Source of the DNA: a virus
Direction: 5' to 3' (one strand)
Length of the DNA stretch: 27,227 nucleotides
IMG/VR virus record: IMGVR_UViG_3300009104_000102
Span: 1-27,227 of that record
Position numbers and translations under genes: made by a program. A model generated the notes under the pieces. The model was not told where the DNA came from and made no database searches. It was given only the letters and a program-made list of their open reading frames with translations. Of this stretch, positions 1 through 27,227 are shown one piece after another. How positions within the stretch are numbered: position 1 is the first letter of the stretch; each line of letters begins with the position of its first letter.

Positions 1-2882
1 CGTAATTGTTGCATCTTTTCAATCTGTGGCCCATATTTTTCTAATAACCAAGCTAAATTTTTATCATCCAATATTTGTTCTGAAATAGGCCTATTGTCTT
101 TACCCTGTACAGCTTTAGTAACTTCTTCAACAATAGGCGTAACAACTTGTTTTACCACGCTAGGATCAAACATTTGGTTCTCTGTATTTGCTTGGGTTAC
201 TGGACTAAACTGCAAAGGGCTACCCTCACCTTTAAATTTCATTTCTTTGTTACCCCCCTTACCTGCCCATTGTCTTTCAGTGCGAAGTATAAGTTTGGTT
301 TTTTTAATTTCCTCTTGAACTGTAGCACCAATATCAGACATTATTTGAATTGCTTGTGTAACCTTTTTAGGTACATTAGGAATTCCACTGTCCTTAAATT
401 TTTGTTTTGCATACGCTTCTAATTCTTGGTTCTGTACTTTATTAGAAGTTATAGGCTTATCAAACACATTGGCGATCTCATTAATGCTGTCGGCTACTGT
501 ATATGGAAATGTAAGTGCTTTAAGACCTACATCACCAATAAACCTGTCTTTATTAACCAAATGTGGACGCACAAATTCTGATAACTTATCAATGGAGTTT
601 TTAGAAAAAAGTATAGATAACTGTTCAGTCTCCCAATTCCAAAAATCTTCTGCTTTTTCCCCCACAAACTGAGTAACATCACCCAATGTTTCAAATTGAG
701 ACATTATATTTTTCAAGTATAAATTACCAAGACTAGCATCTATAGGGTCAGCCTTTTCAGTAGTGGTTTCCTCGTCCTCAAAATCCTCCTCAGTCAACTC
801 AAGTGTTGTACCCTTCTTAGGCTGAAATTGTTTGTTTAGCTTTTCTGTAGCTTGACTAACATCACCGTTACTCGCAATCAAAGCATTAGTGGCTTGTTCC
901 TCAGTAGGGGGTTTAATTTTGTTTGCTGAAGTAGACCCTAAATTATTTTTATGAACAATTTTAGTAGAATTATCAAGTACGGTTTTTGCATCTTCCAGAT
1001 TTGCCTGATCTTCACTACTCGGCATTGGAGTTGGATTTTTCGTATCCGTATTTAAAGATGTTGATGTTGGGGTAGTGTCTATATTTTGCGTACTTTTAGG
1101 CGTAACTTTGGGAGTTAGCTGGACAGCACTTTTCTTTGTCTTTTGAGTGGTTTTTAAACTATTGCTCTTATTTATGGGTGTAGCAGGAGACATTCCTATG
1201 AACTCTTCAAATCTTCTCTCAACATCTTGACGGTATTTATCAATCCACTCTGGGTCTCTAAAACCTTTTTTACTGTACAAACCTTCACCATCTCTTGTTT
1301 TGTTCATCTCTACTGCAATATCTTCTGATATTTGTATTGCCTGATTGGATAATCCAGTAGAGTATTTCAAAATATCGTCAGCATATTTGTTAAGACTAAT
1401 AGTATCTGCATTAAGACTCATAGTGTTTTTTACATCTTCAGATATAAGATTTTTAGAAACTAAGTGCTGGAGAAATGCTGTACGATCTGTTCCTCTTTTA
1501 CTCACCTTATTCATCAACCATGTTGCAAAAATAGGGGCTATAGTAGTTTTGTCTATCCGTTGATTTTTTAGTTTGGTATTGTATGCCCCAAGTCTCATTC
1601 TAATCTGTTCCATATCTACTTCGGAAGAAGTACTGTATATGTTTTGTGGGTCATTTTCTGATTGCGTTCTAATTGACTTCACTGCTTCTTCAACATCAAT
1701 AAAGCCTTTGTCCCCCATGTGTTGCTGTATAAGATAACGGTAGCCGTCCCCTTCTGGAGTACCCCAGTAGTTTGTAATTCGTGAATTAGCTTGGCGATTA
1801 TTGACCCACTCAGTTTCTAGTGTTTCCAGTTCTCGAAAAAATTTGTCATCGCCTCTAGCCTGTGCTTGACTTTTCCACGAACTAAAATCATCTAATGAAA
1901 GTGCATTTTCAGCCGTAAGTTGTGATATTTCATCCCTATTTTTGTCTCTTGCTTCTTTGAAAGCCAAATCGGTCAGGATTTCCTCAAAAGAATCCATCTT
2001 ATTTCTTCTCTGGATTTCCTTTAAAAACTCAGTTTTGAATTTTTCGTGTGTGACTTCTAACAGATCATCAGTAATAAATGGTATGCCCATTTCCTGCTGT
2101 AGTCTGATTAAAAGTTGCTCTGGTGATGGGACGTTTGCAGGGTCAATTTCTTTAGCATAGTTAGTTGCTAAAAGGCTTGCTCTATTTAGAGTTACTGTGT
2201 TTTTATACTCTCTAATACCTGCAAGTAATTGCTCTTTAGAGATATGCTTCATATCATACAAATCTTCAAGCATTTTAATGCCTTGATCCATGTGAAGCAT
2301 TGGGTCTATGTTTGTTCTTGTAGCAAAATCCTTTTGGTTCTCTTTAAAATTGGTCTGTATTGCTGAAACAGTTTCAGTATGTTCTGCTAAATGCCACTTA
2401 GTTGTTAGGTCAGCAAGATTTCTTTTCCCTTCAATAGCTAAACCTTGTGCCCATGCCTTCTCTTGTAAACTACCCCAATCATGCCCTTTAATCTTTGCAT
2501 TAAGTTTGGCAATACCTATTTCAAATTCATTTCGTACTCTTGCCTTATCTTTAGCGGTACGTTGTTCTTTAAATTCGTTTTGTTTATCAATAGTGAATCT
2601 TTTATATTCACCTTCGATCTCTAGCTGTTTTTTCTTTTCTCCTGCTTCATGTATAACAATGCCTGCATTAGCAACGGATTCAACCATATTGCCAACTTCA
2701 GCAGTCACATTGGCTCTAGCCTTAACAGCAGTTTGTAATTCTGTACCTGTGTACATTTGCAGTTTTTGTGCAGGAACAGCCGTATTAATCTGCCCTGCCC
2801 CACCTGCAAGCTGACGTGGTTTTACCTCTGGTCTAATACTGGGTACTAAGGGTGCCCCAAGCAACCCTGCCATTCTAGCCAT
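1..2882 (-). CDS. Large internal virion protein, gp15-like (3' end beyond window)
   Basis: An uninterrupted reading frame of 960 codons starts at the ATG at 2882 (GGAG six bases upstream) and is still open at the left edge. The first 30 residues are hydrophobic and glycine/proline-rich. Residues about 60-560 are highly charged and look helical. Residues about 563-625 form a Thr/Ser/Pro/Lys-rich linker, and the rest is again charged with a few hydrophobic patches. Its place directly after the gp13-like and gp14-like genes matches T7 gene order, where gp15 and gp16 form the ejected core. The length already exceeds T7 gp15 (about 750 residues), so it may be a gp15/gp16-like composite. The role is assigned by synteny and composition; no catalytic motif was recognised in the visible part. 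Confidence 0.7.
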   Translation of the reverse strand, partial: MARMAGLLGAPLVPSIRPEVKPRQLAGGAGQINTAVPAQKLQMYTGTELQTAVKARANVTAEVGNMVESVANAGIVIHEAGEKKKQLEIEGEYKRFTIDKQNEFKEQRTAKDKARVRNEFEIGIAKLNAKIKGHDWGSLQEKAWAQGLAIEGKRNLADLTTKWHLAEHTETVSAIQTNFKENQKDFATRTNIDPMLHMDQGIKMLEDLYDMKHISKEQLLAGIREYKNTVTLNRASLLATNYAKEIDPANVPSPEQLLIRLQQEMGIPFITDDLLEVTHEKFKTEFLKEIQRRNKMDSFEEILTDLAFKEARDKNRDEISQLTAENALSLDDFSSWKSQAQARGDDKFFRELETLETEWVNNRQANSRITNYWGTPEGDGYRYLIQQHMGDKGFIDVEEAVKSIRTQSENDPQNIYSTSSEVDMEQIRMRLGAYNTKLKNQRIDKTTIAPIFATWLMNKVSKRGTDRTAFLQHLVSKNLISEDVKNTMSLNADTISLNKYADDILKYSTGLSNQAIQISEDIAVEMNKTRDGEGLYSKKGFRDPEWIDKYRQDVERRFEEFIGMSPATPINKSNSLKTTQKTKKSAVQLTPKVTPKSTQNIDTTPTSTSLNTDTKNPTPMPSSEDQANLEDAKTVLDNSTKIVHKNNLGSTSANKIKPPTEEQATNALIASNGDVSQATEKLNKQFQPKKGTTLELTEEDFEDEETTTEKADPIDASLGNLYLKNIMSQFETLGDVTQFVGEKAEDFWNWETEQLSILFSKNSIDKLSEFVRPHLVNKDRFIGDVGLKALTFPYTVADSINEIANVFDKPITSNKVQNQELEAYAKQKFKDSGIPNVPKKVTQAIQIMSDIGATVQEEIKKTKLILRTERQWAGKGGNKEMKFKGEGSPLQFSPVTQANTENQMFDPSVVKQVVTPIVEEVTKAVQGKDNRPISEQILDDKNLAWLLEKYGPQIEKMQQL

Positions 2883-2891
2883 TAATTACTC

Positions 2892-3767
2892 CTATTGAAA
2901 CTGCCATCCAGACGTATCTTTTGCCCATCCGAAATCAAAAATATCACCTCCACCAGAGGAAGCATTAAAAGACCCAGTAGAATTACTCTGTAATGTGTTA
3001 AACGGCCCCATTACATTGCTACCAGAAGATGCTGAGCCTCCACCACCAAATGAGAATAAATCATCAAAACTTCCACCCTCTGAGACATAAGCTGACGCTC
3101 CTGCTGATACGGCATCAGAAATCCCTCCTATTAAAGCTGAAGTGGCTTGTGCTTGTGCAGTGTAAGACTTTAAGGCATTTTGAAAGTAATTCATATTACC
3201 CTCATTAATGATATTCGCACGCTGTATATCAGAAGCATAGTTCTTCATATAAGCGGTTTGCATTAAATTGTTATAAGCAACTTTACCTTGATATTCTGTC
3301 ATTTTAGAGGCTTGGTTTACCCTACTAACGGCCTGTAGGCCTCGTTGCTGTACGTTGGCTAAGTTCATAGCACTGGCATGAGCATCTGCTAAAGCAACTA
3401 CCGCAGGACTTCCACGCATAGTCACACCGCTAGAACCCCATGTTGCTCTTTTTTCAGCAGTAAAAATATCTGACTGCCGTTCTGAAACAAACAAGTCAAA
3501 GTCGTTCTGTATCTGTACCTCTTCTGCCTGACGTTCTAAGAGAAACGCATTATAGGAGGCTTGTTCAGCGACATCTTCTGCATTACGTTCACCAATGACT
3601 CTCTCAATATCGCCTGCCTCATCCTGCATTTGGGCATTGATCTGAGTAATCATTTGGTTGTACATCGCTGTAGCTTGTGCCGCTTTTGACGATGCTTGAC
3701 CTGCTTTGTATCCAGAAACTCCTTTGGCTACATTACCACCAACTGCTAATGCTGTTGCTACAGCCAT
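2892..3767 (-). CDS. Internal virion protein, gp14-like
   Basis: This 291-residue protein is Ala/Gln-rich and predicted mostly helical (residues 20-200), with a Gly/Ser-rich tail after about residue 235. It starts with a hydrophobic Ala/Val/Gly stretch. This composition is typical of T7 gp14-like internal core proteins, which are ejected into the cell and help form the channel across the outer membrane. The gene directly follows the gp13-like gene (stop codon and ATG are adjacent) and precedes the giant gp15-like gene by nine bases, so the three are translated as a block. It is longer than T7 gp14 (about 196 residues). No enzymatic motif is seen; the assignment rests on position and composition. 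Confidence 0.65.
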   Translation of the reverse strand: MAVATALAVGGNVAKGVSGYKAGQASSKAAQATAMYNQMITQINAQMQDEAGDIERVIGERNAEDVAEQASYNAFLLERQAEEVQIQNDFDLFVSERQSDIFTAEKRATWGSSGVTMRGSPAVVALADAHASAMNLANVQQRGLQAVSRVNQASKMTEYQGKVAYNNLMQTAYMKNYASDIQRANIINEGNMNYFQNALKSYTAQAQATSALIGGISDAVSAGASAYVSEGGSFDDLFSFGGGGSASSGSNVMGPFNTLQSNSTGSFNASSGGGDIFDFGWAKDTSGWQFQ

Positions 3768-4259
3768 TTATTCCTCCCAGATGGCATACATACAGTTATC
3801 CAATTTGCCACCACAATAATTGTGTAAAGTACCCTCGTACTTAAAGCCGAAGAATTTAGTAAATCTGTGCAACATTTCGTAATCCTTTATAACTTGTGCC
3901 TGTACTCGCTTTAATCTATACTTTTCTCTAAAATACTTCAAATAAAACTTAACAATCTTAACATAACTGAACCTCTGGGATGGTATTACAGGAGAACCTA
4001 TAACCCAGACTTCACCTACCCCCTTCCAAAGTATGTTCAGCCCCCCTATAGCAAAAATCTTATCACCTATAAAGCCTGTATAGGCCTCTACTGCTTCTTT
4101 ACCTATAGCGTGTGCCCATTCTGTATTAGATAATTGTATTGCTTCTTTAATTCCTTCCTCATGCGGTCTAACGATAAGTTCTTCAAAATGTTTAAATTGA
4201 TACGGCTGAATCTTTATTCTACCTACTTGACTCAAAGGAGCCTGATTAGTCATTAACAT
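3768..4259 (-). CDS. gp13-like internal protein with GNAT-like fold
   Basis: This protein has 163 residues. The region from about residue 60 to the C-terminus (GDKIFAIGG, then VWVIGSP, a helix rich in Lys/Arg, and FKYEGTLHNY) has the strand-helix pattern of GNAT acetyltransferases and of the T7 gp13 family (DUF2833), which affects internal core assembly. It overlaps the end of the tail-nozzle gene by 14 bases, so translation is probably coupled. The start could be the ATG at 4259 or the in-frame ATG at 4253; a partial AGG lies upstream of both. An acetyl-CoA-binding loop is not obvious, so the fold may be used structurally. Confidence 0.6.
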   Translation of the reverse strand: MLMTNQAPLSQVGRIKIQPYQFKHFEELIVRPHEEGIKEAIQLSNTEWAHAIGKEAVEAYTGFIGDKIFAIGGLNILWKGVGEVWVIGSPVIPSQRFSYVKIVKFYLKYFREKYRLKRVQAQVIKDYEMLHRFTKFFGFKYEGTLHNYCGGKLDNCMYAIWEE

Positions 4260-5958
4260 TAAGTTCGCCTGTTAGAGAGATAAGTGTCATCCCAAGCGGT
4301 TGCTCCTGTTTAACTGTGATTGAAGAATCAGCTTCTTTCCATCCTAGATTAGTAATATCGTGCTGTCCTGTAAATGCTGGAGGGGCTGAATCCATTGGAT
4401 CACCACCTGTTCTAAACACAAGTTGTGTATTGTTTACTGAAATACCGAGCGTTTGGTATAAATTCAATATAATTCTATTCCAAGATTTCTTTTTACCAAA
4501 AGAGGAGCCATCAGTTTGTGGAACTTCTGGAGGTAATGTAACAATTTCTGATGTATAAGCTAACCCTATGTAGGCTGTGCTGACATTCTCTGAAATACTT
4601 ACAGCACCGCTTGAAACCGTTGCGGATGCGTAAACCGCATTATCCCCTACAATTTGCACCGTTTGGCCTTCTAAATGAGTCAACCCAGAAAAAGAACTAG
4701 TAGGCGAACCAGAATAAGACAAACCAGAATCTACAAACATACTGGTATCAGAATACTCAATATAACGTACAGTACCCCCATTTACGGTTCTCTTAATGCT
4801 TGCCCATAATTGGTCGGCTTTGCCATCTGCCGTTGGTATTACAGCAATACTTTCTACTTCCGCATCAGTACCGCCTACAGGGTGTTGATGCCAAGCAACG
4901 ACTTGTTGATCTCTTTGATATGTTAGCCCTAGCAATACCCCATCTTCTCTAACCGCCCATACAATAGAATCTGGTTCTTGCTGATAAGCTAAATCAACAA
5001 TACCATCTCCTGTAATATCTTCAGCAAGTATAGTTAAATCTGGGGCAACAAAACCCTCAACATTAAGATCAAAAATCATTTGTCGTAGCTTCTTTTTTGA
5101 TCGTTGATTAAAAATAACAGCACGACCTGAAACAACAGGGCTTACCGTACTAGACCCATACTTGGTTTCCTGCACAACCCTCACGTTGGAAGGAGTAACA
5201 GGGTTGCCATTTCCATGTAGTTTAAATTCTCCTCCTACCGTACCAATCAACAAAACATCTGATGCTTTAAGCCAATAAATAACATTTACATCATCTGTAG
5301 CCAAAGTAAATTCTACCGACTCGTCATCCAAACCTGTACCCTGATTCATGTTTAAAAAATCACCAGATTTACTTGCCCAAATTGTCTGAGGATTATTATT
5401 TGTTCCTGCCCAGTACAAACGCTCTTCAAAAAATGTAACGCTTCTTGGGTAATCTCCTGACCCTCCTGCAAAATTAGCAGGAGCAGAAGTGAAGGTCAGT
5501 GTAGATAAAGTCCAATTAGTATGGCTTGTTCTAATAAGTTTTCTAGGAGCGTGATTAGGATGGGCAATATAAAGAGTATCAGCCGATTGTGCAAAATTGA
5601 TTTCAAATAATTCTGCTGTGAGATACGGAGTAGCAATTTCTACAGGACTGCCACCAGAGGTAATTTGACCATTATCCATATAGAATCGAATATAGGTGTT
5701 GCCAAATTCTATAATGTAGGCCTGACTAATACTAAATTCAAATCTAACTAAGCGTACTTTAGCAGAATTAGTCTTTACTCCTGCTACATAATGGAAACCT
5801 GATCTGCGTACTACCCCACCATGCGGTAAACTATAAGCATTTTTCTGGGTTTTTAGCCCATTGTTGTACTTATTAATATCAACTCTACCATGCAATCTTG
5901 GCGATAGTTGCCCTGCCGTAAAGTTAGTCTGTATCGGAAAATATTTGTTAGTTGCCAT
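4246..5958 (-). CDS. Tail nozzle / tail tubular protein B-like (gp12-like)
   Basis: This 570-residue protein begins with a motif common in podoviral nozzle proteins (QTNFTAGQLSPRLHGRVDI at about residues 9-27, followed by LPHGGVVRRSGFHYV). Most of the rest is rich in beta-strand, aromatic and Ser/Thr residues, as expected of a beta-propeller nozzle built below the tail adaptor. It sits immediately after the adaptor gene and before the gp13-like gene, the same order as T7 genes 11-12-13, but is shorter than T7 gp12 (about 794 residues). The start at 5958 follows the adaptor stop directly. No depolymerase domain was recognised. Confidence 0.72.
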   Translation of the reverse strand: MATNKYFPIQTNFTAGQLSPRLHGRVDINKYNNGLKTQKNAYSLPHGGVVRRSGFHYVAGVKTNSAKVRLVRFEFSISQAYIIEFGNTYIRFYMDNGQITSGGSPVEIATPYLTAELFEINFAQSADTLYIAHPNHAPRKLIRTSHTNWTLSTLTFTSAPANFAGGSGDYPRSVTFFEERLYWAGTNNNPQTIWASKSGDFLNMNQGTGLDDESVEFTLATDDVNVIYWLKASDVLLIGTVGGEFKLHGNGNPVTPSNVRVVQETKYGSSTVSPVVSGRAVIFNQRSKKKLRQMIFDLNVEGFVAPDLTILAEDITGDGIVDLAYQQEPDSIVWAVREDGVLLGLTYQRDQQVVAWHQHPVGGTDAEVESIAVIPTADGKADQLWASIKRTVNGGTVRYIEYSDTSMFVDSGLSYSGSPTSSFSGLTHLEGQTVQIVGDNAVYASATVSSGAVSISENVSTAYIGLAYTSEIVTLPPEVPQTDGSSFGKKKSWNRIILNLYQTLGISVNNTQLVFRTGGDPMDSAPPAFTGQHDITNLGWKEADSSITVKQEQPLGMTLISLTGELNVND

Positions 5959-6537
5959 TTAACGCAACCTTATATCAGTCAACGTATCAGATTCTATAAT
6001 TTCTGGTGTACCTTCTTGCGAGTCTATAGAGCGTGCCTCTCTGACAACAGCCTCATACATAGACCCCATTTGACCCATAACCGTATGTGAACGCATGATT
6101 GGAAAAGATAATTTCCATGCCATCTTAAAAACTAGGGCTTGGTAAAGCAAAGCATCATACTGAGTAGTATCTTCTAATCTTTGAATATATGTAAGATCAA
6201 CGGTAGATTCTTCCGTAAAAAGTTCTCTGCCCTGTATTTCATGGTCTAGTTTTATATCTCCAGTAACCGTTCTAACATCCAGTACCCTTAAACAATAGGG
6301 GTCAGTAGGTAGAGTAAATTTATACTCCCAATCAATAATTGGAGTTTCAGCTAAAGAGGCAAGATTAATCGTTGTAATTGCACAGTTCCATCTATGACTA
6401 CGCAACACAGCATCTCTCTCACTTGGGAAAAAACGATTAACCAGTACAGCGTTAGAATCATTATCAGTAAAACTGGTAATTGTATTAGCACCTAGTAACA
6501 ATAATGCTTCGTTTGCTAAATCTACTTTTGAACTCAT
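5959..6537 (-). CDS. Tail adaptor / tail tubular protein A-like (gp11-like)
   Basis: This 192-residue protein opens with VDLANEALLLLGANTITSF, the usual beginning of T7 gp11-type adaptors, followed by RDAVLRSHRWNCA, also characteristic. These proteins form a dodecameric ring between portal and nozzle. The length matches the family (about 190-200 residues). It is flanked by the M15 peptidase upstream (start and stop overlap at 6537) and the nozzle downstream with no gap. Assignment is from sequence pattern and gene order, and confidence is high for a phage adaptor. Confidence 0.8.
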   Translation of the reverse strand: MSSKVDLANEALLLLGANTITSFTDNDSNAVLVNRFFPSERDAVLRSHRWNCAITTINLASLAETPIIDWEYKFTLPTDPYCLRVLDVRTVTGDIKLDHEIQGRELFTEESTVDLTYIQRLEDTTQYDALLYQALVFKMAWKLSFPIMRSHTVMGQMGSMYEAVVREARSIDSQEGTPEIIESDTLTDIRLR

Positions 6538-6902
6538 TAGTACGTCCAGATAACAGGGTTAGTTTTCATGTGATCTATGTCTACATGAACAAATGTTTTG
6601 GCAATTCCTATTCGCTTAAAATACTTTTGTGCTTTTTTTACAAATTTATATCTTATCATCGCATCTGTAATGCTTACATCTACCGCCATCCCCCATAGAT
6701 GGCTGGAATTTACACTTCCTTTCGTCTGAGTATTCCAATCTTCACAGCGTAACCCACTTGTTATAACCATTGGGCTATTAAAATCTTCTCTTAATTTCTG
6801 TAGTAAGTTGACCAGTTCTCTATTAATTCCATTTAAACCACAACCACACTTACAGGCAAATTCCTCTTCATCAAAATTAGGTGTTAATTGTTTTCTTCGC
6901 AT
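6537..6902 (-). CDS. Zn-dependent M15-family peptidase (murein endopeptidase-like)
   Basis: This 121-residue protein resembles Peptidase_M15_3 (D-Ala-D-Ala carboxypeptidase / L-Ala-D-Glu endopeptidase type). The zinc-ligand pattern is visible as SSHLWGMAVDV (His68, Asp75) and FVHVDID (His106, catalytic-region Asp). An N-terminal Cys cluster (CKCGCG, residues 17-22) is usual in these phage enzymes. The ATG at 6902 is preferred over an upstream TTG at 6926, because the TTG lies inside the terminator stem. It could be the endolysin or a virion-associated wall peptidase; its place between the capsid and tail genes, away from the lysis-like cluster at 14.4 kb, leaves both open. Confidence 0.75.
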   Translation of the reverse strand: MRRKQLTPNFDEEEFACKCGCGLNGINRELVNLLQKLREDFNSPMVITSGLRCEDWNTQTKGSVNSSHLWGMAVDVSITDAMIRYKFVKKAQKYFKRIGIAKTFVHVDIDHMKTNPVIWTY

Positions 6903-6913
6903 AAGAACAATCA

Positions 6914-6945
6914 GGAGATGCCCCAAGCCAACTCAGGACATCCCC
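6914..6945 (-). terminator. Intrinsic terminator after the capsid genes
   Basis: On the minus strand GGGGATGTCC (6945-6936) pairs with GGGCATCTCC (6923-6914), ten pairs with two G-U wobbles and a 12-base loop. A T-rich tract (TGATTGTTCTT) follows. It lies directly after the decoration-like gene. The position recalls the T7 terminator after gene 10 that raises capsid output relative to the tail genes; leaky termination is inferred, because the tail genes have no separate promoter that I could see. Confidence 0.6.
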
Positions 6946-6951
6946 TAACAG

Positions 6952-7416
6952 TTATTCTCCCACGTACCAGACGTGGAAATCGAATGTGTCACCTGATACA
7001 GAAGTTCCTGCACCAAGAGCCATAGTCAATATTAACTCACCAGTAGTAACGTATCCAGTGTCATGTGTTGCAGACTCATGGAAATTAGTTACTGTTCTAG
7101 CTGAGTCAGCCGCTACAGCACTAATCCACGCATCTGCATCAACAGCAACCGCAGAACCGTCACTCTGAGTAGTGTGTGCCGCATATCCAACATTAACTGT
7201 AGCAGACGATTCTAAGTCACTAGCAATTAACATAGACTGCGGAAGTACACGAACACCAGAAGGAATTGTCATCACCTGTACAACATCAGAAGAAGTCAGG
7301 GCTTGCCCTGTAAATCTAGCGTACTTGTAATGAACTACTCCTTTTGTTTCTGGTTGGTTCTTTGTGCCTGAACCGTCCGTAGCGTTGGTATACTCTGTAC
7401 TTTTATAAGTAGCCAT
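6952..7416 (-). CDS. Decoration-like or head-fibre virion protein
   Basis: This 154-residue protein is rich in Thr, Ser, Ala and Val, with many short beta-strand-like segments and almost no Cys. It is encoded 12 bases downstream of the major capsid gene with an AGGAGAT ribosome site, and a terminator follows it. Small beta-rich proteins at this position in many podoviruses coat the capsid or stabilise it. I do not recognise a specific family; the function is inferred from position, composition and the likely high expression shared with the capsid gene. Confidence 0.55.
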   Translation of the reverse strand: MATYKSTEYTNATDGSGTKNQPETKGVVHYKYARFTGQALTSSDVVQVMTIPSGVRVLPQSMLIASDLESSATVNVGYAAHTTQSDGSAVAVDADAWISAVAADSARTVTNFHESATHDTGYVTTGELILTMALGAGTSVSGDTFDFHVWYVGE

Positions 7417-7428
7417 CGTATATCTCCT

Positions 7429-8307
7429 TTACGAATCAGTACAAGCAATCTCTACGACCTTCTCATCTTCAATGCGTGTAGCACCGAGACACATCTGGGC
7501 ATAGACTTGCGTACTATAGTTTTTATCTGACCGTTCTGAGATTTCAGTTTTCACATCCATACCCATACTAAGCCCAATTCCATCGTGAATCCAAGCTATA
7601 CACTGGGTATCACCATTAGAATCGGAAGTTAATCTCTCAGAACGAATGAATTTGAAGCCCATAAAGGAATCAATTTCACCAGCTACGAGAGCCTTGATTG
7701 TATTGAAATCTGCACTCTGAATTTCAGAATCTCCCAAGAGATCATAAAATTGGTTGGACTTCATAACAATACATCTAGGTAAATCAGGATCAACGTCAGA
7801 AGCGTCCAGAATTTGTTTTGCTTTCCGTAACTTCGTGATGTTCATATCCGTTGCACCAGTGGCAACAGCAATCTTCTGAGCCGCAGGCAAAGCCACGTTA
7901 GAAGAAGCATCGTTCTCGTCTACTGATACCGCATTACCCAACATCGCACTGATAACAATGTCATCCATTGTGCGACCCATAGCCCAAACACCTGCCTTCA
8001 TATATTCTGAAGTAGGATCAGCTAACATACGAACCTTGTCAGCTTTGTCGATTAAGTCAGCCCAGTTGTAATCTTCCATGCTAACTCGTCTACGACTATG
8101 GGGTGTAGAGATCAACGGAGTATTTGAATGTCGACTCGTAATTCTTTGAGCCGATGTACTACCCAGACGATCAAAGTGGTCATATTTGCCCACAACGTCT
8201 GTATTAGTGCGTACATATTCACGCAAACGTGAACCCTTTTGCTGTACCAAGTGGATAAAGCTGTCCCTAAACTTTTGGACAAACGCTTTGTTGACTTCGG
8301 TACTCAT
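7429..8307 (-). CDS. Major capsid protein
   Basis: This 292-residue protein follows the scaffold module and looks like a short HK97-fold coat protein of the Phage_capsid_2 kind. It has an N-terminal helical segment (FVQKFRDSFIHLVQQKGS), a central SRRRVSMEDYNWADLIDKAD, KAGVWAMGRTMDDIVISAM, and a late domain with KALVAGEIDSFMGFKFI. These are typical of capsid proteins of marine and related podoviruses. GAGG lies upstream of the ATG at 8307. Gene order portal, scaffold, capsid supports the call. T7 gp10A is longer (345 residues). Confidence 0.82.
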   Translation of the reverse strand: MSTEVNKAFVQKFRDSFIHLVQQKGSRLREYVRTNTDVVGKYDHFDRLGSTSAQRITSRHSNTPLISTPHSRRRVSMEDYNWADLIDKADKVRMLADPTSEYMKAGVWAMGRTMDDIVISAMLGNAVSVDENDASSNVALPAAQKIAVATGATDMNITKLRKAKQILDASDVDPDLPRCIVMKSNQFYDLLGDSEIQSADFNTIKALVAGEIDSFMGFKFIRSERLTSDSNGDTQCIAWIHDGIGLSMGMDVKTEISERSDKNYSTQVYAQMCLGATRIEDEKVVEIACTDS

Positions 8308-8340
8308 AATACACCTCTAATCAAAAGAGATAATAAATAG

Positions 8341-8368
8341 TAGAGTTGTCTGCACCATGCAGGCTCTA
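8341..8368 (-). promoter_or_regulatory. Stem-loop upstream of the capsid gene
   Basis: Read on the minus strand, CTGCA-TGG-TGCAG is a perfect five-pair hairpin, framed by a second arm pair TAGAG/CTCTA. It overlaps the stop codon of the Cys-rich gene and sits about 35 bases before the capsid start. A T-containing tract follows but is not continuous, so this may be a weak terminator or an RNA-processing/stabilising hairpin for the capsid message. Confidence 0.4.
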
Positions 8369-8611
8369 TTTGCGTGAAGTTCTAGTTGTCCTTTTCGGGG
8401 CTATTTTCTTCACTAAAGTTGGCTTTGCAACCTCTACTGGAATCCTCTTGGCACTTGGACATACACCGTAAAATGTAGTCGCTGACGTTTGAGTATTATA
8501 GTGGGTACAAAACCCATAACTGTCTGGTGTGGCCTTACCTTCGATACGTCTATCTTTAACGGTAAAGTTTTCACAATCCGAACAGTAAATGTTTTCTTGC
8601 TCTAAGCTCAT
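8366..8611 (-). CDS. Small Cys-rich, basic-tailed protein
   Basis: This 81-residue protein has CSDC at residues 10-13 plus Cys35 and Cys50, which could bind one zinc. The last 25 residues are strongly basic (KKIAPKRTTRTSRK). It overlaps the scaffold stop by four bases (ATGA), so it is translationally coupled to scaffold, and is encoded just before the capsid gene. Small zinc-binding proteins occur here in related podoviruses without a known role. It might bind nucleic acid during head assembly, but that is only inference from the basic tail. Confidence 0.55.
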   Translation of the reverse strand: MSLEQENIYCSDCENFTVKDRRIEGKATPDSYGFCTHYNTQTSATTFYGVCPSAKRIPVEVAKPTLVKKIAPKRTTRTSRK

Positions 8612-9456
8612 TCATCCTCCTGATATACTAGGTCGTATAAATGATCTCTGTAGGAAATCGCTTCCTCATGCTTAGAGTGCATAGGGTCAAATAATGCTTC
8701 ATGGTACTTATGACCCTTGTCTTTCATCATAGCATCAATTTCTAACTTAGCAGAATCAGAATCTATTGAACCTGCTGTTTTACCTGACCCTTCCAATTTA
8801 GGATCACTAAAAGATTTACCAATTTTATGCAGGAATCTAATTAAAGATACATTGTTTGAAACTCCAGACTCCTGTACAAACTTTTTTAAATCATCATCTG
8901 CAAACCGATTAAAAGCCCTACGTGAAATTGCAAGATTTCTGTCGTACTCTTTCACACCCCACTCTTTTTTGAGAGCAGTTTCGGCATCGACTTTAGCCTG
9001 TTGCATTTGGGCTTCAGAATTAATAGAGGACTCTTCATTCATCTTTGCGTAAAAATCAATCGCATCTTGAGCCTGCTTATTTGTTAGCCCTGACTGATGA
9101 GCCGTTTGCAGGAAATCAGCATACAACTTTTGATCGTATTTCATTCCTGTGCCACCCTCATCTGGTACTTTTATATCATAAGCGTCAGGTGATTCTGGTC
9201 TACCGAGTTTATTATAAAAACTATTAACTTCTTCTTCAGTAGATTCTTCAGTAGGGATTTTATCCCTTGAACCTACCATTTTCTGCAACTCTAAATAAGA
9301 ACTGCCGAGAGAACCTACATCTTTAAATTTATTTAAAGTCTCGTTCTCTCTTAAATCTTCTGGTAAATATCGCCCCTGCCATGTTTCTTCTGCTACTGGT
9401 GCTTCTTCTGATATAAGGTTATCGCTACTCACGGCCTCTTGTTCAGCTTCAGACAT
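8608..9456 (-). CDS. Capsid assembly scaffolding protein
   Basis: This 282-residue acidic, highly charged protein has a disordered Glu-rich N-terminus (residues 1-25), long helical segments in the middle and a charged C-terminus, as in podoviral scaffolds. The segments DLRENETLNKFKDVGSLGSSY and LGRPESPDAYDIKVP (about residues 34-100) are recurrent in phage scaffold proteins. Scaffold is needed for procapsid formation and is lost on maturation. It lies between portal and capsid, as in T7 (gene 9). Start and stop overlap those of the neighbours by one to four bases. Confidence 0.75.
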   Translation of the reverse strand: MSEAEQEAVSSDNLISEEAPVAEETWQGRYLPEDLRENETLNKFKDVGSLGSSYLELQKMVGSRDKIPTEESTEEEVNSFYNKLGRPESPDAYDIKVPDEGGTGMKYDQKLYADFLQTAHQSGLTNKQAQDAIDFYAKMNEESSINSEAQMQQAKVDAETALKKEWGVKEYDRNLAISRRAFNRFADDDLKKFVQESGVSNNVSLIRFLHKIGKSFSDPKLEGSGKTAGSIDSDSAKLEIDAMMKDKGHKYHEALFDPMHSKHEEAISYRDHLYDLVYQEDE

Positions 9457-9725
9457 TATATTTCACTCCATTGTGGGTTTGAGGTTTGCTTATTTTTCGA
9501 TTCTTGTTTTAACGCCTTGTACGCTCGAATTTGCTCTTTTATTCCTAAAACCAACCCTCGCCCACCTTCGTTAAAAAAAGTCGAATATGGGTCATTTGGG
9601 ACGGCTGACGTTTGATTCTGGTACATATCCTCCAAAAATTTCAAAACTTTTTCGCCATGCACACCAGAGAACGTCTTAACTATTGCTTCTCTTATTTCTT
9701 CAAGGTCATTGTACTGGGAACGCAT
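9456..9725 (-). CDS. Conserved small protein between portal and scaffold
   Basis: This 89-residue protein begins by overlapping the portal stop by 20 bases and ends on the first base of the scaffold gene. Its sequence contains KTFSGVHGEKVLKFLEDMY and STFFNEGGRGLVLGIKEQI, a pattern I associate with small podoviral head-module proteins of unknown function (Bbp19-like). It is predicted mostly helical without Cys. The context suggests a head or connector accessory role; this is not shown by any motif. Confidence 0.55.
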   Translation of the reverse strand: MRSQYNDLEEIREAIVKTFSGVHGEKVLKFLEDMYQNQTSAVPNDPYSTFFNEGGRGLVLGIKEQIRAYKALKQESKNKQTSNPQWSEI

Positions 9726-11349
9726 CTACCCCTCCTAATGCTTTAACCATTGGAGCAACTTTTCCTGCACCCTCGGCTACAGTAGAAGCCTGCTCTAGTT
9801 GCTGTTGCTGTTCTAACTGTTGTTGTCTTTGCTCTCTTAATTGAGCCACTTCCTCTTGAGAACGCATAACTTCAGACGGTACAGCCATCCTTTCACCAAT
9901 AATTTGTAACGCTTGGTCAACATCAATATTATCAAGTACTTCAGGTGAGAATGAAGCCATGTTGGAAGCAACCCCAAGCCATCTCTGAATACTCGTAACA
10001 TCCTGTATTTTCTGGTTTTTCGCCAGTTGCCCAACATAAGACACCTCAATTTCATCTAAGCCTTCTAGTTCTGGAGGGGGAGGTGGTAACGCTCCTGCTC
10101 TGTTTAGTAAACCAAAACTTCTTAATATAATAGGTGTAAGTACTTCACTTTCAAACCTAGCGACAGTAGGGCCAAGCAGTTTTTGGATTTGCTCTCTTAC
10201 AGTAGCTACCTCTTCCGCAGTCATGTTCAGTTTTTCTGGTAATACAAGCTGATCTGCTAAAAAGATTCCTCTGATAGATTTTTTAAGTTCATCTGCTTTA
10301 AGAGAAGATAAGTCAAATCTGCCTTCAAATCTAAGGAATTTAAACCTCTCTGGTTCCCTAGAGTAGTTAATTGCAGAAGGAGTCATCCTAAATGTGCCTA
10401 TAATCCCTTGATCTGGAGCAATCAATGGAGGATGTACTGCCGTAGCCAACCCTTTCAGTTCTAATTCCCTGATTTTATTTATAGTTTTAATGTCAGGCAT
10501 GGCAATATCAGCAGGGCTTCTACCCCACAATTCACCTGATGCCTTCTCAAATCTTCCTATAACATAGGGTAATTCTTCAAAACCACTTTCTCTACATAGC
10601 TTTTTAGAATCTAAATGAATGTCAAATGAAGCATATTGTTTGTCTTTAACATCCATAGAGCCAAATTTATATTCATCTCTTGGAATCAGTACTCTAACAA
10701 ACGTAAACTTTTCATCAGGTTTATTTCTTAAAGCCTCTTTTACTTTATCGGGGCATTTACCTTGACCAAACATTTGTTTGGCTTGCCTTGCAGTTAAAAT
10801 GTATTCCCAAAATACAGTATCAGGTTGCCCTCTCTTATCTTCAGCAAACACAAACTGGCCTGTAGGGATGGATGTAAAGACTAATCCCCCAAAATTACCC
10901 TTATAGACATCGTTTTCTTCCAAAAGAAGATTAATAGTGCCAAAGGAAGTAAAATCTAAAAATGCTTCACCTATAGCTGTGTAGAAGTTAGACTCATGGA
11001 ACGCAAAAAACATTTTCTGCGTAACATCGTGAAACCATCTTTTAACCGAGGGTGCTTTGTTCAGCATCGAGGCAGGATGCCCAGATGGGATTGAAAGACC
11101 AAACCATACGACAGATTGAGGAACTAACGCATTTTGCATCGACATAGCCATCAAACGGCTTGCTTCTGGTGCGGAAGAGTCAAACATTTTATTAGTATGA
11201 CGTTCAGCACTAATAGACGGAGATGAATCTACTTTTTGTTTGCGTGGTCTTATGTAATCTCGTACATCACGAAAAAACGGTTCCCATAACATTCGATCTT
11301 GCTTGAGAACTTCGTATCGTCTTACTAGGTCTTTTGCGTAATCCGACAT
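9706..11349 (-). CDS. Portal (head-tail connector) protein
   Basis: This 547-residue protein is close in length to T7 gp8 (536). Family-typical parts are visible: an N-terminal helical YEVLKQDRMLWEPFFRDVRDYI, then FDSSAPEASRLMAMSMQNAL, a wing with FHESNFYTAIGEAFLDFTSFG, and a stem/crown region including LNMTAEEVATVREQI. A Gln-rich stretch (about residues 500-525) precedes the C-terminus. The portal forms the dodecameric DNA gate at one vertex. It stands between the terminase side and the scaffold, as expected. Confidence 0.85.
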   Translation of the reverse strand: MSDYAKDLVRRYEVLKQDRMLWEPFFRDVRDYIRPRKQKVDSSPSISAERHTNKMFDSSAPEASRLMAMSMQNALVPQSVVWFGLSIPSGHPASMLNKAPSVKRWFHDVTQKMFFAFHESNFYTAIGEAFLDFTSFGTINLLLEENDVYKGNFGGLVFTSIPTGQFVFAEDKRGQPDTVFWEYILTARQAKQMFGQGKCPDKVKEALRNKPDEKFTFVRVLIPRDEYKFGSMDVKDKQYASFDIHLDSKKLCRESGFEELPYVIGRFEKASGELWGRSPADIAMPDIKTINKIRELELKGLATAVHPPLIAPDQGIIGTFRMTPSAINYSREPERFKFLRFEGRFDLSSLKADELKKSIRGIFLADQLVLPEKLNMTAEEVATVREQIQKLLGPTVARFESEVLTPIILRSFGLLNRAGALPPPPPELEGLDEIEVSYVGQLAKNQKIQDVTSIQRWLGVASNMASFSPEVLDNIDVDQALQIIGERMAVPSEVMRSQEEVAQLREQRQQQLEQQQQLEQASTVAEGAGKVAPMVKALGGVDAFPVQ

Positions 11350-11350
11350 A

Positions 11351-11827
11351 CTATGCTCCTAGTAGTTGTTTTTTATCTGTCTCAGCCATGCCAAGCAGTC
11401 CACCTGAAATCGGCTTATCTGCTCTTTTGCCTAGTTTAATTCTACCTTGTTTAACAGAAGCTACAGCAGTACGGTTGTCAAAGTATTTTCCTGTATCTTT
11501 TTTAATATCTGCTAGAGTTATTGTTTTGTTATCCCTGTATGAACTGAGAAGCTGGTTAGGTGTCTTGCCGGGGCTGATTGCGTTAAAGAACTGCCCTGTA
11601 GCACTTCTTCTTCGTTCCTGCTCTGGGTTGTCATACATATAATCAATGTAATCGGAAATACCTTCAATTCTAAATTCTTCGTCACGTTTAGCCTGTAGTC
11701 TTTGACGTTCTTGTTCCTGCTGTCTGCGTATTGCCGCATAGTCTACTTGAGGAGCAGACCCTCCTTTAAAAACAGCGTTCTTAAATAATTTTTTATGCCA
11801 ATAGGCATACTCTTCATCATATTTCAT
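11351..11827 (-). CDS. Hypothetical head-module protein
   Basis: This 158-residue, basic, mainly helical protein starts at 11827 with GAGGG ten bases upstream. A central part is rich in Arg/Gln (RRQQEQERQRLQAKRDEEF, about residues 33-51). It ends one base before the portal start, so the genes are probably co-translated. I do not recognise a family. Its position between terminase and portal suggests a virion or packaging accessory; the charged helix could form a coiled coil. Confidence 0.5.
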   Translation of the reverse strand: MKYDEEYAYWHKKLFKNAVFKGGSAPQVDYAAIRRQQEQERQRLQAKRDEEFRIEGISDYIDYMYDNPEQERRRSATGQFFNAISPGKTPNQLLSSYRDNKTITLADIKKDTGKYFDNRTAVASVKQGRIKLGKRADKPISGGLLGMAETDKKQLLGA

Positions 11828-11829
11828 AA

Positions 11830-12144
11830 CTAACCCTCGGATAGAAGTCCCTTCGTAGATTTTGTGCCTACTGTTTTTTTGTCATAGAATAAACTGGGGG
11901 CATTGAGATTTTCTTCTTCTACATTTCCCAAACCCAACGCACCGCCTTCATTCATAATAGTATTTTCTCTTGTATCAGTAGAAGCTAATCGTTGCATTTT
12001 TCTTCGCTTCTCATCATCAAGTTTTGCCTGTGTAACTGCCTCTGGTTCTGGAAGTGGAGTTTTTGGTGGTAAATAACTCGCTTCCTCTGGTGGATCAACA
12101 ACATAAGGTGCAGGCATAGCTGGCATAGCCCCTTTACCGCCCAT
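11830..12144 (-). CDS. Hypothetical small protein, Pro-rich N-terminus
   Basis: This 104-residue protein has a Gly/Pro/Ala/Met-rich first 40 residues and a charged middle (KLDDEKRRKMQRLASTDTRE). It follows GGAGATAATT. Similar short proteins with a proline-rich start and the TDTRENTIMNEGG-type segment occur next to the terminase in other podoviruses and may be structural, but I know of no established function. It lies nine bases after the large terminase gene. Confidence 0.5.
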   Translation of the reverse strand: MGGKGAMPAMPAPYVVDPPEEASYLPPKTPLPEPEAVTQAKLDDEKRRKMQRLASTDTRENTIMNEGGALGLGNVEEENLNAPSLFYDKKTVGTKSTKGLLSEG

Positions 12145-12153
12145 AATTATCTC

Positions 12154-13731
12154 CTATTCAAAAACGTCATAAACAGCTACAGCGTCATCTTGTTTTGGTG
12201 CTGAGTCTAAAAAACCTGCTTCAAAACCTAGAGTACCAGTAGCCAGTGCATCAAAACCATGAGATGCCCAATTATGTAAAGGACGGTTCTTGTAACATCC
12301 GTTCTTGTCATCCCATTCTTTACGATAATTCTTTAGACAAGTCAAGCCCCTACTGCACTTATTCTCATCAAAATAGAGTTGTGGAAATACGTTTCTCACA
12401 CTTTCTATTTTATCCATCACATCATTCGGTCTGGGGACAGTCTGAAATATAAGCCCCTGTTCCCTTGCAAACTCTTTTCTAGTCTTTCCTATAGTAAAAT
12501 CTCGTACTTCTATATCATGGGGTGCGAGGTGCTTGCCGTAAATATAGTCTCTCTGTTTTAATAGATTAACGTAGTGGGTCAAGCCCTCGTCTGCGTTTTC
12601 ATAATAATCAATAAACCTGACACAATCCTGATGTAGCTGAAAAAACCAGATACAAGTTGTGTCATTAATTCCTAAATCCCAACACGTATGCACTGGGAGT
12701 CTACGTATGTAGGGTATTGCGTCTACCCTGTTATCTTTGTAAGCATTTTGAAGATGCCTAGACAAATAAGCCCCTTCAATGCTTTGCTCAAACGCTTCTT
12801 TTGCAGTTGTTGGGTACTCCCTTTTTACATCCTCGCCTAACTCAGCGTTCTTCTTAGCATACCAAGCCTTCTGAGCATCTGTAAACTTTAATTTCAGCAA
12901 CTCCTCTTGTTTTTTAAAGTAGGCCACCATATCTGGGTCTAATTTAGCAGACGTTTCCAGAGAGTAGTTCTTCTCTTTATACCACGGAAAAAAGAAAAAC
13001 CTGTAATCCATAGTCGTTAATTCCTTGCGACTTAGATTATCCAGTTCAGAATCTCTGCACTTCACAAAAAAGTCCCCCTCGTTACCCATAGCGGTAGACT
13101 CAATGGCTAACAGTGCATCTCTAGGCAAAGTTTCAATACTACCTGTACGTACCTCTCTCGCTTTTTCTGGTTCTTTAGCACAAATCTTGCCATATTCAGT
13201 AATAAGTAATTGAGATAGCGTACCTGATCTCATAGAAGTTGAAACTCTAAATGCAGAACCGTTAGAGAAGATTAATCGCTTACCTTGTTCTGAATCTAGC
13301 TGAATTGTGTTGTGTATTAGTTCCTTGAGGGCAGGAATATCTTTTGCTACGTTGTCAAATACGTCTTTTACCTTTGTTCTGAAGATTTCTTCCGCATTTT
13401 CTCTGGTATCCGCAATAATACCTGCCTCTCTATTAGGATTAAAGAGACAATCATCCAAAAAGAGTACAGAAAAGAACGTAGTAACCCCTAACTGTCGTGC
13501 CTTTAGAACAATTACCCTGTTCCAAATGTTGTTGTAGAGTTCAGTCTGTGCCCAGTTCAGTTTAAAAGGTATTAATGCACTGCCTTCTTTTGGGCGAATA
13601 TGGTAGAGGTTGTTCAACCTCCATGTACGGCTTTTTATCAGTCTAACTAAGTTTGCTTCGCTCTGGGGTGTTGATTTTTTTGTAGTCAAATCCAGATTTC
13701 CTCTCTTCAATCTGAAGCATAGCTTCAGCAA
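12154..13731 (-). CDS. terL: Terminase large subunit
   Basis: This 525-residue packaging motor has an N-terminal ATPase and a C-terminal RNase-H-like nuclease. The ATPase shows a variant Walker A (KARQLGVT, residues 77-84) and a Walker B-like LLITEYGK with Glu179. The nuclease begins at HTCWDLGIND (Asp352) and has a late acidic motif at HGFDALATG. It cuts and pumps concatemeric DNA through the portal. The ATG at 13731 has no good ribosome site; a TTG at 13689, ten bases after GAGG, gives a 511-residue alternative. Either start overlaps the small-subunit gene. Confidence 0.88.
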   Translation of the reverse strand: MLKLCFRLKRGNLDLTTKKSTPQSEANLVRLIKSRTWRLNNLYHIRPKEGSALIPFKLNWAQTELYNNIWNRVIVLKARQLGVTTFFSVLFLDDCLFNPNREAGIIADTRENAEEIFRTKVKDVFDNVAKDIPALKELIHNTIQLDSEQGKRLIFSNGSAFRVSTSMRSGTLSQLLITEYGKICAKEPEKAREVRTGSIETLPRDALLAIESTAMGNEGDFFVKCRDSELDNLSRKELTTMDYRFFFFPWYKEKNYSLETSAKLDPDMVAYFKKQEELLKLKFTDAQKAWYAKKNAELGEDVKREYPTTAKEAFEQSIEGAYLSRHLQNAYKDNRVDAIPYIRRLPVHTCWDLGINDTTCIWFFQLHQDCVRFIDYYENADEGLTHYVNLLKQRDYIYGKHLAPHDIEVRDFTIGKTRKEFAREQGLIFQTVPRPNDVMDKIESVRNVFPQLYFDENKCSRGLTCLKNYRKEWDDKNGCYKNRPLHNWASHGFDALATGTLGFEAGFLDSAPKQDDAVAVYDVFE

Positions 13732-14023
13732 TAGGGTTCAAAGCGTTTGCTACGCTATGACTTTCTACGTGAACTTGCTTAACTTCTGGGTACACCAACC
13801 TCATCACCTTCAAAGCAATATCAGCACGTACTTTAGGAGGAGTTTCCTCATCTCGAAACAAGTGTATGACCTCTTCCAGAGGGTCAAAGTTTAGTTTCTT
13901 CAGTACTTCACCTACTATACGGTTTTTATTTTGTGTTCCTTTAGGCCTGCCGGGGCCTCCTGTACCGCCCTTAGTGAACATAGGTACAACAGGAGTAGCC
14001 TTATCTGTGTTTTTTTCGCTCAT
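13643..14023 (-). CDS. Terminase small subunit-like protein
   Basis: This 126-residue protein carries GGPGRPKGTQNKN near the N-terminus (about residues 20-32), a hallmark of a class of phage small terminase or DNA-recognition proteins. A helical segment with LKKLNFDPLEEVIHLF and RADIALKVMRLVYPEV follows. The small subunit recognises phage DNA and regulates the large subunit, and the gene directly precedes and overlaps terL. I place the start at 14023 although no strong Shine-Dalgarno precedes it; upstream in-frame ATGs at 14038 and 14071 lie inside the preceding gene. Confidence 0.65.
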   Translation of the reverse strand: MSEKNTDKATPVVPMFTKGGTGGPGRPKGTQNKNRIVGEVLKKLNFDPLEEVIHLFRDEETPPKVRADIALKVMRLVYPEVKQVHVESHSVANALNPIAEAMLQIEERKSGFDYKKINTPERSKLS

Positions 14024-14357
14024 ACATAACCCAATCATTAGGTGGTTTACGGAGTAGCATAGGTATGGCACTGACTACGTACCTTATACCGTTGTTCATT
14101 AGATACAATTCGTTACCCACAACACGTACCTCCTGACATTCCTTTACTGGGTATTGGTTGAGTATGGGGAAAGAGTACCATAGTCCTTCCGCAGTCTTTA
14201 TAACGATACCTAACGAAAAATGTAGTTCCCAATCTACTACATTCATATCTACAACAAGAAATTGAGGCTCTACTGGAGTCGGTTGTATGGACTCTGCATT
14301 AACTGGAGGAGAGGAAAGTAAAAGCCATACCCCCAGTAGAACCCCTGTCAACCTCAT
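14001..14357 (-). CDS. Secreted or periplasmic hypothetical protein
   Basis: Starting at 14357 the protein has 118 residues with a classical signal peptide: MRLTG, then VLLGVWLLLSS and a probable cleavage after PPVNA. The mature part is beta-rich with no obvious catalytic motif and one Cys. The start overlaps the stop of the membrane-protein gene as ATGA, with AGGA before it, which decides this start over one 19 codons upstream. Its place in a lysis-like cluster suggests an envelope-acting role, for example inhibition of a host factor or lysis control; this is not demonstrated. Confidence 0.6.
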   Translation of the reverse strand: MRLTGVLLGVWLLLSSPPVNAESIQPTPVEPQFLVVDMNVVDWELHFSLGIVIKTAEGLWYSFPILNQYPVKECQEVRVVGNELYLMNNGIRYVVSAIPMLLRKPPNDWVMYERKKHR

Positions 14358-14542
14358 TTCCTGTCCATTCCCATCTTCCACGTAGTTGCACCGCCTATAC
14401 CGACCATGCCCCACGCTTCAGAAGAGAAGTGGTGATAACCAAGCATCTGACAAATCATCATGCCCATAGCAAGACCCATAATACAGTAGGTTTTGTATCC
14501 TGACATCGTACTGTCGATCAAACTAACTATAGTTTTAACCAT
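14354..14542 (-). CDS. Small membrane protein, holin candidate
   Basis: This 62-residue protein has one clear hydrophobic segment (about residues 20-36, CIMGLAMGMMICQMLGY) and a second Gly-rich, weakly hydrophobic segment (residues 44-56), with a basic end (MGMDRK). GAGG stands before the ATG at 14542. Small two-segment proteins next to spanin-like genes are usually holins, which make the inner-membrane lesion that starts lysis. The Met-rich membrane segment is unusual. Other small membrane proteins cannot be excluded. Confidence 0.55.
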   Translation of the reverse strand: MVKTIVSLIDSTMSGYKTYCIMGLAMGMMICQMLGYHHFSSEAWGMVGIGGATTWKMGMDRK

Positions 14543-14558
14543 TGTGTCCTCATAAAGT

Positions 14559-14732
14559 TTAATTAGAATTACACTCCTGTAATCTTTTTACCATATCATT
14601 CTCAAAATTCAACCTTTCTTCTACCCAAGCAGGTGACACTTCATAGTTTCCACTAGGTAGTGCTTTAATTTCACCCTCCTTTAGAAGAATTACCTTTCCT
14701 CCGCATCCTGTTAAAAAGATCAGCAATAGCAT
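14559..14732 (-). CDS. Small lipoprotein, outer-membrane spanin (Rz1-like) candidate
   Basis: This 57-residue protein begins with a very short hydrophobic leader and a lipobox, MLLLIFLTGCGG, giving a lipidated Cys10 and a mature part of about 48 residues. Its first 62 bases overlap the end of the 64-residue gene in another frame, the nested layout typical of Rz/Rz1 pairs. The leader lacks a basic N-terminus, and no good ribosome site precedes the ATG, so translation may be coupled or start at an upstream TTG at 14750. The frame extends further upstream without stops, but only the lipoprotein part looks authentic. Confidence 0.5.
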   Translation of the reverse strand: MLLLIFLTGCGGKVILLKEGEIKALPSGNYEVSPAWVEERLNFENDMVKRLQECNSN

Positions 14733-14865
14733 TTGGGTTGCGATCTGCAAGAGCCTGTTTGATCTCTTCAGACCTTTCTGTATGCTCTTTCTCCCTACGT
14801 GTTTTAAACCTTCTATTGATTGTTTCACGTATAAAACCCAGTGCTTCTCCGATGATATTCCACAT
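14671..14865 (-). CDS. Small amphipathic, charged protein in the lysis-like cluster
   Basis: This 64-residue protein starts MWNIIGEALGFIRETI, an amphipathic helix that could lie on a membrane, and continues as a very basic charged helix (RRFKTRREKEHTERSEEIK). GGAG precedes the ATG at 14865. Short proteins of this look are common next to holins in podoviruses. It lacks a real transmembrane span, so it is not a standard inner-membrane spanin, but the lipoprotein gene is embedded in its 3' part as in Rz/Rz1. Confidence 0.5.
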   Translation of the reverse strand: MWNIIGEALGFIRETINRRFKTRREKEHTERSEEIKQALADRNPNAIADLFNRMRRKGNSSKGG

Positions 14866-14889
14866 GACGGCTCCAGTTTATAAGGACAG

Positions 14890-15078
14890 TTACTCCTCTT
14901 CGGTTTGTTTCTCTTTTTTAGCAAGGTAAACAATGAAGTCAGGTTCACTCTCCTTCTCCTTGAAAGAATTAGACATCACCAGTAACTTTGTACCATAAGT
15001 GAACGTGCCACTAAAGTATTTATTACCGTTTTTGTCCTGCCCTTCCCACAAACCCCCAATTTTAATCAAGTCACTCAT
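14890..15078 (-). CDS. Small conserved phage protein (DUF736-like pattern)
   Basis: This 62-residue beta-rich protein contains GGLWEGQDKNGNKYFSGTF and a closing DFIVYLAKKEK. That arrangement recurs in short phage proteins and loosely resembles DUF736 (small OB-like or ssDNA-associated proteins). GGAGG lies eight bases before the ATG, and the start overlaps the DUF5664 stop. The function is unknown. A role with nucleic acid or nucleotide-metabolism neighbours is possible from position only. Confidence 0.5.
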   Translation of the reverse strand: MSDLIKIGGLWEGQDKNGNKYFSGTFTYGTKLLVMSNSFKEKESEPDFIVYLAKKEKQTEEE

Positions 15079-15508
15079 GTTCGTGATCCTCCATAATAGT
15101 TGGTACGCTCTTTTTTGGGCGACCTACAGGTCGTTTTGGCGGTGGCGATTGAACCGCATATTTAAAACCTTCACCATTCTTCATAAATCCGAGATCAGTC
15201 AAATCATTGAATTCGGGAAGATTCTTCTCGTTCCAAACTAACATCATAAGGTTGGCTAATGCGTGTCCTATATGATCCTCTTCTCTCCTGCCCTGCATAT
15301 AGAGGTTAATATGCCGTAAGGCATGGTTTATGTATACAGAATGTTTAAGACCTTTTTTCCAGTTGTTATCGCCATGATGTACCGACCCAACATACATAGC
15401 TTTCGCTACGGCCTCTATACCCTCTGGTGGCACTAAGTCATACCGTACCCCATCTACGTCTGCACTACGGCTTGCTCCTGTCTCATAAACCTTTTTTTCG
15501 TTAAGCAC
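15071..15508 (-). CDS. DUF5664 / dATP-dGTP diphosphohydrolase N-terminal-like protein
   Basis: This 145-residue protein shows the family pattern of DUF5664: YDLVPPEGIEAVAKAMYVG, then HHGDNNWKKGL, a helical INHALRHINLYMQG, and HIGHALANLMMLVWNE. Pfam names it for the N-terminal part of a phage dATP/dGTP diphosphohydrolase, so purine dNTP handling is a reasonable guess. The C-terminus adds an AT-hook-like core (KRPVGRPKKS, about residues 124-133), which would bind AT-rich DNA minor grooves. The start is a GTG at 15508 with a strong GGGGGAG. It is the first gene of the leftward unit. Confidence 0.62.
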   Translation of the reverse strand: MLNEKKVYETGASRSADVDGVRYDLVPPEGIEAVAKAMYVGSVHHGDNNWKKGLKHSVYINHALRHINLYMQGRREEDHIGHALANLMMLVWNEKNLPEFNDLTDLGFMKNGEGFKYAVQSPPPKRPVGRPKKSVPTIMEDHEHE

Positions 15509-15614
15509 ACTCTCCCCCTTTCGATCATATTTGTAAATTACTTGTTTAAATAATCTAATTAATCAAACTCAGTCCCTAAGACGGTAGTTGTATTTATTTT
15601 TTTCTATATATTCT

Positions 15615-15643
15615 ATTGTATCATATTTCCATTGACACTGCAA
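15615..15643 (-). promoter_or_regulatory. Sigma70 extended -10 promoter for the leftward unit
   Basis: On the minus strand TTGCAG (15643-15638) and TACAAT (15620-15615) are 17 bases apart, and TGA precedes the -10 box, making an extended -10. Transcription would begin near 15608, about 100 bases before the GTG of the DUF5664 gene. Confidence 0.6.
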
Positions 15644-15675
15644 CCCCTTTTTTGGGTTTTTTAATTTTTTTTTTG
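15642..15675 (+). terminator. Weak plus-strand terminator-like hairpin
   Basis: AACCC (15642-15646) can pair with GGGTT (15654-15658) around a T-rich loop, followed by a T run and a further ten Ts (15665-15674). The short stem makes this a weak intrinsic terminator. It could equally be simple-sequence flank of the minus-strand promoter, whose -35 box overlaps it. Confidence 0.3.
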
Positions 15676-15760
15676 GAAAATTCTGTCGTCCTACGGATGG
15701 GTTAATAAATAGCGTAACGAATTCCCAATTTTCGGGGTCGACCTGCGTTAGAAATGAAAT

Positions 15761-15781
15761 TGAGAATGGTTCTCAAAATCA
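15761..15781 (+). promoter_or_regulatory. Fur-box-like operator 1
   Basis: The core TGAGAATGGTTCTCA is followed six bases later by ATCA. It agrees with the canonical 21-bp Fur operator at 15 of 21 positions. It lies 15 bases before a sigma54-like element. Confidence 0.5.
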
Positions 15782-15790
15782 AAAAGAGGG

Positions 15791-15806
15791 TGGCATGGGT
15801 CTTGCA
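15791..15806 (+). promoter_or_regulatory. Sigma54-like -24/-12 element, P1 rightward
   Basis: TGGCATGGGTCTTGCA has GG and GC dinucleotides ten bases apart and matches TGGCAYG-N4-TTGCA at all fixed positions. It faces P1 leftward across four bases (CCCC). Confidence 0.5.
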
Positions 15807-15810
15807 CCCC

Positions 15811-15826
15811 TGCAAGAAGCGTGCCA
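15811..15826 (-). promoter_or_regulatory. Sigma54-like -24/-12 element, P1 leftward
   Basis: On the minus strand this reads TGGCACGCTTCTTGCA, identical to the classical sigma54 consensus TGGCACG-N4-TTGCA. Together with P1 rightward it makes a 16-bp inverted repeat with three mismatches. Confidence 0.55.
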
Positions 15827-15836
15827 TACATCCCAT

Positions 15837-15857
15837 TGAGAATGGTTCTCATTATCA
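15837..15857 (+). promoter_or_regulatory. Fur-box-like operator 2
   Basis: The core TGAGAATGGTTCTCA continues with TTATCA, so two overlapping 7-1-7 palindromes can be drawn. It agrees with the canonical 21-bp Fur operator at 17 of 21 positions. Confidence 0.55.
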
Positions 15858-15899
15858 AAATGATAGTGATAGTAAGCGAAGCCACCTTTGATAGTATTT

Positions 15900-15920
15900 T
15901 GAGAATGATTCTCATTATCA
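15900..15920 (+). promoter_or_regulatory. Fur-box-like operator 3
   Basis: The core TGAGAATGATTCTCA is a perfect 7-1-7 palindrome and continues with TTATCA. It matches the canonical 21-bp Fur operator at 18 of 21 positions, the best of the four 21-mers. Confidence 0.6.
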
Positions 15921-15941
15921 ATATGGATCATGGGTACAAAT

Positions 15942-15962
15942 TGAGAATGACTCTCAATATCA
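15942..15962 (+). promoter_or_regulatory. Fur-box-like operator 4
   Basis: The core TGAGAATGACTCTCA is followed by ATATCA, 16 of 21 matches to the Fur operator. It covers the predicted start-site area of P2 leftward, where a repressor would block initiation. Confidence 0.5.
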
Positions 15963-15974
15963 GCCGTCCGTCCT

Positions 15975-15990
15975 TGCAAGATTCATGCCG
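15975..15990 (-). promoter_or_regulatory. Sigma54-like -24/-12 element, P2 leftward
   Basis: On the minus strand CGGCATGAATCTTGCA keeps the GG-N10-GC frame and the TTGCA -12 block. It stands back to back with P2 rightward, five bases apart. Confidence 0.45.
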
Positions 15991-15995
15991 TAGAA

Positions 15996-16011
15996 TGGCA
16001 TGATTATTGCA
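15996..16011 (+). promoter_or_regulatory. Sigma54-like -24/-12 element, P2 rightward
   Basis: TGGCATGATTATTGCA matches the sigma54 consensus at all fixed positions. With P2 leftward it forms an inverted repeat whose 15-base arms match at 13 positions. Confidence 0.5.
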
Positions 16012-16053
16012 TACAATAAAAAGGCGAACATATAACGAACAAATGCTTCTAAT

Positions 16054-16068
16054 TGATAATGATTATCA
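16054..16068 (+). promoter_or_regulatory. Near-canonical Fur box 5
   Basis: TGATAATGATTATCA is exactly the 7-1-7 Fur consensus (TGATAAT-N-ATTATCA). It lies about 45 bases downstream of P2 rightward. Confidence 0.65.
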
Positions 16069-16090
16069 GAATAGGGGTGTGCTGTAAGTT

Positions 16091-16104
16091 ATTGTAAACA
16101 AAGG
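16091..16104 (+). repeat. Direct repeat ATTGTAAACAAAGG, copy 1
   Basis: The same 14 bases recur exactly at 16347-16360, where they form the ribosome-site end of a leader. Copy 1 has no start codon after it. It could be an operator or a remnant of a duplication. Confidence 0.45.
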
Positions 16105-16205
16105 CCTCCCATTTGTACGTTCTCAACTGCATTAAGGCCTATGTATTGACAAAATAATCAGGCCTTATTTGCCTTGTGAGAGCCTTACAGGGGATAGAGA
16201 TAAAA

Positions 16206-16221
16206 CGGCACGATTATTGCA
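16206..16221 (+). promoter_or_regulatory. Sigma54-like -24/-12 element, P3 rightward
   Basis: CGGCACGATTATTGCA differs from the consensus only at the first base. It shares GGCAYGATTATTGCAT with P2 rightward, 210 bases away, so the two look like copies of one another. Confidence 0.45.
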
Positions 16222-16226
16222 TCCCA

Positions 16227-16242
16227 TGCAAGAACTATACCA
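16227..16242 (-). promoter_or_regulatory. Degenerate sigma54-like element, P3 leftward
   Basis: On the minus strand TGGTATAGTTCTTGCA keeps TGG and TTGCA at the right spacing but has lost CA of the -24 block. It faces P3 rightward, giving the palindrome TTGCATCCCATGCAA between them. Confidence 0.3.
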
Positions 16243-16346
16243 TTTAAAATCATAGGTTTATACGCCTAAATAGGCCTAGTCCAAACAGGCACAAAACAAG
16301 GCCAAAACCTGTTAAAAAAACGATAAAAACCAAGCACCCCTAAACC

Positions 16347-16360
16347 ATTGTAAACAAAGG
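16347..16360 (+). repeat. Direct repeat ATTGTAAACAAAGG, copy 2
   Basis: This is an exact copy of 16091-16104. Here its AAAGG end extends into AGGAG and serves as ribosome site for the seven-codon leader at 16365. Confidence 0.45.
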
Positions 16361-16364
16361 AGTT

Positions 16365-16388
16365 ATGATGACAGTAGTCGAAGCGTGA
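16365..16388 (+). CDS. Possible leader peptide of seven residues
   Basis: AAAGGAG is followed by ATG ATG and a seven-residue frame (MMTVVEA) ending in TGA. That stop overlaps a GTG at 16385 that opens a longer frame continuous with the next gene. Whether it is translated is unknown. It could be a leader that couples translation, or a decayed gene start. Confidence 0.25.
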   Translation: MMTVVEA

Positions 16389-16447
16389 TAGTTAGCGGAA
16401 AAAATGATAGTTCTAAGTCGTTGTATCTAAAGGCCTTGAAAATAAAG

Positions 16448-16476
16448 TTGCAATACGTCAAGCAGTATGAGATAAT
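16448..16476 (+). promoter_or_regulatory. Sigma70-like early promoter
   Basis: TTGCAA (16448-16453) and GATAAT (16471-16476) are 17 bases apart. The start site would be near 16483, 40 bases before the first well-supported early gene. Confidence 0.45.
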
Positions 16477-16522
16477 ATTTACAGGATCAAAAAGTATTGA
16501 CTTCAAACTGGAGGCAAAAAAA

Positions 16523-16678
16523 ATGGCAGACAAGCCAAACACAGCACCAAAGGAAGTAATACAGATTACAGAGGTTGAACCCCTAGAGAGTACAGAATTA
16601 AGTTCTCACGAATGGGGTAAGTTCCAAGGGGTTATAAAAGAAGAGGAAGAGTTCCTCGCACCCCATCTCTACTATTGA
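16523..16678 (+). CDS. Small acidic early protein
   Basis: This 51-residue acidic protein (many Glu, no Cys) ends in an aromatic pair. The ATG at 16523 follows GGAGG at a normal distance. The frame is open upstream to a GTG at 16385, which would give 97 residues, but the strong ribosome site and nearby promoter favour the short form. It is the first gene of the rightward early unit and its stop nearly touches the next ribosome site. I do not recognise a family. Small acidic early proteins often inhibit host enzymes; here that is only a possibility. Confidence 0.5.
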   Translation: MADKPNTAPKEVIQITEVEPLESTELSSHEWGKFQGVIKEEEEFLAPHLYY

Positions 16679-16689
16679 GAGGTAACATT

Positions 16690-17181
16690 ATGAAAGAAGT
16701 ACAGGACGTGGATCAATTAACAGAGTTTAGTATTGAACAGAAAAAAGCTAATATCCGTAAATGCGTAGATGATGGTGTACTCGATCCTCTGGTTGCGGAC
16801 GGTATCTTAAAAGATTTAGACAGGGCTATGAGTCGAGCAGGTTCTACCATGACTGACTTGGGAGATGGTTTGTACCTGTCAACTCCAGTCTGTAGAAATG
16901 AAGATGAAAAAGAGAAAAATATCCGACAGGGTAAACAGTGGATCAAAACCTATGTTCAAGGGGTTAAAGGGGGTTATGTTCTCTTGAAGTACACAGATGC
17001 CGAAGGGAATAAATACTCTTGTTACCCTCCCCTCGCTATGGTGTTGGGTATCCTAGACAAAGAGGACGAGATCAGGCAGACTCTCGCAGACAAGGCTGAA
17101 AAAGGCCATCTATTTAAAACGCTCTCAACGACCAGAGTAGAGCAATTACAACCAACTCCAAAGGAGACTATACTCGGCTAA
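16690..17181 (+). CDS. Hypothetical early protein
   Basis: This 163-residue protein starts at the ATG at 16690 after GAGAGG. The N-terminal half is helical and charged (IEQKKANIRKCVDDGVLDPL). A central segment has KGGYVLLKYTDAEGNKYSCY, beta-like. No catalytic motif or known family was recognised. It is the second and last gene of a short transcript closed by the hairpins at 17187-17270. Being in the first unit right of the control region suggests early expression. Confidence 0.6.
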   Translation: MKEVQDVDQLTEFSIEQKKANIRKCVDDGVLDPLVADGILKDLDRAMSRAGSTMTDLGDGLYLSTPVCRNEDEKEKNIRQGKQWIKTYVQGVKGGYVLLKYTDAEGNKYSCYPPLAMVLGILDKEDEIRQTLADKAEKGHLFKTLSTTRVEQLQPTPKETILG

Positions 17182-17186
17182 TAAAT

Positions 17187-17224
17187 CACCCTTTCTGGGG
17201 GACTTGGAAACCCCAGAAGGGGTG
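17187..17224 (+). terminator. Strong hairpin after the early unit
   Basis: CACCCTTTCTGGGG pairs with CCCCAGAAGGGGTG over 14 pairs (one G-U) around a ten-base loop, six bases after the stop. There is no T run, so it may protect the 3' end or assist the terminator that follows. Confidence 0.5.
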
Positions 17225-17231
17225 TTCAGTG

Positions 17232-17270
17232 AAGCCTGTCAGCCTAACGGCTGATGGGCTTTTCTTGTTT
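17232..17270 (+). terminator. Intrinsic terminator of the early unit
   Basis: TCAGCC-TAAC-GGCTGA is a perfect six-pair hairpin extended by AAGCC/GGCTT after a small internal loop, and is followed by TTTTCTTGTTTCTTCT. This is a textbook rho-independent terminator. Confidence 0.75.
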
Positions 17271-17278
17271 CTTCTAAT

Positions 17279-17295
17279 TGAGAATACTATTCTCA
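17279..17295 (+). promoter_or_regulatory. Fur-box-like palindrome with wider spacing
   Basis: TGAGAAT and ATTCTCA are separated by three bases (ACT) rather than one. The half-sites equal those of the operators at 15.7-16.0 kb. It lies between the early terminator and the next operon. Confidence 0.35.
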
Positions 17296-17301
17296 AAATG
17301 C

Positions 17302-17332
17302 ACTATCATAAGGTACTATCATTTACTATCAT
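17302..17332 (+). repeat. Three ACTATCAT repeats
   Basis: ACTATCAT occurs at 17302, 17314 and 17325. The reverse complement heptamer TGATAGT occurs five times between 15861 and 16411. The rest of 17333-17492 holds no gene that I can see. Confidence 0.45.
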
Positions 17333-17451
17333 TCTTTTCCTTAATTCCCTGCCTACTGTTTACCCCCAACGCTAAAATAAGAGCCTAAAAAAACCACTAA
17401 GGGTAAGGTGTGTCTTTTGCTTTTTAAGGTAAAATACAGGCCTTTAAGGGC

Positions 17452-17480
17452 TTGACAGAGCCTATTTTAAACCATGTTAG
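17452..17480 (+). promoter_or_regulatory. Possible sigma70 promoter of the second rightward unit
   Basis: A perfect TTGACA at 17452-17457 is followed 17 bases later by a poor -10 (TGTTAG). The stretch resembles the better promoter at 18396 (TTGACA, TTTTAAAC, TGTTAG in common), which suggests both are real variants. Confidence 0.35.
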
Positions 17481-17492
17481 GAGGTTAAAAAA

Positions 17493-17603
17493 ATGCGAGA
17501 TGATGAGCCTGCAATACTAGCTATTGTACACGTATTACTGATTATCTGTATAAGTGCCATGTTCATATTATTATCAATTAAGCTAGAGAGTATATTCTCA
17601 TAA
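17493..17603 (+). CDS. Small single-span membrane protein
   Basis: This 36-residue protein has one long hydrophobic span (about residues 8-29, with AILAIVHVLLIICISAMFIL) after an acidic N-terminus (MRDDEP). GGAGG lies seven bases before the ATG. Its size and single helix are typical of tiny phage early membrane proteins, some of which block superinfection or host envelope enzymes. No family is recognised. It opens a tight run of small genes. Confidence 0.55.
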   Translation: MRDDEPAILAIVHVLLIICISAMFILLSIKLESIFS

Positions 17604-17620
17604 CAAAAGGGGGTTACAGT

Positions 17621-17773
17621 ATGGGTATACAATTAGAGTGGTTTCCTTATTTCATTACGCTAGCCTTTGGGGTTACTGTACTATCAACATCCTTCCTATT
17701 CTTCTATGGCCTAGCTTGGCTCATCACATGGGTAATAGATAAATTCCCTATTCAGTCATGGAGGAGAAAATAA
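17621..17773 (+). CDS. Small membrane protein
   Basis: This 50-residue protein has a hydrophobic core over about residues 9-40 (FITLAFGVTVLSTSFLFFYG then LAWLITWVI) and a basic C-terminus (QSWRRK), suggesting one long or two short spans with the tail in the cytoplasm. A GGGGG stretch precedes the ATG. Its stop overlaps the start of the zinc-ribbon gene (TAATG), so the two are translationally coupled. The function is unknown. Confidence 0.55.
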   Translation: MGIQLEWFPYFITLAFGVTVLSTSFLFFYGLAWLITWVIDKFPIQSWRRK

Positions 17774-17991
17774 TGTCAAGTAATAGTTATAATGGGTACT
17801 GTTTTAAATGTGGTAATAATATGGATATGTATGAAGAAAACAAACCCTTCCCTTATGTCTCTGGTGAGTGTTTAGAGTGTGGCTTTCTCTACTATACAAC
17901 AGTGGCACAACTTACTTTAGAGGAAGTAAATGAGGCTCGTTCAGAACACGAACTAGAACCGCTTAAACAATTAAAAGTACAAGGAGGATAA
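17773..17991 (+). CDS. Zinc-ribbon protein
   Basis: This 72-residue protein has a four-Cys zinc ribbon: CFKCG at residues 10-14 and CLECG at about 33-37. A short acidic helix (QLTLEEVNEARSEHELE) follows. The start at 17773 is preferred over an in-frame ATG at 17758 because GGAGGAG lies just upstream of it and the codon overlaps the previous stop. Zinc ribbons of this kind are common in phage early regions as small nucleic-acid or protein adaptors. The role is not known. Confidence 0.6.
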   Translation: MSSNSYNGYCFKCGNNMDMYEENKPFPYVSGECLECGFLYYTTVAQLTLEEVNEARSEHELEPLKQLKVQGG

Positions 17992-18363
17992 ATGACAACT
18001 AAAGCACAGTCCTTAGTAGGAGTAGAGGGCATACATAGCAGTAAAAAACTAGAGAACAACACATTTGAGGTGAAGTATAAGAATGGAGTCAGGGCTATAC
18101 GTTTACATTACACTAATATTGTTATCTTTTACCCTGATGGGACTACACATATTAATTCTGGAGGATGGCTGACTCGTACCACTAAAGACAGGATTAATAA
18201 GTACTGCGGATTCATTAAGGTATGGCAAGAGAAAGGTGAATGGTATGTAGCAAACAATACCTTTGAATTCCCTGTACACTTTGCTGATTGGATGATGTTC
18301 AGTAAGACAGGAGAACATATTGGATGTATCATACCACTCAAGTACCCATGTGTCAGACAATAG
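17992..18363 (+). CDS. Conserved phage protein of unknown function
   Basis: This 123-residue protein carries a pattern I recognise from many phages of varied hosts: a gene-specific strand with RAIRLHYTNIVIFYPDGT, then NSGGWLTRTTKDRINKY, and VWQEKGEWYV. No function has been assigned to the family as far as I know. It begins directly after the zinc-ribbon stop, with AAGGAGG before the ATG. The end is marked by two Cys in the last 15 residues. It probably folds as a small beta-rich domain. Confidence 0.6.
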   Translation: MTTKAQSLVGVEGIHSSKKLENNTFEVKYKNGVRAIRLHYTNIVIFYPDGTTHINSGGWLTRTTKDRINKYCGFIKVWQEKGEWYVANNTFEFPVHFADWMMFSKTGEHIGCIIPLKYPCVRQ

Positions 18364-18395
18364 AATACGATGCCGAAAATAAATTCATTTTTCGC

Positions 18396-18424
18396 TTGAC
18401 ATTGGTTTTTAAACGTGTTAGCAT
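18396..18424 (+). promoter_or_regulatory. Sigma70 promoter
   Basis: TTGACA (18396-18401), a 17-base spacer and TAGCAT (18419-18424). The start site would be near 18431, 24 bases before the ATG at 18455. It would drive the run of genes through the recombination module. Confidence 0.55.
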
Positions 18425-18454
18425 GGTTGTACTAAAATTTAGAAAGAAAATTTC

Positions 18455-18886
18455 ATGCACAGATTCGAGATATTACTGTACGAGTGGAAGGCTTGGAAGA
18501 AGAGTGGTTGGATAAAGAAGTTCTTAGGGATGGGTAATCATTGGCCTGATGCAGAGGAGCTTAATGAATTTAACAATTCGGATACAGCGAGGTCGGTACA
18601 AATGTCTGATAAAGATTTAATAGATAAAGCGAGAGGTGTGTACAATTCTAGGTTTAATTCTAATGGTGGCAACACTAAGGGTAACTTATTCCCTGTCAAA
18701 GTTTATGACAAGCATGGTGTACTCATTAAGACTATTAGCGTAGAAGAATTAAAAGAACATAACAACGTGAACTTTAAGAAGCAAGGGAACTGGATGTCTA
18801 AAGTCAAGCATAAGAAGAGAACAGACCCAGTTAAAATAGACGATATTATTAAAGAAATAGAGAAGGAGGAGCGAGGGGATGAATGA
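18455..18886 (+). CDS. Hypothetical basic protein
   Basis: This 143-residue protein is rich in Lys and Asn. It starts with an amphipathic MHRFEILLYEWKAWKKSGW segment and has a C-terminal Lys/Glu helix. The part VKVYDKHGVLIKTISVEELKE resembles short domains in phage proteins that bind nucleic acid, but no firm family is recognised. The ribosome site is weak (AGAAAG). The end overlaps the next start by eight bases. It is the first gene after the promoter at 18396. Confidence 0.5.
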   Translation: MHRFEILLYEWKAWKKSGWIKKFLGMGNHWPDAEELNEFNNSDTARSVQMSDKDLIDKARGVYNSRFNSNGGNTKGNLFPVKVYDKHGVLIKTISVEELKEHNNVNFKKQGNWMSKVKHKKRTDPVKIDDIIKEIEKEERGDE

Positions 18887-19217
18887 TGATTTCTGTAGCC
18901 AACTCACTATTTTAATTAGGACTTGGGCTAAAGAACGATACAAGCGTGACATGAGTAGCATACCCTTCACAACGATTGGTTCAGAAGCAATCAATGAATT
19001 TGTACGTGTAGTAGAAGATTGGTCTTACTTCTTATTCGCTACTGAAGATCGCAAAGCTATGGTATCTGAAATTATACAAGCAAAGATGGATGAGTCCAAT
19101 GAGGCAGTAGATGACGCACGTAAAGAATTTAATAAGATCATAGCTAAGAATCTGAGGCGAGATGAGAAGGGTAAGGTAATTTATTTAAACCAACTGGAGA
19201 AACCGACTAATGATTAG
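18879..19217 (+). CDS. Hypothetical helical protein
   Basis: This 112-residue, mostly helical and charged protein starts within the end of its upstream neighbour, after GGAGGAG. Two Trp residues lie in the first half, and a Lys/Asp/Glu-rich helix covers residues 70-100. I do not recognise a family. The tight overlaps on both sides show that it belongs to the same transcript as the two membrane proteins that follow. Confidence 0.5.
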   Translation: MNDDFCSQLTILIRTWAKERYKRDMSSIPFTTIGSEAINEFVRVVEDWSYFLFATEDRKAMVSEIIQAKMDESNEAVDDARKEFNKIIAKNLRRDEKGKVIYLNQLEKPTND

Positions 19218-19431
19218 AGCAATCATAGCAGTAGTTACCACTATTATAATCTACATAACCTATGTGTACCTGTTAGGGAAACCGTACTATACAGAAGCAC
19301 ATCAATACCTTGATAACCTACACCATAAGGTAGATTCCCTGCTTGGTATCCATGAAGATGAGCATAAAGAACAAGCTGATCAGTCCAAAATATTGTACGG
19401 AATTGACGCATCTTGGGGGCAAAAGGATTAA
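19210..19431 (+). CDS. Membrane-anchored small protein
   Basis: This 73-residue protein has an N-terminal transmembrane helix (residues 3-22, IIAVVTTIIIYITYVYLL region) and a soluble tail with several His and acidic residues (EAHQYLDNLHHK, HEDEHKEQ). The tail could bind a metal, but that is only composition. GGAG stands ten bases upstream, and its start overlaps the previous stop. The arrangement (short N-terminus, one helix, charged tail) is that of a type II membrane protein. Confidence 0.5.
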   Translation: MIRAIIAVVTTIIIYITYVYLLGKPYYTEAHQYLDNLHHKVDSLLGIHEDEHKEQADQSKILYGIDASWGQKD

Positions 19432-19434
19432 TCT

Positions 19435-19665
19435 ATGCTGTTAATAGAGTTGACATTGAGTTGTTGGACTTTATATGCACTTAGAGAATTCGGTAAGGGT
19501 AGGAAAGTGGGTGCTGTAATGGCACTTATAGCTAATGTATGTTGGATAAGTATGTGGTTATACACTAAGCAGTATGGATTTATTCCCATTGATCTTGGAC
19601 TTATGTTTGTCTATTGGGAAAGATTACTAATATTACTTAGAGGAGGTAGTGAGTGGGTAGAGTAA
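19435..19665 (+). CDS. Multi-span membrane protein, faintly PnuC-like
   Basis: This 76-residue protein has two to three hydrophobic spans: residues 1-15, about 26-44 (VGAVMALIANVCWISMWLYT) and about 50-70. The Trp-containing second and third spans recall half of a PnuC-type vitamin transporter or similar small phage membrane proteins. The likeness is weak, and the protein is far shorter than PnuC (about 240 residues). AAGGA precedes the ATG. Its stop overlaps the start of the HTH gene. Confidence 0.45.
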   Translation: MLLIELTLSCWTLYALREFGKGRKVGAVMALIANVCWISMWLYTKQYGFIPIDLGLMFVYWERLLILLRGGSEWVE

Positions 19666-19814
19666 AGGCATCTAAGCCTGTAGGGAATACCGCAGAAATA
19701 GTACGGTTGCTAAGTAACGGACATTCCCAATCAGAAGTAGCAAGAACATTTGAGGTAAGTAGGCAGTATATACATATCGTTCGTAACAGATGGAAAAAAT
19801 TAATCTTACAATGA
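19653..19814 (+). CDS. Small helix-turn-helix protein (GTG start)
   Basis: This 53-residue basic protein reads through a compact HTH: AEIVRLLSNGHSQSEVARTF as helices 1-2 and VSRQYIHIVRNRWKK as the recognition helix, like the Hin/resolvase-tail and sigma-region-4 kind. The GTG at 19653 has AGGAGG six bases upstream, and the gene overlaps the end of the membrane-protein gene by 13 bases. It is the only obvious DNA-binding regulator in the window, so it may act on the repeated palindromes of the control region; that link is inference. Confidence 0.6.
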   Translation: MGRVKASKPVGNTAEIVRLLSNGHSQSEVARTFEVSRQYIHIVRNRWKKLILQ

Positions 19815-19824
19815 GGAGAGAGAC

Positions 19825-20646
19825 ATGGGTTTACTATTACATTGTGGTGCTGTACCAATTCGTGAGCATGAGTTAGAAGCAATACCAGTAACGGATCGTA
19901 ACCATAAGTGGGTAGGTAAGGGTGGTAAGGAGTATGAATTAAACAGATCAGATAGATGGGAAGGTATACAGCATAAGGATTTTGTAGATGCAGTAGGTAT
20001 GGGATGTGAAAAACTAGGTATGCCTGTAGATAAAGAGCGTACTAGATGGGGTATATCTGAATGTGGTTCTGATCTGTTTGGTTATGTACGATTCCATCAA
20101 GACGTACAGGGCAAGCCAACTTCTGTAGCTAAATATTTCTCTGATACGTTAGAGCCTACCATTGGATTAAGGCATAGCAACAGGGGTAGATTCTCTGCTC
20201 AAGGTACAATAGGTGGCTCTGTATTTGTTTGTGATAACCTCGCCATTACTGGAACGGTAGTCTTTAAACGTAAACATACTACCCATAACGTAGCCAATTT
20301 GGTAGATGACATACGTATGGGATTGGTTGACTACATTTTGGGATTACCTGCACTGAATCAAATGGTAAAAGGGTTGCAGGAGGCTGTACTTTCTGATACC
20401 CAAGTATCTAAATTATATCTTGAGGCAGGCAGAAGCAAGCTACTGCCGTGGTCACACTTAGGTCAGGTAGATCAGTATTGGCAAAGACCTACGCATGATG
20501 CGTTTTCAAGAGATGGATACACTGGATGGAGAATGTACAATGCAATCAATACTGTAGCCAAGAAGTACAACCCTGCTAGACAGATGGATATTGTCAAGAA
20601 GGCTGAAGCTATTATTGATAACCACTGTAGTAAAATTACATTCTAA
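19825..20646 (+). CDS. DUF932-like protein
   Basis: This 273-residue protein has the central signature of the DUF932 phage/plasmid family: EPTIGLRHSNRGRFSAQG followed by GSVFVCDNLAITG. Helices rich in Lys and Asp follow, then an aromatic C-terminus with LPWSHLGQVDQYWQ. Members are common near recombination and replication genes of phages and plasmids, but their activity is not settled. A GAGGAGAGAG run precedes the ATG. It is separated from the YqaJ-type gene by 12 bases. Confidence 0.6.
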   Translation: MGLLLHCGAVPIREHELEAIPVTDRNHKWVGKGGKEYELNRSDRWEGIQHKDFVDAVGMGCEKLGMPVDKERTRWGISECGSDLFGYVRFHQDVQGKPTSVAKYFSDTLEPTIGLRHSNRGRFSAQGTIGGSVFVCDNLAITGTVVFKRKHTTHNVANLVDDIRMGLVDYILGLPALNQMVKGLQEAVLSDTQVSKLYLEAGRSKLLPWSHLGQVDQYWQRPTHDAFSRDGYTGWRMYNAINTVAKKYNPARQMDIVKKAEAIIDNHCSKITF

Positions 20647-20658
20647 ATAGGAGGCCTT

Positions 20659-21720
20659 ATGTATTTAAGTGTAGAGGAAAGAAGGGAGGGCATCGGTGGT
20701 TCTGATGTTGGTTCTATTATGGGTGCTAACCCATACTGTAGTCCGATACAAGTATACAAAGAGAAGGTGGGGGATATTCCCCCGCCTAGTATGAACTTTG
20801 CTATGGAGTGGGGGAGTAGATTAGAGAATGTTATAGGTATTAAGTATGCTGAAGATAACAACCTTTTCTTTGACCCTAGTGCAGAGTGTGTAGAGGATTT
20901 TAAAAGTATACAGATTCCACAAAGCGAATTAAACAGGAACGGTATATTGTACAAGCCACATACTGTACGTAGTACCAAGCATGATTGGGCTTATGCCCAT
21001 CCAGATTTCTTAGTAGGCCATAACAATAAAGATAAAGATATTACAGGCATTGAGATTAAAACTGTAGGCGAGGGTATCTACAGAAAGTATTGGGCTGAAG
21101 GTGAGATACCTGCATACCAGTATTACCAAGTGGTTTGGTACTCTATGATTACTGGAATACCTAAGTGGACTGTAGTAGGTTTTGTTCCACACCTGAGAAA
21201 TTCCCAGAATCCTATACTGACCTATGATATAGAGGTGGACTTTGATACACAGAAGAGAGTTTGGAAACAAGTCGAATACTTTTGGGATTGCGTACAGAAC
21301 CAAAGACCCCCAGAACTAGACTCATATACGGATACAGATATTAAACTACTTTACCCAGAAAGCAGTGTAGATTTAATCCAAAGTAATATGTCCGTTCAGG
21401 CTAAGTGTGAGGAATTGGCTACTCTACGCAAAGAGATAAAGCCTCTAGTAGAGAGGGAAGAACTCTGTAAGAACGCTATTAAAGCCTATATGGGCAAATG
21501 CGGTAGGCTATTATCTGATAATGGCGAAGAGATTGCTACGTTTAAATCAGGTAAGGCAAGGGTTACTGTAAATCATCAAGGTATTATAGAAGATTTTAAG
21601 AAGGTTCTTCTGAGAGAAGGATATATGAGTTTGCTTAATAAACTAGGTGCTGTAGAGAATGACCACACTAAAGCAGTTGCCACATCACGCAGGTTCTTAC
21701 TCAAATACAAGGGGGATTAG
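20659..21720 (+). CDS. YqaJ-type viral exonuclease
   Basis: This 353-residue PD-(D/E)XK nuclease is related to lambda Exo and Bacillus YqaJ. Motifs in order: GIGGSDVGSIMG (residues 11-22), EWGSRLENV with Glu56, YAHPDFLV with Asp116, GIEIKTVG with Glu132 and Lys134, and PAYQYYQVVWY with the conserved Gln. It would resect 5' ends of double-stranded DNA to give the 3' strand for the annealing protein encoded two genes on. The C-terminal 120 residues form a charged extension. AGGAGG precedes the ATG. Confidence 0.85.
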   Translation: MYLSVEERREGIGGSDVGSIMGANPYCSPIQVYKEKVGDIPPPSMNFAMEWGSRLENVIGIKYAEDNNLFFDPSAECVEDFKSIQIPQSELNRNGILYKPHTVRSTKHDWAYAHPDFLVGHNNKDKDITGIEIKTVGEGIYRKYWAEGEIPAYQYYQVVWYSMITGIPKWTVVGFVPHLRNSQNPILTYDIEVDFDTQKRVWKQVEYFWDCVQNQRPPELDSYTDTDIKLLYPESSVDLIQSNMSVQAKCEELATLRKEIKPLVEREELCKNAIKAYMGKCGRLLSDNGEEIATFKSGKARVTVNHQGIIEDFKKVLLREGYMSLLNKLGAVENDHTKAVATSRRFLLKYKGD

Positions 21721-21721
21721 T

Positions 21722-22000
21722 ATGCACAGTAATAACGGTAATGGTAATGGGGGTGGTAATTTCAATATAGATAATTTCTTAGGTAAAAGATTAGATGATG
21801 AACCTGAGAACACTACTGTAATGGTGGATGTTGTTGCTAGGTTTAAAAACTACAGTAAGTTTCATAGGGATATTACAGAGACATCTATATCAAATATCGG
21901 TGGAATGATATTACATATACATCCTAAGTACATAGATGTAGAGCAAGATTCTAAGACTTACAAGTTTAGAATTACTATTAACTTGGATAAGGAGGAGTGA
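21722..22000 (+). CDS. Small protein between exonuclease and annealing protein
   Basis: This 92-residue protein starts with an Asn/Gly-rich stretch (residues 2-16) followed by a beta-rich domain with VMVDVVARFKNY and ILHIHPKYIDV. The ATG at 21722 is one base after the exonuclease stop, with GGGGG nearby; an earlier in-frame ATG at 21659 lies inside the exonuclease gene. It ends two bases before the annealing-protein ATG. Its position suggests a partner of the recombinase pair, but it has no recognised family. Confidence 0.5.
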   Translation: MHSNNGNGNGGGNFNIDNFLGKRLDDEPENTTVMVDVVARFKNYSKFHRDITETSISNIGGMILHIHPKYIDVEQDSKTYKFRITINLDKEE

Positions 22001-22001
22001 T

Positions 22002-22685
22002 ATGACTGAAGCAAAAAGTTCTGTATCAAATGAAAAGAAGGTGGAGGCTCTGTATAAACATTTTAATACCAAGACGTTTAGAGAGGACTTGAGTAAGTGT
22101 ATTGAAACAAAGGGTGGTAAGGGTATGGAGTATATACCGTGGAGTAATATACTGGACAGATTTATTAAGGCCTGCCCCACTATGACTTATGAATTCCATA
22201 CCTACTTTCTTAAATTAAATCAGGCAGGAATACAGTGTGAAGCTACTCGTCCATTCATGGGAGACAAAGATACAGGGTATTTTGTCAAGACTTCTGTAAC
22301 CTGCTACGGTATTACCAGATCAATGACATCACCTATATATGGTCAAAACCATACACAGGTATCTTTAAAACCAAAAGCTAACCAGATACATAATGCACAG
22401 ATGCGTTGCCTCTGTAAGAACTTTGCTATGTTTGGTTGTGGTTTAGAGTTATGGACTAGAGAAGAAGTTACACAGCTAGAAGCAGAGGAGAGTACACCAG
22501 AAAATACAGGGTTAGAAGATGAGACAATGAACATGGTGAATGAGGTATTCCCTAACTCTAAAGAAGTAGACTCCAGACCTTGTAAAAAATGCGATACACC
22601 TATGACCCTGAAGAGTGGCAAGTTCGGTAGCTTCTATGCTTGTCCCAAATATCCTGAGTGCAAATACACTGAGCCTATAGAGTAG
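22002..22685 (+). CDS. Sak3-like single-strand annealing protein with topoisomerase zinc ribbon
   Basis: The first 165 residues of this 227-residue protein fit the DUF1071/Sak3 annealing-protein pattern: MEYIPWSNILDRFIKACP, then GYFVKTSVTCYGITRSMTSP, and NAQMRCLCKNFAMFGCGLEL. After a Glu-rich linker the C-terminus (residues about 193-227) is a type IA topoisomerase C4 zinc ribbon: CKKC near 194-197, SGKFGSFYACPKYPECKYT after it. The protein would coat and anneal the single strands made by the YqaJ-type nuclease. The added ribbon probably improves ssDNA binding. AAGGAGG precedes the ATG. Confidence 0.75.
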   Translation: MTEAKSSVSNEKKVEALYKHFNTKTFREDLSKCIETKGGKGMEYIPWSNILDRFIKACPTMTYEFHTYFLKLNQAGIQCEATRPFMGDKDTGYFVKTSVTCYGITRSMTSPIYGQNHTQVSLKPKANQIHNAQMRCLCKNFAMFGCGLELWTREEVTQLEAEESTPENTGLEDETMNMVNEVFPNSKEVDSRPCKKCDTPMTLKSGKFGSFYACPKYPECKYTEPIE

Positions 22686-22738
<53 letters not shown>

Positions 22739-22758
22739 TCTCTAGCGAGGAGTACTGT

Positions 22759-24084
22759 ATGGCACTAGATATAACGACTACCCCTGCGGTGTTTACAGAT
22801 AGAGAAGTTGAACGCTCGATGCTGAGTGCGATGCTAAACAGTAAACAAGATACCGCTTTTATCTTAGACAGGCTTAATGTAGACGACTTCTACTTTAATC
22901 ACCATCGTACTATATACCAGACCTGTAAAGATACATTTGGTTTGGGTGGTGAAATGGACTACATGACGGTGCGTTCTCAATTTAATACGAACCCTAGAGT
23001 ATCAGACTTACTGGATGAGATAAGACAGATACCGCAGTGGGATGTAAACAGAGAACAAGGCTGTAAGATACTAAAAGAATTTTCATCCAAGAGACAAGTA
23101 GCATACCTCTGTAATGAAGCACTACATAAGCTGACTGAGAATAAAGAGTCCGATGATGTAATACAGTTATTACAAAGTAAGTCTACTGGGATACTACAAG
23201 CTAGGAATTTTGTCTTTAATAAATCTGCTGTATCACCTACTGAAGAATGGGTCGGTGAGATACAAGATGAGATGGAATTAGGAGAGCGTCCTGCTGATGA
23301 GTATGACGGATACCCTGTAGGTATGCCTATGCTTGATGAGAAGATGAAGGGGCTACAGGATATTAATGTTATCTCTGCTCCTACTGGGCATGGCAAATCT
23401 ATGCTTGCATTGAATTGGGTAGTAAACATTTCTATGCAGGATAAATTTCCAGATCGCATACTCTACATCAATTACGAAATGAATCGTAAACAACTGGCAC
23501 GTAGAGTATTCTCTATTGCATCAGGTGTAACCTATAACGAAATATATAACAGGAGATTTCTGAATAGAGAAAATGCCGATGCTTATAACTTGGCACGTAT
23601 TCGTCTACTGGAGAGAAAGAATCTCATACTCACTAACAACGAACCTAAAACATTAGCCGTAACAATGGCACTGATACAAGAGCACGTAACCTGTAATAAA
23701 GTGAGCATTGTCGTTATAGATCATCTTGGAGAAATAGCCTCCGAGAAAGATGAGTATGCTATGGATCATTGGATGAAACTACAGAAGTACGTTAAGGAAT
23801 TAAAGAATGTTACGACTAGACTTGGGGTAAGACTTATAGTAGTAGCCCAACAAAACAGGGAAGGCTATAACAATGGCAGGGGTCAGGCAGGTGGGCTAGG
23901 TAGGGTAGCAGGTACACTCGAATTAAGTAGGATATGTGATTGCTTTATTAATATGTACCACACTAGAGAAGGTGATAAAATTATCTCACTAGAGAAAAAC
24001 CGTAACGGTGAGATATGCAAATTTAAAATCAACTTTGATGGAGCAAGACAAATCATTACACTGGAAGAGGAGGTACATGAATGA
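22759..24084 (+). CDS. DnaB-type replicative helicase
   Basis: This 441-residue protein has a DnaB N-terminal domain (residues 13-60, DREVERSMLSAMLN and the FYFNHHRTIYQ signature) and a RecA-like motor. Walker A is APTGHGKS (residues 207-214), the catalytic Glu is in YINYEMN (about 240), Walker B is VSIVVIDHLGE (Asp321), and the sensor Gln is in VVAQQNREG (364-365). It would unwind the fork as a hexamer. No separate primase or helicase loader is visible in the window. GAGGAG precedes the ATG at 22759. Confidence 0.88.
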   Translation: MALDITTTPAVFTDREVERSMLSAMLNSKQDTAFILDRLNVDDFYFNHHRTIYQTCKDTFGLGGEMDYMTVRSQFNTNPRVSDLLDEIRQIPQWDVNREQGCKILKEFSSKRQVAYLCNEALHKLTENKESDDVIQLLQSKSTGILQARNFVFNKSAVSPTEEWVGEIQDEMELGERPADEYDGYPVGMPMLDEKMKGLQDINVISAPTGHGKSMLALNWVVNISMQDKFPDRILYINYEMNRKQLARRVFSIASGVTYNEIYNRRFLNRENADAYNLARIRLLERKNLILTNNEPKTLAVTMALIQEHVTCNKVSIVVIDHLGEIASEKDEYAMDHWMKLQKYVKELKNVTTRLGVRLIVVAQQNREGYNNGRGQAGGLGRVAGTLELSRICDCFINMYHTREGDKIISLEKNRNGEICKFKINFDGARQIITLEEEVHE

Positions 24085-24317
24085 GCCTAGAATACGTTAT
24101 CGCTAGACCATGTGAAGAGTGTGGGAAAAAAGCACACCATAAACATGGACTGCAATACCTGATGGAAGAGGATACACAACAAGAGGGTAAGGGTACAACT
24201 AAGATATTTAATTCCCGAAATGAAGCAACTAGATGGATTAAGACCAGTATACCTAAGACATTATGGAAAGAAATTATGGTTATCCCATTATCAGAAGTCC
24301 CAGAATGGGACGGATAA
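24081..24317 (+). CDS. Small protein with CxxC-HxxxH motif
   Basis: This 78-residue protein overlaps the helicase stop by four bases (ATGA), so it is coupled to it. Near the N-terminus are CEECG (residues 11-15) and two to three His (KAHHKHG), a plausible zinc site. The rest is charged. I do not recognise a family. Being coupled to the helicase, a replication accessory role is conceivable but unproven. Confidence 0.5.
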   Translation: MSLEYVIARPCEECGKKAHHKHGLQYLMEEDTQQEGKGTTKIFNSRNEATRWIKTSIPKTLWKEIMVIPLSEVPEWDG

Positions 24318-24932
24318 ATTAGATGATAGTAGTCAGGGCAGGGGGGTTGGGTTATAAACTATAGGTTTTCCTTCATTTTTCCTATAGCGGACTTACCAAC
24401 AGCAGTTGAATCTGTACACCCCCTGCTTATCTTTAGTTGTCTGGAGGGCTGACTAGACATTAAACATACTGTAACCCAGTGCGGTGGGGTTTAGTTCGCT
24501 AACACATATTATTATTTTACAGAAGGAGCCGTCAAATCTGAATTAAATGGTTCAATAAACCTAGCATCCTTATTGCGAGACCATAGGCATGATGGTCTAT
24601 AAAATATCTACCCCGAAGGGGCAGGGGTTTATGCCAAGCCCCACTTATTTAACAGGAAGTGCGTAGTATCTCCTGTGATGGCAGGAACCATGCAGACAGT
24701 CTGCCAAACGAAAAAACGTATGTCCTGTATTACTAATAGTGTGCCTCCTGTTGGCACATAGAGAAACTATTAGCAGTATGAAAGACGGACTACGCACTGG
24801 ACAGTGTAGCAGGTTTTTGGTTTTGTTTTTCCTGCTACGGCATTGAAACCGTCAAAGGATGTAAAGTCTGTGAGTGCTCCTGTACCCAGAATGTATCATA
24901 GGAACTGGGTGCAGGGGTACTCCTTTTTAATC
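24318..24932 (+). ncRNA. Candidate large structured noncoding RNA
   Basis: About 615 bases contain no credible gene but many inverted repeats. GCAGGGGG (24338) pairs with CCCCCTGC (24419). CTATAGG (24359) pairs with CCTATAG (24381). AGACCAT (24578) pairs with ATGGTCT (24592). CCCC-GAA-GGGG stands at 24611. A ten-pair closing stem AGTGCGTAGT/ACTACGCACT (24658-24667 with 24789-24798) encloses three hairpins: TCCTG/CAGGA, GCAGA/TCTGC, and CTAATAG/CTATTAG stacked on TGTGCC/GGCACA. GTAGCAGG/CCTGCTAC (24806, 24831) has a U-rich loop. The block ends in a terminator. Size and branching recall the phage RNAs GOLLD and ROOL; identity with them is not established. The plus strand is chosen because of the terminator and flanking genes. 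Confidence 0.6.
24872..24928 (+). terminator. Intrinsic terminator ending the structured RNA
   Basis: GAGTGCTCCTGTACCCAG (24872-24889) pairs with 24905-24922 over 18 continuous pairs, three of them G-U, with a 15-base loop, followed by CTTTTT. It separates the RNA region from the resolvase gene. Confidence 0.65.
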
Positions 24933-24942
24933 TACCACTAAT

Positions 24943-24982
24943 AGGACATTTGCAGTACCGATAATGTCCTTTGACAAAAGGA
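24943..24982 (+). promoter_or_regulatory. Two exclusive hairpins at the resolvase ribosome site
   Basis: AGGACATT (24943-24950) pairs with AATGTCCT (24963-24970). Bases 24967-24972 (TCCTTT) can instead pair with AAAGGA (24977-24982), the Shine-Dalgarno of the gene starting at 24990. The first hairpin would expose the ribosome site and the second would hide it. No ligand or protein is known. Confidence 0.4.
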
Positions 24983-24989
24983 TACAACT

Positions 24990-25484
24990 ATGGGCGGTAA
25001 ATCAAGTAGAGACAAAGGACAAAGAGGGGAAAGAGAAGTCTGTAAGATATTATCTGAGCGACTTAACTTAGATGTGACCAGAGAACTAGGTGCCTCTAGG
25101 GACGGTGGTTGTGATATTAAAGTAACGATTGCAGAAATGAACTACTTTTTTGAAGTTAAACTTTACAGAAAAGTAACCCAGAGCCTTGTCCATGATTGGT
25201 GGATACAGGCATGGGAACAAGCCCAATCAGGCGAAAAAACAGGGTTGCTTAATGTAGTGCCTGTACTGATTTACAGGCAAAGCCATTGGAAAGAATGGGA
25301 GTGTGTTGTGCCTTTGAGTTGGATGATTTGGATGCTGGAGTGCAGTAATAAACTAAAAGCAAGAGAACGTAAAAATTATGAAAAAATTACTATGGGATTC
25401 AACTCACTTACTGATATTATCCTCATAGGTAAATCACACAAACACGTCAGCGAAGGCAAAATGGACATTCTAATGGAGAAGTAA
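24990..25484 (+). CDS. Hjc-like Holliday junction resolvase
   Basis: This 164-residue protein starts KGQRGEREVCKILSERL (Glu14), then LGASRDGGCDIKV (Asp42) and YFFEVKLYRK (Glu55, Lys57), the PD-(D/E)XK core of archaeal-Hjc-like and phage resolvases. It would cut four-way junctions left by the recombination system or by replication, before packaging. The ATG at 24990 has AAAGGA seven bases upstream within a switchable hairpin. The last 60 residues are an extension beyond the nuclease core with many Lys/Ser and no recognised motif. Confidence 0.72.
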   Translation: MGGKSSRDKGQRGEREVCKILSERLNLDVTRELGASRDGGCDIKVTIAEMNYFFEVKLYRKVTQSLVHDWWIQAWEQAQSGEKTGLLNVVPVLIYRQSHWKEWECVVPLSWMIWMLECSNKLKARERKNYEKITMGFNSLTDIILIGKSHKHVSEGKMDILMEK

Positions 25485-25487
25485 GCT

Positions 25488-25652
25488 ATGGATTGCGTTG
25501 TATGCGGTTGTTCAGAAGAAGTTGAGATACATGGTCATTACCAATGTGCAAAATGTGGGAGGATGTTAGATGGAGATTGTTGTCAAGGAGAACAAACCAA
25601 TAGTAAACCAGAAGAACAAAATAGAATACGACAGTCAGCCGATAACTGTTGA
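25488..25652 (+). CDS. Small zinc-ribbon protein overlapping the next gene
   Basis: This 54-residue protein has Cys pairs CVVC (residues 3-6) and CAKC (20-23), a mini zinc ribbon, then a hydrophilic Gln/Asn-rich tail. GGAG lies about ten bases before the ATG. Its last 83 bases overlap the following gene in another frame. The Cys pattern and ribosome site suggest it is real, but the tail may be just read-through of the overlap. Confidence 0.5.
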   Translation: MDCVVCGCSEEVEIHGHYQCAKCGRMLDGDCCQGEQTNSKPEEQNRIRQSADNC

Positions 25653-26124
25653 ACTAGAGTGGTTTGAAGTTTCAGTAGCCATACATTTATCAGGTTTAAG
25701 AAATACAGAATCGTTAAGAAGGGGCTATAATGATAAAGCTAAATATAAAGGCCGTGATCTGCACGATAATTTGTATGGTACACTAGGTGAAATAGCCTTT
25801 GCCAAAGCGACTAACTGTTATTTTCCTATGACTGTAAACACATTTAAAGAAGCTGATGTAGGCTCTCATTGGCAAATAAGAACAGTAGGAAGTAATAGGA
25901 ACAAAGATTTAATAATCAGACCAGAAGATAACGATGAACACTACTATGTTTTAGTAGAGGTTATTAAGAATAAAAGTGTGTACGACTGTACGATTCATGG
26001 ATGGATAACTGGTAAAGACGGTAAAGATAATAAATATCTTTCAGATTTTGGACATCCAGAGAGGCCAAAAGCATTTAGAATCCCCAAAAATCGGCTACAA
26101 CCTGCCTACCAGATGCCGATTTAA
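25570..26124 (+). CDS. PD-(D/E)XK nuclease-like phage protein
   Basis: This 184-residue protein fits a family of phage proteins with a restriction-endonuclease-like core: LYGTLGEIAFAKA (Glu74), EADVGSHWQIRT (Asp96, Gln102, Arg104) and HYYVLVEV, then IHGWITGKDG and KAFRIPKNRLQP at the end. A Gln replaces the usual Glu of the second motif, as in several such nucleases. GGGAGG stands before the ATG at 25570. Substrate and role are unknown. It is the last gene of the rightward unit. Confidence 0.6.
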   Translation: MEIVVKENKPIVNQKNKIEYDSQPITVELEWFEVSVAIHLSGLRNTESLRRGYNDKAKYKGRDLHDNLYGTLGEIAFAKATNCYFPMTVNTFKEADVGSHWQIRTVGSNRNKDLIIRPEDNDEHYYVLVEVIKNKSVYDCTIHGWITGKDGKDNKYLSDFGHPERPKAFRIPKNRLQPAYQMPI

Positions 26125-26140
26125 AGCCCCCAGATGCCGT

Positions 26141-26191
26141 AAATTTGTGAGTTTAGCCAAACCGCATGGTTAGCCATAGGCTCACGAATTT
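26141..26191. terminator. Stem-loop between convergent units
   Basis: AAATTTGTGAG (26141-26151) pairs with CTCACGAATTT (26181-26191), 11 pairs with one G-U. The loop carries AACC-GCAT-GGTT. Located between the ends of convergent genes it probably stops both transcripts, though T runs are short. CCAGATGCCG is repeated just left of it (26109 and 26130). Confidence 0.5.
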
Positions 26192-26394
26192 CGGCTTCTA
26201 TTTCGGCTTCTCGATACCAAACGTAAATTTTTTCTACTGTTGTTTAAGGGGTTACGGTCTTTATGGTCTACATCTTTACTGGACTTTCGGCCTTTTAAAA
26301 CTGTTCTTCTCGCCTTATTACGTCCTGCTCTTCTCTTAATCTGAGAAGGCTTACCCTGATAATTGTCGTATTCTTTTCTATAGTTCCTTGCCAC
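26182..26394 (-). CDS. Small HNH endonuclease-like protein
   Basis: This 70-residue, very basic protein has KDVDHKDRNPLNNSRKNLRL (residues 40-59), the core of the HNH_3-type homing and phage endonucleases, with Asp43-His44 and the Asn residues in place; the final His is not obvious. It is half the length of usual HNH enzymes. The start is a GTG at 26394 with AAGGAG. The C-terminus is encoded by a 12-bp tandem repeat (RSRNRSRN). It may be a packaging- or mobility-linked nicking enzyme or a relic. Confidence 0.6.
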   Translation of the reverse strand: MARNYRKEYDNYQGKPSQIKRRAGRNKARRTVLKGRKSSKDVDHKDRNPLNNSRKNLRLVSRSRNRSRNS

Positions 26395-26575
26395 TGGTTC
26401 TCCTTCCGTTTAAAGGGACGCACCCCATGTTGAGATTTCTAGGTAGTGATTCTTTTGGTACTTCTTTTATTTTCTGTATACATTTTTGTTCGCTGTCAAA
26501 GAATTCCATAACCTCTACTTCTATAACATGGGGTTCTGGAGTCAAAGCTAACTTAACAAATAAGAGTAACCACAT
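26378..26575 (-). CDS. Small secreted or membrane-tethered protein
   Basis: This 65-residue protein has a short hydrophobic start (MWLLLFVKLALTPEP), most likely a signal peptide or anchor, and two Cys (about residues 32 and 52) that could form a disulfide in the periplasm. It overlaps its downstream neighbour by 17 bases and starts in the upstream stop codon (TAATG). No family is recognised. Similar Cys-pair proteins occur in phage small-gene clusters without known roles. Confidence 0.5.
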   Translation of the reverse strand: MWLLLFVKLALTPEPHVIEVEVMEFFDSEQKCIQKIKEVPKESLPRNLNMGCVPLNGRRTSGKEL

Positions 26576-26838
26576 TATTTTCTTATAACCTTGATCTTTT
26601 TAATACAGGTTTTAGGTATATGAAAACGACCCTCCAAACCCTTATCGCTAGAAAGAGATCGACAAACGATTAGTTCTTCTTCAGTTTCCTCTAAATAGTA
26701 TCCTACTGTTGTGATATACATAGCTTTTGTGTCTATTTCAGACAGGAATTCCCAAGTATCTTCACCTTGAGCATCGAGCCATTGTATCTCTACAATCTTA
26801 TGTTTATCTTTAAATATCTTGGGTATCTTTTTTGGCAT
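26575..26838 (-). CDS. Hypothetical small beta-rich protein
   Basis: This 87-residue protein, basic at both ends, has alternating hydrophobic residues (IVEIQWLDAQGEDTWEF, TTVGYYLEETEEELIV) suggesting a small beta barrel. It is a frequent type in phage small-gene clusters, often called hypothetical. It overlaps the upstream gene by 29 bases and is followed directly by the secreted protein. The function is unknown. Confidence 0.55.
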   Translation of the reverse strand: MPKKIPKIFKDKHKIVEIQWLDAQGEDTWEFLSEIDTKAMYITTVGYYLEETEEELIVCRSLSSDKGLEGRFHIPKTCIKKIKVIRK

Positions 26839-27085
26839 GGATTTCTGTAGTGCGATGTTTGAGTAGATGTTGTAGGATCATATTATTTGTATCTTTAATA
26901 TGAGAAAGACTTTCATCGAGATCGTCTTTAGTTATATGTGTACGTTCTACATATTCTATTCTCTCCTCCATGTGATCTAGTCTTTTAAATAGCATCTTTA
27001 CAGTCCAAGCCCCTGTACTAGCGAGAATTCCCAGTGCCCATAACCACCACTCGTTGACCTTATCCACATTAATTTCTCGCTCCAT
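26810..27085 (-). CDS. Membrane protein with coiled-coil tail
   Basis: This 91-residue protein has one transmembrane segment (about residues 13-33, WWLWALGILASTGAWTVKM) and a long charged, heptad-like helix after it (KRLDHMEERIEYVERTH). This layout resembles small holin-like or spanin-like proteins and phage XhlA-type factors in reverse order. A GGAG-type ribosome site is not evident before the ATG at 27085; coupling to the upstream gene, whose stop is at 27088, is likely. The role in lysis is a guess from shape. Confidence 0.5.
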   Translation of the reverse strand: MEREINVDKVNEWWLWALGILASTGAWTVKMLFKRLDHMEERIEYVERTHITKDDLDESLSHIKDTNNMILQHLLKHRTTEIHAKKDTQDI

Positions 27086-27087
27086 AC

Positions 27088-27227
27088 TTATACTACAGGT
27101 TTTTCTGGTTGTTTTAGTTTAACTGCAACCTCTGGAACAACAGAGGCTTTACTTTTTTCCAATTCGTTACACCTAATGTGGAGTTGGCTAACATCCTGTT
27201 TATACTCTTTCCTATCTATCGAACTCA
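27088..27227 (-). CDS. C-terminal end of a gene cut by the window edge
   Basis: The frame runs without stops from the right edge to a TAA at 27088 and encodes a 45-residue C-terminus rich in Lys, Glu and Val, with a charged helix (KEYKQDVSQLHIRCNELEKS). The start lies beyond the window. Three bases separate it from the next gene, so both belong to the same leftward transcript. No family can be judged from this part. Confidence 0.55.
   Translation of the reverse strand, partial: SSIDRKEYKQDVSQLHIRCNELEKSKASVVPEVAVKLKQPEKPVV

Follow-up and report, generated by a model that had tools for sequence, protein, structure and literature searches.

Does an array of Fur-box-like palindromes between the early and the late genes of a phage place its early switch under the control of host iron status, as a sequence-only reading of this locus had proposed, or does the array serve another function?

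The intergenic region and its probable Fur boxes

The window analysed here spans 27,227 bp and makes up an entire IMG/VR virus record. According to the PHROG annotation, its leftward genes encode the portal/connector, the major head protein, the large terminase and tail proteins, and its rightward genes a RecE-like exonuclease, a Sak-like annealing protein, a DnaB-like helicase and a RusA-like resolvase. The gap between the two groups is flanked by a leftward gene for a pyrophosphohydrolase-like protein (15071-15508) and, on the other side, by the first rightward ORF, which starts at 16385.

15509-16384, no strand: intergenic region of 876 bp, from the ORF map, between the leftward late/structural and the rightward early/replication genes; it holds the whole array

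Among the best 25 of the 238 records matched by the connector protein, the nearest named relatives are ~31-36% identical and belong to Pelagibacter, Alteromonas and Yersinia phages; the wider tally of the 238 consists mostly of Vibrio phages. At this low identity we therefore assign no host from the connector, and infer from the motifs described below that it may be a gammaproteobacterium. Megablast of positions 7-17.5 kb against INPHARED and the Rfam and tRNA scans of the window gave no matches, and no close relatives of the early 168-aa protein were found. A blastn search of the array against INPHARED returned 95 records at an E limit of 10; those listed had E values of ~6 and none spanned most of the query, so they were set aside as chance.

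The five palindromes noted by the sequence-only reading at 15761, 15837, 15900, 15942 and 16054 are all present, and its counts for the first four (15, 17, 18 and 16 of 21 positions) are exact against TGATAATGATAATCATTATCA. The fifth, TGATAATGATTATCA at 16054-16068, is the exact 7-1-7 consensus (15/15); the other four agree with it at 12-13 of 15 positions and carry a third ATCA-ended unit. All thus have the 7-1-7 or three-hexamer palindrome by which the accessible part of PMC7536154 defines a Fur box, and their fit resembles that of the Vibrio Fur box AATGATAATAATTATCATT published there.

For scoring with a Fur position matrix, which the same reading had recommended, Gibbs sampling on the sequences upstream of 13 E. 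coli K-12 Fur-regulated units was used to derive a 19-bp palindromic matrix. Its consensus AATGATAATCATTATCATT emerged de novo, without being supplied. On this matrix, which is that of E. coli and perhaps not that of the host, the window sites score 17.5-21.6, all above the K-12 background maximum of 15.5 over 117,733 positions and comparable to the training sites (14.0-23.8).

15759-15777, no strand: Fur box 1 (15761), score 17.6
15835-15853, no strand: Fur box 2 (15837), score 21.6
15898-15922, no strand: Fur box 3 (15900), two overlapping 19-mers, scores 21.5 and 18.8
15940-15958, no strand: Fur box 4 (15942), score 17.8
16052-16070, no strand: Fur box 5 (16054), exact 7-1-7 (15/15), score 17.5

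Such a cluster was claimed to lie beyond chance, and shuffling bears this out. A relaxed Fur 15-mer has 12 matches in the window with both strands counted, versus 0.18 expected from 100 shuffles, and the 876-bp region holds four exact and five one-mismatch-or-better sites, whereas 1000 dinucleotide shuffles average 0.0 and 0.004, respectively. All scores of at least 17 fall within 15759-16070, giving five strong sites in 320 bp. As in arrays of the CtrA/LPEG kind, the sites share one non-coding region and are stronger there than elsewhere in the genome. The best score outside the array, 13.9 at 22712-22718, comes from a low-complexity AAT trinucleotide run (22706-22721) and was not counted as a Fur site, nor was a similar site at position 984 of a related locus, L060. 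A weaker two-sided palindrome, TTGAGAATACTATTCTCAA, near 17279-17297 was dismissed for its poor 7-1-7 fit, and a further one-mismatch site lies at 6452 within a structural gene. Because the five palindromes score like real Fur sites, the record holds no Fur homologue, and comparable arrays recur in unrelated phages (see below), they are very likely genuine binding sites for host Fur.

Sigma-54-like elements among the Fur boxes

Six near-consensus sigma-54 (RpoN) -24/-12 elements lie among the Fur boxes at 15790-16243, in both orientations; this half of the array had been overlooked in the sequence-only reading. Each is 17 bp long and close to YTGGCAYG-N4-TTGCA.

15790-15806, plus strand: sigma-54-like element GTGGCATGGGTCTTGCA, score 18.3
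15811-15827, minus strand: sigma-54-like element ATGGCACGCTTCTTGCA, score 19.3, convergent with 15790-15806
15975-15991, minus strand: sigma-54-like element ACGGCATGAATCTTGCA, score 14.7
15995-16011, plus strand: sigma-54-like element ATGGCATGATTATTGCA, score 21.5, divergent from 15975-15991
16205-16221, plus strand: sigma-54-like element ACGGCACGATTATTGCA, score 15.0
16227-16243, minus strand: sigma-54-like element ATGGTATAGTTCTTGCA, score 13.9, convergent with 16205-16221

The scoring matrix was built from 22 intergenic E. coli sigma-54 ChIP-seq sites taken from the available text of PMC4591121. The six elements reach 13.9-21.5, compared to 10.6-19.0 for the E. coli ChIP sites themselves; the K-12 background rises to 18.1, in stretches that possibly include true sigma-54 sites. 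The window elements have both the GG-N10-GC spacing and the matrix fit of a sigma-54 promoter. Among 75 loci selected solely on protein homology, 46 copies of GGCAYR-Nk-TTGCA have a spacer of k = 4, and no other k between 0 and 10 is represented more than twice; over the same range, the half-elements of the window are found five times at spacer 4 and never at another. Moreover, the six free positions before GG show the preferences M-R-N-R-Y-T in 220 distinct arms of the viral scan, with T at 90%, and M-R-N-R-Y-T is the sigma-54 consensus at these positions. Given the spacer test, the matrix fit and the free flanking positions, the six elements are likely to be sigma-54-type sites. A hairpin reading of the inverted pairs was rejected, as their N4 spacers are often non-complementary by eye.

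The convergent pairs argue against most of these elements being promoters. Defined as two elements head to head at 3-7 bp, such pairs occur in 105 viral stretches versus four stretches in 84,980 bacterial and archaeal genomes (257 billion bases), both figures being stretch counts rather than densities; two of the four cellular stretches come from one actinobacterium. Their near absence from cellular genomes suggests absence from prophages as well, which would make the convergent pair a feature of virulent phages. Dense arrays are common among the viral loci; L130 and L171 each hold 12 sigma-54-like elements in ~350 bp, and blastn of the L130 array against INPHARED gave no matches. Tandem perfect DnaA boxes stand amid 11-12 sigma-54-like elements in L130 (2024 and 2035) and L132 (4131 and 4142).

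With sigma-54-like sites interleaved, the locus looks less like an iron switch than like a composite array for host regulators, within which the five palindromes are very probably true host Fur sites. Fur is the host's master switch for iron, and sigma-54 that for nitrogen and motility genes.

Arrays in relatives and in unrelated phages

Seven related loci carry the neighbouring pyrophosphohydrolase-like gene, five of them with enough upstream sequence to judge; L064 is too short, and L070 covers 293 bp with one sigma-54-like site. The Fur sites are kept in three of the five. L065, L066 and L068 (on the same contigs as L003, L005 and L044) have two, four and two strong Fur sites, respectively, interleaved with sigma-54-like sites that reach ten or more in L066 and L068. 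The full upstream regions of L067 and L069 contain neither a Fur nor a sigma-54 array, apart from one isolated sigma-54-like match in L067; the array is therefore not essential to the family. Four more distant connector relatives (L022, L027, L030 and L043) have 2-4 sigma-54-like sites and no Fur array, and in L060, L061 and L062 a Fur box sits directly upstream of the ribosome-binding site of an early gene. Both halves of the array turn over within the family, the sigma-54 half reaching further, among loci most of which (of 74 others) end short of the control region.

Beyond the family, a sigma-54 element lies within 30 bp of a Fur box in 57 viral stretches from 56 IMG/VR contigs, in a scan of viral stretches only; two of the 57 (L272 and L284) have no Fur matrix score of at least 14 near the pattern. 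By blastn these contigs fall into ~19 mutually dissimilar groups, reduced from 21 by removing the added PG07 locus and merging L256 with L284, which share one contig. Strong Fur sites per 320 bp number at least two in 21, at least three in 10 and at least four in 9 of the 53 newly found loci, all selected for having one. Strong Fur sites that do not overlap reach 5-7 per 320 bp in phage arrays, compared to at most two at K-12 Fur promoters. Around sigma-54 clusters found regardless of Fur, there are six Fur sites in 119 kb near and 11 in 772 kb far, a modest excess (rate ratio 3.4), those near coming only from L084 and L114 of 103 sigma-54 loci. The reverse test gave six sigma-54 sites near Fur and two far, from L192 and L211 only of 40 Fur loci; the co-occurrence count omits L133, which shares a contig with L005. 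In L084, a 141-kb phage, a module of a Fur box, sigma-54-like elements and a strong sigma-70-like promoter is repeated at 600-1000, 2500-2800 and 4400-4750, each sigma-54-like element being flanked by GAGTTAYGTAAAG or similar.

Named phages were reached by a blastn search with the L211 array, which matched Escherichia phage JohannJBalmer (bas62; Justusliebigvirus), Pseudomonas phage PsgM04F and the T5-like Salmonella phage UTK0009; a match in Salmonella phage Munch lies inside an annotated gene rather than in an array and was not counted. The UTK0009 array in turn matches 543 INPHARED records, mostly T5-like among the matches listed. Overall, Fur arrays are carried by phages that are unrelated to each other and infect E. 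coli, Salmonella, Klebsiella, Vibrio or Pseudomonas. The ~19 dissimilar groups, together with the T5-like phages, Justusliebigvirus and PsgM04F, point to independent evolution. In bas62, five Fur sites are packed into ~115 bp at 79.0 kb, and a single non-coding region of Vibrio phage PG07 holds three DnaA boxes and two sigma-54-like elements together with Fur boxes.

In phage T5 (AY692264), the Fur array lies within the annotated injection stop signal (9140-10144). Its three Fur sites score 21.2, 26.7 and 21.4, as high as or above most K-12 sites, and adjoin DnaA-box-like sequences; the strict sigma-54 pattern has no match in the stop signal. All eight Fur-pattern matches in the T5 record fall in the terminal repeats, six of them in the two copies of the stop signal, compared to one match in T4, none in T7, one in lambda and none in N4. 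At least three Fur sites scoring 16 or more are present in all seven T5-like regions (T5, S114, UTK0009, IrmaTschudi, bastian, Spivey and PG07). In the available portion of a 2026 paper (PMC13250531), the T5 stop mechanism is described as poorly understood; the features named there are repeats, palindromes and DnaA boxes, with no mention of Fur.

Several further repeats and sites were seen in these phages. Several copies of TGTGCRAATCCGACA follow the Fur array in T5 (L234, ~9750-9980) and in other T5-like stop-signal regions, and the Fur array of PG07 is accompanied by a related repeat, GAATCCG (L236, ~1050-1110). Lambda (NC_001416) has an exact Fur 15-mer, TGATAATCATTATCA, near its right end (48452-48466), and exact Fur 15-mers are found near the same end of T5 (233-247, L249, inside dmp) and Klebsiella phage Spivey (MK630230, 206-220).

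Candidate functions and known systems

Four further features around the array bear on its function.

15610-15655, minus strand: predicted sigma-70-type late promoter region, GTGTCA-17-TAGAAT (9/12), with an overlapping TTGCAG/TATGAT by eye
16448-16476, plus strand: predicted sigma-70-type early promoter, TTGCAA-17-GATAAT, with TG before the -10
15861-15895, plus strand: third repeat TGATAGT (15861 and 15889), also at 16386 and 16405, and as ACTATCA at 17302, 17315 and 17325
19653-19814, plus strand: 53-aa HTH_23 protein (Pfam HTH_23, E 1.1e-6), a candidate rival binder with homologues in relatives

The promoter predictions are weak consensus matches (seven found versus 3.4 expected in shuffles); sequence similar to the late promoter region precedes the same gene in relatives by eye. 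Measured by eye, the Fur sites are at least ~100 bp from the predicted late promoter, in the window as in L065, L066 and L068, and ~380 bp from the predicted early promoter, in the window as in L062 and L066. Neither the Fur nor the sigma-54 sites overlap a predicted core promoter, and no Fur box falls between a -35 and a -10, the nearest core promoter being ~100 bp off. The layout therefore does not show classical promoter occlusion, and the sites are to be called predicted Fur binding sites rather than Fur-repressed promoters. Of the proposed iron-controlled early switch, the Fur identity of the sites thus holds, as far as their sequences tell, but the switch itself is unsupported, since they lie far from the predicted promoters.

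The TGATAGT repeat, in and around the array, is likewise repeated in L065, L066 and L062, and may be recognised by some other protein of host or phage. A block of conserved sequence (GACCCCGAAAA..TGGGAATT ... CCCATCC..AGAACGA) lies by eye upstream of the late promoter, at ~15690-15745 on the reverse strand; it is also present in L065, L066, L067, L068, L069 and L070, including the relatives without arrays.

We favour titration, in which the array would act as a decoy, over an early switch that senses iron. In the cell, RNA polymerase-sigma-54 and host Fur would be expected to bind the array, docking on the control region. Copying of the phage DNA would then yield hundreds of high-affinity sites, which could pull Fur (and sigma-54) away from host promoters, so that iron-uptake genes would be released and sigma-54-driven programmes dampened during infection. 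Multicopy Fur boxes are known to titrate Fur in E. coli, as in the Fur titration assay. The preference for titration rests on sites that lie off the predicted core promoters, run in both orientations and form convergent pairs, that are packed more densely than in the host and in many cases match or exceed the host sites in strength, and that combine unrelated regulators; the 105 viral against four cellular stretches with convergent pairs favour it over cis control in particular. We give the overall explanation, a composite array of host Fur sites and six sigma-54 elements acting mainly by titration, about an even chance, and titration as the main function of the array slightly less than that.

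Several points count against this explanation. The arrays are missing from L067 and L069, the four more distant connector relatives keep sigma-54-like sites without a Fur array, and the window Fur sites score below the best phage site (26.7 in T5). Titration demands a high copy number, Fur is abundant in cells, and the T5 array sits on DNA that enters first, ahead of replication. The composite character itself is weakened by the unbiased co-occurrence of Fur and sigma-54 sites, confined to two loci in either direction. In addition, the closest precedent, the CtrA arrays, acts in cis (PMC9437464).

Cis control is the main rival to titration. Host Fur, along with sigma-54 polymerase and a host activator, would regulate phage transcription and thereby inform the phage of the iron and nitrogen status of its host, in the way that phages with CtrA sites follow the cell cycle. 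In favour of this, the array is placed exactly where the leftward late and the rightward early genes diverge, and the arrays described in the available text of PMC9437464, located in phage gaps and terminal repeats, are bound by CtrA and repress or activate the promoters next to them. The Fur boxes just upstream of the ribosome-binding site in L060, L061 and L062 and the L084 modules, ordered Fur, sigma-54, then strong sigma-70-like promoter, also speak for it. In the window and its relatives, however, it has to contend with the distances of ~100 and ~380 bp given above, with sigma-54 elements that face both ways and converge, and with the lack of a recognisable activator gene among the early proteins scanned. 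We consider cis control a substantial possibility, albeit a doubtful one.

The T5 array suggests a further role, in which host proteins bound to the array would hold incoming phage DNA and act as a roadblock to its entry or movement, as the injection stop signal does. The DnaA-box-like sites and Fur boxes within that signal, the restriction of every T5 Fur-pattern match to the terminal repeats, and a stop mechanism still described as poorly understood are all in line with such a role. The window array, however, lies mid-contig between operons, on a contig that is not placed relative to genome ends or entry order, and nothing resembling the rest of the T5 signal was seen in the window. A roadblock fits T5 better than the window, for which it is very unlikely. 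A broader proposal is that virulent phages of many lineages independently evolved composite decoy arrays of Fur, sigma-54 and in some cases DnaA sites, the T5 stop signal being one in which pre-bound host Fur and DnaA would halt DNA entry; we regard this as rather unlikely.

Alternatively, the palindromes could be operators of a phage repressor, for example the 53-aa HTH_23 protein, with a coincidental likeness to Fur boxes. Among the early proteins scanned, no other small DNA-binding protein was recognised; this one is conserved in relatives, L060-L062 included, and repeated similar palindromes are typical of phage operators. However, arrays of this motif, as degenerate as real Fur boxes, are found in phages without detectable similarity, and the sites do not follow the lineage of a repressor gene; HTH homologues also occur at L219, L220, L222, L223 and L225 without a listed Fur site, at loci that may miss the control region. 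As the motif recurs in phages lacking detectable similarity, a phage-encoded repressor is highly improbable. A replication origin with iterons for an initiator is scarcely credible: three repeat families (Fur-like, sigma-54-like and TGATAGT) do share one non-coding stretch, and DnaA boxes occur in or beside the arrays of L130, L132 and PG07, but the sole DnaA-box match in the window is at 27060, outside the array, and the fit of the sequences to two unrelated host regulators, with a spacer fixed at 4, is too precise.

If the titration reading is correct, phage infection would be tied directly to iron and sigma-54, two of the best-known host regulons, and host-regulator sponges would be predicted as a general strategy of virulent phages that is invisible to gene-based annotation. 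The interest is high because T5 makes the Fur-array idea testable at once in E. coli, where it offers a concrete candidate for the host component of two-step DNA entry.

Sites for host regulators are familiar from other viruses. The pho boxes of cyanophages and the Fur-repressed stx1 promoter consist of few sites at one promoter, with one regulator and a clear cis role. Similarly, phi29 with Spo0A and the LexA-controlled phages (quoted in PMC9437464) resemble the window in that a virus carries host-regulator sites, but have few of them at a given promoter, with one regulator and a clear cis role. The T5 stop signal (AY692264, 9140-10144) is likewise a non-coding phage region with a Fur-box array by the same matrix, there beside DnaA-box-like sites; unlike the window array, it lies at the inner end of a terminal repeat, stops DNA entry and lacks strict-pattern sigma-54-like sites. 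The largely open-access literature searched yielded no report in which its palindromes are identified as Fur boxes, no description of phage arrays for Fur or sigma-54, and no natural phage decoy array. In the Fur titration assay, multicopy sites draw the regulator off host targets, as titration by the phage array would, although that system is artificial. The same holds for synthetic decoy sites in E. coli (PMC7826281). The closest known counterpart is the set of CtrA-site arrays in alphaproteobacterial LPEG phages. As far as the available text of PMC9437464 goes, these are also dense, high-scoring sites for a host master regulator, gathered in a large intergenic gap or a terminal repeat, and also evolved independently in unrelated phages and turn over between relatives. 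Host-regulator arrays in phage gaps are thus already known for CtrA, and the Fur and sigma-54 version is apparently new in the literature searched. The CtrA arrays serve one regulator, whereas the window array is shared by Fur and sigma-54; and for CtrA binding and action in cis have been demonstrated, whereas the window array is known from its sequence, with a layout that does not suggest action in cis.

Follow-up and report, generated by a model that had tools for sequence, protein, structure and literature searches.

A gene-free element, predicted to fold, between replication genes of an uncultured podovirus-like phage: a candidate counterpart of structured RNAs in related phages

A gene-free element of roughly 600 bases, situated between two DNA-replication genes of an uncultured phage, is best explained as this lineage's divergent, relocated counterpart of structured RNAs carried by related phages, probably acting post-transcriptionally. 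This explanation is held tentatively, at slightly less than an even chance. The window (i.e. the whole stretch of DNA analysed, 27,227 nucleotides) derives from a fragment of a podovirus-like phage, with structural genes on the minus strand of its left half and early genes on the plus strand of its right half.

Results

Location, coding potential and searches against known RNAs

The element follows a 78-aa gene which, in relatives, usually abuts the nuclease gene (Table 1). A preliminary description of this DNA had reported about 615 bases without a credible gene, and this was borne out. No ORF of ≥60 aa lies inside 24318-24935, a PHROG search with the longest stop-free stretches returned nothing below E 0.17, and these stretches had no convincing likeness to the proteins of relatives. 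No hidden gene, for which the description had left room, and no decayed gene was detected in these comparisons. No sigma-70 promoter was found on the plus strand near the element.

Covariance models of Rfam gave no match to the element region at the gathering threshold or at E≤10, and by this measure the element belongs to no Rfam family. ARAGORN and Rfam likewise lent no support to group I intron and tRNA-like motifs considered by eye, which were dropped. The 27-kb window, which may be part of an incomplete contig, contains no tRNA.

Table 1. Positions of the element, its parts and associated features in the window and in related contigs.
Feature	Sequence	Position	Strand	Remarks
78-aa gene, function unknown	window	24081..24317	+	3' of DnaB-like helicase gene
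Non-coding structured element (predicted)	window	24318..24935	+	from stop of 78-aa gene to end of terminator
5' domain, three-way junction	window	24336..24428	+	closing stem GGGCAGGGGG/CCCCCTGCTT
Central domain	window	24468..24805	+	closed by long-range helix ACTGT-aac-CCAGTGCG / CGCACTGG-ACAGT
Ten-pair stem AGTGCGTAGT/ACTACGCACT and enclosed region	window	24658..24798	+	rivals 13-pair helix
Core-like stretch TCTCCTGTGATGGCAGGAACCATGCAGACAG	window	24669..24699	+	likeness to TCTCCTTAGAGCCAGACCCATGCTGACAG of family A
Hairpin CTAATAGT/ACTATTAG	window	24733..24773	+	inner stem TGTGCC/GGCACA; pair probability ~0.9
Hairpin GTAGCAGG/CCTGCTAC	window	24806..24838	+	U-rich 17-nt loop; pair probability 0.94
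Intrinsic terminator (predicted)	window	24872..24928	+	18-pair stem, then CTTTTT
Palindrome AGGACATT-TGCAGTACCGAT-AATGTCCT	window	24943..24970	+	just 3' of element
PDDEXK / RusA-like resolvase-type nuclease gene	window	24990..25484	+	
Ribosome-binding site and start codon of 50-aa membrane-protein gene, GGGTTACAGTATG	window	17611..17623	+	
Start of gene 17992, GACAACTAAAG	window	17994..18004	+	
Site A	window	18364..18454	+	equivalent place of RNA in two of the nearest relatives
RNA B	L061	1084-1324		~250 nt; z -4.6
RNA B	L058	6178-6428	-	~250 nt; z -3.9
Family A copy	L060	1063-1259		
Family A copy	L059	846-1039		
Family A copy	L052	5515-5713		
Family A copy	L097	10456-10654		
Family A copy	L073	3060-3248		
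Family A copy	L048	8455-8680	-	
Family A copy	L087	1-125		partial
Site A RNA	G008, G009, G011, G013, G016, G020, G023, G024, G026			
Palindrome site	L048	5341		
Palindrome site	L050	7405		
Palindrome site	L052	5728		
Palindrome site	L060	1274		
Palindrome site	L073	3438		
Palindrome site	L057, L065, L071			

Predicted folding of the element

The number and nesting of inverted repeats had been taken as signs of a folded RNA, and the element does fold better than chance. The plus strand gave an MFE of -207.1 kcal/mol as compared to a shuffle mean of -173.9 (z -4.8; 0/150 shuffles as low), a smaller set of 20 shuffles gave z -6.0, and leaving out the terminator gave z -3.9 (0/100 shuffles as low). 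The minus strand folded nearly as well (z -3.8), indicating that strand asymmetry is mostly due to base composition; asymmetry was dropped as evidence for an RNA. Similar values were obtained for two further non-coding regions of this phage (15509-16384 and 17182-17757, both z -4.6), so strong folding is not unique to the element.

The inverted repeats lie at the places first reported, and the number of perfect repeats of ≥8 bp is modest (i.e. four, against a shuffle mean of 1.5 and a maximum of 5). The ten-pair stem that had been singled out (24658-24667/24789-24798) is present with ten perfect pairs and is near chance, 12.5% of shuffles containing a perfect repeat of ≥10 bp. It is a minor state with a pairing probability of only ~25%, because a favoured helix of 13 pairs with a 3-nt bulge (24468-24483/24793-24805; pairing probability ~70%) takes the same 3' strand. 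Positions 24789-24800 are contested by these two long helices, and the ten-pair stem is thus weak evidence for the proposed fold.

In the 5' domain, the closing stem and the inner stems (GTTGG/CCAAC, CTATAGG/CCTATAG and GCAG/CTGT) have pair probabilities of 0.94-1.0, and the enclosing block 24318-24466 gave z -3.1. The block spanning the central domain (24466-24806) gave z -4.35 (0/100 shuffles). The stem at the 3' end (24872-24889/24905-24922) has 18 pairs, including three G-U, with a pair probability of 1.0; this block gave z -5.4 and was also picked up by a terminator scan. With its stable, G+C-rich stem and the U-run of CTTTTT, this block has the make-up of a good intrinsic terminator, in line with the 18-pair terminator of the preliminary description.

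Copies of the element and its site in relatives

Relatives were collected by helicase and nuclease searches, giving 27 viral contigs. Besides the window, the element is present only in L002 and L003, with no difference within the element, and both represent the window's own phage (2 mismatches in 5.8 kb and none in 2.6 kb). It is known in one sequence version only. In the other relatives whose contigs show both genes, the 78-aa gene runs directly up to the nuclease gene or a short, unrelated spacer lies between them, such as ~85 nt with a terminator-like hairpin in L010 or a 63-aa ORF in L013. The related phage contigs in which the same intergenic region was to be sought thus lack it, apart from the two identical same-phage copies, so the element was apparently gained in the window lineage or lost in the relatives.

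Wider searches gave the same picture. No homologue was detected by blastn against phages and plasmids, multi-pattern queries built from translations of parts of the element returned the same phage only, and a helicase search in bacterial genomes yielded no prophage relative. When the ten-pair stem was searched for in IMG/VR as a gapped pattern, the foreign contigs that matched were all attributed to chance, as were three matches of an 18-mer in bacterial genomes.

An unlisted RNA family in relatives

The palindrome at 24943-24970 led to relatives in which it trails a conserved non-coding stretch, termed family A. These stretches are ~200 nt long, lie in the early region and are predicted to form a closing stem (P1), a hairpin (P2), a further stem (P3) and a pseudoknot in which the P2 loop (UGCUGRC) pairs with the 3' end (GYCAGCA). 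In an alignment of the seven distinct sequences (Table 1), 95.8% of pair cells were paired and double changes occurred in eight pairs (15 cells). The covariation score was 0.250, with 0/500 shuffles as high, and only 34–44% of cells were paired when partners were slid by 1–3 columns; part of the structure had been fitted by eye to the same alignment, which somewhat favours these figures, and the double changes are plain. Rfam gave no match to the family A loci. On this comparative evidence, family A is an unlisted structured RNA family with strong covariation and a pseudoknot. Closing-stem covariation, by which the preliminary description proposed to judge the element, is present in a possibly related family located elsewhere in the relatives.

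Family A copies directly precede ribosome-binding sites, and a conserved CUCUCCUU could pair with Shine-Dalgarno sequences. The genes 3' of these RNAs differ between copies. In L057, a family A tail plus palindrome occurs twice in tandem (1-61 and 437-595), with another small gene after each copy, which looks like duplication of a cassette made of RNA and palindrome.

Most family A copies are followed by the 28-nt palindrome that also lies next to the element. This palindrome (AGGACATTTGYRGTACYGATRATGTCCT) is strongly conserved, intergenic and usually present once per contig of the phage group, at varied places. Its centre is inverted relative to a common flank in L019-L021, and L097 has the site without the palindrome. 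An origin, an operator or a tiny mobile palindrome are candidate identities.

RNA B and the shared early-region site

Two (L061 and L058) of the three nearest relatives (86–88% helicase identity) carry a different RNA, termed RNA B; the third is a fragment that ends short of the site. The closing stem of RNA B is TGAGGACTCTAGTTAC/GTAGCTAGAGTTCTCA in one sequence and TGGGAGTGTTAGTCAC/GTGACTAACATTCCCA in the other, with 16/16 pairs kept and five double changes between the two. A sigma-70-like promoter (TTGACT-N17-TATAAT) lies just upstream in L061, and RNA B is not listed in Rfam.

Family A and RNA B occupy the same place (site A), flanked by the homologues of window genes 17992 and 18879 and ~6 kb upstream of the element. 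An RNA was present at site A in nine of the helicase-recovered contigs, some of which are near-identical to each other. In the window phage, the 17992–18879 interval contains only a promoter-like TTGACA-N17-TAGCAT (18396-18424) and a gene, and no structured RNA at site A. A site A RNA and an element at the nuclease site were mutually exclusive in the material seen, and this is the main reason for regarding the element as the counterpart of the site A RNAs.

Comparison of the element with family A and RNA B

The core of family A (consensus UCUCCU...CCCAUGCUGRCAG) lies inside the closing stem P1. A profile of the 53 most conserved columns of family A scored 26.2 at 24669-24699, a post hoc result reached by 1/2000 shuffles and the highest score in the window on either strand. 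The 31-base core-like stretch is enclosed directly by the ten-pair stem, a position matching that of the family A core within P1; the ten-pair stem would be P1 if the two were homologous. Two other comparisons were negative: two covariance models of family A (R1 and R3) gave no meaningful match to the element, and 12-mers common to both were not above the level of shuffles. For the pseudoknot, a profile of its 3' strand in family A was at chance level in the element (12% of shuffles), although visual inspection shows that TGCAGAC (24691-24697) might pair with GTCTGTG (24864-24870). Homology of the element to family A is suggested by the core, and rated somewhat less probable than its absence. 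The element resembles family A in its early-region location, in being followed, like most copies, by the same palindrome and in the 31-base core, but differs in that family A is ~200 nt long, occupies another genome site, has no terminator and yields covariance models that miss the element.

A profile of RNA B did not match the element, and matching hairpins noted by eye were dropped because this search found no homology. RNA B is like the element in being a single structured RNA of the early region, with a similar z, in phages near the window. In contrast, it is ~250 nt long, has its own sigma-70-like promoter, lies at another site and has no sequence similarity to the element.

Control region of the window phage

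At least six Fur-box-like palindromes (TTGAGAATGRTTCTCAWTATCA) were observed at 15755-16070 and 17279-17297 of the window, including exact sites at 15900 (TGAGAATGATTCTCA) and 16054 (TGATAATGATTATCA). They lie where structural and early genes diverge, in the control region separating the two groups. Similar sites occur in L058 and L061, two near relatives, and are absent from the more distant relatives scanned. These sites may reflect a response of the phage to host iron status or be operators of a phage repressor. Two consecutive terminator-like hairpins (17190-17275) follow gene 16675-17181, and the surrounding 240 nt gave z ~-6.

Discussion

A folded, terminated non-coding transcript, as first proposed, is the best reading of the element (z -4.8 and terminator), with the transcript itself, its link to the site A RNAs and a role in regulation all presumed. 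Transcription of the plus strand would occur by read-through from the early operon, no promoter of its own being visible, and the terminator would give the RNA a defined 3' end. The element would correspond, in divergent and relocated form, to the site A RNAs of relatives, and would most likely act as an RNA in post-transcriptional regulation.

It could do so, for instance, by base-pairing at the translation starts of early genes 17622 and 17992. Element positions 24465-24477 are perfectly complementary over 13 nt to 17611-17623 (found post hoc; ~1% of shuffles), and 24431-24441 over 11 nt to 17994-18004 (also post hoc). Two start complements of ≥11 nt occurred in 1.4% of shuffles and in 2.8% of other phage segments, values that are uncorrected for looking. 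Start-codon pairing of a like kind was not seen for RNA B, and the antisense route is only a lead.

The most serious rival, rated unlikely, is a cis-acting leader in which an attenuator terminator sets the transcription of the helicase operon into the nuclease gene. The terminator lies ~60 nt before the nuclease start, all genes run in the same direction, the contest for 24789-24800 is switch-like, and the family A RNAs with their CUCUCCUU directly precede ribosome-binding sites. Competing helices and a terminator before a gene are features of attenuators and structured leaders, but no antiterminator (i.e. no pairing with the terminator arms, by eye), leader peptide or known ligand-binding motif was seen in the element. 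Moreover, the same nuclease gene is present in relatives that have no leader before it, and the genes preceded by family A RNAs differ.

Somewhat less probable still is an ordinary spacer left by gene turnover, in which a decayed insert is ended by a terminator and the repeats have no further function. The variability of the nuclease site, where relatives have no spacer, the ~85-nt hairpin spacer or the 63-aa ORF, would fit such a spacer, as would the good folding of other spacers of this phage and its relatives and the near-chance ten-pair stem. However, z is -3.9 even without the terminator, no trace of a decayed gene was found, and 615 bases have been retained amid a compact gene order.

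That the repeats act as DNA (i.e. as a replication origin, single-strand initiation site or operator array) is improbable. The folding of the minus strand, the adjoining helicase and recombination genes and the adjacent conserved palindrome, usually single per genome, are consistent with such a role, but GC skew, which turns near 16 kb with gene direction, is unremarkable at 24.3 kb, the element contains no iterons, and the 18-pair stem, in which three pairs are G-U, is followed by a U-run and looks like a terminator acting as RNA.

GOLLD and ROOL, to whose size class the element had been assigned, are phage-borne, multibranched RNAs of several hundred nucleotides and of unknown function, commonly found close to tRNA islands of phages or prophages, and homo-oligomeric cage contacts are a feature of both (PMC12286853). 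The assignment stands as to length only, and the element shares the phage location and, in its predicted fold, the multibranched form, but a divergent GOLLD or ROOL is extremely unlikely, as their Rfam models gave no score and the window has no tRNA island.

The counterpart explanation places the element in a wider setting, in which it probably belongs to a series of structured RNAs that change fast within this phage group. A stronger version, in which the group keeps a dedicated, very fast-evolving RNA gene that stays folded and varies among close relatives in sequence, size (200 to 600 nt) and position, and in which the element is the largest form known and represents a new class of large phage RNAs, is conceivable at well below an even chance. 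GOLLD and ROOL are without known function, and comparable large phage RNA systems are few. The phage group studied here seems to maintain a folded early-region RNA, represented by two covarying, unlisted families and the larger candidate of the window. If these are counterparts, they would form a natural series for finding the helices that are kept, and hence what such RNAs do.
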